Positions 1 through 64,000 of a DNA stretch of 64,000 nucleotides are shown here, piece by piece. The position numbers and the translations under genes are program-made. How positions within the stretch are numbered: position 1 is the stretch's first letter; each line of letters opens with the position of its first letter. The DNA is taken from contig NZ_FWZT01000015.1 in the NCBI RefSeq assembly GCF_900177345.1, positions 1 to 64,000 on the forward strand, written 5' to 3'. The DNA comes from Pseudobacteriovorax antillogorgiicola (GTDB taxonomy: Bacteria; Bdellovibrionota_B; Oligoflexia; Oligoflexales; Oligoflexaceae). The notes below the pieces were generated by a model. That model was given only the letters and a program-made list of their open reading frames with translations, was not told the origin of the DNA and ran no database searches.

Positions 1-1605
1 GTTCCAGCCATAAGCTTTGAAGATAAGATGGCCAATGTTGCCGCTGTGACCAGCGCAGACGAAAAGCAGATGGCCTCTTTTAAGACAAAGATCGAAGAGC
101 TCACCCGCTCAAAGGCGGCCCTATTTAGAGCGGGAGAAATCGCTGATGCTGGGGCCTTTCTTGGGATGGCTGGCTTTAGTCCTGAAAAGATCAATGCCTC
201 TATCAAAGGTGTCTTAGACCTCGCCGCGGCCGGTAGGATGGAGCTCGCCCAGACAGCTGAAATATCGTCAAACATTCTTTCAGGCTTCAGCCTTCCTGCT
301 GAAGAGATGGCGCGAGCAGCGAATACCCTATCGGCGACGATGACCTCATCCAACGTTGACCTAGAGATGCTGGGCGAGACCATGAAGTATGTGGCGCCCA
401 TTGGCTCTACCGTCTCGGCCTCCCTTGAAGAAGTGGCTGCGGCGGCAGGCCTTTTAGGAGACGTTGGTATTCAGGGCTCTATGGCTGGTACCGCTCTTAG
501 GGCCATGACGACACGGCTTGCAGCACCGCCCAAGATGGCAAGAGAGGCCCTTGATATGCTGGGCGTCACAGCCAAAGACCTTGTGACGGGGGATCTTCGG
601 CCCATGGCTGATGTCCTTCAAGACATTTTCAAGAAGACTGAAGACATGGGAGATGGCGCCAAGCTTGGCTACATCAAAAAGATCTTTGGCGAGGAAGCTG
701 CAGCTGGAGCTTCAGAACTTATAAAACAGGCTGGCCGGGGACAGCTTCAAGAAAAGATTGCCGTCCTTGAGCTTGCGCCAGCCTATCGGCAGCTCATCCG
801 TGAGCTTAAAAATCTAGGTCCTGAGTTAGCCGATGCCATGACGATAGATCAGGGGGCCTCTGGAAAGAAGTTAATTTCTGGCTTCATCGAAGGACTAAGA
901 GGTCTTAATCGGAAACAGCTAGAGAAAAGGTTAAGTAAACTTGGCATCACCGACCAAGGGGCGATCGTTAAACTGACGAGCCGCTTTGAGGGTGAGGGGT
1001 TTGACGACTTTCTAGGAGAGCTAGATAAGGTCAAGTCGGCAGAAGACCTTGCGATTGAGAGGAACGGCAAGACAAGCCTTGCTCTAAAGCGGGTCGGGGT
1101 TGCTGCCAGCGAAACGGCGATTGCCATCGGATCGGTTTTCCTTCCGGCAATCGCTGAAATCGCAAGTAAAATTGCAGACACTGCCCTTGATCTAACACGG
1201 TTTGTGGAAAAAAACACCGAGCTTGTGAGGGCTCTAGGCATTGGCGCAGCAGCCTTTCTTAGTGCCAGGACTGCGGCTCTTGCTTACGAGATCGTAAAGC
1301 TCGGCCTTAAAAAGGCCATCCAAGGGGCAACCATCGCCCAACGGATCTTCAACGCTGCAAGTAGGGCTAATATATTCGGCGCCATCATCACGGGCATCGT
1401 CCTTGTCATCAGCTACTGGGATGAACTGAGCGAAATGATCGATAAGATTGCTGAGCAGCTGAAGGAGTTTTGGAACGAAAATATTGAGCTCATCAACTCG
1501 GTCGCAAATAAGCTCCTAGACCTCGCTCAATTCATCCCTGGGGGAGCTTTGCCATCAATATGCTTGGTCTTGACCAAGGAGTCGATCTTAGAATTCCCGA
1601 CCTAA
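1..1605 (+). CDS. Phage tail tape measure protein, 5' partial and frameshifted near its 3' end
   Basis: The reading frame is open from the first base, so the true start lies upstream of the window. The text (alternating Ala/Gly-rich helices, a repeated 'MAGTALRAM' style segment, hydrophobic helices around residues 365-385 and 445-460) fits the TP901/P2 tape measure family, which sets tail length and threads through the tail tube. It precedes gpU, gpX and gpD, the usual contractile-tail order. The frame stops at 1605 in an implausible tail (after 'PGGALPS'), while family-like C-terminal sequence continues in another frame from about 1546. A five-G run at 1540-1544 is the likely slip or deletion site. 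Function as a tail protein is confident; whether the gene still works is doubtful. Confidence 0.8.
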   Translation, partial: VPAISFEDKMANVAAVTSADEKQMASFKTKIEELTRSKAALFRAGEIADAGAFLGMAGFSPEKINASIKGVLDLAAAGRMELAQTAEISSNILSGFSLPAEEMARAANTLSATMTSSNVDLEMLGETMKYVAPIGSTVSASLEEVAAAAGLLGDVGIQGSMAGTALRAMTTRLAAPPKMAREALDMLGVTAKDLVTGDLRPMADVLQDIFKKTEDMGDGAKLGYIKKIFGEEAAAGASELIKQAGRGQLQEKIAVLELAPAYRQLIRELKNLGPELADAMTIDQGASGKKLISGFIEGLRGLNRKQLEKRLSKLGITDQGAIVKLTSRFEGEGFDDFLGELDKVKSAEDLAIERNGKTSLALKRVGVAASETAIAIGSVFLPAIAEIASKIADTALDLTRFVEKNTELVRALGIGAAAFLSARTAALAYEIVKLGLKKAIQGATIAQRIFNAASRANIFGAIITGIVLVISYWDELSEMIDKIAEQLKEFWNENIELINSVANKLLDLAQFIPGGALPSICLVLTKESILEFPT

Positions 1606-1760
1606 AGCCAAGGCAAAGCCAAGGCCCTGTCATCAATCAGACCATCAACGTGAATGAGGCTGAACGCCCGGAAGTCGCAGCAAGAAAGATCAAAGAAGAG
1701 ACCCTTAATCTTTTCAAGAACTCAGGCAACTATCCCCTCTTTGATCCGGTGGGGGTGTAG
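1546..1760 (+). pseudogene. C-terminal end of the tape measure protein, in the -1 frame
   Basis: This stretch continues the tape measure after the apparent frameshift. It reads through 'MLGLDQGVDL' and 'INQTINVNEAERPEVAARK', a soluble C-terminal tail of the type found in tape measure proteins, and ends one base before the gpU start. An ATG at 1560 would allow separate translation as 66 residues, but no Shine-Dalgarno sequence precedes it. I read it as the severed end of the upstream gene. A programmed -1 shift or a sequencing error in the G-run cannot be excluded. Confidence 0.65.
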
Positions 1761-2171
1761 ATGGCGCTTCCCATTATTAGAAAGACCTACCTTTTAAAGC
1801 TCGGCGACTTTGTTTTTGAGGCAGATACGGCACCCTTTTCAAAGCTCAGCCGGAGCAGCGATTTTCGCTGGAAGTCTCTTGAGATCTTTGGCGAAGCGCC
1901 CCGCTATCAATACCTAGGTCCCGGTGAGGATAGGTTCACTATTTCAGGCGCCTACTACCCCTTCCACAGAGGCGGCATGGAACCCATGGAGCGGCTTAGA
2001 GAAAAGGCAGGGATGGGAGAGCCACACCGCCTTATCTACACCAATAAGAAGGTAGGCGAGAATATGGGCCTTTGGATCATTCTATCCATCAAGGAAACGA
2101 GGACTCATTTTCTACCGGATGGCTCGCCGAGAAAGATTGAGTTTCAGATCGAGATCAAACGCTATGGCTAA
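1761..2171 (+). CDS. Phage tail protein gpU (P2 GpU family)
   Basis: The 136-residue protein matches the P2 gpU family in length and in its central 'FTISGAYYP' and 'WIILSIKETRTHFLPDG' segments. The family acts at the end of the tail tube in tail completion. The ATG follows the tape-measure stop directly, and the 3' end overlaps the next gene by 8 bases, so the module is translationally coupled. The sequence looks intact. Confidence 0.85.
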   Translation: MALPIIRKTYLLKLGDFVFEADTAPFSKLSRSSDFRWKSLEIFGEAPRYQYLGPGEDRFTISGAYYPFHRGGMEPMERLREKAGMGEPHRLIYTNKKVGENMGLWIILSIKETRTHFLPDGSPRKIEFQIEIKRYG

Positions 2172-2391
2172 GCTCTACCGCCTAAAAGACGGCGATGAGA
2201 TCGATGCCCTTATTTATGAGGAGTATGGCTTTACCGCGGGAGCCTTTGAAGAGGTCCTCCGCGCCAACCAAAAGATCTTAGGGCTTTTTCCCCGCGGCAG
2301 ATACGAGCTAGGCCAAGGGGTAGATTACCTTCTCCTTCCAGACCTTAAACAAGCAACTCAGAAGAAAAAGATTGTGAGGCTATTTACTTGA
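2164..2391 (+). CDS. Phage tail protein X (gpX family)
   Basis: This is a 75-residue protein with the pattern of the tail protein X family, a small LysM-like baseplate component: 'GDEIDALIYEEYGF' near the start and a hydrophobic 'LLLPDL' near the end. I chose the ATG at 2164, which overlaps the gpU stop (ATGGCTAA), over an earlier in-frame ATG at 2119 that would overlap gpU by 53 bases. Its TGA stop overlaps the TTG start of the next gene. Confidence 0.8.
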   Translation: MAKLYRLKDGDEIDALIYEEYGFTAGAFEEVLRANQKILGLFPRGRYELGQGVDYLLLPDLKQATQKKKIVRLFT

Positions 2392-3347
2392 AAGCAAGCT
2401 ACCGCATTGAATCGCCAAGGGGCGATATCACTCCAGAAATCAGATCACGGCTTATTGAGCTTACCATCACCGATGAATCAGGGGGCATGAGCGATGCCTG
2501 CTCCCTGGTCCTTTCGGATGAGCCAGAGCTTATCGAGCGGCCACGGGCTGGCGATACCCTTAAGGTGGCTCTTGGCTATGAAGAAGTCCTCATTGAGATG
2601 GGGCGGTTCACCCTAAAGCCTATCGAGGCTAAGGGCTATCCTAGTCAGCTTAAACTCACTGCCACAGCCATCGCTGGAGCAAAGAGCCTTCTTAGCAAAA
2701 AGGAGAGGTCTTGGAACAATCAAAGCATCGGCGATATAGCTCGCGAGATCGCAGCGGAGAATGGCCTTACGGCAGCGGTTTCAAGCTACTTTGATGGCAT
2801 AAAGATCAAACACATCGACCAGCATGAAAGTGATAGCTCATTTCTAAGCCGAATCGCTGAGATCTATGACGGGGTCTATAAGCCCTTTGAAGATAGGCTC
2901 ATCCTCATCAAAAAAGGGGAATCAGAAACGGCATCTGGCCGAAAGATCGAACCCATAACGATCAGCCGAGTCAAAGATTATTCGCTGAGCACTTCCACAG
3001 AAAAGGCTTATACGGGCGTTAAAGCCTTCTACTGGGATGAACGGCTAGCCGAACGAAAGGAAGTCCTTGAAGGGGCGGATGAGAGCGTCTTTGAAATCGA
3101 CTTTCTTATGACTGATAAGGCCATGGCAAAGAGTATTGCAGCCTCCAAACTAAAAAAGCTTGAGCGGGAAAGCTCAAGGCTAACCCTAACAGTGACAGGA
3201 AACCAAGAGCTTTTCGCTGAGCGAAAGGCTGAGATATCTGGCGTACGGCCTGATGTTGATGGCACCTGGCTCATTACAAAAGTAACCCACACGCTTAATG
3301 CGAGCGGATATATTTCTAAAGTCGAACTTGAAAGGACTAGCGAATGA
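2388..3347 (+). CDS. Phage late control protein D (gpD), baseplate hub
   Basis: The 319-residue product fits the gpD/VgrG-like hub family that forms the base of the contractile tail and carries the spike. Visible cues are a beta-rich N-terminal half with 'DTLKVALGYEEVLIEMGRF', a middle segment 'DIAREIAAENGL', and a C-terminal 'VDGTWLITKVTHTL' found near the end of this family. It starts with TTG overlapping the gpX stop and ends with an ATGA overlap into the collagen-like gene. No spike (gpV) or baseplate wedge gene follows, so the module is incomplete here. Confidence 0.85.
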   Translation: MKASYRIESPRGDITPEIRSRLIELTITDESGGMSDACSLVLSDEPELIERPRAGDTLKVALGYEEVLIEMGRFTLKPIEAKGYPSQLKLTATAIAGAKSLLSKKERSWNNQSIGDIAREIAAENGLTAAVSSYFDGIKIKHIDQHESDSSFLSRIAEIYDGVYKPFEDRLILIKKGESETASGRKIEPITISRVKDYSLSTSTEKAYTGVKAFYWDERLAERKEVLEGADESVFEIDFLMTDKAMAKSIAASKLKKLERESSRLTLTVTGNQELFAERKAEISGVRPDVDGTWLITKVTHTLNASGYISKVELERTSE

Positions 3348-4348
3348 AAAAACTAATTGGATTAACGCTGCTATCGACAGCAGCACTTGGAAGTGATTTT
3401 CCAAAAGACTCGGGCTACATCGAAGGAGGGAGAAGCCTTGGCGAGTACTCTGATATCGTCAACTACTATCCTGGCGAGGGGGTTGTAGTCAGGCGAAAGC
3501 CAAGCGACATGAGAGAATGCACAAATGGCGATGACTGCCCGGCTGTCGTGATCATTGATCCCGATACAGGCCGCATCAATCTACTGGGAGATGTGAACAT
3601 GCGCTCCCTTTACATCGGTGAAAGTCCCATCGTTAATAGCCAAGGGGATTGGCTTGGTAATATCGGAAACCTTAAAGGCGAGAAGGGCGACAAAGGCAAT
3701 ACTGGCCCCAAGGGAAATCCTGGACGTGATGCCGAGCCTTGTAAAGTACTCGCCGATCGCATTAGCTGCGGGACTACAGAGGTTTTACTCTCTTCCCTTA
3801 AGGGTCCCCAAGGGAAACAAGGTCCCAGAGGACCAGCCGGAGCTCAGGGACCACAAGGGCCAAAGGGAGAAAAGGGTGATAAAGGTGACACCGGAGCCAA
3901 AGGTGATCCCGGACCACAGGGCAAAGTAGGGCCCCAGGGACCAGCTGGACCAAGTGGTGGTGCCGGATCGAAAGGTCCGAAAGGTGACAAAGGTGATAGC
4001 TGCTACTTCGATATGTCAGCCCGAAAAATTAGATGTGGTTCCACTTCAATCAACCTTAGCGAGATCACGGGTCCCAAGGGTCCAAAAGGTGACAAGGGGG
4101 ATCCTGGAGCTCCAGGGTCGAAAGGACCAAAGGGTGCTCAAGGTCCTGCCGGTCCCACAGGCCCTAAAGGCGATAAGGGAGATAAAGGGGATAAAGGTGA
4201 CCAGGGCATTCCCGGCAAAAAGGGCGAGTGGGGTCTGCCCGGTAAAAAGGGTGATAAAGGGGATAAGGGTGACACTGGACCAGCCGGTGAAAGTTGTGTC
4301 CGAGGTCTTCGATTTATCCGAAATGTACCGAAGCTCTGGCTGATCTAG
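3344..4348 (+). CDS. Collagen-like Gly-X-Y repeat protein, probably 3'-truncated by frameshift
   Basis: The product begins with a signal-peptide-like segment (Lys-Lys, then a hydrophobic stretch to about residue 16). A non-repetitive head of about 90 residues follows, then three Gly-X-Y blocks at roughly residues 109-130, 148-220 and 242-320, rich in GPKGDKGD triplets. The blocks are separated by cysteine-bearing inserts of the form C-x(7-8)-I-x-C-G-[ST]-T. Bacterial collagen-like regions form trimeric stalks, often in phage tail fibres or surface appendages. The start overlaps the gpD stop (ATGA), tying it to the tail module. After 'GPAGESC' the frame runs into unrelated text and stops at 4348, while a cysteine-rich continuation lies in another frame. 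Confidence 0.8.
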   Translation: MKKLIGLTLLSTAALGSDFPKDSGYIEGGRSLGEYSDIVNYYPGEGVVVRRKPSDMRECTNGDDCPAVVIIDPDTGRINLLGDVNMRSLYIGESPIVNSQGDWLGNIGNLKGEKGDKGNTGPKGNPGRDAEPCKVLADRISCGTTEVLLSSLKGPQGKQGPRGPAGAQGPQGPKGEKGDKGDTGAKGDPGPQGKVGPQGPAGPSGGAGSKGPKGDKGDSCYFDMSARKIRCGSTSINLSEITGPKGPKGDKGDPGAPGSKGPKGAQGPAGPTGPKGDKGDKGDKGDQGIPGKKGEWGLPGKKGDKGDKGDTGPAGESCVRGLRFIRNVPKLWLI

Positions 4349-4605
4349 TTTCCCTAAAGGCCTATAAACAAGTTGGTTCTCCGACCACATGCATAGGAAG
4401 TACTGGCAAGATTAGATTCTTTTGTGGAGAAAGAGAGCAACTTCTCTGGGCATTCTGCGGATCGCAAAGCAGAAACTTCAAGCCCTTCTTGCTCACGGTC
4501 AGCTCCAATAGGAACTACGGCGAATGCTCATTCAGTGAATCTAGCCAATGTAGAAACGAAAGGCTTAGCATCGAGTATGTTTGCAGCCGAATCCCGGTTA
4601 AATGA
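4294..4605 (+). pseudogene. Out-of-frame cysteine-rich C-terminal end of the collagen-like protein
   Basis: In this frame the sequence contains 'CIGSTGKIRFFCG', the same C-x(5-8)-[KR]I-x(1-2)-C-G pattern as the cysteine inserts of the upstream collagen-like protein. It then runs about 60 further residues with several cysteines before a stop at 4603-4605. It most likely encodes the original C-terminal, possibly trimerising or receptor-binding, domain, now disconnected. The exact join lies between about 4285 and 4345 and may involve more than one indel, since a third frame also looks protein-like there. Confidence 0.5.
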
Positions 4606-4672
4606 TAAACAACTTCTTCTGAAAAATTACTAAACATGATATTGGGGCCCCAAAGGGTCCCTAGCCAGGAGT

Positions 4673-5062
4673 ATACCCATCGAAGAAAAACGTGAGAACT
4701 TAACTGATAACTTCAAGCTAGAAGAGATCTCGTGTCCGTGTGGCAACTGCGAAGCCAGAATTGATAACCGTTATTTGTTCAAGATGCAAGCCCTTCGCGA
4801 CATCATCGGCAAGCCCTTTAAGATCAATAGCTGGTTTCGCTGTCTGGCTTATAATAGAACCCTAGCTGGAAGCTCTCAAAAATCGCAGCACATCCTTGGT
4901 AAGGCGACCGACATTTCAACGCGGGGATGGTCTGATAATGAGATCATGAGTCTTATCTCTAAGGCTTATCTGTTGGGGTTTAAGGGGATAGGAATCTATC
5001 CGACTTTTGTTCATCTTGATTCGCGGGAGGGGGAATTTGGAATGTGGTGCGTAGGGAGCTAA
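4673..5062 (+). CDS. M15-family peptidase (phage endolysin-like), 5' end unresolved
   Basis: The frame is open from 4640 and reads 'LTDNFKLEEISCPCGNC', a typical N-terminus of M15A D-Ala-D-Ala carboxypeptidase domains. It then shows 'SQHILGKATDIS' (the SxHxxGxAxD zinc motif) and 'FVHLDSR' (the second His/Asp motif). The zinc ligands and catalytic region are therefore present, and the protein could cleave peptidoglycan stem peptides. No ATG or GTG precedes the conserved N-terminus in frame: an ATG at 4636 is in a different frame, and the first plausible in-frame codon is ATA at 4673 (TTG at 4775 would cut the domain). This suggests a lost start by indel. The gene follows the tail module on the same strand. 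Confidence 0.7.
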   Translation: MPIEEKRENLTDNFKLEEISCPCGNCEARIDNRYLFKMQALRDIIGKPFKINSWFRCLAYNRTLAGSSQKSQHILGKATDISTRGWSDNEIMSLISKAYLLGFKGIGIYPTFVHLDSREGEFGMWCVGS

Positions 5063-5074
5063 CTTAAGTCGTGT

Positions 5075-5140
5075 GAGCCGTGTGCTCAACCTACGGATCT
5101 GTAAGCAGTTTGAGCGGGCAACTTCTCATCCTGACCCAAC
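5075..5140 (+). ncRNA. Degenerate group II intron 3' end (domains V and VI remnant)
   Basis: The bases GAGCCGTG at 5075 and TACGGATC at 5092-5099 form the basal helix of a group II intron domain V, but the distal stem is shortened, giving 25 rather than 34 nucleotides. The following 40 bases align well with the domain VI region after the intact domain V at 18,660 (shared 'TCTGT-AGCAGTT-GAG' and 'CTGAC'). I read it as a decayed intron end. No reverse transcriptase frame adjoins it. Confidence 0.55.
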
Positions 5141-5210
5141 ATGCAAGTCCCATTAAGTTTCCAATAAGTTTCAAAATCAGTAAAAAAACTTATACCGCTG
5201 AACCACTAAG

Positions 5211-5226
5211 TTGATAAACTTATCAA
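5211..5226. promoter_or_regulatory. Inverted repeat upstream of the TonB-dependent receptor, possible operator
   Basis: TTGATAA-AC-TTATCAA is a perfect 7-bp dyad with a 2-base centre, 30 bases before the receptor start codon. Iron or cofactor repressors often bind such sites ahead of TonB-dependent receptors, but this is not a recognisable Fur box and the regulator is unknown. A GGAG ribosome site lies between it and the ATG. Confidence 0.4.
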
Positions 5227-5256
5227 TGTCACTCATCCTTCTTAGCGGAGCAGTCG

Positions 5257-7548
5257 ATGAAATACATCGCTTTGATAATAATACTTATCAACCCTCTAAA
5301 ATCTCTTGCCGATAGTGCATCTATAGACATGTCGTTGAGTGATATCCTTAGCCTTGAGGTCGAAACAGCTTCATCGAACAAAGAATCCATCATGGACGCA
5401 CCTGCGTCGATAATAGTTATTACTGAAGATGACATCATAAATCGAGGTTATGAAAACCTGATGGAGATACTATCTGATCTCCCTGGTTTCGATGTTATAG
5501 GAACATCTGCATGGGACATTGCCTACCAGCGTGGTTACAGAACCCCTTTTCTACAAAGAACCCTCGTCATGATTGATGGACAGACCATCAATAACCTATG
5601 GACACATAACCCCGATATAAATCATATTCTACCGATTGAAAGCTTTAGTAGAATTGAGATACTCTATGGTCCTACATCTGCAGTATACGGACCAAACGCA
5701 TTTCTTGGAATTATCAACTTTATAAGCAAAAAGCCCTCTAATCTCGCGCAGGGTGAACTAGAAAACTATGCAAAGATATCTTTTGGCACGAAAAACACCA
5801 ATATCCTAGATGCACGATCCTCTGGGAATCTGGGTACCATAGCCTACTCGATAGATGGTAAATACTATCGAAGTGAGGGCTTTGATTGGACTTGGGACGA
5901 AAAATCCTACACTGGCTTCTATGATAATAGAGACGTGTGGGGCCCGATTGTTGATCATCCGTCCAACTCTTTCACCGGCAATATTGGCGATAGCATCAAC
6001 CCTAAAGAGAATAAATATATCTCAATCGCCGTTGAGTCCGGTGGGTTTTCCATGGGTGTCGAATATAGAGATCGGCAACAGGCTTACGGACCATTTTACT
6101 CATCAGTAAAAGCACAAGCAAATACTCCTTGGGGAGGAGGGTCCTCTAGAATATTCACCAAGTATAACTTCACTGGCAGCAGCTTCAATTCGAAGACATT
6201 CCTTCAATACAGAGAAAGCTCAACATATGGAGACTGGGCTGAAGCATACTATCACCCGTCTCAAGAAGGAAGTGAAGACGCATATAAAGGCATAACGTTA
6301 ACTCACTGGAGATCCGATAGCTGGGCAGCTCTCTTAACTCAAGATTTCGAAACAAATCTTTCATCAAGCCTGACTTTACTAGGTGGAGTAAAAGTTGAGC
6401 GAAAGAACTTACAGAAAGCGTACATCATACCCGGTTACTGGTGCACCAACGATTCGGAAGGGAACCCGATACCAGCTGCAAACAACGGAACAAAAACAGT
6501 TCTTGGAGTTAATTGCGGTGATAGCGTTCAGTCAGCCGAGGACTCCGAAGTTGTTTCAACGCCAATCCCTGACCCTTGGACCCACTCCGGATCAAGTAAC
6601 CGAACATACACAACTGATGCTGGTATCTATGCACTCGCTATATATAAACCAAATGAAAACTGGACCTACAACACCGGAATTCGATATGACGAAAACACAT
6701 CCTATGGGGCTAGCACAAATCCAAGGTTTTCGGTGATCTATAAACCGGAGAAAACAATGGCAGTCAAATTTATTTTGGGTACGGCCTTTCAAGAACCTGC
6801 TCCTCTGCAGGTATATGGTGGCTGGAACGGTCGAGCAGGAAATGAAGATCTTAAACCAGAGAAAGTCCAGAATGCAGAACTCGTGCTCACTCACGTATTT
6901 GGTAAGGTATTCCATGAGGTAGGTTCGTTTTTCTCGACTTATAAAGATGTTGTCAAGGAAGAGGCAGAGAATGCGGGTGAAAGAGAGATTTTGGGGCTCG
7001 AATATAAGCTAAACTATTCTTTCTTAAGCCCCTTGTCTAGTAGAGAAGCGGAAGTCGATTTTAACTACACATATACGATTTCAAAGTCCAGCATTACCTA
7101 TGATCATGGCACTTTTGTCAAGGGTGATAACGCATCCACAGAAGAAGGGGCTGGTTGGGTCGACAGTGACAGTATGGTAGACCTTGGTGACATTGCTCCT
7201 CATAAGGCAAATATAATTTTGAACTTGCCTACTGCAAACCACTTCAACATGAATTATGCCTTAAACTTTGTTTCATCTAGAGACCTCTATTTGAGAAACC
7301 CGTTGAGGCGTGATAATGAAGAGCTTGAAGGCTATTTGAATTTCGATACAACACTTGCCTATAGACCCACCAAAGAGTACTCATTGACTTTAAAGGTGCA
7401 AAACGTTTTTGATAACGAATATTATCATCCAGGTGGTGAACAAGCTGACTCAGGAATCAATAGGAGCCAACCAGCCGCTGGCTTCAGAAACTCATTGATT
7501 CCACAAGCTAAAAGAACGTTTCTAGTTGGACTCAAGGCAAAATTCTGA
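5257..7548 (+). CDS. TonB-dependent outer-membrane receptor
   Basis: The 763-residue protein has a signal peptide (about residues 1-18), then 'LSDILSLEVETAS' and 'DAPASIIVITEDDI', the entry of a plug domain in the BtuB/CirA-like receptor group. The plug runs to about residue 165 ('ILYGPTSAVYGPNAFLGIINF'). A 22-strand-type barrel follows and ends in a terminal Phe. Such receptors take up metal chelates, cobalamin or other large substrates using TonB-ExbBD energy; the substrate cannot be read here. No TonB system or periplasmic binding protein is adjacent. The last 300 coding bases plus 23 downstream are duplicated exactly at 10,979-11,301. Confidence 0.9.
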   Translation: MKYIALIIILINPLKSLADSASIDMSLSDILSLEVETASSNKESIMDAPASIIVITEDDIINRGYENLMEILSDLPGFDVIGTSAWDIAYQRGYRTPFLQRTLVMIDGQTINNLWTHNPDINHILPIESFSRIEILYGPTSAVYGPNAFLGIINFISKKPSNLAQGELENYAKISFGTKNTNILDARSSGNLGTIAYSIDGKYYRSEGFDWTWDEKSYTGFYDNRDVWGPIVDHPSNSFTGNIGDSINPKENKYISIAVESGGFSMGVEYRDRQQAYGPFYSSVKAQANTPWGGGSSRIFTKYNFTGSSFNSKTFLQYRESSTYGDWAEAYYHPSQEGSEDAYKGITLTHWRSDSWAALLTQDFETNLSSSLTLLGGVKVERKNLQKAYIIPGYWCTNDSEGNPIPAANNGTKTVLGVNCGDSVQSAEDSEVVSTPIPDPWTHSGSSNRTYTTDAGIYALAIYKPNENWTYNTGIRYDENTSYGASTNPRFSVIYKPEKTMAVKFILGTAFQEPAPLQVYGGWNGRAGNEDLKPEKVQNAELVLTHVFGKVFHEVGSFFSTYKDVVKEEAENAGEREILGLEYKLNYSFLSPLSSREAEVDFNYTYTISKSSITYDHGTFVKGDNASTEEGAGWVDSDSMVDLGDIAPHKANIILNLPTANHFNMNYALNFVSSRDLYLRNPLRRDNEELEGYLNFDTTLAYRPTKEYSLTLKVQNVFDNEYYHPGGEQADSGINRSQPAAGFRNSLIPQAKRTFLVGLKAKF

Positions 7549-7571
7549 TTTCGATCAAAATCGAACATTAA
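7249..7571 (+). repeat. 323-bp direct repeat, copy A (inside the receptor gene)
   Basis: This segment covers the last 99 codons of the TonB-dependent receptor, its stop, and 23 bases beyond. It matches 10,979-11,301 base for base at a constant offset of 3,730, diverging at 7572 (C versus G). Perfect identity implies a recent event or ongoing exchange. Confidence 0.95.
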
Positions 7572-7585
7572 CTTTAATGCATGAT

Positions 7586-7612
7586 GAACGAGTGAGAAAC
7601 TCACTCTTCGTT
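7586..7612 (+). terminator. Hairpin after the TonB-dependent receptor, possible terminator
   Basis: AACGA-GTGAG-AAA-CTCAC-TCT-TCGTT folds into a two-part stem with a small bulge, 37 bases after the receptor stop. No clear T-run follows, so termination is likely but not certain. The hairpin lies just outside the duplicated 323 bp. Confidence 0.4.
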
Positions 7613-7708
7613 AAATCGATGTTTCTCAGGCATGCTTCAACTAGCAACTATGACATCTTATTCAGGCAGTTATGGGACCTCATCTAAGTAAATCATAAAG
7701 TAGTAGTA

Positions 7709-10600
7709 GTGAAACATATTATCAAAAGTCTTTTCCTAGTTCATTGCCTCTATTTTCCTTTGATAATGGATTCCACACCTTGTAACGCGGCAGATTTGGT
7801 TCGACCTTCAATAGTTGATAGCACCAGCACGATAGAATCAAAGTACCTTTCGGTGTTTATTGAGTCTTATGATGGAACAACAATATTTGATGATGAGGAA
7901 CTCCACAGGGCTCTTAGAAATAAAAAAAGTGAGCCTTTTCAAACATTTATTGATCACCTTGATGCAAAATATGTCGATAGGCTTGGTATTCAAGATATAG
8001 TTAAGAAGTATAAATCACAGGAGTTTGAAAGCCTCGCACATCATAGCTTAAATTTTGGTAACACACCTAACTTTCATTGGTATCACTTCAAAGCCGAAGT
8101 TCCTAAAATCATTACGGAAAACCTCATGCTAAAGCTGTCTGGATACTACTTTGATGCAAGAGTTTGGATATTCGATGAAGATGGCAAAATAGTTTCACAG
8201 TTCAGAGATAGTATCGCCTTTCCTAGTAGTAACTCATTTACGCTAAAAAATGGAACGGTGATTGCATTTCCGCTAGAACTAAAAAGCAGAAGCATCTATG
8301 ATTTCTACATTCGAGTTGACACCTCCTACGAGCCCCACACTGCAAATTTCTCGTTTGTAAAGAAGCTTGATCTTGAAGCACAGCTTGAGTTAAACGCCTA
8401 CATTGATTCTGGATATGCTGGGATCATTGTTTCATTATTTCTCTATAATCTATTTATATATGTCTTCACACGAGACTCTGTATATCTCTATTATTGTTTA
8501 TATGTAGCTTCTCTAGCCCATTTATGCCTATTCCTAAAAGGGGTCTACTATCCAGTACAAAATGTAGTCGAATCCTATCAGGTTCATGTTTTCGGTTCAC
8601 TAGCAGTTACTTCATTAATGGGGCAACTGTTTGCCAAGAAGTTTCTCGGTGTAAAGAGGTTTATATCAGGAAAGTTGATTACCAATTTTAAGGTATTCTA
8701 CTCCATCTGGATTTTCAATATGTTGGGCTCGATTTTCCTGCCCTCTAAGTTCATGGTCTACTCTTCACTTGTTGCAACCATATTTGCTCTTGTGACATTG
8801 ACAGTAATGACAGCTTTGGCGATACGTAATGGGTATATAGAAGGCTATACCTTTGCCGTCGCATTTTTGGCTCTATTTATTGGAAGCTTTGCGAAGGTAT
8901 TCGAATCTTTTGCAATAATACCTAAAGTGATCTCAACTTGGTTTTCGATTCAACTTGGCTCGGCTCTTGAGTTGATTTTACTATCAGTTTCTATGGGGAC
9001 GAAAATACGAATATTAGCAGACACACTAAGATCTAAGAATAAACAGATTATGACCTTTGCAAATCATATGGAGGATCTTGTTAATGAAAAAACAGCTGAA
9101 ATTAGAGTAATTCACGACAGTATTCCTCAAGGCCTTTTTACAGTTTCGGATCCTGTTAAGCTTCATGTGGAAAATGGCTACTCTGCTAAACTGGAATCGA
9201 TAGTCGATCAGGACAAACTAGAGTCCAAGTCCATTAATGATATTCTGCTAAGAAAATCGACCCTAGATAAAGACCAAATAAACATTATCATAACCTGCCT
9301 ATCATCCTCCCTTGGTGCTGATGATCTTAACTTTGAGCTGAATTCGCATAATCTACCAAGGGAAATCGAGATTGAAGTTAATGACAATCAAAAAGTACTA
9401 GAAGTCGACTGGATACCAGTTAAAAAAGATGAAAGTATTCATAAGATTCTTGTGAGCTTGCGTGATGTGACTGATAGTAGAGCGATGGAATTAACAATCA
9501 AGAGACAAGAGATAGAAGCAGCGATCTGTTTGGAGCTAGTAGATACTGATCCAGAACTGTGCGAAAAATTCTTTACATCCACTAGGTTCCTAGTAAAAAA
9601 ATCTCTTGACTTCATCGACAGCGGTGATCTTGATGCTACAAGCCTTCATCGGGAGATCTTCATTAACGTGCATACTATAAAGGGAAATGCCAGATCTCTG
9701 AACTTGCGGTACCTAGCTACCCAGGTCCATGTTTTTGAGGATATTCTGGAAAAGAATGAAGAATTCGGACGGCATGAATTACTTAATAAGTTTAGTAGAG
9801 TTATCGATACAATAAAAAAATATGAAAGTATAAATAATGTCACTTTGAATAGGCTAACTCGACCATCTAATCAATACTCAATCAGCAATCAAACGATTGA
9901 AGAAATCTTAGATATTCTCGACGAAAAGAAACAATTTAACGAAAGTAAAAAGCTCCAGCTGCTATTGGAATTAGAAAGAATGAGAAGCGTATCTCTAGCA
10001 GATGTTTTATCTGATCTAAAAGAGATGCTAATCTCCATAGCCCATGAATTAGGAAAAGAGATTCCAAGTCTTCGATTGACGGGTAATCTATATATGGACA
10101 CTAATATTTCTATTTTCTTCACCAATATTCTAACTCATTTGTTAAGAAATTCAATTGATCATGGGATAGAAAAGAGGGCAATCCGAGAGGATCTATCCAA
10201 ACCAGCTAATGGCCAGATATTCATTAGAGTCGAGGAACGAACTGACAAAGAAAGTATTGTAATCTCGATCAGTGATGATGGAAAAGGTTTAGACCTAAAA
10301 AAGCTTGAGAAAATGGGAATAGAGAAAGGTCTTCTGCCGAAGAATGGTAACACAAGCAGTCAAATAGCAGATATAGTTTTTTCGGCGGGTCTATCCACTG
10401 CGAATAAGATCTCCGAAATTTCGGGGCGTGGCGTAGGTTTAAACTCAGTAAAATCATATGTTGAGAGTCATGACTCATGTATTAGTATAGCGCTTAAGAA
10501 ACCCAATAACCAAGGCAATTGGGAATTTTCAATTGATATCGAAGCTCCTAGATTGCTATTTGCTGATGTTGTACTACATGAGACTACTAGCTCGATATAG
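7709..10600 (+). CDS. 7TM-DISM receptor fused to a CheA-like Hpt and ATPase module (sensor kinase)
   Basis: The 963-residue product starts at GTG. It has a signal peptide, an extracytoplasmic 7TMR-DISMED2-type domain (about 45-210), seven membrane helices (about 225-430), a coiled coil near 440-465 and a PAS-like region to about 590. An Hpt domain carries 'VHTIKGNAR' with the phospho-acceptor His near residue 655. A CheA-type HATPase follows ('LLRNSIDHGIEKR', 'SDDGKGLD', 'SEISGRGVGL'). I see no HisKA dimerisation helix pair, no receiver and no CheW-like domain. It probably senses an external ligand and phosphorylates its own or a partner Hpt. It stands alone between the receptor and a repeat copy, and no cognate regulator is adjacent. 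Confidence 0.8.
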   Translation: MKHIIKSLFLVHCLYFPLIMDSTPCNAADLVRPSIVDSTSTIESKYLSVFIESYDGTTIFDDEELHRALRNKKSEPFQTFIDHLDAKYVDRLGIQDIVKKYKSQEFESLAHHSLNFGNTPNFHWYHFKAEVPKIITENLMLKLSGYYFDARVWIFDEDGKIVSQFRDSIAFPSSNSFTLKNGTVIAFPLELKSRSIYDFYIRVDTSYEPHTANFSFVKKLDLEAQLELNAYIDSGYAGIIVSLFLYNLFIYVFTRDSVYLYYCLYVASLAHLCLFLKGVYYPVQNVVESYQVHVFGSLAVTSLMGQLFAKKFLGVKRFISGKLITNFKVFYSIWIFNMLGSIFLPSKFMVYSSLVATIFALVTLTVMTALAIRNGYIEGYTFAVAFLALFIGSFAKVFESFAIIPKVISTWFSIQLGSALELILLSVSMGTKIRILADTLRSKNKQIMTFANHMEDLVNEKTAEIRVIHDSIPQGLFTVSDPVKLHVENGYSAKLESIVDQDKLESKSINDILLRKSTLDKDQINIIITCLSSSLGADDLNFELNSHNLPREIEIEVNDNQKVLEVDWIPVKKDESIHKILVSLRDVTDSRAMELTIKRQEIEAAICLELVDTDPELCEKFFTSTRFLVKKSLDFIDSGDLDATSLHREIFINVHTIKGNARSLNLRYLATQVHVFEDILEKNEEFGRHELLNKFSRVIDTIKKYESINNVTLNRLTRPSNQYSISNQTIEEILDILDEKKQFNESKKLQLLLELERMRSVSLADVLSDLKEMLISIAHELGKEIPSLRLTGNLYMDTNISIFFTNILTHLLRNSIDHGIEKRAIREDLSKPANGQIFIRVEERTDKESIVISISDDGKGLDLKKLEKMGIEKGLLPKNGNTSSQIADIVFSAGLSTANKISEISGRGVGLNSVKSYVESHDSCISIALKKPNNQGNWEFSIDIEAPRLLFADVVLHETTSSI

Positions 10601-10637
10601 ATGTCACTAATCTGGACTGTCTTGATAGGCCCTTAGT

Positions 10638-10978
10638 AGTTACTTTCACCAGTAGAAATTCAAAAATCGATTTCCCTCTCATAGCCTGATCTGCGATAAT
10701 CTCCTGATTTCATAGAATTACCCAAGACTTCGAGGACTCAAGGGTGAACCTCCGGTCTCAGCTATGGCGATCTACGGATTCACTTGAACCTATAAAACAA
10801 GCTACTCTTCTGCTATCCTGATATCATTGGGAATGGTGGTGTGCGTTCTGATTTCTAGTTGAGTGCTAAGTTCGGATCAAAAACTAGCAGCGTATCGAGA
10901 CCCCACCCCTGATCAATTGAAAACAGATTTTTCTCAAGTTTCCCGATCAAAAGTGGAATTTCTATTGGTGAATCTCAG
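10638..10978 (+). mobile_element. MITE-like repeat, copy 1 (about 341 bp, inverted ends)
   Basis: The left end reads TTTCACCAGTAGAAATTC. The right end, reverse-complemented, reads TTCACCAATAGAAATTC, so the ends form an imperfect inverted repeat. The interior is strongly conserved with copies at 14,223, 15,248 and 18,223 and has no conserved long ORF. Its right end abuts the duplicated receptor fragment exactly. No transposase is present. A non-autonomous element mobilised in trans is the simplest reading. Confidence 0.7.
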
Positions 10979-11278
10979 ATGAATTATGCCTTAAACTTTG
11001 TTTCATCTAGAGACCTCTATTTGAGAAACCCGTTGAGGCGTGATAATGAAGAGCTTGAAGGCTATTTGAATTTCGATACAACACTTGCCTATAGACCCAC
11101 CAAAGAGTACTCATTGACTTTAAAGGTGCAAAACGTTTTTGATAACGAATATTATCATCCAGGTGGTGAACAAGCTGACTCAGGAATCAATAGGAGCCAA
11201 CCAGCCGCTGGCTTCAGAAACTCATTGATTCCACAAGCTAAAAGAACGTTTCTAGTTGGACTCAAGGCAAAATTCTGA
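10979..11278 (+). pseudogene. 3' fragment of the TonB-dependent receptor gene (last 99 codons)
   Basis: The fragment encodes the final barrel strands of the receptor ('QNVFDNEYYHPGGEQ' through the terminal Phe) and is identical to the parent gene. It has an ATG at its first base but no ribosome site, and a barrel fragment alone would not be functional. It is best read as a by-product of the duplication. Confidence 0.85.
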
Positions 11279-11301
11279 TTTCGATCAAAATCGAACATTA
11301 A
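10979..11301 (+). repeat. 323-bp direct repeat, copy B
   Basis: This is an exact copy of 7249-7571. Its left edge coincides with the last base of repeat copy 1 and its right edge is at 11,301. Recombination with copy A would release a 3,730-bp circle carrying the 7TM-DISM kinase and repeat copy 1, and would leave the receptor gene intact. Confidence 0.95.
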
Positions 11302-11551
11302 GTTTAAGAATCACTACTTATAAGTTCATTGCTTATTTTCAGTGAATTGCACAGCATGGCCGGTGCCAAAAGATCTCAATTAACCCAGTAAATCTAAAGC
11401 ATTAAACCTACAAAGTTTCCTTCAAGCCTGTTACTATGTTTACCTAATGTTAGGACACCCATCCGCCAATATCTCTAATTCATTGTCAAAAATCCATGGC
11501 TCAGCACTTGCTCTTCAATTTGGTATACGCCTTTGCTGTGAGGAGACCACG

Positions 11552-13165
11552 ATGAAAGCAATGCGAGCGGCTCTCGATGTACTAGTGCTAATTCCTCTAT
11601 TACTAAGTTGTGATAACACTTTTGTCGACAACAGAGGCAAACAGGAGCAAAGCCAAGCTCCCCTTCTTCCTAAGGGGATAGAATTTTCTGTTGAACTGAT
11701 TGGTTTGGCTAACCTAGACAACGATAGTGGAGGTGGCATCGACTTCGAGAACCCGATCACAGAAGCCGAAGATGAACTGGTTCGCTGGGAACTAACTCCT
11801 GATCAGCTGTCGCTCATCGAAACTGATCATCTATTGGAATTGAAACTAGAGTCTACTGACCCTAGTATTAGGGTCTGGAAGAATGGAACTTTAATACTGG
11901 GAAAAGGATCGAAACCATCTCATTCCATCAAATACGATGAGATCGGCGGAATTGACGTTGAATTTGGAGAATTCAATACCAAGGAAGTGATTAGCATAAG
12001 CCACCTGAATGCAAATGGTGAATCTATTGGCAAGGGAAGCTTGACTCTTCGCTCGGCACCCTTAATTCTAAACCACCACCTTCAACCATCTGAACATGTC
12101 TATGCACTGGAAACTGAGGGCAACGAAGCACTCATCGAGGCATATAAGAGTGTTTTAAAGACTAAGTTCACACCTCTTTCTGGCACACGCTATCAAGACG
12201 ATGTGTGGGTTCAAGATGAGATTGAATTCGCCACTAGTATCGACCCTAGTGGTAAGAGGCAAGATATTATTGTTGATTCTATCCGAGACCGAGGGCTTGC
12301 TCCCCTAGCAAAAGATATATCGACTAAGCAAACTGTTGTCCGCACCTGGGGTCTACCTTCAACAGCGACTACCTTCGACTCTTTTGGCAATCTAGAGGCA
12401 AGCCCTCCAGTTACTGTTGATGGTGTCAATTATCCTTTTGGCAGGATTTACTATGGTGCCAACGACAACCCTTCTGAAAGCTTGAGTGAGTTACTCGCTG
12501 AAGCCTTAAGTGCCCAAGTTGTCCAAAAGCCTTTTGCCATAGATACCAGTTGGCTATGTGTAGGACACGTTGACGAGTTTTCTACATTTGTTCCTGATAC
12601 AAACTCCCCTAAAGGATTCAAGCTCCTAATTTCTGATATAAATGAAGCCTATAAACTATTAGAAGCTATGTCGGCAGATACCATGCTACCTCAGTATGCT
12701 CGTGACTTTGGTTATGAGAATGTCGAAGCTATTCTGGACGATCAAGCTCTACGAACCCTCAACGAGAATTTACAAGAAAATATCTTGGATCAAATCGTCG
12801 GAACATTTAAAAAAGAACTAGGGCTTGATGATACAGATATAATAAAAGTCCCCAGTCTCTTTGAAGATGAATTATGTGGTGATGGGGCTCATGGTGCATT
12901 GATACCAGGAATGGTTAATCTTGTAGTAGCAGATGATGAGGAGGGGGCGACAAACCTCTTTATTCCGGATCCTTTTATCCGAGCTGAGCTAACAGACCAG
13001 GCTAGCGATCCGTTCATAAAAGACTTAACTGAAAAGCTACCATCTGACTTAGATCTGCATTTTGTAGATGACTGGACAGTCTATCATATGGGGATGGGTG
13101 AGATCCATTGCGGCACTAATGTAAAACGAACACCAATGCAGAATAGTGGAGTACCGAGAACCTAA
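11552..13165 (+). CDS. Protein-arginine deiminase (PAD) family lipoprotein
   Basis: PAD enzymes convert peptidyl-arginine to citrulline. The C-terminal two thirds carries the PAD signatures 'VWVQDEIEF' (Asp222), 'WLCVGHVDEF' (His339, Asp341), 'YPFGRIYYG', 'CGDGAHGALIPGMVNLV' and 'MGMGEIHCGTNVKRTP' (Cys520). These match the four catalytic residues of vertebrate PADs (D350, H471, D473, C645 in human PAD4), so activity is plausible. The N-terminus has a lipoprotein signal ending 'LLLSC', placing the protein at the cell envelope. I chose the ATG at 11,552, preceded by AGGAG, over an upstream ATG at 11,447. The N-terminal 150 residues look beta-rich, as in the PAD middle domains. A HEAT-repeat lipoprotein follows 59 bases downstream. 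Confidence 0.9.
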   Translation: MKAMRAALDVLVLIPLLLSCDNTFVDNRGKQEQSQAPLLPKGIEFSVELIGLANLDNDSGGGIDFENPITEAEDELVRWELTPDQLSLIETDHLLELKLESTDPSIRVWKNGTLILGKGSKPSHSIKYDEIGGIDVEFGEFNTKEVISISHLNANGESIGKGSLTLRSAPLILNHHLQPSEHVYALETEGNEALIEAYKSVLKTKFTPLSGTRYQDDVWVQDEIEFATSIDPSGKRQDIIVDSIRDRGLAPLAKDISTKQTVVRTWGLPSTATTFDSFGNLEASPPVTVDGVNYPFGRIYYGANDNPSESLSELLAEALSAQVVQKPFAIDTSWLCVGHVDEFSTFVPDTNSPKGFKLLISDINEAYKLLEAMSADTMLPQYARDFGYENVEAILDDQALRTLNENLQENILDQIVGTFKKELGLDDTDIIKVPSLFEDELCGDGAHGALIPGMVNLVVADDEEGATNLFIPDPFIRAELTDQASDPFIKDLTEKLPSDLDLHFVDDWTVYHMGMGEIHCGTNVKRTPMQNSGVPRT

Positions 13166-13224
13166 TCCGCACAGGTGGATGAGATCTTGTCATCGCCATT
13201 CTCGGAATGAATGAGGAGTCCGAT

Positions 13225-14142
13225 TTGAGATACCAATGCTTGGCAAAGCACCGCTTCCTAGGCTCTATTGTATTGTTAGCTGTCACAGCTTGTGAGCCAG
13301 ATAAATCAGATAAAGCCCAAGATCAACCGTTCAACCCAAGTGCAGATATACATTCGAATGCAGGAATCACTGAGCCTCGAATGGTAGAAACCCGTACAGA
13401 CCTCAATGATGATAAACAGCTTTCGAATAGCTGGAAATCTAGGATGCATTCCGAGTTACAAAGATATCAAATGGAACAACCAGATGCCTACCAACACCTT
13501 CTCAACCTTCAACCTCGAAAGACAAGGGCAAGAAAATTTCGGTTTATAGATAACAGATTCAAAGATCCAGAATCTACAGCGGTCCTACTGTATCGTTTAG
13601 CTGAACAGAAAAATACACCTGAAGTAAGAGAGGCTTTGGTAGAAGCAATGTCTCGAACAAACGGTCAATATGAGGACGCCCTACTCGACCTAATCGCCAA
13701 AGAACCATCGCCGAAGGTCAAAGGAAGACTCATTACTGCTTCTCGCAGATCTAAGCCTTCAGTTGCCAAACAAGCAGTTTTGTTGGGGCTTCGAGATAGC
13801 TCGTCATTTGTAAAAGCTTCAGCGGCTAGAACAGCCGCAAAAATACCAGCGGACTCTGATATTACTGACCAACTCATCAGGCTATTGGATGACTCAGAGG
13901 TAAAGACTCAAATAGCTGTCATCCGTTCCATCAGGGTCCTGAAGCCTACGGACGCTAGGGAGAAACTATTAAGGCTCACTCACTCGCCTAATTCTACTAT
14001 CCGGCTAGAAGCACTCTATAGTATCACTCAGATTGCACCTCATCTACTTGATCAAGTAAGCCACTTAGAAAGGGATAAGGTCCTTGAGGTTTCAAGGGCT
14101 GCTATGAGGTTACGTAGCTCTATGCCCCATACAGACAGATGA
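13225..14142 (+). CDS. HEAT-repeat lipoprotein
   Basis: The product has a lipoprotein signal ending 'LLAVTAC', a charged linker, then five or six helical HEAT-like repeats from about residue 100 ('EVREALVEAMSR', 'SSFVKASAARTAAKI', 'STIRLEALYSITQI'). Such solenoids bind proteins. I prefer the TTG at 13,225, which follows GAGGAG by six bases and gives a normal signal peptide; an ATG at 13,207 is an alternative. It lies directly after the deiminase gene on the same strand, so the two are probably co-transcribed. A role as docking or substrate partner of the deiminase is my inference. Confidence 0.7.
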   Translation: MRYQCLAKHRFLGSIVLLAVTACEPDKSDKAQDQPFNPSADIHSNAGITEPRMVETRTDLNDDKQLSNSWKSRMHSELQRYQMEQPDAYQHLLNLQPRKTRARKFRFIDNRFKDPESTAVLLYRLAEQKNTPEVREALVEAMSRTNGQYEDALLDLIAKEPSPKVKGRLITASRRSKPSVAKQAVLLGLRDSSSFVKASAARTAAKIPADSDITDQLIRLLDDSEVKTQIAVIRSIRVLKPTDAREKLLRLTHSPNSTIRLEALYSITQIAPHLLDQVSHLERDKVLEVSRAAMRLRSSMPHTDR

Positions 14143-14222
14143 AGTGGCATGGTTAAAATCTTTGCAGAAAATTATCCTTGAATTTATAGCTAGGCGCATT
14201 GAATGTTGCTTTCGGCATATAT

Positions 14223-14585
14223 GTGACTTTCGGCAGTAGAAATTCAAAAATCGATTTCCCTCTCATAGCCTGATCTACGATAATCTCCCAGTTTCATATA
14301 AATACCCAAGATTATGAGGATTCAAGGATGAACCTCCTATCTCTGATTTCAGCCTTCGGCAAGGAAGCTATTGCGATCTACGGATTCACTTGAACCTATA
14401 AAACAAGCTACTTTTCTGCTATCCTGATATCATCGGGAGTTGTGTTGTGCGCTCTGATTTCTAGTTGAGTGCTAAGTTCGGATCAAAAACTAGCAGCGTA
14501 TCGAGACCCCGCCCCTGATCGATTGAAAACAGATTTATTCTCAAGCTTCTCGATCAAAAGTGGAGTTTCTATTAGCAAAACTCAG
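14223..14585 (+). mobile_element. MITE-like repeat, copy 2 (about 363 bp)
   Basis: This is the most diverged copy. The left end is GACTTTCGGCAGTAGAAATTC, and it has an extra stretch of about 20 bases near 14,345-14,365. The right end (TTTCTATTAGCAAAACTCAG) has lost some symmetry. A second CTTTCGGCA lies 18 bases to the left, suggesting a nested or repeated insertion. Its right end faces the 3' end of the minus-strand BP74-like gene. Confidence 0.7.
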
Positions 14586-14617
14586 GATAAGAGTCCCGAT
14601 TTATTTCAATAGTAGTA

Positions 14618-15016
14618 CTAGAGAAGCACCTCCTGGATGAGCTGAGAGTCCCAGGGGCACCACCAACCATCTGGCAAGAAATGCCCTCCTACTTCACTAA
14701 GATTACTTTCAACGTAAGAGATAGTTGCGTCGCAAACTTCGACTGCGGCGAATGAAAACTCAATGGTGTCACTCTTAAGATAGAAACTCCAAGGCTTGTT
14801 GTACTCTATTGGTTCGGAAACGATTTTTCCGATCACTAACCTTTTAGCATCCTCAGCAATAATTTTGCGAGCCTGCGCAATTTTAGTTTCATCGGTTAGT
14901 TTGATTACAAAGCGGTCTTCAGATCCATCAGTCATTTCAAAATACGCCGATTCACTTTTCCCAATGTTTGCCCAAGTTAAGCTTACTACCACAATCGATT
15001 TCACTAGAGTATTCAT
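14618..15016 (-). CDS. Secreted BP74-like domain protein
   Basis: The 132-residue product has a signal peptide (to about residue 20) and one domain. Its pattern 'RFVIKLTDETKIAQAR', 'IEYNKPWSFYLKSDTIEF', 'AVEVCDATISYVE', 'GGHFLPDGWWCPWDSQL' is that of the BP74 N-terminal domain family, known in bacteria and Dictyostelium and without a firm biochemical role. I chose the ATG at 15,016, preceded by GGAG six bases upstream; longer starts would hide the signal peptide. It is monocistronic and lies between repeat copies 2 and 3, which suggests mobile cargo. Confidence 0.7.
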   Translation of the reverse strand: MNTLVKSIVVVSLTWANIGKSESAYFEMTDGSEDRFVIKLTDETKIAQARKIIAEDAKRLVIGKIVSEPIEYNKPWSFYLKSDTIEFSFAAVEVCDATISYVESNLSEVGGHFLPDGWWCPWDSQLIQEVLL

Positions 15017-15247
15017 GTTCAGCTCCATAAATTTAAGTGTCACATAGAGTGATTGAAATTCAAAAAAATCACTCGCAAATAATTCTACATATTTGAGTAT
15101 CCTGCAATTGACCAATGTCACTTATTTGTAAAGCTCTCATTTCTGCGCCAACTGATCAGCTGGCAATGCCACTAGATTTAACTCTTGATCAACATCTATT
15201 TCCTCATCTGCCCTTAGTATTTTGTGATCACAAGTACCAGAGTTTAA

Positions 15248-15589
15248 AGTTACTTTCGGCAGTTGAAATTCAGAAAACGATTTCCCTCTCATAGCCTGAT
15301 CTGCGATAATCCATCAATTTCAAAATGTCACCCAAGATATCGAGGATTCAAGGATGAACCTCCGGTCTCAACTATGGCAATCTACGGATTCACTTGAGTC
15401 TATAAAAAAAGGGAATATTCTGCTACCCTGATATCATCGGGATTGGTGATGTGCGCTCAGATTTTTAGTTGAGTACTAATTTCGGATCAAAAACTAGCAG
15501 CGTATCGAGACCCCACCCCTGATCAATTGAAAACAGATTTTTTCTCAAGTTTACCGATCAAAAGTGGAATTTCTATTGGTGAATCTCAG
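15248..15589 (+). mobile_element. MITE-like repeat, copy 3 (about 342 bp)
   Basis: The left end is ACTTTCGGCAGTTGAAATTC and the right end GAATTTCTATTGGTGAATC. The interior matches copies 1 and 4 almost throughout, including the stretches 'CTCATAGCCTGATCTGCGAT' and 'AAACTAGCAGCGTATCGAG'. Its right end runs straight into a 5'-truncated pseudopilin gene, to which it supplies an in-frame GTG at 15,564. Confidence 0.75.
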
Positions 15590-15986
15590 ATTGATGGGTA
15601 CTGTGATGGCTTTGCTAGTTTCCAATCTAACAGGAACCCAAGAAGAAGCAAACGTGGATCTTACCAAGCTCTCTATTGGTAAGGTTGAAAAGTCGCTCAA
15701 GCTCTATCGAGTTCATATGCTAAGGTACCCACGCGAGGCGGAAGGGTTAAATGCGCTCGTCAATTCAGATCAACGGCGATGGAGGGGACCTTATGCAACA
15801 GAGGAGTCATTGCTCGACCCTTTCGGAAACCCCCTCGAATACAGGCTTGAGAACGGAAAGCCTATAGTATGGTCTGTGGGGATTGACGGAACAGTTGATA
15901 CTAAAGATGACATTTTCAAAGATGACCATAAAACTGAAGATGAACCAATATCTTTCGAGCTTGAAATACCCCCCCTCTGGAAATAA
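15564..15986 (+). pseudogene. Type II secretion major pseudopilin (GspG-like) fragment fused to the repeat end
   Basis: From 15,590 the text matches GspG: 'MALLVSNLTGTQEEANVDL', 'SIGKVEKSLKLYRVHMLRYP', 'EGLNALV', 'WRGPY' and 'DPFGNPLEY'. The prepilin leader and the first residues of the hydrophobic N-terminal helix (the GFTLIE segment) are missing. The repeat end supplies a replacement start ('MEFLLVNLR'). Without the prepilin peptidase site the product cannot enter a pseudopilus, so I call it a pseudogene or chimera. No other type II secretion gene is nearby. Confidence 0.75.
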
Positions 15987-16117
15987 ATCCCACTAAAAGA
16001 GGCTATCGTTGGTAGCGGCCTAAGACCGCAAAATCTTTTTTGAAATATCTAATATTAGCGTATCACTAAGGTTATAAAACTATTGCATATTAAAAATAGC
16101 CATAGTAGGTCAATCCC

Positions 16118-16813
16118 TTGATATTAGAAGGCTCCGATACTGGGAGATCATTTTTGAAAGATACGTTAAAAATACTTATAGCGTTAATTTTTGTAGCAAT
16201 TTTTTACGTGATACTGACCAGGGATGAACCCTCCGAAAAAATTGAGATTCAAAGCAAGTCTCAAAGTGAATCACGTCAGAAAAATCTATCAGACACAACG
16301 GTAACCGAATCCGTTAAGCCCCTCTCCGATAAGAAAGTTACTTCTAGAAATGAAGGAATTTCTCAAGAGGATTTGAAAGATGAGCTTAAAAGAAAACTGG
16401 ATGAAACTACAGAATTTAATCAAGAGGATGTAGATCATATAGTTGAAAACCTTTTCTCGGAAAGCTCAGACTCTTGGTTCGTCAATTTACTGTCTAATTT
16501 TGGGTTTGACCCATTCGACAACCCGATTATGAATGGAGTTTTTGGCCTTCTTCCTCCGGTGGAGCCGGATAAGTGGCAATCATGCATAGTGGAGCGTTCT
16601 CAGGCAATCGACGCACGGGAGGGATCAGATGCATGCCTCACCGCCATCTCCGAGGAATTTCTAGAAGTCTTTCTAATAGAAAACGATGATCAAATTACAT
16701 ACGAAACTACCGTAAATAGCGATATTATTTCTGATTATGCCTTAAAAGCAAGAAATAGATGTAAGCTCGATTTCGTTGAAGTTCTGCATTTGTACACAAG
16801 TGATTGTATTTAA
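16118..16813 (+). CDS. Membrane-anchored protein of unknown function
   Basis: I do not recognise this 231-residue protein. It has one N-terminal membrane helix (about residues 17-35), a Ser/Lys/Glu-rich linker, a helical stretch near 80-115 and a C-terminal domain with four cysteines ('WQSCIVER', 'DACLTAI', 'NRCKLDF', 'SDCI'), consistent with a disulfide-bonded periplasmic domain. The start is TTG with poor ribosome-site support; an internal start is possible. It precedes the secreted SHACNL protein by 24 bases on the same strand, so the two are likely co-expressed. Confidence 0.55.
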   Translation: MILEGSDTGRSFLKDTLKILIALIFVAIFYVILTRDEPSEKIEIQSKSQSESRQKNLSDTTVTESVKPLSDKKVTSRNEGISQEDLKDELKRKLDETTEFNQEDVDHIVENLFSESSDSWFVNLLSNFGFDPFDNPIMNGVFGLLPPVEPDKWQSCIVERSQAIDAREGSDACLTAISEEFLEVFLIENDDQITYETTVNSDIISDYALKARNRCKLDFVEVLHLYTSDCI

Positions 16814-16837
16814 CTCTTTAAAATAGGAAAACACATT

Positions 16838-17665
16838 ATGTTACGTGCCTGCCTAACGATCGCTGCGGTTATGCTTATCTCACAAAGCATATTTGGATTA
16901 GAAAGATGTGATTTTACTGACCCAAATTCTCACGCCTGTAATCTTCGTTATCCTGAACCTAAACCTAGATATAAGGGGTTTAAGAGCCTAGAGGCGTTCT
17001 TAAATGGTGTAGATAACGTCATGTTCTGCTTTAGTGGCTCAAAAGATACTTCCGACAGACGATATCAGTCTTGCTTAGTCTTTGCAAATAACGGTGTTTC
17101 TCTGCTGCATAGCAAGGGCACGAACTATTTCGATAAGCTCGGCATGAAATTCCACCCACTACTCAATAAGAGAATCTCGGAAGAGATGTATAACTTTGAT
17201 TTTTCAAGCAACTATAAAAGCTTACCAGCTTATAAAGTGAAAGATGTTTGGACTCTCAAAAAGGTGACAAAAGAAGCCGGCGATGACCCCGATTGGTATA
17301 TTAAAGAATTGGGTAAGTGTGAGGGAAGCTATATGGCTTGCAGGAAAAACGCTGATAAGTTTGCTGATTGGTTTGGCTGGTTCGCCTACATGATCTCTCA
17401 GAAAATGTACACAGCCTGTGAAACTGGGAAGCCACTTTGCATAAAGCGAATCGAAAATCTGAAGAAAATTAGTGACGAGATGATTCGATCAAAAATGGGT
17501 GAACCGACTGGATCTGGCGGCGGTGGTTCCCTCAGCTCTGGTGGAAATGGTTCAGGTGGCAGCGGTATAGCAACTGGCGGCTCGCGCTGCTATGGTTTTA
17601 ACTATGTTTGTTATAATGGTCGTGAATGCACTAGACGCTGGCAAGAGCAGATATGTGGCCGCTAA
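16838..17665 (+). CDS. Secreted cysteine-rich protein with SHACNL motif (paralogue-like A)
   Basis: The 275-residue protein has a signal peptide ending near 'SIFG'. The mature N-terminus has the pattern C-D-F-T-D-P-N-SHACNL. A helical middle with paired cysteines follows, then a Gly/Ser-rich linker (about residues 223-247) and a C-terminal tail with four closely spaced cysteines ('CYGFNYVC', 'CTRRWQEQIC'). The minus-strand protein at 18,736 shares the N-terminal motif and a similar cysteine tail but little between. The linker plus small disulfide domain resembles modular secreted effectors, but function is unknown. A GGAAA site precedes the ATG. Confidence 0.65.
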   Translation: MLRACLTIAAVMLISQSIFGLERCDFTDPNSHACNLRYPEPKPRYKGFKSLEAFLNGVDNVMFCFSGSKDTSDRRYQSCLVFANNGVSLLHSKGTNYFDKLGMKFHPLLNKRISEEMYNFDFSSNYKSLPAYKVKDVWTLKKVTKEAGDDPDWYIKELGKCEGSYMACRKNADKFADWFGWFAYMISQKMYTACETGKPLCIKRIENLKKISDEMIRSKMGEPTGSGGGGSLSSGGNGSGGSGIATGGSRCYGFNYVCYNGRECTRRWQEQICGR

Positions 17666-17690
17666 CCCGTCAAAACCCTTAGCTCGCAGA

Positions 17691-17718
17691 GGCACTTAGG
17701 TACTAAACTCTAAGTGCC
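17691..17718. terminator. Bidirectional terminator-like hairpin between convergent genes
   Basis: GGCACTTAG and CTAAGTGCC form a perfect 9-bp stem with a 10-base loop, placed between the stops of the secreted protein and the DUF1552 fragment. It lacks a strong T-run on either strand. Confidence 0.55.
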
Positions 17719-17727
17719 ACATAGCTA

Positions 17728-18165
17728 TCATACGTTCAAACCTTGAAGCTGCCCTGTAATTCCCGAATAACCAAAATGGTTGTCATTGATTCCAAAGGCA
17801 TTCAAAATCGATACTAAAACATTGTTGTGCGGCGCGTGGAGGGCAAGCTTGTCGCTACCGCTGCATTTTTCCTGAGCGAAAAAGTAGGTACAATCATATT
17901 CAGGGTCCTGGGAAAGCTTATACCATGCTCCCATATCTAGTTTGCCCTGAGCACCTCCTAAAAGAAGCCACGGTACGTTCATGTTGCCATGAATGCCGCT
18001 ATTGCCAAGTTCATTGACCCACAAGATAACTGTATTATCGAGAAGAGTTGAGCCGTCAGCCTCAGTTCTTGAAGCTAGAGCGCTCATCAATCTTTCAACC
18101 TTCTGAGCTAAGTAGTTGTGATACGCAATCGATGGAGTAGATAACGTATTAAGAGTTGTGCACAT
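17728..18165 (-). pseudogene. DUF1552 family protein, C-terminal third only
   Basis: The 145 residues match the end of DUF1552 proteins (usually over 400 residues): 'STLLDNTVILWVNELGNSG', 'NVPWLLLGGAQGKL' and 'LHAPHNNVLVSILNAFGI'. The frame has a stop three codons before the ATG at 18,165, so the 5' two thirds is gone. The break lies 58 bases from the left end of repeat copy 4. DUF1552 genes usually pair with a cytochrome-like DUF1592 gene, which is absent here. Confidence 0.8.
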
Positions 18166-18222
18166 TTGGAACTAAGCGAAAAGGCATAGAAAAGCCCTCA
18201 ATCTGATAAAATTAGGAATACA

Positions 18223-18566
18223 AGTTACTTTCGGCAGTTGAAATTCAGAAAACGATTTCCCTCTCATAGCCTGATCTGCGATAATCTCCCGATTTCATAG
18301 AATTACCCAAGATATCGAGGATTCAAGGATGAACCCTCCGGTCTCAACCATGGCGATCTACGGATTCACTTGAACCTATAAAACAAGCTACTTTTCTGCT
18401 ATCCTGATATCATTGGGAATGGTTTTGTGCGTTCTGATTTCTTAGATGAGTGCTAATTTCGGATCAAAAACTAGCAGCGTATCGAGACCCCACCCCTGAT
18501 CAATTGAAAACAGATTTTTTCTCAAGTTTCTCGATCAAAAGTGGAATTTCTATTGGTGAAACTCAG
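18223..18566 (+). mobile_element. MITE-like repeat, copy 4 (about 344 bp)
   Basis: The left end is ACTTTCGGCAGTTGAAATTC and the right end GAATTTCTATTGGTGAAAC, closely matching copy 3. It sits between the truncated DUF1552 gene and a truncated group II intron maturase, so both neighbours are broken at its edges. The inner 'GTGCG' at 18,427 resembles a group II 5' end but is shared by copies not joined to an intron. Confidence 0.75.
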
Positions 18567-18656
18567 AAGAAAGGGCGAACCATCAAACTAATTCAACGCA
18601 TAATCAGGTCAAAACCTAGATTGTTTGCCCATTGGAGATGGACACCGATGTACTAA
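18567..18656 (+). pseudogene. Group II intron maturase, last 29 codons
   Basis: The text 'IIRSKPRLFAHWRW' matches the extreme C-terminus of group II intron reverse transcriptase/maturases. A stop follows, then an intact domain V three bases later, the standard layout of a bacterial group II intron. Everything upstream (reverse transcriptase and most of the maturase domain) is missing and replaced by repeat copy 4. Confidence 0.75.
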
Positions 18657-18659
18657 CAG

Positions 18660-18733
18660 GAGCCGTATGAGCCGAGAGGCTCACGTACGGGTCTGTGAGC
18701 AGTTCGAGGGGAAGTTCCTCTTACTGACTCGAC
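18660..18733 (+). ncRNA. Group II intron domain V and domain VI
   Basis: Positions 18,660-18,693 form a canonical 34-nt domain V: basal helix GAGCCGTA/TACGGGTC, a CG bulge, distal helix TGAGCC/GGCTCA and a GAGA tetraloop, with the AGC catalytic triad retained. The following 40 bases can fold as domain VI (AGTTCGAG with CTCGACT). The intron end lies two bases before the stop codon of the minus-strand gene at 18,736. Without domains I-IV and a full maturase it cannot splice by itself. Confidence 0.85.
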
Positions 18734-18735
18734 TT

Positions 18736-19605
18736 TTATTTGGGACAAATAATTGCAACACGTATTTCACACTTCTCACGATGACATTTCCATCGTTTGG
18801 TATCAGCTCGACACTCTGAATAGGTTCCCTCGCTGAACTGCGCGACCGAAACAGGTCTCCCTAGGTCGTCTTCAAAGGTTATCCCTGAACTTTTTAGTTC
18901 AGTTGGCGACATATCTAGGATGTATTCGGATATTGCGATATCAAGCTTTAACTTTTTCCGCTCAATATCGCGCCATCTAGCGTTCCATTTCGAGCAGGAT
19001 ATACCAGCAGTTAGACATGACATTCCTAGGCCCACCGAAACAGTAAGTTGACCAGTTAGAACCGAAGCAACTGTCCCAACGCAAGCACCTATACCGGCAA
19101 AGCATAGTAGATCGTCTTTACTAGCATTCGAGAATGCATCGCTATAGGAATCTAACTCATACTGTATAATTTGATCACGGGTTCGTGCATCGATTGTTAG
19201 GAGATTAGAACTTTTAGCCAGGTACTCTTTCAACAATGGATAATTGGTATATTTATAAGTTAATTCACCCGTTCGAACATGAACCCCAAAGATATGCCTT
19301 TTGGGTTTAGCATTAGCTTTCCATTTCTTATTAGTGACACTAAAAGCACTCATTTTACCGTTTAAGATACCAACCGCAGTTAGTGTGCAGTGAGAACCGT
19401 CACAAACCTCTGTAGCATTAAGAATACGGCTAAAGGATGCATTGGTTTTCATGGCACCGAGTTCACGTTCCTGATCGCTCGGTTTGTTGTCGTTGCCAGG
19501 TGGTGGCAAATTACAGGCATGTGACCAAGGCTTATCAATCTCGCACATTTCACCGGCAAAAGCTGTTCCTGATAATAGGATTAATAAAATTGATATTGTT
19601 TTCAT
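18736..19605 (-). CDS. Secreted cysteine-rich protein with SHACNL motif (paralogue-like B)
   Basis: The 289-residue protein has a signal peptide ending 'GTAFA'. The mature start is C-E-I-D-K-P-W-SHACNL-P-P-P, shared with the protein at 16,838. A middle region has a hydrophobic Gly-rich helix pair (about residues 165-200, 'GIGACVGTVASVLTGQLTV'), like membrane-inserting segments, and a tail of paired cysteines ('CRADTKRWKC', 'CEIRVAIIC'). A membrane-active secreted protein is one possibility, but no family is recognised. It overlaps the preceding 108-residue membrane gene by 4 bases, so the two are translationally coupled. Confidence 0.65.
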   Translation of the reverse strand: MKTISILLILLSGTAFAGEMCEIDKPWSHACNLPPPGNDNKPSDQERELGAMKTNASFSRILNATEVCDGSHCTLTAVGILNGKMSAFSVTNKKWKANAKPKRHIFGVHVRTGELTYKYTNYPLLKEYLAKSSNLLTIDARTRDQIIQYELDSYSDAFSNASKDDLLCFAGIGACVGTVASVLTGQLTVSVGLGMSCLTAGISCSKWNARWRDIERKKLKLDIAISEYILDMSPTELKSSGITFEDDLGRPVSVAQFSEGTYSECRADTKRWKCHREKCEIRVAIICPK

Positions 19606-19928
19606 TTGATTCCTCTATTACTTACAAATGCTAATAGATTGAAAAAAAACATGATGAGAAAAATCACTGTGTATGTAGAAAAATCACTGCCCATGGTGAA
19701 ATAGCACAGCAATATAAGAGCAAAGGCATAGATCACATTATAGACCTTGTCTCTAATGAAAAAAGTACCGAACGCAGCAATGCTAAGTATGGCGATCAAA
19801 TATGGATCGTTCATCCAAGCGACATGGTCGGATCTATAGTTCAGCAAAGGCAAAGCTAACGATGCAAGCATGATTGAAAAGCAGTTAGCAATAGCATGAG
19901 GGTTTTTTATGCCCATTAAATTTCTCAT
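19602..19928 (-). CDS. Small three-helix membrane protein, partner of the SHACNL protein
   Basis: The 108 residues contain three or four hydrophobic helices (about 15-32, 43-58, 64-80, 86-102) with short loops and no recognisable family. The stop overlaps the start of the secreted SHACNL protein (ATGA type). An accessory, export or immunity role toward that protein would fit the coupling but is inference only. An 18-bp palindrome lies 41 bases upstream of its start. Confidence 0.55.
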   Translation of the reverse strand: MRNLMGIKNPHAIANCFSIMLASLALPLLNYRSDHVAWMNDPYLIAILSIAAFGTFFIRDKVYNVIYAFALILLCYFTMGSDFSTYTVIFLIMFFFNLLAFVSNRGIK

Positions 19929-19968
19929 TTCAAGTCATATTCCTTTTTTTTATTCAGTTAGACGCCCT

Positions 19969-19986
19969 CTCTAGCACGTGCTAGAG
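19969..19986. promoter_or_regulatory. 18-bp perfect palindrome, likely operator
   Basis: CTCTAGCACGTGCTAGAG is a perfect 18-bp palindrome in AT-rich DNA, 41 bases before the start of the membrane protein/SHACNL pair. A TTGTCT and TACAAC pair with a 16-base gap lies just upstream on the minus strand, so the palindrome sits just downstream of a possible promoter. This suggests repression by a dimeric regulator that I cannot name. Confidence 0.5.
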
Positions 19987-20123
19987 CAGTTGTAACGATA
20001 ATTTTTCTTTAGACAATAAAAGTATGTTACTTTCACCATATATGGATACGCCGCTGTTATAAGCGAATTCGTTGAAGGGGGGTACTATCTACCATATATC
20101 CGACGATCCAAGTGTTTTTGAGG

Positions 20124-20429
20124 CTACCATTCAAGATCGAAGTCATGACTAGCAATTCTTTTGTAGTTTGCATCCAAGTCAATTTCCCAGCCTCCTCGAA
20201 CAGATGATTCGACGATATCATAATAGGTATCTTCGATCTTACTCGGATATAGGTCTTCCAACGAGACCTCGGGCTTCATAAGAATAACTTCTTGAGCGAG
20301 GGCGAACCATTCAAAATGTTTCTCTTCATCAAAATCGAGAATTTTTAAAACTTTGAGGCCAAGAACATCTAACCTTGCCATGATGCGTCTTTCAAAACGC
20401 CTCTGCTCCTTGATTGCTTTTTGTCCCAT
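20124..20429 (-). CDS. Hypothetical protein, 101 residues
   Basis: I do not recognise this protein. It is charged and mostly helical, with a basic N-terminus ('EQRRFERRIMARLD'), an acidic C-terminal half and no signal peptide or membrane helix, so it is probably cytoplasmic. It lies 34 bases downstream of the pRiA4b-like gene on the same strand and could belong to that operon. Confidence 0.45.
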   Translation of the reverse strand: MGQKAIKEQRRFERRIMARLDVLGLKVLKILDFDEEKHFEWFALAQEVILMKPEVSLEDLYPSKIEDTYYDIVESSVRGGWEIDLDANYKRIASHDFDLEW

Positions 20430-20463
20430 AATCTTTCTCTTGGTTGTTAAACGTTACCTCAGC

Positions 20464-21309
20464 CTACAGAATTTCCATCTTAAAGATTTTGGAAAGATTC
20501 TCTCTAGAAATAGTCAAATATGACTTTCCAGCTTCGGGAGCTGGCAAAACAAAACTCTGCTCATGTAGAAACCTGTCCAAAGTTTGCTCCATACCAGCTT
20601 CTTTAAAAAGCAGTTTCAACCGATCTTTGGTCCGATTATAGAATAAGAGTATCTTGTCATCGGTAAACTCTAAATCCGTTTCCTCGGCAATAACTTTGGA
20701 TAGTTTTCGCCACCCCCAGTTCATGGGCACTGGGTCTAGGTAAAGGTAGACCTTGTCAGTTTCAGGTAGCTTAGGAATTAGAGAGTCTAAGAAGAATTCT
20801 GATACCTCAACGAAAGTCCCTTCGCAGTCTAAATCAGGGTATTGTACAGGCCTTTTCCCTGATCGAGATACAACTTTATACTTACTTTTCGAAAGCTCTC
20901 CTGGCTGAGAAGACACTCTTCGAATTTCGGCTAACCAACCATCTCCAAAGTCAAAGTGGTAATAAAGGGAATGCGCCTTAGGCAAGGGGAAAACTTCATT
21001 TAAAGAAATATCGTTGAACCCCTCCATTGAGAAGTCATCACTATTGTCATCAGGCCGATATTCCATTACCCGTGACCTGGGTGTTCTTCCGCTAGTAAAC
21101 GAGAAAAGGTGATCATCTTCAAATTTTAACTCGCGCTGAATGACAGTATGTAAATCCATAAGTGATGCATCAAATCTAATATCTAGTTGAAAGCTGTACG
21201 GTTCTTCCCAATACATTCCAGCAATGATTTCGACCTTCAGTCGAATAACTTTGTCGTTTCCACAAAAACGGTCATCGCCTTCCGGCTTAACGATCTTTAG
21301 ATGACTCAT
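20464..21309 (-). CDS. Plasmid pRiA4b ORF-3-like domain protein
   Basis: The N-terminal 150 residues carry the pRiA4b ORF-3 fold pattern: 'IRLKVEIIAG', 'LMDLHTVIQRELKFEDDHLF' and 'YYHFDFGDGWLAEI'. The family is common on plasmids and near mobile elements, and its biochemical role is not settled. The C-terminal 130 residues are unassigned. I set the start at the ATG at 21,309, preceded by GGAGGG, because upstream sequence in this frame overlaps another coding frame. It overlaps the 88-residue gene before it by 23 bases. Confidence 0.75.
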   Translation of the reverse strand: MSHLKIVKPEGDDRFCGNDKVIRLKVEIIAGMYWEEPYSFQLDIRFDASLMDLHTVIQRELKFEDDHLFSFTSGRTPRSRVMEYRPDDNSDDFSMEGFNDISLNEVFPLPKAHSLYYHFDFGDGWLAEIRRVSSQPGELSKSKYKVVSRSGKRPVQYPDLDCEGTFVEVSEFFLDSLIPKLPETDKVYLYLDPVPMNWGWRKLSKVIAEETDLEFTDDKILLFYNRTKDRLKLLFKEAGMEQTLDRFLHEQSFVLPAPEAGKSYLTISRENLSKIFKMEIL

Positions 21310-21553
21310 TATAGCCCTCCAGCTCCAGTTTTTTTCGGCACATTTCACCAAGCTTTTCTTCGACCTGCCATATTTTCTGCCTAGCAGACCACAGCGCATC
21401 TTTATCATCGACTTCTTGGTATAGGCGCGCAAGCACTCCAAGCGTGAACGCAAGCCTCTCATCAGTCGACCAAGTGCTCTGCTGTAGCTCGTCAAAGCAT
21501 CTGAGGCCTTGCTGAAACTCCGGCATTTGATTCAAGGTTCTCTGGTTCTTCAT
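21287..21553 (-). CDS. Small helical protein upstream of the pRiA4b-like gene
   Basis: The 88-residue product is helical ('ERLAFTLGVLARLYQEV', 'LWSARQKIWQVEEKL') with no known family. An AGGGTG site precedes the ATG, and the 3' end overlaps the next gene's start by 23 bases. The two probably form a coupled pair, and the small protein may be a partner of the pRiA4b-like protein. Confidence 0.5.
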   Translation of the reverse strand: MKNQRTLNQMPEFQQGLRCFDELQQSTWSTDERLAFTLGVLARLYQEVDDKDALWSARQKIWQVEEKLGEMCRKKLELEGYNESSKDR

Positions 21554-22163
21554 AGAACACCCTACGATAGCTACGGTAAAAGGCTTTTTTACCAGTGGTT
21601 AGAGCAAACGTGAAGCTATAGATGGATCACTGATTCACTATTTTGACACATGTTCGCTTCTCATCTATAAGTAAAAATATTCAGATCACTAAACAGTAGT
21701 TTTTTGTCCACCCAAAAAACCAAATATTATCAAACACTTATGCATAAGAAAAAGAACGAGCAAGCCACGTGATTTCAGTAGGTTACGGCTAGCGCCAATT
21801 GCTTAAAAATCAAGCAACTTGCTCAATGCCGGTTTCCTAGTATTCACAAAAAAATCCTATAAAAACCTAATAATATTCTGACTATTGATATTTCACCCCC
21901 GGGGGTAAAGTGGATAGAATCGAACTTATAGCAGCAGCCAACCAAACCAGATTCGAACCAGAAAGCTAACCCAAGCGCAGCTCGCTGAGCAAGATGGGCT
22001 CTCGCAACAGTGGTTCTCGTGCCTAAATTTCTTGGCAGGGCAGATCTCAGAACAAGAAGCCTGCTCAGCCCATGAGCAAGTCCATCATCAAACGGCTCGT
22101 GAATTTCGTTCGAGGCAAAAACAAAGGCTGAAGCCTCAAGTCCAAACTCGCCCCTACGCGCCT
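21554..22163. other. 610-bp AT-rich intergenic region
   Basis: I see no convincing gene here. It contains a 12-bp palindrome ACCCCCGGGGGT at 21,895-21,906 and the promoter region of the leftward pRiA4b operon. It marks the boundary between the accessory block to the left and more GC-rich core genes to the right. Confidence 0.5.
22117..22137 (-). terminator. Weak rho-independent terminator of the HEAT protein gene
   Basis: On the minus strand AGGC-TTCA-GCCT is followed by TTTGTTTTTG, a short stem with a T-rich tail about 30 bases after the stop. Confidence 0.45.
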
Positions 22164-23915
22164 TTAGTGAGACGCGAGCGCCTCTTCGATCTTTTGACTG
22201 ATGGCGGGATTGGTTTCAAGGGCGAGAATATCATTCAGCAGATTGCGATCGACCTTGCTGAATTCCTTATGACCAATAATCTTAGTCAGTAGCTGGGAGC
22301 GAACCTTAGGCGCAGGGATCGCCGCCCATTGCTTAAAAATCTCTTGAAGCTGATTTGCTGAATTGAGCTGAAACCCGAGGGCTCGTCCTGCTTGCGAGCT
22401 GATGTGGCTATCTTCGCTTTGCAGCTTTTGCATGAGGGCCGGATAGGCTTCTGGAAAGAAACGCATGCCAAATATCGCATCACCGCGCACTTGTCGAGAC
22501 GGGTGGTCTAAGTAGCGTTGCATCACGGCAAGGGAGCTGGGAGTTTTCATATTACCGATCGATCGCAGATATACAATCAGATCTTGGTCGCTAGCCTTGT
22601 CTAGTTTGTCTTCAAAAAACTCCTGGATTTGATCTTGCCGAGGGCTTTGATTTGCCATAATTCCTAGGCTATACGAAGCTGAGCGACCTAGTCCCTTTGG
22701 GCCATGGGTTTCGATCGTTGTTTTAAGAAAGCTTTCTGATTCAAGGCTAGGTTGAGTCGTCCCGGCGAGGGCTACAAGGGCATAGCGTGACGCTTCGTTC
22801 AGACCGTTTTGAGCTTTGATGAAGTCCACTAGAGTGGCCTGTGCTGCATCACTTCCGGCCTTGCTTAAGGCCTTGAGCCACATCTTGCTTTGTTTGCCAA
22901 ATGCTTCGCTAAAGAGTTTATTCTTGAGTGTGTCTAGATATGAGGGGTTGAGCTGGAGCCAGGACACCATTTTCAAGAAGTGGTTGCCATTGGGTTCCGC
23001 CACTTGCCAAAGTGTTTCCAGATCATCTGAACCAAGAATTTTCTGCTGGCGTTCCCGTACCTCTTGAGTTGTGCGTACGCGATCTTGACGAAAGATAACC
23101 AGGCTGGCGGCTTCAGAGTCTGTGATCAGGGCAAGGCGATCTTCGGTGTTCAAGGGTGAATGACCATCCAAGTTTACTTGAATTCGGACTGACCCCAGGT
23201 AACTGGCAAGGCCTTGGGTCTGTGTCTGGCCAATCACCATGCTATGAGATTTCGGTTCGATTTTGAGTGTGACCTCATTAAAACTGGCGAAATGATCCTG
23301 CCAGGAGTACTGTTTTGTTAGAATCTCACCACTTTTCAAATATCGAGCCTCAAAATCCCCCTTGGGGCTGGACTCATGACAAGACCAGGAAATCGAGCTA
23401 CGAGCCGCTGGTGCGATACATTTGAAAGACATCATGGCTAGATCAAACCACTGATTGTTTGCTGCTAATCTTGCTCTATTGAGGCTGTATATTTCGAACG
23501 AATGAGAGTGGTATCGGATAAAAATACCATCCATGAGAGCCTTGCGAACCTCATGGCGATCTTTTTCTTGTAAAATATTATCTTGCCAGTTAGTGATTGT
23601 AAGCTTCAAGAACACCAAGGATTCATCTTGGGAATCGCTAAGGCAAGCTTCGGTTAGCTGACCATCCCAAGTAAGTTCCGTCTGTGCGCTTTGTTGATCC
23701 TGATCGCTTTTGAAGCTAAGTGTGCCTTGCGACTCGTAATCAACTGAGAACTTGCGAGTATGTCCTTCTTGGCAACGATGGACAAGAGAGCCTATTGATC
23801 GAGGTAAGTCTTTCGTAGCGTTAAGACCATCATTTTTCGGGGAATCATTGCCTACGATAAACGTTACTAAAGCGGCTACAACTAGGGCGAAACCTGCAAT
23901 TAAAGCACGAAACAT
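22164..23915 (-). CDS. Secreted HEAT-repeat protein, possibly lipid-transfer (vitellogenin-N) like
   Basis: The 583-residue protein has an N-terminal membrane or signal helix (residues 5-20) and a beta-rich region to about 270 with several cysteines. A helical solenoid follows (about 290-580) with HEAT-like units ('VMQRYLDHPSRQVRGDAIFG', 'SHISSQAGRALGFQL'). The order of a beta barrel and then a helical superhelix containing 'LRSIGNMKTPSSL' recalls the N-terminal module of large lipid-transfer proteins; this is a structural impression only. It lies 99 bases after a secreted beta-rich protein on the same strand, with a strong hairpin between, so they probably share a transcript. Confidence 0.65.
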   Translation of the reverse strand: MFRALIAGFALVVAALVTFIVGNDSPKNDGLNATKDLPRSIGSLVHRCQEGHTRKFSVDYESQGTLSFKSDQDQQSAQTELTWDGQLTEACLSDSQDESLVFLKLTITNWQDNILQEKDRHEVRKALMDGIFIRYHSHSFEIYSLNRARLAANNQWFDLAMMSFKCIAPAARSSISWSCHESSPKGDFEARYLKSGEILTKQYSWQDHFASFNEVTLKIEPKSHSMVIGQTQTQGLASYLGSVRIQVNLDGHSPLNTEDRLALITDSEAASLVIFRQDRVRTTQEVRERQQKILGSDDLETLWQVAEPNGNHFLKMVSWLQLNPSYLDTLKNKLFSEAFGKQSKMWLKALSKAGSDAAQATLVDFIKAQNGLNEASRYALVALAGTTQPSLESESFLKTTIETHGPKGLGRSASYSLGIMANQSPRQDQIQEFFEDKLDKASDQDLIVYLRSIGNMKTPSSLAVMQRYLDHPSRQVRGDAIFGMRFFPEAYPALMQKLQSEDSHISSQAGRALGFQLNSANQLQEIFKQWAAIPAPKVRSQLLTKIIGHKEFSKVDRNLLNDILALETNPAISQKIEEALASH

Positions 23916-23936
23916 TCAGGAACTCCAAAGGACAAT

Positions 23937-23956
23937 CCCCAGCCTGATGGCTGGGG
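23937..23956 (-). terminator. Strong intergenic hairpin, possible attenuator or processing site
   Basis: CCCCAGCC-TGAT-GGCTGGGG is a perfect 8-bp GC-rich stem between two minus-strand genes. The following minus-strand bases (ATTGTCCTTT) are only partly T-rich, so partial termination is likely, giving more of the upstream secreted protein than of the HEAT protein. A second 6-bp stem (GCAAGA/TCTTGC) lies next to it. Confidence 0.55.
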
Positions 23957-24014
23957 CAAGACCCGCTATCACGATCTTGCCGCTACCACAAGCTGGGAAC
24001 TTATCTAATAGACG

Positions 24015-24857
24015 TTAAAGAGCTATTGGATAATCTAGCTCAACGCGGAAAGCCTCATCCTGGCGAGCATAGCCATTCCAGTTAACGAGGTCTTGATTGT
24101 ATGTACGCTCGAAGCCAATAACCTTGGTCTTAGCTGTCATTGCAATCCGACCATCAAGCGCATTAAGTTGATTCCAGCCGTAGGCATCGAAGTAAATCTT
24201 ATCGAAGTTCACTTGATCGAGGGCCAAGCTAAACTGGTTGCGGAAGGTGTCATTGATGAGAGTGACCTCTCCGTATGCCTTAACTTCTGCTATAAGAATG
24301 TCGAGACCGGTGGCAGCAAAAACCTTAGACTCAACATAAGGCGTTGCATCGAGGTCGATCGCGCCCACAGAAAGAGTTGCGTTATAATTTAACCCACCCT
24401 CACCAACTAGGCCGTAATCCACTGCCACAGGAACCGGGCCTACCATAAAGGTTTGGCTATCATCTAGCTCTAGCGGAAACGCTAAACGATCACCGATGCT
24501 AATTGATGTTTGCTCAGTGTAACGAAAATCATCTACCACATAACCAAGAACAGTTACATCGCCTTCTAGAATAATTGCGCGACGGTTTTGTAATGTGGCA
24601 CTCGCCTTAGCTTCCACTAGATCTGCGCTGATGCCATAAAGGGTTCCCGTAGAGCCTGCTTTAGCTTCCGCCATGATAGACGTGCAGGATCGCTCAAGAT
24701 AAAGATCTGCGTAAAATAGAATCTCGCTGTTTTCTCCTCCCTGTTTGACTTCAAACGGCCAGAAGTCGCTTGCTTTTTCACAAGGTCGTGCCATTGACCC
24801 TACCGATAACATCAATCCTACGCTCGCACAGATGCCTGTGACAAGAGTGTTCGCCAT
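24015..24857 (-). CDS. Secreted beta-rich protein, partner of the HEAT protein
   Basis: The 280-residue product has a signal peptide ending near 'SMARP', then alternating hydrophobic/polar strands across most of its length ('IILEGDVTVLGYVVDDF', 'LDILIAEVKAYGEVTLI') and two cysteines (about residues 27 and 58), which fits a beta-sheet or barrel-like periplasmic protein. I recognise no family. The ATG at 24,857 is preceded by GAGGAG, better than the TTG two codons upstream. It is first in a probable two-gene unit with the secreted HEAT protein. Confidence 0.6.
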   Translation of the reverse strand: MANTLVTGICASVGLMLSVGSMARPCEKASDFWPFEVKQGGENSEILFYADLYLERSCTSIMAEAKAGSTGTLYGISADLVEAKASATLQNRRAIILEGDVTVLGYVVDDFRYTEQTSISIGDRLAFPLELDDSQTFMVGPVPVAVDYGLVGEGGLNYNATLSVGAIDLDATPYVESKVFAATGLDILIAEVKAYGEVTLINDTFRNQFSLALDQVNFDKIYFDAYGWNQLNALDGRIAMTAKTKVIGFERTYNQDLVNWNGYARQDEAFRVELDYPIAL

Positions 24858-24965
24858 GACCAACTCCTCAAAGAATAGTAGAAATTTGCAACAGCATAGG
24901 AGAAGAAAATCCAGAGCGCAAGAATTCGATATGTAAATTTCGTGAAAATAAAGTGAAGGGCTGGG

Positions 24966-24992
24966 AAAGAAAAAGGCCCTTGGGAAAGGGCC
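24966..24992 (-). terminator. Rho-independent terminator of the alpha-amylase gene
   Basis: On the minus strand GGCCCTT-TCCC-AAGGGCC forms a 7-bp GC-rich stem followed at once by TTTTTCTTTC, about 17 bases after the amylase stop. This is a textbook intrinsic terminator. Confidence 0.85.
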
Positions 24993-25008
24993 AGATGATT
25001 CATTACAT

Positions 25009-27792
25009 TTATAGTCGGCTGATTTTGAAAAAGCTCAAATCAAGCTTGCTGTTCTTTAAATGCTCTTTGGGAATATGGATCAGCTCAAAGCGATAGGTTC
25101 CCTTTTGATTTTCGTCGAGGAGAAGCTTCAGGTTGCCACTACCACCTGATTTTTGCAGACCTTCTTCCGAGCTAATCGGTGCACCGAAGTTCGCTTGGGC
25201 TGTCCATGACTTGTCAGCAAACTTATACTCCATCAAGCCTGAGCTAAGTTCTACGCTGGTTGCATAGGTGAAGTTGCCCAAGTACTCTAATGGGGTTGTG
25301 GCTTGCCAGGCATTCATTCCACCGCGAACGTAGAGTGTTTCTTGGCCGAAAGGTGCTTTAGCCTTGGGAGAATATGGTAGGGTGGCCGGATTCTTGGAGC
25401 TGTCGGAAAATGGTTTATCACTGATCTCGTGTTGATTGTTCACATAAATATGGGCCACGATATCGGTGTCGCTGGCCTTTAGCTTGTTGATCACGTCATT
25501 CTTAAAGTCAATATAGATTGGCTGATCGAATGTACTCAAACCCTTCTCTCGGCTTGAGAACAAGAGCATGGCTCCTGCTACACCATTGGGCCATGAGAAT
25601 CGATAGCTACCATTGTCGCCAACTTTCTGGCTAAAGGAACTAAGGCCATTGCTCAGGACATGAAACGCTTCGCTACGCTTATTACCATTTTCGTAGTGAA
25701 CGAAAACAGTGGGGGTGCGGCCGTCAACAGTTGTTTCCCGTTCCAAGGTAAACGAAGAGCCACCTTCCGGTGTGATCTCAGCACGGAGACGTATCTTGCT
25801 ACCTGCTGGAATGTCTTTTGAATCGATATAGGCTCGGTAAGGGCGATTGTGATCCACGATCAGCGGCGTTTCTGCATTTGTCTTGAGGTTTACCATGGAA
25901 AATTTAACTGTATGATAGCCATTCCCTGGAATTTGAACTTCAAATGGAAACAGACCGGATACTCGTGCATCCTCTTCGGGAAGCGAGACCTTGGCTTTGT
26001 TTTTGTTGCTCAATCGGGCTGATTCTTTAGGAGCCTTCACAATGGTGAAGTCTTGCGGAGCAATAATGATATTCTTGCCCTGAATCTTACCTTGGAAGAC
26101 ATCGCTAATCTTCTGGCGAGACCATTTCAAGCGAGCAGGCTTTGCCCCTAGGTTAAACGCAACCAGATACTCGTCATCCAATTCTGGAAGGGTTCGGATG
26201 AAGGCAAATACCCCATCTTGATCGCTAGCAAGGTTGTGCTGCTCGCCGTTGCGGAGCACAGGGTGGCTCTTGTAGATTTCCGAAAACTTGGCGATGTCTC
26301 GGTAAAGAGGGTGCTTAGGATCAAAGTTTTCATCCTTAGTAGTTTTCTTAGTTCCGAGAAGTTTGTTGTCATTGTAATCATCCACTTGGCTCGGGAACAT
26401 ATTTTCCCGTGCATCTTTGTCACCACCATCACCGGTAAAGCCTTGCTCGTCACCATAGTAAATGACAGGAACACCGCGAGCAAAGAACATGAAGCTGTGG
26501 GCCAAGCGCACTTGTCTTAGTGGGTCCAGTTTGAATTTGCCTTTATTCTTGGCTTCAAGAATAAAGTGCCCCAGACGCCCGATATCGTGATTCGATATGA
26601 AAGTTAACATGTGGTTGGGGTGGCTGCTGATCCGATGGAGGTCGTCGGCATTGAAGATATTCGCAAACTTGTCTAGGTTTTGTTGATCTGCAAAGATGTC
26701 TTTGGCTGAGCCCTGGAAGGCAAAATCTAGAACCGAATCAAGGCGCCCATCACGAGTATACTTGGAAAGTATCTTTGGTTCGGCAGAAAACACCTCGCCA
26801 AACATAAAAAAGTGTGGAATCCCTTGTTCCTTAGCATAATCACGAATCGCCGGTACGAATTGCTGCCAAAATTCAATATTCACGTGCTTGACTGTATCGA
26901 TTCGGAAACCGTCGATCTTATACTTGCGAATCCACTCCTTATAAATGTCGATCATACCTTCCACAACCCGGGGATGCTCGGTAAATAGATCGTCAAGCCC
27001 GAAAAAGTCGCCGTAGAGCGAGTTTTCTCCGGAGAATGTGGAGTTACCGCGGTTGTGATAATAGATCACATCGTTGAGCCAAGCAGGTTTTTTGATTTCG
27101 CCGGGCTCATCGCGGACATATGGTGAGTATGCAAAGTTTGGATCTGTTAACTTTGCGAAGTTTTCCTTTGATAAGTCACCGTCTACAAAGCCTTGGTTTA
27201 GGGTCTTGCCGCGCTTATTGGTGACATAAGGATAGTCAGCGCGACTACGATAGGGGCAATCGCCACAACCGTGATAGCTGATGATATCCGCAGTGTGATT
27301 AGTGATCACATCGATAAAAACTTTCATGCCTCGTTTATGAGCTTCGTCCACCAGTTGCTTGAAGTCCTCTTCGGTACCCAGATGAGGGTCAACGGTTGTG
27401 AAATCAGTAATCCAATAACCATGATATCCGGCAGATGAGCCTCCAATGCTACCGTCTCCTTGCACTGGCTGGTTCTTTTGGATTGGGGATAACCACAGAG
27501 ACGTCACTCCTAAGCCTTGGATGTAGTCCAAGCGCTTGATGATGCCTTTGAAGTCACCACCATGATAGAAGCCTTTGTCTGTGGGAAGGTATCCATGGCG
27601 CATGATATCGCGAAGGGAGTCTTGATCATTGTACGGTTTCCGATCAAAGCCCTTGTCATTCTGACGATCGCCGTTTTCAAAGCGATCGGTCATGATAAAA
27701 TAGAAAACCTCGTCCGTGATGGGCCGATTCAGGGGGGTTCCCTGGGCGAACAAGGGTATTAAAAACAATAATGACATCCATAACAACTTCAT
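25009..27792 (-). CDS. Secreted alpha-amylase family (GH13) protein with C-terminal beta domains
   Basis: The 927-residue enzyme has a signal peptide (to about residue 18) and a GH13 barrel with the family motifs 'DVITNHTAD', 'GFRIDTVKH' (nucleophile Asp), 'MFGEVF' (acid/base Glu) and 'FISNHDIGR' (transition-state Asp). All three catalytic residues are present, so it should cleave alpha-1,4-glucans outside the cytoplasm. After about residue 590 come immunoglobulin-like strands and a final starch-binding or E-set-like domain ('YVRGGMNAWQATTPLEYLG'). It is larger than simple amylases (about 500 residues). It is a single-gene unit with a strong terminator. Confidence 0.9.
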   Translation of the reverse strand: MKLLWMSLLFLIPLFAQGTPLNRPITDEVFYFIMTDRFENGDRQNDKGFDRKPYNDQDSLRDIMRHGYLPTDKGFYHGGDFKGIIKRLDYIQGLGVTSLWLSPIQKNQPVQGDGSIGGSSAGYHGYWITDFTTVDPHLGTEEDFKQLVDEAHKRGMKVFIDVITNHTADIISYHGCGDCPYRSRADYPYVTNKRGKTLNQGFVDGDLSKENFAKLTDPNFAYSPYVRDEPGEIKKPAWLNDVIYYHNRGNSTFSGENSLYGDFFGLDDLFTEHPRVVEGMIDIYKEWIRKYKIDGFRIDTVKHVNIEFWQQFVPAIRDYAKEQGIPHFFMFGEVFSAEPKILSKYTRDGRLDSVLDFAFQGSAKDIFADQQNLDKFANIFNADDLHRISSHPNHMLTFISNHDIGRLGHFILEAKNKGKFKLDPLRQVRLAHSFMFFARGVPVIYYGDEQGFTGDGGDKDARENMFPSQVDDYNDNKLLGTKKTTKDENFDPKHPLYRDIAKFSEIYKSHPVLRNGEQHNLASDQDGVFAFIRTLPELDDEYLVAFNLGAKPARLKWSRQKISDVFQGKIQGKNIIIAPQDFTIVKAPKESARLSNKNKAKVSLPEEDARVSGLFPFEVQIPGNGYHTVKFSMVNLKTNAETPLIVDHNRPYRAYIDSKDIPAGSKIRLRAEITPEGGSSFTLERETTVDGRTPTVFVHYENGNKRSEAFHVLSNGLSSFSQKVGDNGSYRFSWPNGVAGAMLLFSSREKGLSTFDQPIYIDFKNDVINKLKASDTDIVAHIYVNNQHEISDKPFSDSSKNPATLPYSPKAKAPFGQETLYVRGGMNAWQATTPLEYLGNFTYATSVELSSGLMEYKFADKSWTAQANFGAPISSEEGLQKSGGSGNLKLLLDENQKGTYRFELIHIPKEHLKNSKLDLSFFKISRL

Positions 27793-28127
27793 TTGAGACT
27801 GCCTCCTCTTAAATTAGTATCTGCAACTTATCTTAAAATACCGCGAACCTTCAATCACTATGCCCGGCTCATCAAGGGTTTCCTTGAAATCCTTATGAAA
27901 AAAACACTGCACTAGGGCATCAGACTCGTAAAATTCCGACATATTTTATGTGCAGATAAGGCGTAGTTATTAAGGTAGCAAAACCTACGATACTTCGTTT
28001 GCCTAAAAAAGACTCGTCACTCTACGATTTGTATTATCTCCTCGCATTTTTTAACCAGGCCTTGTCTCAGAGGTTTTGCCCTCCTCAATAGTGGGTGTAG
28101 TTAGGGGTAGTTTCTTGGGTCTGGAAC
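27793..28127. other. 335-bp region upstream of the amylase gene
   Basis: This region carries the amylase promoter and the end of the mannosyltransferase transcript. A short CAAGG-GTTT-CCTTG stem lies at 27,873-27,886. I see no gene and no recognisable sugar-regulator site. Confidence 0.4.
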
Positions 28128-29198
28128 CTACGAAGGAATGAAAGATTGTAGCCATGTTTTGTAGCGAGGGAGGAGTGTGGCAGCCAATATATCGTTGAGA
28201 CCAGGCGCTGCCGGTACCATTTGCTGCAGGTTTTGCAAAGTTGCGACTGCATTGCTGGCCGATTGAACCCGATCTGACGTGACAGGATAGGTAAATTGCG
28301 GACTAAAAAATTCGGGATAGGCGAGAGCTCTTGGTAGAATGGGCAGGCAGCCTCGCAAGCAAGCTTCTAAAACCGCCAAACCTTGAAAATCGTGGTGCGC
28401 AGTGGATAAGATATAGCTTGCTGAATCTAAAATAGCTTCATATTCTCGCCTATCCTCAATAAAGCCCCAGTTACAGATGGAGTTTGCAAACTCATGACGG
28501 ATTTTGTTGAAAGCTGGTGGGATCTGGCGAAACTGCTGGCCAATGATGGAGAATCGGAGATCCGGCTGAGCATCAAGGGCAAGTTTAATAAATTCATACA
28601 GTCGTTCAGGGCCTTTATCGTGCTCCCAGCGATGGTTCCAAACTACATGCAACGGATCCTTTGCAATGGAGTTGTCTGGGCAGGGAGAGGCAAGCGGAAC
28701 GGGAATGACCCAAGATTTCTTCTTAAGTTGATAAGGAATGTCTTTAGGGCAAAAATCGGGCATAGAGCCCAGTAGGTTGGTGACACCCTGTAAGAAAGTA
28801 TCTCGGTTGTAGCTCGAATTAAATGCTAGGCCATCAGCAGCCAAGGCACTATAGATACTTGTAATTTGAATGTCCAAAAGCCCCTTTTGATTTTGGGAAG
28901 GGTAGGCAAACTGATTCTCATGAAAATAGAGTAAGCAGGGTTTATTGCTTAGTTCCCCAAAAATCCCTTTCATGCTAGCGAGATCTACCATAGAGGTAGC
29001 GAGAATCAAATCATAGCGAGAGATGTCGATGTCTTTATTCAAAAAAGAAAGCGGGTTGCCTCGCGCACGCCACGCATAATAGCGAGGAGGTAGGGAACTA
29101 AGGGTCCAATCCCATGGGATTTTTTCAATTTGCTGATACCAGTAGTCATGGCTGGTGGCATGATAGGCGGATAATACAAGGATTTTCGGAGTGTTCAT
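28128..29198 (-). CDS. tRNA-queuosine alpha-mannosyltransferase (DUF3524/GTDC1-like)
   Basis: The 356-residue protein begins 'ILVLSAYHATSHDYWY' and continues 'LSSLPPRYYAWRARGNPLSF', 'LLYFHENQFAYP' and 'DGLAFNSSYNRDTF', the signature of the DUF3524 group that includes GTDC1/QTMAN, enzymes that mannosylate queuosine in tRNA-Asp. The C-terminal half is a GT-B glycosyltransferase fold with 'HHDFQGLAVLEACLRGCLPI' for nucleotide-sugar binding. Length is as expected for bacterial members. It appears monocistronic. Confidence 0.85.
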   Translation of the reverse strand: MNTPKILVLSAYHATSHDYWYQQIEKIPWDWTLSSLPPRYYAWRARGNPLSFLNKDIDISRYDLILATSMVDLASMKGIFGELSNKPCLLYFHENQFAYPSQNQKGLLDIQITSIYSALAADGLAFNSSYNRDTFLQGVTNLLGSMPDFCPKDIPYQLKKKSWVIPVPLASPCPDNSIAKDPLHVVWNHRWEHDKGPERLYEFIKLALDAQPDLRFSIIGQQFRQIPPAFNKIRHEFANSICNWGFIEDRREYEAILDSASYILSTAHHDFQGLAVLEACLRGCLPILPRALAYPEFFSPQFTYPVTSDRVQSASNAVATLQNLQQMVPAAPGLNDILAATLLPRYKTWLQSFIPS

Positions 29199-29255
29199 CA
29201 GGGTCTCCTAAAAGTGCAAAAGTACCCTAATGAAAATAGGAAGCTCTCGCAAGGC

Positions 29256-29603
29256 TCAGGAGCTAGGCTTCTCCTTGATCCCCATATTTTGCAAAACCCC
29301 AGTGGCGGCTTTGCCGTAGAGGCCGAAAATCTTGGAAACAATGCGCCGTGAATTCTGATATTCCATAGGCTGTTCGAGCAACTCTAAAACATGGGGCTTG
29401 AAAGTCTCCTGCTCAAGTTGTTTGCGAAGATGCTCTAAGCTTGATTCTGCCAGGATATCGTTCATCCTAAACTGGGTGAGCAACTGGCTGCGACTACATG
29501 AAAAATTTCCCGATTCGATCTTATTGATAAGATCGGTAATCCCATTGCGATTCAGAGGAATGGGATAGCTCCGTTTTGAACCGCCTTGTTTGTTGTCGCT
29601 CAT
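29256..29603 (-). CDS. Hypothetical protein, 115 residues
   Basis: I do not recognise this protein. It is basic and helical, without signal or membrane segments. Its short N-terminal helix 'ITDLINKIES' and 'RSQLLTQFRMND' could form a small DNA- or protein-binding unit. It lies 57 bases upstream of the mannosyltransferase on the same strand and may share its transcript. Confidence 0.5.
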   Translation of the reverse strand: MSDNKQGGSKRSYPIPLNRNGITDLINKIESGNFSCSRSQLLTQFRMNDILAESSLEHLRKQLEQETFKPHVLELLEQPMEYQNSRRIVSKIFGLYGKAATGVLQNMGIKEKPSS

Positions 29604-29919
29604 AATGGGTACCTCTTTTTGTTGCTCCCGAGAATCCTACCTCGGATTGAAAGAGTTTCATCTTGAGTCTAGCTACTTTGTCCACTAATTCTCATAGTTT
29701 TAAAAGCTAAGAATTCTGACCTCACAATAGTCGGAAAAAATAGAACTTCTCGTGGGACCTACTCCCTTATAATATGTAATAATTAAGTATATTAATATTA
29801 AATATGCGAATATTTTGCTAATTGGTACCAAGATGTTGGAATCTGGCCGCTTGGTCAATTTTCTTGTGGTCGCCGAGTTGACAATCGATACAGATATTCT
29901 ATCTTGAAAAGAGAAGATC
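29604..29919. other. 316-bp AT-rich divergent intergenic region
   Basis: The centre (29,765-29,815) is extremely AT-rich and includes TTAATATTAA. The region lies between diverging genes and probably holds both promoters. No gene is evident. Confidence 0.4.
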
Positions 29920-30555
29920 ATGGTCCAGCAAGGGATTGCGAGAAAAAAGGGGGTAAATATGCCTATGTGGAAGTCGTCTGAGCTATTTGAACCACGTTGG
30001 CTAGAGGGGCAAGTCTTAGGCTTAAACGAAATATTTTCATCGGATAAGCCAGAGCAAATCCTTGACTGGGCTCGCGAAAATTTCGCTCCATCGCTCTACT
30101 ATGAGTGTCGCTTTAGCAGCAAGGATGCTGTGATGATCCACCTTTGTGAAATCATAAATTTCAAACCCAAACTATTCACCTTTGCTGAGAACAAGCAAGG
30201 CCAAGTGAATGAACTTTCCCAGCGCGGTTTTAAAATCGATTTGATCTCTAGAAAGAGACGAGCAGGTCAGGACGATGATCGAGAGTTTGCCAAGTTGAGG
30301 CAAGATGTGCTTTCGGAAGCCAGCGGATGGTTATGCGGGAGTCGGACACAGAGTGCTAAGTCGCCGGAGATTCTATCGATCGATGGTGTTCATGGTGGAA
30401 TACTAAAAATCGATCCCACTGCTCACTGGAGTGCGCAAGGCATTCGGGACTATTGCCAAGAACATAGGCTTCCCCATTGGCCCGAAGCAGGCTCTTATGG
30501 CGAGCAGTCTCCTGGCTCCCGCAGCTCGTCGTCTCTACTTCGTCGCTCGTCGTGA
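29920..30555 (+). CDS. Divergent PAPS/APS reductase-like protein
   Basis: The order of motifs follows the phosphoadenylyl-sulfate reductase family: 'LDWARENFAPSLYYECRFSSKDAVMIHL' in place of the SFG-EDAV loop, 'EASGWLCGSRTQSA' (family: W-x-x-G-x-R-x-x-QS) and 'GGILKIDPTAHWSAQGIRDY' (family: K-[VI]-x-P-x-x-x-W). The C-terminus is Ser/Arg-rich and lacks the catalytic ECGxH cysteine motif, so it may be inactive, truncated or repurposed. A second start at 29,959 after a GGGGG run is also possible. No sulfur-assimilation genes are nearby. Confidence 0.6.
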   Translation: MVQQGIARKKGVNMPMWKSSELFEPRWLEGQVLGLNEIFSSDKPEQILDWARENFAPSLYYECRFSSKDAVMIHLCEIINFKPKLFTFAENKQGQVNELSQRGFKIDLISRKRRAGQDDDREFAKLRQDVLSEASGWLCGSRTQSAKSPEILSIDGVHGGILKIDPTAHWSAQGIRDYCQEHRLPHWPEAGSYGEQSPGSRSSSSLLRRSS

Positions 30556-30744
30556 GCGAGCAGGTCTCTTTGCGCGTACTGGGATAGAACGCATTACCGG
30601 CTTGTTAAGATTTGCTAACGTAGCCAAACTTGCAATACCCCAGGCACCTAAGATTGGAGTGGTTAGAGTTGGTTCTGCACTCATGATCAGTGCAGAGCCT
30701 ATCAGTGCCGCTATTAGTAACAAAGTCATCATCCAGCCCCTCAT
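30535..30744 (-). CDS. Small two-helix membrane protein
   Basis: The 69 residues form two hydrophobic helices (about 4-22 and 28-46) followed by a basic tail ('RAKRPARSRRATK'), the topology expected for a small inner-membrane protein. It lies 63 bases after leuD on the same strand and overlaps the end of the PAPS-reductase-like gene by 21 bases. No clear ribosome site precedes the ATG, so confidence is modest. Confidence 0.4.
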   Translation of the reverse strand: MRGWMMTLLLIAALIGSALIMSAEPTLTTPILGAWGIASLATLANLNKPVMRSIPVRAKRPARSRRATK

Positions 30745-30807
30745 GCGAAAATTGCGTCTCGTTTACTCTATGGAATTCTACATGAGAAACCGGTGTGAAT
30801 CGATGAT

Positions 30808-31397
30808 CTAGCGGTTGCAGCTAGGGATGGGTAGTTCTGTTTTGCAGTGAATCTGCTCAGCTAGATCAGCGTTTTTCATCAGGTTTTCGAGAGGGTCATA
30901 AGTGCCCGCGAGCAAGTCATCCTGGAATCTTTGCGTCAAAAATACTGCTTTTGATCTTCCGCCCCAGCTCACTTGCAGAGATTCTAAGCAAATCTCAAGG
31001 TGTCTAGGAAAAACACACTGCTTCAGCTCATTATGAACCTCTGGGCTCAAGGTTAAACATGGGATTCCTAGCTGCTGACAGTTAGTTTGGAATATCGGCC
31101 CAAAGGAAAGCGCAAGAATCGCCTCAATACCATACTTCTTTAAGGCCTGTGGAGCGTGTTCTCGGCTAGAGCCACAGCCAAAATTTTCATCAGCAACGAT
31201 AATGCTAGGCTTTGGCCTGTGATTTAATGGGTGAGAGCGTTCCGTTCCAGGGCTGCTAAACCGTTGATCAAAAAAAAGCTGGTCACCAAGGTGATCGAAG
31301 GTGATCTGCTTCAAAAATCGAGCTGGAATAATCTGATCAGTATCGATATCTGAACCTGGCAGATGACAACTAAGACCTCGGACTGATGTGATAGCAT

Positions 31398-31401
<4 letters not shown>
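30808..31401 (-). CDS. leuD: 3-isopropylmalate dehydratase small subunit
   Basis: LeuD pairs with LeuC to isomerise 2- to 3-isopropylmalate in leucine synthesis. The 197-residue protein shows '[15 protein letters not shown]' and '[15 protein letters not shown]', the swivel-domain signatures. It starts inside the end of leuC (4-base overlap) and is the last biosynthetic gene of the ilv-leu operon. Confidence 0.95.
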
Positions 31402-33897
<2,496 letters not shown>

Positions 33898-33923
33898 TCA
33901 TTCCTCAGGTGAAAAACTCGGTC

Positions 33924-35495
33924 TTAGGCACTCGGCTCAGCAGATCGTGCCGTGTCCCCGGTGGCCGCCTTTCGCGATACATGACTTACATGCTGTGCTT
34001 TCATGCAAGTATTGAGGGCATCGAGATAGGCCTGGGCTGAACCCTCGACAATATCTGTGGAGTAAGACAGGCCATGGAAGCGTCGACCATCAAAACTAGT
34101 CACAATATTGACCTGACCTAAAGCGTCTCGACCTGCACCCTGAGAGTGAATATGATAGTCTTCAAGCTTCATCTTAATTCCTGAAATGCTATCAATAGCA
34201 TGAAATACTGCCTCCACAGGGCCATTGCCCGTTGCAGCAGAAATATATTCTTTACCGTTCAACTGAAGACAAACTGTTGCTGATGGTTTGCTTCCGGAAC
34301 CAGAGATCACATTGAGCTGCTCCAATTCGTAGCCAACTCCTCGATGATCGGGTAAAAATATCAATGCTTCCAGATCGTAATCGTAAATGCTGCCCTTTTT
34401 ATCAGCGAGCACCAAGAAGCGTTCGTAGATATCGTCTAGGTGATAATCTTGTCCATCTTGATACCCAAGTTCAGATAGGCGATGACGAATCACATGACGA
34501 CCGCTGCGTGATGTGAGGTGAAGGTGGGAACTTGGGATCCCAATGGACTCTGGTGCAAGAATCTCATAGGTATTCTTGGATTTTAATACACCGTCTTGGT
34601 GGATTCCTGAAGAATGAGAAAAGGCGTTGTCCCCGACGATGGCCTTGTTGGGCTGAACCATCACATTGCAGCGCTGGCGAATGATTTTAGAAGCGTAGTA
34701 GATTTCTTCGGTCTTCACATTTGTTCTGAAGGGAAGTTGATCTTGCCTGGTCTTCAAAATCGCAACAATTTCTTCCAGCGCACAATTTCCCGCTCGCTCT
34801 CCAAGACCGTTAATGGTTCCTTCGATCTGACGAGCGCCTTGTTCCACCGCAGCGATGGAATTAGCCACCGACATTCCTAAATCATCGTGGCAATGGACAG
34901 AAAGCACCGCTCGATCGATGTTAGGCACCTGATTGCGAATATCCGCAATGATGCCTCCGAATTCCGATGGTATAGTGTAGCCAACCGTATCGGGAATATT
35001 GATGGTTGTCGCTCCCGCATTGATGGCTGCTTCAATAATGGTAAAGAGATGCTCCCTGGGGGTGCGACCAGCATCTTCACACGAGAACTCGATATCATCA
35101 GTGTAGCGTGCAGCTCGCTTGATACTCGCGCAAGCCATATCGACAACAGACTGGAAGTCTTTGCGAAGCTTCTTTTCAACATGGATCGGAGAGGTCGCTA
35201 TAAATGTATGAATCCGACCTCGCTCAGCACGCTGAATCGCCTCGCCAGCGACGTCGATATCCTTGTCCAAGGCCCTTGCTAAGGCACACACCCCAGCACC
35301 TTTTACAGCGCTAGCTATGGCAGACACGGCCTGAAAATCCCCTGGAGAAGAGACTGGAAAGCCAGCTTCGATATAGTCAACGCCGAGGCGTTCCAGGGCA
35401 CGGGCAATATGGAGCTTTGCCTCCGTATTCAGACTCGCTTTGAGAGACTGCTCTCCATCCCTGAGGGTTGTATCGAAGATGACAATCTGTTCCAT
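33924..35495 (-). CDS. leuA: 2-isopropylmalate synthase
   Basis: The 523-residue protein begins 'IFDTTLRDGEQSL', the HMG-CoA-lyase-like barrel signature, and has 'HCHDDLGMSVANS' and 'GLGERAGNCALEE'. A C-terminal LeuA dimerisation and regulatory domain follows from about residue 390, so leucine feedback inhibition is likely. A short non-conserved tail (about 20 residues) ends the protein. It lies 27 bases after ilvC. Confidence 0.95.
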   Translation of the reverse strand: MEQIVIFDTTLRDGEQSLKASLNTEAKLHIARALERLGVDYIEAGFPVSSPGDFQAVSAIASAVKGAGVCALARALDKDIDVAGEAIQRAERGRIHTFIATSPIHVEKKLRKDFQSVVDMACASIKRAARYTDDIEFSCEDAGRTPREHLFTIIEAAINAGATTINIPDTVGYTIPSEFGGIIADIRNQVPNIDRAVLSVHCHDDLGMSVANSIAAVEQGARQIEGTINGLGERAGNCALEEIVAILKTRQDQLPFRTNVKTEEIYYASKIIRQRCNVMVQPNKAIVGDNAFSHSSGIHQDGVLKSKNTYEILAPESIGIPSSHLHLTSRSGRHVIRHRLSELGYQDGQDYHLDDIYERFLVLADKKGSIYDYDLEALIFLPDHRGVGYELEQLNVISGSGSKPSATVCLQLNGKEYISAATGNGPVEAVFHAIDSISGIKMKLEDYHIHSQGAGRDALGQVNIVTSFDGRRFHGLSYSTDIVEGSAQAYLDALNTCMKAQHVSHVSRKAATGDTARSAEPSA

Positions 35496-35522
35496 GACTC
35501 TCTCCTTTAAACTTAGTCAGCG

Positions 35523-37110
<1,588 letters not shown>

Positions 37111-37111
<1 letters not shown>

Positions 37112-38835
37112 TAGGTACTCCCTGTCGGCCGCTCCATGGGAGCTCTCGGTTTCTGAAGAATAATTTTATCAGCTGGTTGCCCGGCAGGAATCATTGGAAA
37201 TACATTGGATTCTTTTTCTACACGAGCATGAATGATGATTGGTCCGGTACGATCGCCTTTTATCTCTTCCAGCGATCGATATAGAGATTCCGGAGAGTCA
37301 ACGTAGAATCCACGAATGCCATAAGCTGCCCCTAGAGCAACAAAGTCTGGGTTTCCCTCCAAGTCTATGCCGCTGTACCTTTCATCGAAGAACAGCTCTT
37401 GCCACTGGCGCACCATTCCTAGGCATTGGTTATCAATGATCAGAATACGAACTGGGAGCTTGTGAATGGCAGCAGTCGCGAGCTCAGATTGGGTCATTTG
37501 AAAACCTCCGTCACCCACGATAGCTAAAACCTCTCGATTGGGATGAGCAAACTGCGCTCCAAGTGCTGCTGGAAAGCCGAAGCCCATGGTGCCAGCTCCA
37601 CCGGATGATAGCCAACAGTGAGGGTGGTTCGATAGGCAAAATTGAGCAGCCCACATCTGATGCTGGCCGACATCAGTCGTGATAATGGCATTTTCGTCCA
37701 TCGTCTTATAAACGCGATCGATGGCAAAAGCAGCTGTGAAAGGCTTTCCCTCGCCTGAATCCAAAGGATGCCGCTCGCGATAAGTGGCAAGCTCAGCCAG
37801 CCAAGGCTGGGTATCTTGGGGTGATTCTATGTGAGGTATGAGATCTTGCAAGGTGGTCTTGGCATCGCCGCATATGTGAGCGTCCGTACTCACCAATTTA
37901 CCAATCTCTGAAGCATCAACATCGATATGAAGGATTTTGGCCTGGGGGCAAAACTTTTTACTGTCTCCGTTGATTCGGTCATCAAATCGGCTTCCAATGG
38001 AAAGGATAAGGTCACATCGGGTCAGCGCGTAATTCGCATAGGCTGTGCCATGCATACCAAGCATGCCAAGAGACTGAGGATGGCTTTCAGGAAAGACTCC
38101 CTTGCCAAGAAGAGTGTTGGTCACTGGAGCTTTCATGGTTGCTGCCAAGTGGCGAACCTCTTGCCAAGCACCACTAATCTGTGCACCGTGCCCCACTAGA
38201 ATGAGTGGTCGATGAGATGCTTCTAGGAGCTCTGCCATCAATCTGAGCTGTCGCTGTTGATGCTTGAGCTGACCACTATAGTCTAGTTTGTAGCCAGGCA
38301 GTTGCGGTGCAGGATTGAATTCGTATGGCACAATTTGCCCAGAGATGTCTTTAGGAATATCAATGACGACGGGTCCAGGGCGACCAGTGTTAGCAATATA
38401 GAGAGCTTCGTGGACAGATCGCACAAGGTCGGCACCGTCAAGTATCAAGTAGCTGTGCTTCACCAGAGGCATGGTTACGCCGAAGACGTCCGCTTCTTGA
38501 AAGGCATCTTTTCCCAAGTTCTCTTTTAGAGTTTGTCCGGTGATCACTAGCAGTGGCACGGAATCCATTTTGGCTGTTACCAAGCCTGTAACTGTGTTGA
38601 GAGCACCGGGGCCGCTCGTAACAAGTACGACTCCTGTTTTCCCTGATGCTCGCGCATAACCATCGGCCATGTGAATGGCGCCTTGCTCATGCCGGGCGAG
38701 TATGAATTGGATTTTTGAATCCACGAGTGCATCAAAAATATTGATGGCTGCTCCACCAGGGTGTCCAAAGATAAACTCAACATTTTTTTCTTCCAGCACT
38801 TTAACCAGTGCTTGGGCTCCAGTAAGCGACGCCAT
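37111..38835 (-). CDS. ilvB: Acetolactate synthase large (catalytic) subunit
   Basis: The 574-residue thiamine-diphosphate enzyme condenses pyruvate with pyruvate or 2-ketobutyrate. It has the catalytic-Glu segment 'RHEQGAIHMADGYARASG', the central FAD-binding domain and the TPP motif 'VGDGGFQMTQSELATAA'. It is the first gene of the seven-gene ilvBNC-leuABCD operon. ilvD, ilvE and ilvA are not in the window. Confidence 0.95.
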
Positions 38836-39253
38836 AGCAAGCCTCTTCTATATAAAGTTTCTTTGCAGAGCACGAACCTGCAAGACTCCTCTCAAAATTA
38901 GAAGTCGATTTCCATTTTTTATGTCTTTTGACAAGACGGCTTTAGTTTTGACTCTTGTATCGAAGACTCATCACGCAAGAGTCAAGAGCGTAGGGTTACT
39001 ACTTTCAGGTATATAGAGAATAGGTGACCATTTCAAATTTTTTATGGAAGAATTTATAACAAATACGCGAGCCAGCTTAAGATCCAGCAGGAATGTAGGA
39101 TTCTGAAATAGTGTCGCGAGAAACTTGGTAAGCGGTGAAGTGAAAAAAGGGAGTGAATTATCAAATTTGCTAAAGATTTCTGCTTTCATTTGAATGTCCT
39201 TGTGCTTCTCTCACATCACATGCGAGAGAAGCGAAGTCGAGTGCTGTTGAGCA
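38836..39253. promoter_or_regulatory. 418-bp leader region of the ilv-leu operon
   Basis: The region between ilvB and the rhodanese-ThiF gene must hold the ilvB promoter. GACTCTTG at 38,950-38,957 and CAAGAGTC at 38,976-38,983 form an 8-bp inverted repeat with an 18-base loop, a possible operator or leader hairpin. I see no leader peptide with a run of Leu/Ile/Val codons and no T-box. A 72-residue minus-strand frame at 38,971-39,189 has no family match. Confidence 0.4.
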
Positions 39254-40420
39254 CTATTGAGTTCGACAAAACTCCTGGTAATCCATATAACCAGGGAATT
39301 CCTTGTGTGGGTCGCAGTACCGACAATCCGGATCACGATGGAGGCGCAATTCTCGGAACTGAGTGTCCAAACCGTTAAATAGGAGAAGCCTTCCAACTAA
39401 AGGTTGGCCAATCTCAAGAATCAATTTCAATGCTTCCAGGGCTTGAAGCAACCCAATCACCCCAGGCAATGCTCCGATGACTCCCGCTTCAGCACAGGAT
39501 GGGGCTTGCTCTGGAGGGGGAGGCTCGGGAAAAAGGCAGCGATAGCATGGGCTTTCGACTCCTTCTTGGCGAGGTCGGAACACGCTTACTTGACCCTCGA
39601 ATCGGAAGATCGAGCCGTGCACCTGGGGAAGCCCGAGTTTGATACAGGCGTCATTAATTAAGTAGCGAGTGGCAAAATTATCACTGCCATCCACAATGAT
39701 GTCATATCCGGAAAAAATTTCTTCCACATTGTTGGAACTTAAACGAAGCTGATATTCATTGACACTTGTCTCTGGGTTCAAGTTTTGGATCGCGGATTTC
39801 GCTGACGTGGTCTTAGCCTCCCCGACACTTCGATCTTGGTGGATGATCTGTCGCTGAAGATTGCTACGATCCACTCGGTCGTCGTCGACTAGGCCGATCG
39901 TTCCGACTCCAGCTGCGGCGAGATAGAGCGCAATTGGGCTTCCTAGGCCACCAGCTCCCACCAGTAGAACCTTACTTTCCTTGAGCCTTAGCTGCCCTTC
40001 TTCGCCAATTTCCGGGAGCAGCAGGTGGCGGCTGTAGCGTTCTTTTTCAGCGATGCTTAAAGTTTTTACCTGCTCGAAGGGAAAGCCAGAGGTTTTCCAG
40101 CCGTTGAAGCCACCAGCGATAGACTTGACGTTTTGATAGCCAAGGTCTTTTAAAGATTTGGCAGCCATCAATGATCGCGTCCCACCAGCGCAATATACTA
40201 AAACAGTCTGACCCTTGTCAGGAACCTGTTTCTCTATGCGTAGTTCTAAGAAGCCACGGCCGAGACGCAAGGCGTTAGCGATGATGCCAGATGAATACTC
40301 ATCAAGTTCTCTGACATCGATCAATGCAGCGGAGCCCTTACTTAGTATGTCTGCAGCTTGCTGAACGCTCACTTCTTCGATCTCTTGCCTTAAGGTTTCT
40401 AAATAGTTCTGCACTGTCAT
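39254..40420 (-). CDS. Rhodanese-ThiF fusion, MoeB/ThiF-type adenylyltransferase
   Basis: The N-terminal rhodanese domain (residues about 15-115) has an active-site loop 'VYCAGGTRS' with the persulfide Cys. The C-terminal E1-like domain carries 'VLLVGAGGLGSPIALYLA' (ATP binding), 'LVDDDRVDRSNLQRQIIH' and zinc cysteines 'CYRC' and 'CRYC'. Such proteins adenylate and sulfurate the C-terminus of MoaD/ThiS-like sulfur carriers. The domain order is the reverse of MoeZ/MOCS3 proteins. Which carrier it serves (molybdopterin, thiamine or cysteine synthesis) cannot be told from the neighbours. Confidence 0.85.
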   Translation of the reverse strand: MTVQNYLETLRQEIEEVSVQQAADILSKGSAALIDVRELDEYSSGIIANALRLGRGFLELRIEKQVPDKGQTVLVYCAGGTRSLMAAKSLKDLGYQNVKSIAGGFNGWKTSGFPFEQVKTLSIAEKERYSRHLLLPEIGEEGQLRLKESKVLLVGAGGLGSPIALYLAAAGVGTIGLVDDDRVDRSNLQRQIIHQDRSVGEAKTTSAKSAIQNLNPETSVNEYQLRLSSNNVEEIFSGYDIIVDGSDNFATRYLINDACIKLGLPQVHGSIFRFEGQVSVFRPRQEGVESPCYRCLFPEPPPPEQAPSCAEAGVIGALPGVIGLLQALEALKLILEIGQPLVGRLLLFNGLDTQFRELRLHRDPDCRYCDPHKEFPGYMDYQEFCRTQ

Positions 40421-40913
40421 GATTATTGACCTCTATATTCTCATCCCTGGATTTGCCGCTTCATGGCGGGCTTTCGTTGGCGCAACGAGACGCAACGAAG
40501 ACTTCATCGTTACTAGCAAATCCTGACGCTTTGGTCACGATAAGCCCCGGAGAGAGCCACGAAATGAATCACATAGGCCAATATGACTATGTAAGGTCTT
40601 TGGCTTTCTGCGCTAGGAAATGAGATTTTTTTCTTGAAGTTTTGATGGGTTCAGCCGAAGACGAACCCTAAATAATGCTGAGGACAGCCAGGACGGAAAT
40701 CAGGACAGAAGCAGGTCTTGTGGATGTGTTGAACTTGGCTTTACCTGGTTTTTGGGGTGTCGTGAACTGATTCATCGAATGCCTCTTGATTACATAGATG
40801 CCAGTTGATGTTCCTTGGCTATGGCTTAGGTCTATACTAATTCTTGAGCTTTGAAAAGCCTATACTTAGCAACAAATAAATTTTTAAACAGACCTCACCC
40901 CAGGGATGGGGAT
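40421..40913. other. 493-bp intergenic region without a clear gene
   Basis: The region lies between the end of argB and the rhodanese-ThiF start, both on the minus strand. CCCC-AGGGAT-GGGG at 40,893-40,906, followed on the minus strand by TGTTTAAAAATTTATTT, is a weak terminator for the arg operon. The remainder holds a GTTGC/GCAAC-rich stretch near 40,480 and no frame I would call coding. Confidence 0.4.
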
Positions 40914-41708
40914 CTAAAGCACGATCTCAGTTCCGCAAGCCATCGTTGGATCTGTCAGATCTCTAGACTTCTGCCAATGACCAATGGCGACTCGCACCGC
41001 GCCACTGCGTTTAGCGACAAAGCAGTTATCCAACTTGGGCAGCATGCCGTCACTCACAACTCCAGTTTGGTGGAGGGTCTTGGCTAGGTCTTGGTCAATT
41101 CTAGGGATAAGGCTTGCAGCGTCACGGGGATCTTCCATGACCCCAGCAAGGTTTGTCATGTAAAGCAGGGTTACCTTATAGCCTAACTGGCACATAGCAC
41201 TTGCAACGGCTGACGCAATGGTATCGCCGTTGGTATTTAGTATTTGTCCGGTTTCATCGCAGCTCAATGGAGCTAGTACTGGAGTCAGCCCTCCTTGGAG
41301 CAGATGATTGAGAAATTCGTGATTGACTCCCGTAACATCGCCGACGAAACCAAAATCAATGGGCTCGTTTGGTCGGCGCTTCGCTTTTACAAGAAAGTTG
41401 TCGGCTCCACACAAGCCAATGGCTGGGATGAGGCGTCTATTAAGTTGTGCTGCAATAGTTTTATTGATTTTTCCAGCATAAACCATGGTCACAACATCGA
41501 TGGTTTTCTGGCAAGTAACTCGCCGACCATCGATCATATTCACGGGGATTCCAAGAAGCTCTGCGAGCTGACTAGCCATGACTCCACCCCCATGAACCAA
41601 GATCTTAGGGCCTTCAATAGCTGCGAATTGGTCCAGAAATGCCTCAAACTTAGCCTGATCTTCAATAACTTTACCACCAACCTTAACGATGGTGAGCGGC
41701 TTGCTCAT
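40914..41708 (-). CDS. argB: Acetylglutamate kinase
   Basis: The 264-residue amino-acid-kinase-family protein has 'IVKVGGKVIED', 'KILVHGGGVMASQLAELLGI' and 'NTNGDTIASAVASAM', the ATP and N-acetylglutamate signatures. It lacks the N-terminal helix that makes hexameric kinases arginine-sensitive. It is the last gene of the arg operon, overlapping the carbamoyltransferase by 4 bases. Confidence 0.9.
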   Translation of the reverse strand: MSKPLTIVKVGGKVIEDQAKFEAFLDQFAAIEGPKILVHGGGVMASQLAELLGIPVNMIDGRRVTCQKTIDVVTMVYAGKINKTIAAQLNRRLIPAIGLCGADNFLVKAKRRPNEPIDFGFVGDVTGVNHEFLNHLLQGGLTPVLAPLSCDETGQILNTNGDTIASAVASAMCQLGYKVTLLYMTNLAGVMEDPRDAASLIPRIDQDLAKTLHQTGVVSDGMLPKLDNCFVAKRSGAVRVAIGHWQKSRDLTDPTMACGTEIVL

Positions 41709-42667
41709 GAGCCTACTCCTTGTTGGGTTTCTAGGATGTTTTTTAAAACAGCTTGGGCTGCAAAAATACGGTTGTGAGCCTGCTGAATGACTACGGATTG
41801 ATTGCTATCCAAAACATCGTCAGCGGCTACGAGATTGCGTCTGATTGGAAGGCAATGCATGAACTTAGCTTGATTTGTACGCTTCATCTTATCAAGAGTG
41901 ATCATCCAATCACGATGATTGCCGATGATCTTGCCATAGCTTGTGTAGCTAGACCAATTTTTACAATAGATAAAGTCGGCGTTTTCAAAGGCTTGATCCT
42001 GATTGTAGCAAACGGGGGCCAGGCTTGAAAACTCGCCAGCCAGCTCATAGCCCTTTGGGTGGGTGATGGTTAGATCGCAGTCAAAAGCTGTGGCCCACTC
42101 GACAAATGAGTTGGCAACGGCTTGTGGGAGTGGTTTCGCATGGGGTGCCCAAGAGAGAACAACTTTCGGTTTAGGGTTGGTGCCTCGACACTCCTCGATT
42201 GTCATCATGTCGGCTAAGGACTGCAAGGGGTGTCGCGTGCATGACTCAAGGCTGATAACGGGGCGACCGCTATATTCAATAAATTGCCCAATCAACTCAT
42301 CTCGATAGTCTTCACTAGCATCCTGAAGCCCCGGGAAGCATCGAATTCCGACGATATCACAGTATTGACCCATGACTTGTGCTGCTTCCTTCACATGTTC
42401 GCTCGCTCCTTGGTCCATGACCATTCCATTCCCCAGTTCCAGGTTCCACCCGTCTTGGCTGAGGTTCATCACCATGGTATTCAACCCTAACTGCGCCGCA
42501 GCTTTTTGGGTTGAAAGTCGCGTTCGAAGGCTCGGGTTTAGAAATAGAAGGCCCAAAGTCTTGCGTTTGCCTAGACTTTCATAGGCCCATGGTTGGGCTT
42601 TTAGCTGAAGGGCTTGCTGAACTAGATCCTTGGGCTGGCAGCTTTGAACTGATAAAAAATGCTTCAT
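41705..42667 (-). CDS. argF': N-acetyl (or N-succinyl) ornithine carbamoyltransferase
   Basis: The 320-residue enzyme has 'FLNPSLRTRLSTQKAA', 'DQGASEHVKEAAQVMGQYCD', 'LSWAPHAKPLPQAVANSF', 'YCKNWSSY' and 'MHCLPIRRNL'. These are hallmarks of the acetyl/succinylornithine type found in Xanthomonas and Bacteroidetes rather than classical OTCase, whose loop is STRT and signature HCLP-x-x. It should make N-acetylcitrulline. The ATG at 42,667 fits the family N-terminus; upstream sequence in this frame is the argD gene. Confidence 0.9.
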   Translation of the reverse strand: MKHFLSVQSCQPKDLVQQALQLKAQPWAYESLGKRKTLGLLFLNPSLRTRLSTQKAAAQLGLNTMVMNLSQDGWNLELGNGMVMDQGASEHVKEAAQVMGQYCDIVGIRCFPGLQDASEDYRDELIGQFIEYSGRPVISLESCTRHPLQSLADMMTIEECRGTNPKPKVVLSWAPHAKPLPQAVANSFVEWATAFDCDLTITHPKGYELAGEFSSLAPVCYNQDQAFENADFIYCKNWSSYTSYGKIIGNHRDWMITLDKMKRTNQAKFMHCLPIRRNLVAADDVLDSNQSVVIQQAHNRIFAAQAVLKNILETQQGVGS

Positions 42668-42677
42668 CTCTCGATTC

Positions 42678-43817
42678 TCACTCGGCTTGTTTGATTGAAT
42701 CCTCGAGTGCTTCAAGAAAGTGTCCGCACTGAGTTTTATTGATTGTAAGAGGTGGCAAAAGGCGAATCGTCTCCGGAGACTTAGCACTTCCACAGAGAAT
42801 ATGGTGATTTTCAAGTAGGTAGCTTCGTAGGCTAGCTGTTGCATTGCGATCGAAGTCAATTCCGATCATAAGCCCATGGCCGCGAACCTCTTTTACCTGG
42901 GGTATTTGCTGGAGCTCCTTTTTCAAGAACTCTCCTAGCTCCCAACTATTTGCCATCAGGTCGTGGTCTCCGATGTATTCGGCGACCGATTGAGCCGCTC
43001 GACAGGCTACGGGGTTGCCGCCGAAGGTACTGCCTAGGTCGCCTTTTTTTAGAGTAATTTCTGGTTTGATAAACGTAGCCCCAACAGGAAAACCATTGCC
43101 CATTCCTTTTGCACACGTGAAGATGTCAGGCTCAATTCCAGCATGTTGGAACGCTAAGAACTTACCGGAGCGGCCAAAGCCGGATTGGACCTCGTCTAAA
43201 ATAAGAACTGCTCCTGTATCGTGGCACTTTTTTTGTAGCCACTGCAAGAACTCGGGGTTGGGGCAGTGGATGCCACCAATTCCTTGGATACCTTCGATGA
43301 TTACAGCAGCAACCTGTTCGTTGATAGCTTCGTCCGCTTGTTCGAAGTTATTTAAATCAACAAAACTTACGGGTACATCCTGATTCAAGCTGGATAGCAG
43401 CTTGGGGTTGTCGGTGCATTGAACGGCCAGGGATGTTCGACCATGGAAGCCATTGCGGAATGCTACGATTTTCCTTCGATTGTTGGTAAAGGCTGCCGCT
43501 TTTAAGGCGTTTTCATTTGCCTCTGCTCCGGAATTGGAAAAGAAAACTTGATAATCAGACTCCAAGCAACTCACTTCTTGGAAGGCACGTAGTGCTTCGC
43601 TCTGCTGATCGAGATGGACTGCATTGGAGTAATAACTAAGAGCGTTCATTTGCTCTTGAAGTTTCTCCGTGAAAAAAGGGTTTTGATGGCCGATAGAGAT
43701 AACCCCATGACCACTATAAAAATCGAGAATTTGCCGATCTTTATCAGTCCAAAGATAGCAATCTTTGGCTCTGCGAATGGTTATAGGGTATTTATGGTAG
43801 ACGTCGGCGAGCTGCAT
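42678..43817 (-). CDS. argD: Acetylornithine aminotransferase
   Basis: This class III PLP enzyme of 379 residues has 'VFFSNSGAEANENALKAA', 'LILDEVQSGFGRSGKFLA' and 'FTCAKGMGNGFPVGA' (PLP Lys). It converts N-acetylglutamate semialdehyde to N-acetylornithine. It sits between argC (13-base gap) and argF' (10-base gap). Confidence 0.92.
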   Translation of the reverse strand: MQLADVYHKYPITIRRAKDCYLWTDKDRQILDFYSGHGVISIGHQNPFFTEKLQEQMNALSYYSNAVHLDQQSEALRAFQEVSCLESDYQVFFSNSGAEANENALKAAAFTNNRRKIVAFRNGFHGRTSLAVQCTDNPKLLSSLNQDVPVSFVDLNNFEQADEAINEQVAAVIIEGIQGIGGIHCPNPEFLQWLQKKCHDTGAVLILDEVQSGFGRSGKFLAFQHAGIEPDIFTCAKGMGNGFPVGATFIKPEITLKKGDLGSTFGGNPVACRAAQSVAEYIGDHDLMANSWELGEFLKKELQQIPQVKEVRGHGLMIGIDFDRNATASLRSYLLENHHILCGSAKSPETIRLLPPLTINKTQCGHFLEALEDSIKQAE

Positions 43818-43830
43818 ATGAAATCCTTTG

Positions 43831-44793
43831 TTAGTGAGTTGAAGGTTTCAAGGTTAAGCCAGACATTTCGTTAAAGCCGTTCATGAGATTCATATTTTGA
43901 ATGGCTTGCCCAGAGGCACCTTTTATCAAGTTGTCAATAACAGAGACGATATGAATTTGATCTCCATGCTTTCGAATGCTTAAGAAGCAGAAATTGGTAT
44001 TGACCACTTGCTTGAGGTCTGGCTCATCATCAACCACATGGACAAACGGATGGGGCTCATAGTAGCTATGAAAAACTTCAGATAATTCGGATTGGGAGAT
44101 ATCGGAAGTTAAGGTGACCGACGCAAGAATCCCCCGGGTAAACGGCCCCCGTACCGGCACAAAATGAATGGGCGGGCAAGTGTCTCCCTGAGCAATTTGG
44201 AGTGTCTGCTCGATCTCGGTCAAGTGCTGATGCTGGAATGACTTGTAGACGCTTACATTATTTTGTCGCCAGCTAAAGTGGCTCGTGGGGCTAGGCTTTT
44301 GACCTGCACCGGTGGAGCCTGTTATGGCTGTAATGGTTGGTGATGAACTCAGGGACTTGTGAGCTGCCAATGGGAGTAGGGCTAGCTGAATGGCTGTTGC
44401 AAAACAGCCCGGATTAGCAATTCGCTGGGCTTTGGAAACGGATTCGCGAAAGGCTTCAGGCAAACCATATTGGAAATTATGCCCCCCTTGTAAGCGAAAG
44501 TCGTGACTCAAGTCGATCACTTGGAGAGTGGAGGGTATCTGGTGCTCGCTCATAAATGCCTTGCCTTGGCCGTGGCCAGCACAGACAAAAACTAAATCAA
44601 TATCTGTAAGTGAGCCCTGTTTTACAAAGTCTTTGTTCAGGTACGGGGCGAGGTTACGGTGAACTTTGCTGATTGCACCTGTTTGACTTTGGCTTTGGGC
44701 GAATACTATTTGGACCTGTGGGTGTTGGCAAAGAAGGTGAAGCATCTCTCCACCTGTATATCCGGCTGCTCCAATCACGCCTACTTTTAACAT
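43831..44793 (-). CDS. argC: N-acetyl-gamma-glutamyl-phosphate reductase
   Basis: The 320-residue protein begins 'VGVIGAAGYTGGEMLHLLCQHP' (NADP binding) and has the catalytic Cys in 'RIANPGCFATAIQLAL' and 'VPVRGPFTRGI'. It overlaps the upstream acetyltransferase gene by 7 bases. Confidence 0.93.
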   Translation of the reverse strand: MLKVGVIGAAGYTGGEMLHLLCQHPQVQIVFAQSQSQTGAISKVHRNLAPYLNKDFVKQGSLTDIDLVFVCAGHGQGKAFMSEHQIPSTLQVIDLSHDFRLQGGHNFQYGLPEAFRESVSKAQRIANPGCFATAIQLALLPLAAHKSLSSSPTITAITGSTGAGQKPSPTSHFSWRQNNVSVYKSFQHQHLTEIEQTLQIAQGDTCPPIHFVPVRGPFTRGILASVTLTSDISQSELSEVFHSYYEPHPFVHVVDDEPDLKQVVNTNFCFLSIRKHGDQIHIVSVIDNLIKGASGQAIQNMNLMNGFNEMSGLTLKPSTH

Positions 44794-45398
44794 TTGCTTG
44801 GCTCCTCTTCTCTACGAACTTCAATGGTCGGGTGGTCTTCCAAGGTCATCTTTTTTTCTTTTTTTTCAGGGTCGAATAACATCGCAGTGCAAAAACAATT
44901 CTTGCGATCTTTGGCCCGTAAAGTTGCGTAATTCACGCAGCTGCGACAACCAGCCCAGAACTCCTCATCGTCCGTGAGGTTTTCATAGGTCACCGGACGA
45001 TAACCTAAATCAGAATTGATACTCATCACCGCTATGCTTGTGGTTAAGCCAAAGAGCTTGGCACTAGGAAAGCGACGACGAGACTCAGTGAATGCGAAGT
45101 GTTTCAGGCGGCTAGCCAAGCCGAATCGCCTATATTCTGGGAAAATAATTAAGCCTGAGTTGGCGATGTAGCGGCCATGACTCCAAGACTCGATATAGCA
45201 GAAACCTGCTATCTGCAATGTCTCTGAGTCTAAGGCAACAAAGGCATCGCCCTTGGACATCTTTTCACGAATGTAATCGACGGATCGTCGGGCAATACCA
45301 GTGCCCCGAGCTTTGGCGCTCTCTTCCATCTCCCTACATATCTGTGGTGCGAACTCAGATTCATCAGGCCCTGAGGCCTTGATTACAAACTTTTTCAT
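44787..45398 (-). CDS. GNAT acetyltransferase, probable N-acetylglutamate synthase
   Basis: The 203-residue protein has one GNAT domain with 'SGLIIFPEYRRFGLASRLKHF' (acetyl-CoA loop). It also has several cysteines ('GCRSCVNYA', 'CFCTAM') in a C-terminal extension and an acidic tail. It opens the arg operon, where the first step of acetylated arginine synthesis is otherwise missing, so N-acetylglutamate synthesis is the natural inference. I chose the ATG at 45,398, preceded by GGAAA; an ATG at 45,434 is possible. Confidence 0.75.
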   Translation of the reverse strand: MKKFVIKASGPDESEFAPQICREMEESAKARGTGIARRSVDYIREKMSKGDAFVALDSETLQIAGFCYIESWSHGRYIANSGLIIFPEYRRFGLASRLKHFAFTESRRRFPSAKLFGLTTSIAVMSINSDLGYRPVTYENLTDDEEFWAGCRSCVNYATLRAKDRKNCFCTAMLFDPEKKEKKMTLEDHPTIEVRREEEPSKC

Positions 45399-45429
45399 AT
45401 GCAATTTCCATGAATGAAAAAATGTGACC

Positions 45430-45460
45430 TGCATAATATGCTTATAATATGCATAAACAA
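45430..45460 (-). promoter_or_regulatory. arg operon promoter with overlapping dyad (ARG-box-like)
   Basis: On the minus strand TTGTTT (45,460-45,455) and TATTAT (45,438-45,433) are 16 bases apart, a good -35/-10 pair 35 bases before the acetyltransferase start. The dyad TGCATAATAT / ATAATATGCA (45,430-45,453) covers the -10 and spacer, where a repressor such as ArgR would block transcription. The match to ARG boxes is loose. Confidence 0.55.
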
Positions 45461-45719
45461 GCCATTAATACGTATAGTATCAGCATTATGCAGCGGTGGC
45501 AAGTGCTTCCCTCGACAATGACGCTCCTTCCAAAAGGCGTCCTTCCAAGGTGTATGAGATTCATGGGTATCATAGAGGATGGAATTGAAATGAAAACAGG
45601 GAACTTGTAGCGAAGTCTTTGAAATCCTTCGCTACTGTGGTGAAACCTAAGGATAAGGGATGCTTCACCAAAACTTCACTGAAATTTTAGAAACGAAGCA
45701 GCTTGCTTAGTCTTCAAGC
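45461..45719. other. Intergenic region between the arg operon and the HTH-receiver gene
   Basis: I see no gene. A short stem AAGCA-GCT-TGCTT at 45,694-45,706 may end the HTH-receiver transcript. The rest is unassigned. Confidence 0.35.
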
Positions 45720-46457
45720 CTAGGACTTGTGTGAAGGTAACGCCCCGATGCGTCCCCAATAGCTCACGATCCCATGCATCACCTGCTTGAGCTGTTGGTA
45801 ACCACCAGGCTTTGTCACATAGGAGTTGCCACCTAGTGCGTAAATGTTGGAAACATCGGCCTGGGTTGAGGATGATGTGAAAACCACAACAGGGATTTCG
45901 TTGAGCTGGGGATCAGTTTTGAGGCGTTCCAAAGCTTGGAATCCATTCATCTTTGGCATGTTTAAATCCAGAAGGATAATATGCGGTCTTTTGCATGAAG
46001 GGTCGTTGCGCTTGGTTCCTTCTAAATATTCGATCATTTGGTGCCCGTCGCTCACATGGCGAAACTTGATATCGCTACCTATCGCGGACTCAGAAGCCTT
46101 GCGCACCAAGTCTACGTAGCTATCGTCATCGTCAGCGATGAGAATCAATAGGTCAGTTTCAGTCACCTCTTCACTACCGATCTCTCTCTGCTGGATGACG
46201 AACTCGATAAACTTACCAAGCAGCTCGGACTTTGATGTTGTTCCCACCTTAGTGTTGATATTTTTCAAATGAATACGCACAGTGTTGCGGCTGATCCCAA
46301 GGTGTTCAGATATATTTTCAGCACTCACGACTTGGTGAACCAAGAGGGCTAAGACATCATGCTCACGTTTCGACAGGCCGTGTTTGGCAACGAAAGCTTC
46401 CAAAGGTTCTTTTAGCTCGTCGAGACCTTTAAGGTCCATCACTGGGGCAGTGCTCAT
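45720..46457 (-). CDS. Response regulator with N-terminal LuxR-type HTH and C-terminal receiver
   Basis: Residues 20-95 form a LuxR-type helix-turn-helix ('LSKREHDVLALLVHQVVSAE', 'ISRNTVRIHLKNINTKVG'). Residues 105-235 form a receiver with 'IADDDDSY', phospho-acceptor 'ILLDLNMPKMNG', 'VFTSSST' and 'YVTKPG', closest in style to Rcp1/CheY-like small receivers. The order is the reverse of the NarL/FixJ family. It is transcribed alone, divergently from the receiver-TPR pair. Confidence 0.85.
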   Translation of the reverse strand: MSTAPVMDLKGLDELKEPLEAFVAKHGLSKREHDVLALLVHQVVSAENISEHLGISRNTVRIHLKNINTKVGTTSKSELLGKFIEFVIQQREIGSEEVTETDLLILIADDDDSYVDLVRKASESAIGSDIKFRHVSDGHQMIEYLEGTKRNDPSCKRPHIILLDLNMPKMNGFQALERLKTDPQLNEIPVVVFTSSSTQADVSNIYALGGNSYVTKPGGYQQLKQVMHGIVSYWGRIGALPSHKS

Positions 46458-46737
46458 AGTATACTCTCTTTCTAGTCATGATGGGCTAGAAACCAACGAT
46501 ATTGTCGCCATCGGCAATCGCTGGCCCGGCTTTAATACATACGGCTTAGCTTTAGTTATTTTAGTAACTTAGCGATCTAGCTGGGGAACATTTAAGGCTT
46601 CAAGACTGAGGGACTTATAAGCCTACCGGACCCTTTGGAGCGAATTCGGGGACTTCGAGAGCGGGCTACGCTCGCAATCGCTCAGGAAAGGCGAAGGTTT
46701 GACCGATGAGTAAGGAAGCGAAGGGAGCAAAGAATTT

Positions 46738-48126
46738 ATGAAGTTTGGGGTTTTCAACAGGAAGCGGACGGCAAAATTTCAATCAGTTGCCATTATTGAG
46801 ACCGATCTTCACTTTCAGAATACGATAGCTGAATACTGTCGTGATTTTGGTATTGAGAATATCTCTCGCTACGACAACTGCGAAGATGCTTGGAAAACTC
46901 TCCATGAAGAGCCAGCAGATCTAATTATCATCGACTGGTTTACCAAAGGTAAACTCACACCAATTGGTTTATTCAATCGTATTAAGAACAATAATCAATC
47001 GGTTTTCACGCCAATGATTGTCACTAGCGGTTTCACGGAGCAGCATGATTTTCGTTTACTGCGAGAATTCCCTTCTGTCGCCCTAATCGAGAAGCCCTTT
47101 ACCTCGGGGGTGGTCTACGAAGCCTTTGAACAACTACAGGCTGAATTTCGATGGTACAGTGGTAATTTGCGAAAGCTAAATCAGATGCTAGAGGCCGACA
47201 AGCCGCAAAAATCCCTGAAGAAGCATATGGAATTTATTCTGGATAACTCTCCAAATCCAGCTCCTATGGCTGCTATGTATGGGCGTATTTTAAGGCTCAA
47301 GCAGTTTCACAAAGAGGCGGAGGAGGTGCTGCGCTGGGCTTTAGGAGTTAACCCGAATCATGTAGCGCTTCTCAATGAAATTGGAAAGCTTTATCATGTT
47401 ACAGGGCGCCATGGCGAATCCCTGAAGTATTTAAGGCGGGCTGGCTCGCTTTCTCCTGATAACACCAAAAGGCTTTGTCTGATTGGTGAGCTTGAGCTAG
47501 GCGAGAAAAATCTTGATGATGCTCGCAAATCATTCGATTCTGCCTTGCAGTACGATCCCTATTACGAGCGAGCGAAGGAAGGCACTTGGTTAGTGCAATC
47601 CGCCCAGGATTTTCTTGGTGAAAGCCCAGGAGATGCAACGACCAATACAAGCTTTGCTAGTTTGATGAATACTATTGGCATAAACAAGGTCAGGAGCGGC
47701 AGGCTTGATGATGGAATCAAGCACTACCGAACTGCTCTGAACTTTATCGAAGATCCGCACACCAAAGCAAAAGTGATGTTTAATATCGCCTTGGGGTTTT
47801 TGCGCCACAATCGAATCAAGGACGCCCTTCTGTGGTTTATGAGATCATCGCGAACCGGGCTCGGCTTTTATGATAAGGCGGATGCCTACGTCCAGCGCTT
47901 GAGTAGTGTCTTTGTACTAACTGATGATGGTGGTGAGAGGCAAGCGGAGTATCAGGTTCAAGTTGTTGACGAAAGTCTCCATTATGAGCCAGCGGAACTC
48001 AAGGGTGACGATTTAGACGAGCTAAATTACGACGACTTCCAGGAAGATCTTGGGGAGCTGGCCTTTTCTGAAGCTGAAGGTGACGATTTGCTCAACGTCG
48101 TGGGCGAAGAAACATTAGTAGGTTAG
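46738..48126 (+). CDS. Receiver-TPR protein (first of a tandem pair)
   Basis: Residues 10-135 form a receiver with acidic residues 'IIETD', the phospho-acceptor in 'LIIIDWFT', a Ser/Thr in 'IVTSGF' and Lys in 'ALIEKPF', so it should accept phosphate. Then come TPR units from about 165 to 385 ('EEVLRWALGVNPNHVALLNE', 'DDARKSFDSALQYDPYYERA') and an acidic tail. Such proteins act as phosphorylation-controlled scaffolds. The next gene has the same plan but a degenerate receiver. Confidence 0.8.
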   Translation: MKFGVFNRKRTAKFQSVAIIETDLHFQNTIAEYCRDFGIENISRYDNCEDAWKTLHEEPADLIIIDWFTKGKLTPIGLFNRIKNNNQSVFTPMIVTSGFTEQHDFRLLREFPSVALIEKPFTSGVVYEAFEQLQAEFRWYSGNLRKLNQMLEADKPQKSLKKHMEFILDNSPNPAPMAAMYGRILRLKQFHKEAEEVLRWALGVNPNHVALLNEIGKLYHVTGRHGESLKYLRRAGSLSPDNTKRLCLIGELELGEKNLDDARKSFDSALQYDPYYERAKEGTWLVQSAQDFLGESPGDATTNTSFASLMNTIGINKVRSGRLDDGIKHYRTALNFIEDPHTKAKVMFNIALGFLRHNRIKDALLWFMRSSRTGLGFYDKADAYVQRLSSVFVLTDDGGERQAEYQVQVVDESLHYEPAELKGDDLDELNYDDFQEDLGELAFSEAEGDDLLNVVGEETLVG

Positions 48127-48288
48127 AAGACTTTTCACCGAGAATGCATACCCATTGAAAGTTTAGCCACTTAGCCAGTTACAAGCATTCCTTTTTTGAA
48201 AAAATTTCCTTAAGCTTTCGTAACGCCATCGCCGACTGGGTTTATATAGGCACCTAGTGGGGAATGAGAACGGAAAAAAGGCTGGAAT

Positions 48289-49632
48289 ATGGAAAACGCG
48301 GAGAGCAATCATCAGGATATAGATACCTTCCATGAGGCTATCGTGGCAGTGACCCGAGAATCTCTGCGAATGAATATCACAGCTGAACTAAAGAAACATG
48401 GTACGAGCCATATCGTTACAACTGATACGGTCAAGGACATCACGCGATCACTGTCTGAGTTTCCCAATGCGATTCTCGTGATTGACTTTGAGATTGGGCA
48501 CGATGCGGTGGTGCAGGTCCTTGAAAAAGCACGGTGCCCCTATAAGGCTGATGTTAGACCAATGTATCTTATCTGCAAGTCTTTGGAACGGGATGTGGTC
48601 GCTCTTGCTACTGACTATCACGTCTTAAGACTGAGGGCCGGAGAAATCACTGGGGATGACATCCATAAAGACATTCATGATATCTATGTGTACGAACACA
48701 TGAGTGAAGATAGCCGCATGATGCTTCATCAGGTTTCCGAGCTGCGAGAAAAGGGTAAGTGGGAAGAAGCCGGTGTGAAATTGATGCAAAGCCTGGAAAA
48801 AGATGCGAGCAACGTCAAGCTCAAAGTGGAGCTTGCTGAGAATCTGATCTTTACGAACGAGCACAAGGCTGCCCTCAAGTTACTTGATGAGATTCTTGCA
48901 GAGCGACCCAAGCACATCCGGGCTCTGAGCCTAAAAGCTAGGATTCAAATGAAGCAAGGTAATTTTGATGATGCTGCCGCAATGTTGCAGGAGGTTCAGC
49001 TATTCAATCCAGATAACGTGGAACGGCTTGTTGATTTAGGGCAATGCCTTCTGAACCTCGATCGCGTGAAGGAAGCCAACGGTTTTTTTGATCAGGCCTT
49101 AAAAATCGACGAAGATAGCGTTCAGGCAGCTCGTGGCAAAGGTCAGGTATCTCTCCTTCAGGGAGATTTGGAAGCTGCATTGGGCTTCTTCAAGAGCTCA
49201 ACGGAAGAGGAAATCGCTGCCTTGTTCAATAACACAGCGATCATGTGTATGCGTAAGGGACGCTTTGAGCAAGGTTTAAAGCTTTATCATACCGCGCTCA
49301 CGCAAGTTGTGAAGAAGCCTGAGACTTTGGCTCGGGTGGTATTTAATATGGGTCTCGGCTATCTTAAGTGGGAGAAGCCAGACCATGCTTGCAAGGCATT
49401 TAAGCAGGCTACAAGTCTTGACCCTCAGTTTGAAAAGGCCAGTCACAACCTAAGGATTCTGCAGAAGAGAACGAAGCCGCAAGTTGCTGAAACCAGTGCA
49501 GATATTATCGATATGGGAGAGTCTGTTGGTGCGGGCAATGAAGGCGACGCTATCGGTGAGGATATTGCAGAAATGTTTGGCTCAGGGCTAGAGCTTGACG
49601 ATTCGCTTTTTGAAAGCTTAGCTCAGGGCTAG
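48289..49632 (+). CDS. Pseudo-receiver-TPR protein (second of a tandem pair)
   Basis: The N-terminal 130 residues follow the receiver fold and keep an Asp in 'ILVIDFEIG', but the conserved Lys is lost ('VLRLRAGE') and the N-terminal acidic pair is absent, so phosphorylation is doubtful. TPR repeats span about 145-395 ('AALKLLDEILAERPKHIRAL', 'EAALGFFKSS'), followed by an acidic tail. It probably arose by duplication of the preceding gene and diverged; the two may form a heteromer. Confidence 0.8.
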   Translation: MENAESNHQDIDTFHEAIVAVTRESLRMNITAELKKHGTSHIVTTDTVKDITRSLSEFPNAILVIDFEIGHDAVVQVLEKARCPYKADVRPMYLICKSLERDVVALATDYHVLRLRAGEITGDDIHKDIHDIYVYEHMSEDSRMMLHQVSELREKGKWEEAGVKLMQSLEKDASNVKLKVELAENLIFTNEHKAALKLLDEILAERPKHIRALSLKARIQMKQGNFDDAAAMLQEVQLFNPDNVERLVDLGQCLLNLDRVKEANGFFDQALKIDEDSVQAARGKGQVSLLQGDLEAALGFFKSSTEEEIAALFNNTAIMCMRKGRFEQGLKLYHTALTQVVKKPETLARVVFNMGLGYLKWEKPDHACKAFKQATSLDPQFEKASHNLRILQKRTKPQVAETSADIIDMGESVGAGNEGDAIGEDIAEMFGSGLELDDSLFESLAQG

Positions 49633-49712
49633 AAATAGCCTATCAGGCTGTGGAAAAACGAGAGCATCGGTGGTAGATATTCTACTGAACTTTGTGAGGT
49701 AGGAGCCCACCG

Positions 49713-50153
49713 ATGTTAAAAGATTATGCTAAGTTAGCGATATTTTTGGTTATAGCTAGTGCCTGCGGAGGGGGCGATGGGTCCGATATAGGAGTTACCA
49801 CACGGGTGGTGACTGTAAGTGGTGATATCTCGTTTACTCCTAGTGCGAATCAATTCGAAGTGACTTCGGAAACGGTCACAGATCAGGCGGAAGATCTTTT
49901 TGAATGCCAGATCACTTTAGAGAAATCAACTGTGATAGAATACCAGCTTCAGAGTGAGGACGAGCTGACTCTCAGAGGGCAGCAACTGACTCGTGTGGCG
50001 TCCTATGAAGGGGCAGACTCCGTGAGTGGCGTAGACTCTAACCTTTTCGGAACTTGGACTTTTGGCGAGGACTCTGTGAACGGGGTCAGTATTGAGATTC
50101 AAGTGACCATCACCCCCGAAGAGTTAACCTATACGAATACATGTAGGATCTAA
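49713..50153 (+). CDS. Small putative lipoprotein
   Basis: The 146-residue protein has a lipoprotein signal ending 'VIASAC' followed by Gly/Asp-rich residues, and a beta-rich domain ('VVTVSGDISFTPSANQF', 'FGTWTFGEDSVNGVSIEI') with one internal cysteine pair (about 64 and 144). The family is not recognised. Its stop overlaps the start of a 28-residue membrane ORF. Confidence 0.65.
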   Translation: MLKDYAKLAIFLVIASACGGGDGSDIGVTTRVVTVSGDISFTPSANQFEVTSETVTDQAEDLFECQITLEKSTVIEYQLQSEDELTLRGQQLTRVASYEGADSVSGVDSNLFGTWTFGEDSVNGVSIEIQVTITPEELTYTNTCRI

Positions 50154-50239
50154 TGTTTTCGAGAAAACGCCGTATCAAGCAGCTGTTTATGGTTATCTGG
50201 CTCGTCGTCGCCTTAGTCTCTATTTTTAAGAGTTTATGA
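50153..50239 (+). CDS. 28-residue single-helix membrane microprotein
   Basis: The ORF begins at an ATG that overlaps the lipoprotein stop (TAATG), with AGGA five bases upstream. It encodes a basic start (FSRKRRIKQ), one hydrophobic helix and a short tail ending KSL. The coupling and the positive-inside topology suggest a genuine microprotein, but it is short. Confidence 0.4.
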   Translation: MFSRKRRIKQLFMVIWLVVALVSIFKSL

Positions 50240-50333
50240 TTCGCTCGCTAATCGATGACTCCAGCCAATATCCTGTGTTATCTTAGAGAATGAGCCAAAG
50301 ACGTAGTTAGATTTGCTTAAAGAGGACTATGAG

Positions 50334-50711
50334 ATGACAGGCCCACTAGGCACAGTGCTAATCGTTGATGACGAAGTCGATTTATGTGAGTCCGTGCGGT
50401 TTATTTTTGATGATGGCGGTTATCAAACCTATCTTGCTCATAATGTGAAACAGGCAATGTCTGTCATTGAGTCTGAGGACATTGACTTCGTCGTGTCGGA
50501 TATTCGGATGCCAGGGGAAAGTGGCGTCGACTTACTCCGTAAGATAAAGGCCCGTGATCCTGAGAAGCCTCGTGTGATCCTGGTAACAGGCTATGCTGAC
50601 CTTACAGTTGAAGAAGGCAAAAAAGCGGGTGCTGAAGCCATGATTCGTAAACCCGTCAAGCTCGAAGAGCTTTTTGATACGGTGGAACGGCTTCGCGAAT
50701 CAAAATCTTAA
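50334..50711 (+). CDS. Single-domain response regulator
   Basis: The 125-residue protein is a lone receiver with 'VLIVDDEVDLCE', phospho-acceptor 'FVVSDIRMPGESG', Thr in 'ILVTGYADL' and Lys in 'AMIRKPVKLEEL'. It resembles CheY-like or kinase-partner receivers without output. I chose the ATG at 50,334, which follows AGAGG; a TTG at 50,313 is less likely. The partner kinase is unknown. Confidence 0.85.
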   Translation: MTGPLGTVLIVDDEVDLCESVRFIFDDGGYQTYLAHNVKQAMSVIESEDIDFVVSDIRMPGESGVDLLRKIKARDPEKPRVILVTGYADLTVEEGKKAGAEAMIRKPVKLEELFDTVERLRESKS

Positions 50712-50740
50712 GCCACCCAATCAAGGATTGGCTTTGAAAA

Positions 50741-51703
50741 TCAAAATGCAAGCCTGAGGGGAGGTAGCCAGATCGCTGCGGCTTCTTTCTTGCGCGTGGA
50801 AAACTGCATTGCGAACGCAAAAACATCCCACCAAGTGTGAATAAAGATACTTTCTGCAATCGTCCACTGATTTTCTTTTGTGAGCCAGCCCAGGTAGTAG
50901 CCCAGGCCAAGCTGGATGATGGGGACTTCCGTTTGATTGATGTGCGCTAGGGAAAAAAGGCCCGATTGGATCACATTCGCAAGAAAGTAAGAGTCCGTGT
51001 ACTCATAGGCATAGGGCATGAGCCATCCCCGAAAAATAGCCTCTTCGTTTGTGCCGGCATTGAATGATAAGCCCATGATAAATCCACCATCGGATAAGTT
51101 TAGAGGGGCGGATTCATAGCCCTCAGGCTTATTATTGACACTAAGAATCGCTAAACCAGCAACCACGGCCAAAGGGGCTAGAGTGGTCTTGCGAGTTAAA
51201 AACTCAAATTGAAAGGGTGCTAAGGCAATGTCAAGAGGTGTCTCTTCTAAGGACCGCTTCAAAAATTTATACTGACCACTATGACGACGACTTTCCACAG
51301 AGGTTCGAAAGGCATGATAGGCACTCATCCCCTGTGCTACGAAGGGGATCTGGTTGGCGAGGGTTGATTCTTGGTAGACGCTCCTTTGGGTTTTAAAATT
51401 TTCTTGCTCATCGCGGCTAGCGAAGCGATATAAGGTGGAATCTTCGAATTTATCAATGTTGTCATCGGCTCGCTTTGCCCATTCATAGCCGATCAGGTAA
51501 AGCCCTGTGTAGCCGAGGCCTGCTCCATAATGCCCTGCGGAGTACTGATCGAATCCCGGCAGAAGGAAGGATACCGTGGGTCGCCATAAGTCGCCGCGGT
51601 TTTCATCATGAGCCGAGTCGGCTTTAAAGTAGGATGGCTCCGCGCGGCCTGAGCCTTCGAAAGCCATAGAAACAAGAAAGACAGCAGCAAGCAGGAGATG
51701 CAT
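50741..51703 (-). CDS. CPBP-family intramembrane metalloprotease
   Basis: The 320-residue protein has a signal-like N-terminus and several membrane helices. The C-terminal half carries the CPBP/CAAX-protease motifs 'NEEAIFRGWLMP' (Glu-Glu-x3-Arg), 'FSLAHINQ' and 'IFIHTWWDVFAF', which supply the catalytic Glu and His residues. Bacterial members cleave within the membrane or act in peptide maturation. It is 12 bases after the AEC transporter on the same strand. Confidence 0.8.
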   Translation of the reverse strand: MHLLLAAVFLVSMAFEGSGRAEPSYFKADSAHDENRGDLWRPTVSFLLPGFDQYSAGHYGAGLGYTGLYLIGYEWAKRADDNIDKFEDSTLYRFASRDEQENFKTQRSVYQESTLANQIPFVAQGMSAYHAFRTSVESRRHSGQYKFLKRSLEETPLDIALAPFQFEFLTRKTTLAPLAVVAGLAILSVNNKPEGYESAPLNLSDGGFIMGLSFNAGTNEEAIFRGWLMPYAYEYTDSYFLANVIQSGLFSLAHINQTEVPIIQLGLGYYLGWLTKENQWTIAESIFIHTWWDVFAFAMQFSTRKKEAAAIWLPPLRLAF

Positions 51704-51715
51704 GAAGTCCTCATC

Positions 51716-52657
51716 TTACGAAAGAAAGTTGAGACCATAGTATAACCAGAAGGTGATGGTCAGGACAGACAAAAGATGAGCGAACATGACTTGTTCAGCG
51801 GCTAAGCGAGGATTGCCGTTGTAGATTTCAGACATGATCACACTGGCAACTGCTGGTGGCATGGTGGAGACCAAAAAAAGCACTTGCTGGTGCAAGATTG
51901 GCAACGAGCTAAGCCTTAATAGGACTATGGATACCAAGGGAATCAGCAGCAATCGAAAGGCTGCTATGGTCCAGTGAGACCCCTGGCTGAGAGGTAGAGT
52001 TGTCCTTCCAAAGTGGCAACCTAAAAGGAATAGGGACACTGGTACGCATGCCTGCCCGATCTGGGTCATAACAGGGGCTAGGTCCATCAGAGCTTGAGCA
52101 GATTGAGGTTTACCAGCCAAAACTAAGCCTAGGGACGCCCCAAGGGCGAACATGGGTGGTGTTAATAAGTTGCGGATCTTGCCTCTTTGGCCACCGAGAA
52201 GGGGAACGGCAATCAGCCATAACATGACTTCCGACCCTAAGCTTGAAAACACCAATACGGCTACAGCCTCTTCACCCCAAAGCGCCTGGCAGATGGGGAG
52301 AGGTAAAAATATATAGTTCGGCATGATGGTCATGAATTGAAATGTGTGCTGATCCTTGACTGGGAAAGTCGTCCAAAAGCGCCGCAGGGGCATACCTAAG
52401 ACTAATCCCAGAGTGAGGATGGCCATCGCTCCAAAGGGCAGGTGCCAACTCTGCAACAGTGAGTTGCGGCTATATTGTTGAATTATGGATGAGAATATAA
52501 GACAAGGGAACAGGAATCGAACCAGACTCTTGGACAAAAATAAAGTCAGAGCTGGCGTAATCAAAGAAGACTTTTGAAGGAAAAAGCCCAAGCCGACGGT
52601 GCAAAGATATGCCACAAGCCCTTGGTATTCGTCGACGACGCTGATGATATTCTGCAA
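51716..52657 (-). CDS. AEC-family transporter (auxin efflux carrier fold)
   Basis: The 313-residue protein has about ten membrane helices in two five-helix halves, with 'LVRFLFPCLIFSSII' early and 'VPVSLFLLGCHFG' and 'VSTMPPAVASVIMSEIYNGN' late, as in the AEC/malonate-permease family. The substrate is probably an organic anion but cannot be deduced. It is first in a likely two-gene unit with the CPBP protease. Confidence 0.85.
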   Translation of the reverse strand: MQNIISVVDEYQGLVAYLCTVGLGFFLQKSSLITPALTLFLSKSLVRFLFPCLIFSSIIQQYSRNSLLQSWHLPFGAMAILTLGLVLGMPLRRFWTTFPVKDQHTFQFMTIMPNYIFLPLPICQALWGEEAVAVLVFSSLGSEVMLWLIAVPLLGGQRGKIRNLLTPPMFALGASLGLVLAGKPQSAQALMDLAPVMTQIGQACVPVSLFLLGCHFGRTTLPLSQGSHWTIAAFRLLLIPLVSIVLLRLSSLPILHQQVLFLVSTMPPAVASVIMSEIYNGNPRLAAEQVMFAHLLSVLTITFWLYYGLNFLS

Positions 52658-52750
52658 ATTCTAATCCGCTAATCTTATCGATGATGCTAAGCTACCATAG
52701 GCTCGTCTATCTCGAAACAGATTCAGAAGCGTAAAAAGTTGTGAGGACAC

Positions 52751-53827
52751 ATGGAACGAAAGATAGGTCTATTGCTGGTCAACTTAGGAACACCTGACTC
52801 CACAGAAGTTCGCGATGTGCGGCGTTATTTGCGAGAGTTTCTGATGGACCCTAAGGTGATCAATCTACCAGTAGTATTCCGAGCGATGCTCGTTTATGGC
52901 ATTATCCTGCCGTTCCGTCCGAAAAAATCCGCAGCTGCCTATAAGGAAGTCTGGACTCCGGAAGGCTCACCCTTGCTGGTCCATGGGCAAGACTTAAAGA
53001 CAAAGCTGATTCCTCAACTGGGCGATGAGATCTGTGTGGAATTGGCCATGCGCTATGGCAACCCGTCTCTAGAAAAGGGGATTGAGTCGCTTCTGAGCCA
53101 AGGGGTGGAGCGCATCGTGGTGTTCCCACTTTACCCGCAGTATGCCGCTGCGACGACGGGGTCGACGGTGGAGAAAGTGTTTGATATTCTCGCCAAGCGC
53201 TGGAACGTCCCTCCTGTGACCATTGCCAGCGACTACTTCGATCATCCCTTATTTATTGATGCCTTTGCCAAGGTGGCTAAGCCTCAGATCGACGAGTTTA
53301 AACCCGATCATGTCTTGCTGAGCTATCACGGCCTTCCTGAAAGCCATGTTGCCAATACGGACGAGGGTCCTTGCTCCTATCTTAAGGGTGGCAACTGCTG
53401 CGATATGATCACGGCAAAGAACCGCTATTGCTATCGGGCGCAGTGTTTCGCAACGAGTCGCGCGCTGGCCGAAGCATTGGGACTCAAAGCAGACAAGCAT
53501 ACCGTGGCCTTTCAATCGCGGCTTGGGCGAGCCGAGTGGATCAAGCCTTACACTGCCGACAAAGTCAAAGAGTTGGCAGACCGGGGAGTCAAGCGCCTGG
53601 CTGTGATGTGTCCAGCATTTGTGGCAGATTGCCTGGAGACTCTCGAAGAGATTGGCATGGGGATTCGAGAGGACTTCAAGTCCTATGGTGGTGAGGATTT
53701 ACGGCTGGTGACCTCGCTCAATAGCGAGGTGGTTTGGGTCCAGGCAGTGACTGAGATATGCCGTGGTTATTTTGGACCACAATCTTCAAGCCTTGAGCCG
53801 CAACTTTCCACGAGCCAGGTCCACTGA
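52751..53827 (+). CDS. hemH: Ferrochelatase
   Basis: The 358-residue enzyme inserts ferrous iron into protoporphyrin IX, the last heme step. It has 'LLVNLGTPDS', 'SYHGLPESHV' (catalytic His) and 'CPAFVADCLETLEEI' near the C-terminus. Cysteines near 'GNCCDMITAKNRYCYRAQC' are more numerous than usual and could bind a metal. It stands alone; no other heme gene is nearby. Confidence 0.93.
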   Translation: MERKIGLLLVNLGTPDSTEVRDVRRYLREFLMDPKVINLPVVFRAMLVYGIILPFRPKKSAAAYKEVWTPEGSPLLVHGQDLKTKLIPQLGDEICVELAMRYGNPSLEKGIESLLSQGVERIVVFPLYPQYAAATTGSTVEKVFDILAKRWNVPPVTIASDYFDHPLFIDAFAKVAKPQIDEFKPDHVLLSYHGLPESHVANTDEGPCSYLKGGNCCDMITAKNRYCYRAQCFATSRALAEALGLKADKHTVAFQSRLGRAEWIKPYTADKVKELADRGVKRLAVMCPAFVADCLETLEEIGMGIREDFKSYGGEDLRLVTSLNSEVVWVQAVTEICRGYFGPQSSSLEPQLSTSQVH

Positions 53828-54050
53828 GTCGTTATTAGCCACAGTGTTGCACCAATAAGTATCTGAAAGCCTATTTATTTAAGCGATTTGCATTCTTGCT
53901 CTTGAAGTATAGAATGCAAGTCTTAAAGACCCTCTCCAAAGCTGCCGAATCCTTTCTAAGTGGAAGATACTCTGTCTCAAGGCGTTCCAACTTGACGTCT
54001 TTTGGCTTCCCAACATAGATAAAACCCAAGAACCCATGGGGTAGGGATTC

Positions 54051-56042
54051 ATGAAACTGCGTGACTTATCGATCTCCCGGAAGATGATGCTTTTGGTACT
54101 AATTCCCGGCATCTCTTACCTAATTTTAGCAAGCCAGTTGATTTTGGACGACGTTGAACAGATGGCATCGTCAGGAGGTTTTCAAGAGCGATTCGAATAC
54201 ATGAAGCTTGCGTCGAAGGCGATTGAAGAAACCCAGGTGGAGCGTGGGTTGTCGGCGGTTTTGCTGAAGGCTCCTAACGAGCAGAGACAGCAAAGGGTGG
54301 AAGCTCAGCGGGCTAAAAATGATCCAGGCTGGCAAGCCCTCGTAGATTATGCCAATGGCCATGAAGATATGAAAGAGTATGGCGATGCCAATGGTTTGTA
54401 TCAGCAGGTGCTCGGCTTGCGAAAAGACGTCGACAGCCGTGCTGTGACTGTTTCTGAAGGAGTCAGTCGCTACACGAAAGTAGTGAGAAGCCTGATCGCC
54501 ATGCAGAGTAAGCTGGGGCAGCATACTGTGGAAGGCTTTGAAGTCACCTCGGCAAACAATACACTCCTCCAGGAAGCGAGGGAAAATGCGGGTCTCCTAA
54601 GGGCGAATTTGGCGAGTACCTTCGCTGCTGACAAGGCAATTGCCACCTCTCAACTGTCAAAAATCCTCAGCCTTCGAACTGGGATGTATGCAAGTCTGAA
54701 TTCCGAAGTTCTCCAGCTTGACGAAGAAGGTCGCAGTACCCGAGAGAAGTGGTCGAAGGAGGAGCACTGGAGGTACATGGAGCAGTCGGTTAAAATCTTG
54801 CTGGAAGGCTATACCAAAGGAGCCTACGGTATCACCGGAGAACAGTCGTTTGCTACATCAACCCTAGTGGTTCAGGACATTTCGCAGCTGATCGACCGTA
54901 ATTTTAAAAGTGCGGAAACCTTTATCAGCGACTTTGGAGCGCAGGCTTTGCGAGGCCTTGGGGTTCAACTCATTGGTATCTTGGTAAACTTTGCTCTTAT
55001 CGTAGCGATATCGATCATGTCCATCCGAAGTATTCATCAGAAGATAGACGAGCTGATTGCGGGGTTAAGCAAGGCATCCGATCGCTCCCAGAATTCATCA
55101 GCGTCTCTAAGCCGTGCTAGTGCCGGCCTTTCTCGGAGTGCCCAAGATACCGCTGCCGCAATCCAGGAAACGGTAAGTTCCATGTCTGAAATCAATTCCA
55201 TGGTTAGCAGCACCTTGGAAAAATCAAAGATGACATCGTCGTCATCTCAGGTCGTTTCTAAACTTGTGGATCGCGGGGGAGAGTCCGTTGCTCAGTTGGT
55301 TACAGCCATGGGGGAAGTAAAGCAATCGAACGAGCGCCTTCGAGAAGTAAATGATGTCATGCGAGCGATCTCTAAGCAAACAGGGCTGATCAATGACATT
55401 GTCTTCAAAACCCAGTTACTTGCAGTTAACGCTTCCATCGAATCGGCTAAGGCTGGTGAGCATGGCAAAGGTTTTGCGGTTGTCTCGGAAGAGGTTAGCA
55501 AACTCGCCCAGTCTAGTGGCGAGGCGGCAGAAAAAATCACCGATCTTATTGATACCAGCAATCAGAAAGTGACCGATCTTTTGAACTCGGTGAACGAAAA
55601 AATCTTTGCGGGCACTGAATACACTGACGAGGTGCGGCGGCTGTTTGAAGATATCAAAACTGAAGTCAAAGATATCAATTCTCGGGCTGAGGATATGAAT
55701 CAAGCTGCCAAAGAGCAGAGCCTAGGAGTTGAGCAAATTACAACGGCTGTTACCAATATCGATAGCTCCACTCAAAGTAACTTGCAGCAAATTCAGGATT
55801 TTGAATCCCTTACAGATGAGCTGCAAGCTCAAAGTATTGAGATTTTAGATTTGTCGGATCGTCTTGAATATTTAGCCTATGCCGTGAAGCACGAACGAAA
55901 GGATGGGTCGAACAATTCCTCAGGAGATGGCGGACTTGTCAGCATTGCGAATGCGCGGAAAAAAACAAAACCTCGCCCCATGGAGACTGTTGAAGATGAT
56001 ATTGCCGATGATCCATCGTTTAGGCCAGCAGCCAATGACTAA
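54051..56042 (+). CDS. Methyl-accepting chemotaxis protein with NIT sensor domain
   Basis: The 663-residue receptor has membrane helices at about 11-30 and 305-328 flanking a periplasmic helical domain with '[16 protein letters not shown]', typical of NIT (nitrate/nitrite-sensing) domains. The cytoplasmic part is coiled coil with the MCP hairpin '[19 protein letters not shown]' and '[14 protein letters not shown]'. There is no clear HAMP domain. It opens the chemotaxis operon, 9 bases before cheA. Confidence 0.88.
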
Positions 56043-56051
56043 GAGGTAGGC

Positions 56052-57773
56052 ATGGATAGTTTTCAAGAAGAGCTTATTGCAACCTTTCGAGAAGAGGCAG
56101 AGGAACTTCTATCGAAGTGGGAATCTTGCGCCCTGATTCTGGAATCCAGCTTTGACATCGAAACCATGAAGGAGCTGTTCCGGGTTGCGCACACCCTGAA
56201 AGGTTCTTCTAAAACTGTAGGTTTGGACGACTTTGGTAATTTTGTCCACAAAGTAGAAGATCTCATAAAGAAGGAGCAGGGTAACCTTACAGGGGATAAG
56301 CGGGAGTTTATCGACTTCATTCTCAAGGCTCAGCAGCTTATGGATCGTTGGCTTCAGGATGGTGAGCCGGATCGGGGAGAGCAAGATGCACTCTTAAAGA
56401 AGCTTCAGGTGCTGGAGGGTGAGCTTGGTAGCAGTGAATCCGATGTGCCAGCAGAAACTACGGTTGAGAGTCAGGTTGCGGATGATAAGCAGGCCATGGA
56501 TGATGGCGAAGTAAAAGACGATGCCGATGAGTCTGATAAAAACAAAAGCAAGGCTAAGATTGCCAACGAGGTGGTTCGGGTCAAGCGTGGTAAGATCGAC
56601 AAGATGATCAATTTCGTGGGAGAGCTTGGCACCCAGTTGGCGGTTCTTGAACACCAATTTCTAGCTGGAACCCACAGTTCACGGGAATCACAGGAAGCCT
56701 TAGAATACTGCCTCAAATACATCAGACAGCTTCAGGAAGATACTATATCCTTGAGCATGCAAGCTATCGATCGTTTTTTACAAAGACTTGAACGGTCCTG
56801 TCGGGATGTGGCCCGATCGACAGGAAAACTGATCGAAGTTACCAAGATTGGAACTGCCATTGAATTAGATAAAGCGGTTCTAGATCAGATCGCCGACCCC
56901 TTTATACACATCGTTCGTAATGCAGCTGATCATGGGGTTGAGATGCCGGACCAAAGGGAAGCTGCCGGAAAACCCCGTGCTGGTCACATTACCCTCAAGG
57001 CAGAGCAGAAAAGCAGCATCGTGGAGATTACTGTTCAAGACGATGGCGGTGGATTGGATAAGGATCGTATTCTTGCCAAGGCTCGTGAGAAGGGCATCGT
57101 GAGCCCCGGGGAGCATCTCACCGACGACGATATTTATCAACTTATCATGAGGCCTGGGTTTTCGACTAAGCAGCAGGTCACAGAGATATCTGGTCGCGGA
57201 GTAGGCCTTGATGTTGTTGCCGAAGCTTTGAATCGGCTTGGGGGAAACCTTCGTATTGAGAGTAAATTGGGTGCTGGCACGAAATTCATTGTCTCCATCC
57301 CCACCAACTTCTCCATGGTGGAGTCCGTGCTGGTTGAAATTTCTGGCAATCGCTATGGAGTGCCACTAAAAGACTTTTCTGAGATCATCGACCTATCAGA
57401 CTTTAAGATGCAGAAGTCGGATTGCGGTAATCATTTTTTCAAGATGAGAGATGAAATTGTATCGGTGCAGAACATTCAAGACTTTCTTAAGCTGCCAACG
57501 CCCGAAGACACAGAGGATGAAAATGTTCGCGATCTGTTTGAACGCCGAGCAGCAGTGATTAATCGCGCGACAACAAGGCCAGTAGCCTTTGAAATCGATC
57601 GCCTCTTTGGGCGCATGAATTTATTTGTTAAACCTCTGTCGGGTAAGATGGCGACGATGCCAGGGGTGACGGGGACTTCCATTCTTCCAGACGGGCAGGC
57701 TGGTTTAGTTCTGAACCTTTCTGAAATTGCAAAACATCAAGTAGAGTCTATAAGGGAGCAAGCTCATGGCTGA
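56052..57773 (+). CDS. cheA: Chemotaxis histidine kinase CheA
   Basis: Residues 1-105 are an Hpt domain with His47 in 'AHTLKGSSKTVGL'. An acidic linker of about 60 residues follows, too short for a clear P2 domain. Then come the dimerisation region ('IDKMINFVGELGTQLAVLEH'), HATPase ('VRNAADHGVEMPDQREAAG', 'DDGGGLDKDR', 'ISGRGVGLDVV') and a C-terminal CheW-like domain from about 425. Its 3' end overlaps cheW by 8 bases. It probably phosphorylates the receiver in the CheR-CheB fusion; no separate CheY is in this operon. Confidence 0.93.
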   Translation: MDSFQEELIATFREEAEELLSKWESCALILESSFDIETMKELFRVAHTLKGSSKTVGLDDFGNFVHKVEDLIKKEQGNLTGDKREFIDFILKAQQLMDRWLQDGEPDRGEQDALLKKLQVLEGELGSSESDVPAETTVESQVADDKQAMDDGEVKDDADESDKNKSKAKIANEVVRVKRGKIDKMINFVGELGTQLAVLEHQFLAGTHSSRESQEALEYCLKYIRQLQEDTISLSMQAIDRFLQRLERSCRDVARSTGKLIEVTKIGTAIELDKAVLDQIADPFIHIVRNAADHGVEMPDQREAAGKPRAGHITLKAEQKSSIVEITVQDDGGGLDKDRILAKAREKGIVSPGEHLTDDDIYQLIMRPGFSTKQQVTEISGRGVGLDVVAEALNRLGGNLRIESKLGAGTKFIVSIPTNFSMVESVLVEISGNRYGVPLKDFSEIIDLSDFKMQKSDCGNHFFKMRDEIVSVQNIQDFLKLPTPEDTEDENVRDLFERRAAVINRATTRPVAFEIDRLFGRMNLFVKPLSGKMATMPGVTGTSILPDGQAGLVLNLSEIAKHQVESIREQAHG

Positions 57774-58377
57774 TTCGAATCGCTTTGGCTTTTTTGACGA
57801 GAGCCCGACTACAGAAGCACCGAAACCAACTTCGCCACCGCCTGCGCAGACGGCGGCTCCCGCGCAAACAAGCGAGTCATCGAGCACGGGTCCAGCTCCT
57901 CTCGACGACTACGATGGCGTGAAGCCTTACCTTGTCTTTTCTCTGGGGGGTACAAGCTATGCAACTCCGTTGCTTGCCGCACGGGAGGTGATCGAGGTTC
58001 CTGCATTTCGGGCAATTCCAAACACGAAGGACTACTTTTTAGGGATTGCGAACCTAAGGGGAGAGGTTGTTGGCTTGATCGATCTGCGAGCAATGTTAGG
58101 CCTAGCAACCGAAAGAAGTCAGAGAAATTCGGTGATCATTTATGAATCTGAATCTGGCCCATTAGGGGCAATGATCGACGAGGTACGAGGCGTTGTTAAT
58201 TTAGAACAGGCTATGATAACCACCGATGTTAGCATCAAAACCAGTGTTCCTCAAAAGTATTTGCAAGGGATCGGTCAACTGCCAGGTGATGAGCTAGTGG
58301 TGGTCTTGGATCTTAAACATATTCTAGACGAAGACGATTTGCTGACAATCCGAGGCGGCGAGCTTCAAACTGCATAG
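57766..58377 (+). CDS. cheW: Chemotaxis coupling protein CheW
   Basis: The 203-residue protein has a Pro/Ala-rich N-terminal tail (about 1-45) and a CheW domain with 'YLVFSLGGTSYATPLLAARE', 'FLGIANLRGEVVGLIDLRAM' and 'GQLPGDELVVVLDL'. It links receptors to CheA. It overlaps cheA and precedes the CheR-CheB fusion by 8 bases. Confidence 0.93.
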   Translation: MADSNRFGFFDESPTTEAPKPTSPPPAQTAAPAQTSESSSTGPAPLDDYDGVKPYLVFSLGGTSYATPLLAAREVIEVPAFRAIPNTKDYFLGIANLRGEVVGLIDLRAMLGLATERSQRNSVIIYESESGPLGAMIDEVRGVVNLEQAMITTDVSIKTSVPQKYLQGIGQLPGDELVVVLDLKHILDEDDLLTIRGGELQTA

Positions 58378-58385
58378 GGAATGGG

Positions 58386-60617
58386 ATGAGTTATCAATTT
58401 AGCCATGCCGAAAAGAAGAGAGTTTTTGAACTTGTTGACAAGTTAATCGGTACATCCAAGGTTGCTAGCGAGAGAGCCGAGATATTTCTTAATAATATCG
58501 AACGACGCATGTATCTCAACAATAAGAATAACCTTGAAAGCTACCTTCAATACTCTAGTCAGAACCCTAAAGAGCACTGTTATTTGATCTCATCGCTAAC
58601 CATCCATACCACCTATTGGTTTCGGGAAGCTCGGCATTTCGAGTACCTCCGCGATACCTTTCTGGCGAATCCGAGAAAGCCGATTCGGGTGCTCAGTGTG
58701 GGCTGCTCGACTGGTGAAGAAGTCTATAGCCTGGCCTTGCTTTTAGAGTCCATTCGTAAGAAACATTTGGGTTGGGATTACTCAATCAAGGGAGTGGATA
58801 TCGATCCGGTATCGATTGAAAGGGCACAAAAAGCCATTTATAACTCTAAAGATCTACCTAAAATACCTCACGAATACCACGGCGATGTTCTCGTCGGGAG
58901 CGGTAAGACGGAAGGGATGATGACCCTAAGCAAGGACGTGCGGAAGCGTTGTGAATTTGCGGAGTGTAGTGCCCTGCAGTTACCGTCAATTCAAGGTCAT
59001 TACGATATTGTTTTCTGCCGTAATATGCTGATCTACTTTGATGAGGATCGCGTGAACCTCATTGTTAAGTACATCGCTGATAAGGTGGTCGAAGGTGGGA
59101 TTTTTGTCTTAGGCCATAGCGAAAGCTTTTCAGCAAAAGTCTCCGCAGATCGGGTGGGTGGATCTGTATTCACTAAGGTTGGCGGATCTGGAGATAGTGG
59201 AAGTGAGGCTTCTGGTTCTAAGTTATCAACTTTAAACCTCCCCGATCCGGCCAGTGGCAATGGAGAGGACCAGGTATTGTGGTGTGACCTCCATAAGGGC
59301 GACGATATATCGAAACGCTTTCAATCTCAAAGTGAGCATAATGTTCATGTGATTCATAATCTTGAGGCGGGGTCAGATTGGCTCCGATCGAACTCACCGA
59401 AAATGATGATTGTCACAGTGGAAACATCAGATGCATCTAAACTTGCTGGCTGGCTAAAGAATGCTAAAACACGCTACCCTGATACGCCGTGCATCATCAT
59501 TGGCGATGAGGGGGCTTTAAAGCACGATCTAAAAGAGCTTGAGATCATTGCAGATGAAATGTTGGATTTGAACTCCATTCGAATCAATCTTAGTGGCTTT
59601 CTGCAACGGGTAAATAATATTCTAGATATTCGTAAGACTGGCGGCCGGTTCTCACAGCTGCCAGTTGTGATCGTCGACGACGATAAGTTTGTGGCAGAAA
59701 CCTTCGCAACGATTATTGAGTCAGCTGGCTTCAATACCAAAATGTTTTTTACCCCCGAAGAGGCTTTGGATTATGCTAGGGCAAATCCTGTTCAGGCTGT
59801 TGTAAGTGATTACATGATGCCGTCTATGAATGGCATTGAGTTTAGTGAGGCCATTCAGAAGGTTCGCGAGGGAGTCCCGATCATTATCGTTACTGGGCAT
59901 ATATCAGCTGATTTGAACTCCAAGCATGTTTTCCGGGTTGTAGGTAAGCCAGTGAACCCTGACGACTTGATCCAGCATGTTCAAGACTGCCTTCTAGCAC
60001 GCTATAGTGGGAAACTTCTTCATCTTAATCGCGAGCGAGTGCGTTCCTTAGATCTATTGGTGATTGGTGGTAGCACTGGGGCGCCTAAGATTTTTCAAAA
60101 AATTCTATCCCAGCTGGGATCGCAATGTCCACCTACGGTCGTAGTTCAACACATTCCACCTCAATTTCAAGATTCATTTGCCTGTGACCTAGCACAAAGT
60201 TCAGGGCTAAAACTTGAAGTTGTGAACAATGAAGTAGCGCTTCAACCCAATACTTTATATGTGGCAGAACGGGATCGACACATCAAGGTCAGGCAAGGCC
60301 CCAAGCGAGAGATCCTCGTCTACTGTGACGACGATGAGCGCTACAAGGGACTACGACCCTGTGTCCATCATCTATTCAACTCTGCGGCAAATCTTTCCAC
60401 ACGGAAGGTTCTTGGAATACTCCTCACCGGGATGGGAGATGATGGCTCCCTTGCTCTTGGGAGTATGCGGCAAGCGGGGCAGTATACCATCGCCCAGGAT
60501 CTTACATCTTCAACAGTATTCGGCATGCCCAAGGTTGCGATTGATCATGATAATGTCGATTACATTGGCTCTGCGGATGACATCCGGAGCATCCTGAGCC
60601 AGATTAAAGCCGCCTGA
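58386..60617 (+). CDS. CheR methyltransferase - pseudo-receiver - receiver - CheB methylesterase fusion
   Basis: Residues 1-275 are CheR ('SSLTIHTTYWFREARHFEYL', the SAM motif 'VLSVGCSTGEEVYSLA', 'DIVFCRNMLIYFD'). Residues about 295-415 look like a degenerate receiver. Residues 425-545 are an intact receiver with Asp475 in 'VVSDYMMPSMNG' and Lys in 'VVGKPVNP'. Residues 555-743 are the CheB methylesterase with Ser563 in 'GGSTGAP', His in 'VVQHIP' and Asp in 'GMGDDGSLAL'. One chain thus adds and removes receptor methyl groups. CheB-CheR fusions are known, but this order is uncommon. It ends the MCP-cheA-cheW operon. Confidence 0.9.
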   Translation: MSYQFSHAEKKRVFELVDKLIGTSKVASERAEIFLNNIERRMYLNNKNNLESYLQYSSQNPKEHCYLISSLTIHTTYWFREARHFEYLRDTFLANPRKPIRVLSVGCSTGEEVYSLALLLESIRKKHLGWDYSIKGVDIDPVSIERAQKAIYNSKDLPKIPHEYHGDVLVGSGKTEGMMTLSKDVRKRCEFAECSALQLPSIQGHYDIVFCRNMLIYFDEDRVNLIVKYIADKVVEGGIFVLGHSESFSAKVSADRVGGSVFTKVGGSGDSGSEASGSKLSTLNLPDPASGNGEDQVLWCDLHKGDDISKRFQSQSEHNVHVIHNLEAGSDWLRSNSPKMMIVTVETSDASKLAGWLKNAKTRYPDTPCIIIGDEGALKHDLKELEIIADEMLDLNSIRINLSGFLQRVNNILDIRKTGGRFSQLPVVIVDDDKFVAETFATIIESAGFNTKMFFTPEEALDYARANPVQAVVSDYMMPSMNGIEFSEAIQKVREGVPIIIVTGHISADLNSKHVFRVVGKPVNPDDLIQHVQDCLLARYSGKLLHLNRERVRSLDLLVIGGSTGAPKIFQKILSQLGSQCPPTVVVQHIPPQFQDSFACDLAQSSGLKLEVVNNEVALQPNTLYVAERDRHIKVRQGPKREILVYCDDDERYKGLRPCVHHLFNSAANLSTRKVLGILLTGMGDDGSLALGSMRQAGQYTIAQDLTSSTVFGMPKVAIDHDNVDYIGSADDIRSILSQIKAA

Positions 60618-60863
60618 AGCAATTTTTTTTCGCCTTCAGCAAACAACGTAAGCAATTTTCTATGACTTAGCTAATTCCTTTGTACTAACGTACTGAAAAA
60701 ACCTGCATTTTTGGGTTAGCTAACATGGGGTGATTGCTTGATATCTAAGATGCCCTCTCGGGTAGTTGCTTGTTTTTACAGCCTATTCTAGCCTTGGTAT
60801 AGGTTTTTCTCGAAGCTCCGAAAGATACTTTACTGGAAGACGAATAGATTCAGGAGATCAGGC

Positions 60864-61037
60864 ATGACATTCAACGTTGGGGATATTGTAAAAATCTCAG
60901 CTGGAGCTTACGAAGGGAAGCTGGGAGTTGTCAAGAACGTGCGAAACGATGATATCGACGTGCGGTTCGCAAAATCGAATAATTCGCTGGTTGTGATGAG
61001 CTTTCCCTTCGAAAGCATCGCAATGGTTGACGACTAG
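60864..61037 (+). CDS. 57-residue KOW-motif protein
   Basis: The ORF follows CAGGAG and encodes one KOW-like small beta barrel: 'FNVGDIVKISAGAYEGKLG' followed by a basic turn and 'DVRFAKSNNSLVVM'. KOW units bind RNA or the transcription/translation machinery (NusG, ribosomal L24). A free-standing 57-residue KOW protein is small but complete. It lies 246 bases after the chemotaxis operon and probably has its own promoter. Confidence 0.65.
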   Translation: MTFNVGDIVKISAGAYEGKLGVVKNVRNDDIDVRFAKSNNSLVVMSFPFESIAMVDD

Positions 61038-61070
61038 TAGAGCGCGCCACTCACCTCCTTACATGGAGCC

Positions 61071-61628
61071 CTAGCCATCATTTATCAGGCGAGGGACCAT
61101 CACCATCACAAGTCCCAAAATGATGAGACTCAAAGCTGGAAACGTGAGCATTTCCAAATACCGGAAGATCTGAACGTGTGCCTTGATCGGATTGCGAAGC
61201 AGTCCAAAGCGCCAAGGCTTTCTCCCCTCCTTGGCCCATTGTTTCTTTGAAAAGCTAGCGAACACGGTGTAGCGGCCAGGAGCTAAAAGAAAGGCTTGGT
61301 CAATCCCTTGCAAGCCTTCCTTGTTGGTTGGTCTTAGGGTCAGCTTACGTGATCGGAGGAGGTCCTTACCCTGGCGAATCTTATAGATAAAGGCCATAGG
61401 TTGGCGAAGGCTAGGCTGCATCTCCAAGTACATTTGAACTGGTGACTCGCCGCTAGACCTTATAGTAAAAGATGCCTTGATGCGATGGGTCTTGAGGGTC
61501 CGATCGACAAGCAGGTCCGGCAAACCTCGGGGGATCTGAGAGCTACCAATCATCGCGATGAGAAATAATGGAATCGAAAAACTTAGGACTTTCATGCCGC
61601 GGGCTTGTGATCTCTGCCGCCAGCTCAT
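61071..61628 (-). CDS. Membrane-anchored protein of unknown function
   Basis: The protein has an N-terminal signal or anchor helix ('VLSFSIPLFLIAMIG'), a beta-rich extracytoplasmic domain ('RYTVFASFSKKQWAKEG', 'RIKASFTIRSSG') and a C-terminal membrane helix ('LTFPALSLIILGLVMVMV'). I recognise no family. The start is uncertain: ATG at 61,628 (used here), ATG at 61,595 or GTG at 61,718. Confidence 0.55.
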   Translation of the reverse strand: MSWRQRSQARGMKVLSFSIPLFLIAMIGSSQIPRGLPDLLVDRTLKTHRIKASFTIRSSGESPVQMYLEMQPSLRQPMAFIYKIRQGKDLLRSRKLTLRPTNKEGLQGIDQAFLLAPGRYTVFASFSKKQWAKEGRKPWRFGLLRNPIKAHVQIFRYLEMLTFPALSLIILGLVMVMVPRLINDG

Positions 61629-61795
61629 TCGTCCATCCACGATAAGTCGCCTCACTCCGGTCCCTGTATCATTCCATTGTAGGTGATTCTGAGACTTGCT
61701 ACAAGAACGGCAATCCACGAAATAGCTTGAGCTTTGGCTCAGTTTTGTATTACCCTTCGCAAGTTTGTGTAAAATTTGAAGCTATGAGGTTTACG

Positions 61796-62824
61796 ATGAC
61801 TCGTGCCATCACGTTTGACGATGTTCTTTTAGTGCCATCCTACAACCATTACGCCTCACGACGGGTCGTCGATATCTCGTCTCAAGATCATATGGGTAAG
61901 CTATCCTTGGATCTACCGGTCATGACCGCCAACATGGATACGATTACCGAGGATAAGATGGCGAACTTTATCGGCTCCAAGGGGGGGATTGGTGTTCTTC
62001 ATCGCTTTATGGATATCGATCAGAATGTTGCTATGTTCAAGCGGTGTAAAACGAAGACTTTTGTCTCCATTGGCTGCAACAGTCAAGAGTTGGAGCGTGC
62101 CAAGGCTCTCGCTGAGGCAGGGGCGGGTTACTTTTGTATCGATGTCGCCCACGCCCACGCAAAATATGTAGGTCAAACACTCAAAGACTTGCGAGATTTG
62201 TTGGGCAAGGATGCATGCATCATGGCTGGCAATGTCGCAACTTATGCTGGGGCAGACTATCTTGCGAGTTGTGGGGCTGATGTTATCAAGGTTGGCATTG
62301 GTGGGGGATCTGTGTGCACGACTCGCATCAAGACTGGTTTTGGTGTGCCGAATCTAACGGCGATTGCTGAGTGTGCGCGGGTAGGACGCTCGGTTGTAGC
62401 AGATGGAGGCATCAAGGCCGCTGGAGATATCGTGAAGGCGCTGGCGTTTGGAGCTGATTTTGTGATGATTGGTAGTATGTTAAGTGGCACTAGGCCTACT
62501 CCTGGTGCTGTTCTCACGAGAGACCTCGAAGATGGCAGTCCCTATCGCTACAAGACCTATCGGGGTATGGCCAGCCGAGAGGTAGCAGAGGACTACCATG
62601 GGGGTGTTGCTGAATGGAAAACTGCGGAGGGCGTGGCTACGGAAGTACCGTATCGTGAAACCGAAGAAGAGATTATAGCTGACATTATCGGAGGTCTCCG
62701 TTCTGGGCTAACCTATGGCGGTGCTGCAACGATCAGGGAGTTGCAACGCAAGCTTAACTACGTAGAGGTGAGTCCAGCGGGAAGGCTTGAATCACTCCCG
62801 CACAAGTTAATGCAACACAGCTGA
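61796..62824 (+). CDS. guaC: GMP reductase (IMPDH/GMPR family)
   Basis: The 342-residue barrel enzyme has 'ITFDDVLLVPSYNH' at the start, the catalytic loop 'GIGGGSVCTTRIKTGFGVP' with its Cys, and 'DFVMIGSMLSGT'. It has no CBS pair between strands and is shorter than IMP dehydrogenase (about 490), so deamination of GMP to IMP is the better call. I chose the ATG at 61,796, preceded by GAGG; upstream in-frame ATGs at 61,727 and 61,784 extend past the family N-terminus. Confidence 0.82.
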   Translation: MTRAITFDDVLLVPSYNHYASRRVVDISSQDHMGKLSLDLPVMTANMDTITEDKMANFIGSKGGIGVLHRFMDIDQNVAMFKRCKTKTFVSIGCNSQELERAKALAEAGAGYFCIDVAHAHAKYVGQTLKDLRDLLGKDACIMAGNVATYAGADYLASCGADVIKVGIGGGSVCTTRIKTGFGVPNLTAIAECARVGRSVVADGGIKAAGDIVKALAFGADFVMIGSMLSGTRPTPGAVLTRDLEDGSPYRYKTYRGMASREVAEDYHGGVAEWKTAEGVATEVPYRETEEEIIADIIGGLRSGLTYGGAATIRELQRKLNYVEVSPAGRLESLPHKLMQHS

Positions 62825-62837
62825 TACATGGAGAGGG

Positions 62838-62861
62838 AGCTAGCGTATTTAGTGCTAGACT
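62838..62861. terminator. Bidirectional hairpin between convergent genes
   Basis: AGCTAGC and GCTAGACT form a stem with one bulge between the stops of guaC and the lipoprotein gene. T-runs are weak on both strands. Confidence 0.35.
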
Positions 62862-62869
62862 CTCAGCCA

Positions 62870-63886
62870 TCAATTAAAAGTGCAGTTATTGACCTCAAAG
62901 GCCTGGCTATCGCCATTGTCAAAGGTAATCGTGCCAATACTATCTTCAAACTCTACTGTGAAGCTGCTTGTCGGCTCCGTTGCAGCATCACTCTCATAGA
63001 CAAACCCTTGCATGGTACCCGAGATTGGAGAACAGGAATCGTTTTCAAAGCTAAGGTTATCGTAGCGGGTGATTAGTCGGGATTCATCATCAAATGTGGA
63101 ACGTACATCACCACTACGGATGACAAAGCTAGCGAGTCGATTGCTATCTGAAAAACTCTTGGCAATAATCAACGGAGTAGCTTCATCGACTTGCATAGTA
63201 TGTTGGTACGAGCCGGTGGTATCTGTAGAATCGTAGCTAACACTATGGGCGATGCTATAAGACATCGTCTCTACGATTATCCCTGTTGCTTCGCGGCTCA
63301 TTTGAATGGTGCGGTTACCGTTGAGTTCCACTGTTTTGATGAGGAGGACCTCCTCATCTGATAGCCGGGTGATTGTCTTATCGCGCCGCGATTCTTGCTG
63401 GATAGAAAGGCTCAGGCTATCGATCCCTGACCATTGCACTCGGGCGCGACGAGAATCGCTGCTACAGGCAATCTCTTGATTGGGAATGACCCAAGTTGCA
63501 GTGGAGCTGCGGCTGAGTGATTCCTCTACAGTTCTCCGCCGCGCACCGATTCCAACATCGTAGCTAACCGTTCCGCTTGTGGACTTAACGACAACCGTTT
63601 CGCTGCCAGAATCATCGCAGGAGAAGGTGATGTCGAAGCCTGTGTTTTGGGCCAAACTTAAGAGAGATGCACTACTTCGTGAATCATAGGTGTCGGTAAC
63701 AGCTGATAGGGCTTCATTATAGTGATCGCTGGCTACCAATGTGACAACATCTGGATCATCAGCTACCTTAGTTGTTCCGGTGCTACTATCTGGATTGGTT
63801 GGGTTGGCAGGGTTGCCCACCTCAACACCGCAGCTAGCAAAGAACAAGATCATCGATAAGGTGATCAATACAATTTGGATCATCAC
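62870..63886 (-). CDS. Large putative lipoprotein with CGVEVGNP start
   Basis: The 338-residue protein has a lipoprotein signal ending 'ILFFASC' followed by GVEVGNPANPTNP, a mature N-terminus I associate with lipoproteins of Bdellovibrionota and related deltaproteobacterial groups. The rest is Ser/Asp/Thr-rich and beta-like with four cysteines. No family or enzyme motif is visible. AGGAG precedes the ATG by 7 bases. Confidence 0.7.
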   Translation of the reverse strand: MMIQIVLITLSMILFFASCGVEVGNPANPTNPDSSTGTTKVADDPDVVTLVASDHYNEALSAVTDTYDSRSSASLLSLAQNTGFDITFSCDDSGSETVVVKSTSGTVSYDVGIGARRRTVEESLSRSSTATWVIPNQEIACSSDSRRARVQWSGIDSLSLSIQQESRRDKTITRLSDEEVLLIKTVELNGNRTIQMSREATGIIVETMSYSIAHSVSYDSTDTTGSYQHTMQVDEATPLIIAKSFSDSNRLASFVIRSGDVRSTFDDESRLITRYDNLSFENDSCSPISGTMQGFVYESDAATEPTSSFTVEFEDSIGTITFDNGDSQAFEVNNCTFN

Positions 63887-64000
63887 TTATCTCCTTTGTT
63901 CAAATCGGTTGTTGGAAAGAGCTGGATATTCATCTGATAGACTTCGTCGCATTGATTGCGCTTTTGGTCGGCAAGAGCTAAAATTTTCTTCCTAAATACG

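Follow-up and report, generated by a model that had tools for sequence, protein, structure and literature searches.

A PAD-family lipoprotein and its conserved HEAT-repeat neighbor in Pseudobacteriovorax antillogorgiicola point to a probable envelope module of Myxococcota type

Introduction

Bacterial citrullination is usually discussed by way of PPAD of Porphyromonas gingivalis and the protein-arginine deiminases (PADs) of cyanobacteria. Two types of bacterial PAD have been described and an active cyanobacterial enzyme has been published (Cummings 2021, PMC8826395); in a survey, 0.76% of bacterial species and 11% of cyanobacteria had PADs (PMC8826395). A bacterial PAD with all of the vertebrate catalytic residues is therefore already known and is not new in itself. 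The question raised by a PAD-like gene in a 64,000-nucleotide stretch of the Pseudobacteriovorax antillogorgiicola genome (contig NZ_FWZT01000015.1, positions 1 to 64,000; herein the window) is what kind of PAD it encodes, where it came from, and whether it acts with a partner.

Results

The Gene Encodes a PAD-Family Protein with a PAD4-Like Predicted Fold

The PAD gene and the codons of its catalytic residues are located as follows.

11552 to 13165, forward strand: PAD-family lipoprotein gene, 537 residues (Pfam PF03068; phmmer match to PAD4; AlphaFold2 model with Foldseek)
12215 to 12217, forward strand: codon of catalytic Asp222 (PAD4 D350; alignment)
12566 to 12574, forward strand: codons of catalytic His339 and Asp341 (PAD4 H471 and D473; alignment)
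13109 to 13111, forward strand: codon of catalytic Cys520 (PAD4 C645; alignment)

The open reading frame, whose ATG at 11552 is preceded by GAGGAG, was judged to be real. Its product matches PF03068 over residues 163-530 with E = 6.1e-72 and a score of 243 bits against a cut-off of 25; no other Pfam family is found at E ≤ 0.01. When all PDB chains were searched using phmmer, human PAD4 was the top match (E = 1.6e-51), PAD2, PAD1, and PAD3 came next (1e-40 to 1e-47), and the inactive PAD6 was a weak match. D222, H339, D341, and C520 align with D350, H471, D473, and C645 of PAD4, and none of the four varies in the alignments. The original prediction, made from the DNA sequence, had read this frame as a PAD lipoprotein carrying these four residues, and both its coordinates and its residue numbers proved exact. 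The gene is the sole PAD of the 7.28-Mb genome; neither it nor its downstream neighbor (see below) is given an NCBIfam name, and PADLOC, consulted for membership of a defense system, returned no match for the PAD.

The AlphaFold2 model, built with 35 natural homologs, has a pLDDT of 88.2 and a pTM of 0.86; only residues 1-39 and the last five are poorly predicted. Comparison of the predicted structure with PAD4 had been proposed as a check, and the best PDB matches found by Foldseek are indeed human PAD4 entries (E down to 6.8e-40; TM ∼0.75 by query length), many of them with a bound inhibitor or substrate peptide. The residues of the Ca1 site (Q221, E225, F278, L281, and E282) and of the Ca2 site (E223, D242, S243, and D246) match PAD4/PAD2 and are conserved in most of the clade defined below; of the positions compared, only D246 departs from PAD4, where N373 stands, and there it agrees with PAD2. 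The PAD4 residues that contact the peptide backbone are also largely kept, with W219, R245, R247, and V337 corresponding to PAD4 W347, R372, R374, and V469. By sequence and model, then, the product is a true member of the PAD family: its catalytic tetrad is intact and its predicted fold resembles that of PAD4.

The resemblance to vertebrate PADs (human PAD4 and PAD2) thus extends to the PF03068 domain, the tetrad, the Ca1/Ca2 residues, and the predicted fold. Unlike those enzymes, the protein has no PAD_N domain detectable by Pfam, and its PAD_M region is shortened to a brief stretch with an N-x-D-x-D loop (N54-D58) that falls below Pfam detection; the N terminus consists of a signal peptide, a linker, and this short region. 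It further differs from them in its lipoprotein signal, an extra Cys pair, a di-His linker, and the replacement of the calcium-switch Asp in this copy.

The Signals Indicate Export to the Envelope

The N terminus of the PAD protein carries an export signal:

11552 to 11611, forward strand: type II signal peptide and lipobox, MKAMRAALDVLVLIPLLLS-C20, with Asp as the +2 residue (sequence; a lipobox is present in most clade members)

The lipobox reads LLLS-C20 and the lipid-bearing Cys is followed by D21. Asp at the +2 position of a lipoprotein is an inner-membrane retention signal in E. coli. The surface location that had been proposed for the protein is therefore unsupported, and export to the envelope is all that the sequence signals indicate.

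The PAD Belongs to a Lipoprotein Clade Otherwise from Myxococcota

Searches of the genome collection placed PADs of Myxococcota and of deltaproteobacterial MAGs closest (38-47% identity), followed by cyanobacterial PADs (33-40% identity). The phylogeny with cyanobacterial and animal PADs that the original prediction had called for was built: in a maximum-likelihood tree the protein falls in a 17-row clade with Myxococcota-type PADs (support 100/100), outside the three-domain animal and cyanobacterial PADs, which form a separate clade (support 100/97). In an expanded tree with Myxococcota genomes, it lies in a 40-row clade with an SH-aLRT of 99. As judged from sequence, this is a lipoprotein clade whose other members come from Myxococcota. 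All traits of the clade, namely tree position, lipobox, Cys pair, and a downstream HEAT-repeat gene, are present in the P. antillogorgiicola copy.

PADs occur in 6 of 58 genomes of its own phylum, its own genome included, and the five full-length own-phylum PADs that were aligned are only 21-27% identical and distant in the tree. The protein is nested in the Myxococcota clade and far from the other PADs of its phylum, so that it was likely acquired horizontally from a Myxococcota-like source; differential loss could also produce such a distribution. PAD genes were found in 94 of the 379 Myxococcota genomes searched, with both PAD groups of that phylum taken together, and one or two copies per genome are usual. 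The second, separate Myxococcota group (L139-L170 and related loci) lacks a HEAT neighbor and mostly lacks the Ca2-site residues. Carriage by phages or plasmids was considered and rejected: the phage collection contains no PAD, and the only plasmid matches are divergent ones from Streptomyces/Embleya.

A Cysteine Pair and a Mixture of Features Mark the Clade

Two cysteines distinguish the clade from other PADs:

12557 to 12559, forward strand: codon of Cys336, the first of the clade-specific pair, three residues before His339 (clade alignment)
12875 to 12877, forward strand: codon of Cys442, the second of the pair and predicted disulfide partner (clade alignment)

Of the 40 clade rows, 39 have both cysteines and one has neither. 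Among the 114 rows from outside the clade, the full pair occurs once, and two more have a Cys in just the second loop. This all-or-none pattern suggests that C336 and C442 probably form a disulfide, a prediction that fits an exported enzyme.

Judged from the alignments, the clade also combines Ca2-site residues with the di-His linker of actinobacterial/fungal PADs. One study (PMC8826395) treats Ca2 and Ca4 as restricted to the animal/late-cyanobacterial clade and names a triple-His linker as the usual form in actinobacteria and fungi; the combination seen here bears on the claimed exclusivity of Ca2. The three-domain cyanobacterial PADs (Cyanothece type, active; PMC8826395) are likewise bacterial and share the catalytic and Ca2-site residues, but the one checked (L056) has PAD_M, their loci have no adjacent HEAT gene, and they group with the animal enzymes. 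The two-domain actinobacterial/fungal-type PADs and the second Myxococcota group share the di-His linker between the PAD_M and PAD_C regions. That second group, however, mostly lacks the equivalents of E351/D369 (Ca2 site) and of R372, and has no Cys pair except in L191. PPAD of P. gingivalis, of agmatine-deiminase type, is also a bacterial citrullinating enzyme with a pentein fold (PMC8826395) but belongs to a different family; the present protein has no agmatine-deiminase-type match at E ≤ 0.01.

This Copy Lacks the Conserved Tail and the Calcium-Switch Asp

Two positions call for caution about the P. antillogorgiicola copy:

13139 to 13162, forward strand: altered C terminus QNSGVPRT, replacing the conserved WWxxAxHLL tail (comparison with relatives)
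12329 to 12331, forward strand: codon of Gln260 at the calcium-switch position (PAD4 D388, PAD2 D389; alignment)

A WW-containing tail follows shortly after the catalytic Cys in 36 of 39 relatives and is missing here; the final eight residues of this copy match no relative. A tail-like peptide, WSTENLIRTGG followed by a stop, is encoded in another frame at 13147-13182, and the sequence points to either a near-terminal frameshift or an assembly error as the source of the loss. The altered tail makes the activity of this particular copy uncertain. The calcium-switch Asp, replaced here by Gln260, occurs in 21 of the 40 clade rows; it is not universal and has been reported as exclusive to the animal/cyanobacterial clade.

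The copy could thus be inactive and decaying toward a pseudogene, its tail lost by frameshift, with the family functional elsewhere. The unmatched last eight residues with a tail-like peptide directly after them in another frame, the Gln at the calcium-switch position, and the abundance of partial duplicates and truncated genes in the neighborhood are what such decay would leave behind. Yet the 537-codon frame is otherwise undamaged and keeps the catalytic and Ca1/Ca2 residues; the HEAT partner gene is intact; the canonical WW is also missing in L206 and L208, two divergent members of the clade; and a one-base assembly error would look identical. We consider decay unlikely, albeit the most serious competitor of a functional PAD at this locus.

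A HEAT-Repeat Gene Accompanies the PADs of the Clade

The original prediction, right about the family, was incomplete: it had overlooked the +2 Asp, the lost C-terminal tail, and the gene that follows.

13225 to 14142, forward strand: HEAT-repeat lipoprotein, PAD partner gene (HEAT_2; clade-conserved downstream neighbor; AlphaFold2 model)
13525 to 13527, forward strand: codon of Arg101 of the HEAT partner, in a predicted β-hairpin before the solenoid (conserved in all PAD-linked partners)

The partner starts at a TTG after GAGGAG, with an in-frame ATG at 13207, and matches HEAT_2 with E = 5.4e-13 (Pfam). A HEAT gene lies directly downstream on the same strand in 37 of the 39 clade members with enough downstream sequence, compared with 0 of 74 PADs outside the clade that have room for one. 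It is missing in L202 and after the first gene of the tandem PAD-PAD-HEAT array in L203 (G156:C110), where one partner is common to two PAD genes. A Fisher test on these counts takes no account of relatedness; the linkage is an adjacency retained across one divergent clade, not 37 independent events. Start-stop overlaps of −4 or −1 nt between the two genes are frequent in the clade, and its HEAT proteins mostly have lipoprotein or ordinary signal peptides. One natural PAD-HEAT fusion was found (L045); no frameshift was detected at its junction, and the next gene starts immediately after it. No terminator-like site was seen between the PAD and HEAT genes, and conservation of other PAD neighbors does not reach beyond near-identical genera. 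The partner is the one strong member of this HEAT family in its genome. Folded alone with AlphaFold2, it gives an α-solenoid (pLDDT 85.5) that resembles generic HEAT/alphaRep binders. Among open-licence literature, we found no relevant papers on PADs with HEAT repeats or on PADs in myxobacteria.

Members of the HEAT family also occur away from PADs. Genome G060 encodes two paralogs (C25:88401-89129, L211; C36:137647-138414, L212) that are lipoproteins or exported and are not adjacent to a PAD. The Myxococcota loci L227-L242 likewise encode PAD-free members of the family, either lipoproteins or otherwise exported; a YHYH-domain lipoprotein is encoded by the gene upstream of the HEAT gene in L227, L232, and apparently L230. 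The HEAT partner is therefore not exclusive to PADs, and these loci suggest a family that serves several exported proteins. The most economical reading is that the HEAT proteins are a family of exported adaptors in which one branch works for the PADs of this clade.

Arg101 invites another interpretation: the HEAT protein might present the hairpin that bears this residue to the PAD active site, as an inhibitor or a dedicated substrate. The residue, usually within TR-x-G, is present in every PAD-linked partner that aligns there and in the fused L045; the model places it in a confident β-hairpin outside the solenoid, and the two G060 paralogs not adjacent to a PAD have lost it. It is nevertheless kept by ten HEAT relatives whose genomes have no detected PAD, most such relatives retaining the Arg. 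PAD alone therefore cannot explain its conservation; we dropped the claim that Arg101 is a PAD-specific target and regard the inhibitor or substrate role as improbable.

An exported adaptor also has to be weighed against a toxin-immunity pair, with the PAD as an effector that reaches neighbors (outer-membrane exchange, the route of SitA, would be one way) and the HEAT protein conferring immunity. The gene order is that of sitA-sitI of myxobacteria, in which a lipoprotein toxin gene is directly followed by its immunity gene (PMC5562445); HEAT-repeat proteins are listed among the immunity proteins of polymorphic toxins (PMC3482391), and immunity genes are usually translationally coupled, as seen in PAD-HEAT pairs. 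SitA, however, has variable nuclease toxin domains, whereas the PAD catalytic domain is conserved clade-wide rather than polymorphic and usually occurs in one or two copies per genome. Those toxin domains of SitA that were tested acted in the cytoplasm, whereas the HEAT protein, too, is exported; HEAT relatives occur without PADs, and no sitB-like gene was seen. A toxin-immunity function is accordingly very improbable in our view.

Least probable of all is a role in nitrogen scavenging, with free arginine, agmatine, or short peptides as the substrates: pentein enzymes do include free-arginine and agmatine deiminases, and an exported lipoprotein could act on periplasmic peptides, but this PAD groups with protein-acting PADs (PF03068, with no second family at the Pfam threshold given above), and largely keeps the backbone-contacting residues, and a cyanobacterial PAD acts on proteins (PMC8826395).

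The Pair Lies in a Rearrangement-Prone Block

The PAD and HEAT genes stand between two copies of a repeat:

10627 to 10980, forward strand: repeat r1, left boundary of the PAD-containing segment (sequence comparison)
10979 to 11302, forward strand: near-exact 324-nt copy of the 3′ end of a TonB-receptor gene (7249-7573), starting exactly at the 3′ end of r1
14211 to 14586, forward strand: repeat r2, right boundary of the PAD/HEAT segment (sequence comparison)

Two further copies of the ∼350-nt repeat, at 15237-15590 and 18212-18567, bring the total in the window to four. The repeat has 20 matches in its own genome, including contigs C19, C35, C37, C52, C54, C8, C4, and C5 (L031-L039), and none in the genomes of 17 relatives. 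Its copies mostly form head-to-tail arrays near contig starts with gene fragments between them; the 3′ end is sharp (GAATCTCAG) and 5′ ends are often truncated. The array looks like one that captures or rearranges gene pieces. No transposase or integrase was found for the repeat and it had no match on plasmids; a structured RNA was considered and rejected (fold z-score −0.95, no Rfam family).

A full-length paralog of the TonB receptor, at 86% identity, lies at C20:122667-124937. A GspG-like pseudopilin gene (15564-15986) has sequence of the third copy, r3, in place of its own 5′ end, prepilin cleavage region included. Other repeat copies adjoin group II intron remnants: within 17747-18740, the fourth copy, r4, is flanked on one side by a 72-nt sequence (18140-18211) that recurs at 99-100% in other parts of the genome and on the other by a group II intron domain V/3′ end (18658-18733); next to these is a stretch with 87% identity to C19:101799-102182. 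The leftmost part of the window (28-4345) carries genes for P2-like tail proteins (tail tape measure, GpU, and GpD) and, after them, a gene for a collagen-repeat protein (Pfam), which possibly represent a prophage or tailocin.

The GC content of the PAD/HEAT pair (0.43-0.45) is slightly below that of the window (0.46). The earlier description of the PAD gene as part of a mobile block among repeat copies stands as far as the flanking repeats and the adjacent partial gene duplication go; with no transposase or integrase found, a rearrangement-prone block is supported and a defined mobile element is not.

Discussion

The PAD-HEAT pair is, on sequence evidence, a well-supported gene partnership in a known enzyme family, with a function that is predicted. 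We think it rather probable that 11552-14142 is a horizontally acquired two-gene envelope module, common in Myxococcota, that consists of an exported PAD and an exported HEAT protein. The PAD would be an exported, lipid-anchored, calcium-dependent protein-arginine deiminase of the PF03068 family. After Sec export and lipidation, it would fold with the C336-C442 disulfide beside the catalytic His, and periplasmic or external Ca2+ would order the active site through Q221, E223, E225, D242, S243, D246, F278, L281, and E282. C520, helped by H339, may then convert arginine to citrulline in envelope or external proteins, with D222 and D341 gripping the guanidinium. The HEAT protein most likely binds the PAD or presents its substrates, and its solenoid may recruit, scaffold, or restrain the enzyme.

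More tentatively, and with slightly more doubt than conviction, we propose that Myxococcota, and this bacterium by transfer, have a two-component envelope citrullination system in which a disulfide-stabilized, lipid-anchored PAD of a third type works with an exported HEAT adaptor. One of the two PAD groups of Myxococcota is exported and comes with a conserved partner, and this HEAT partner gives a direct experimental way into the question of how a bacterial PAD might be directed to its targets or held in check. If the proposal is true, proteins of the bacterial envelope or of prey would be regularly modified by citrullination after translation, and this would stand apart from the animal/cyanobacterial lineage.
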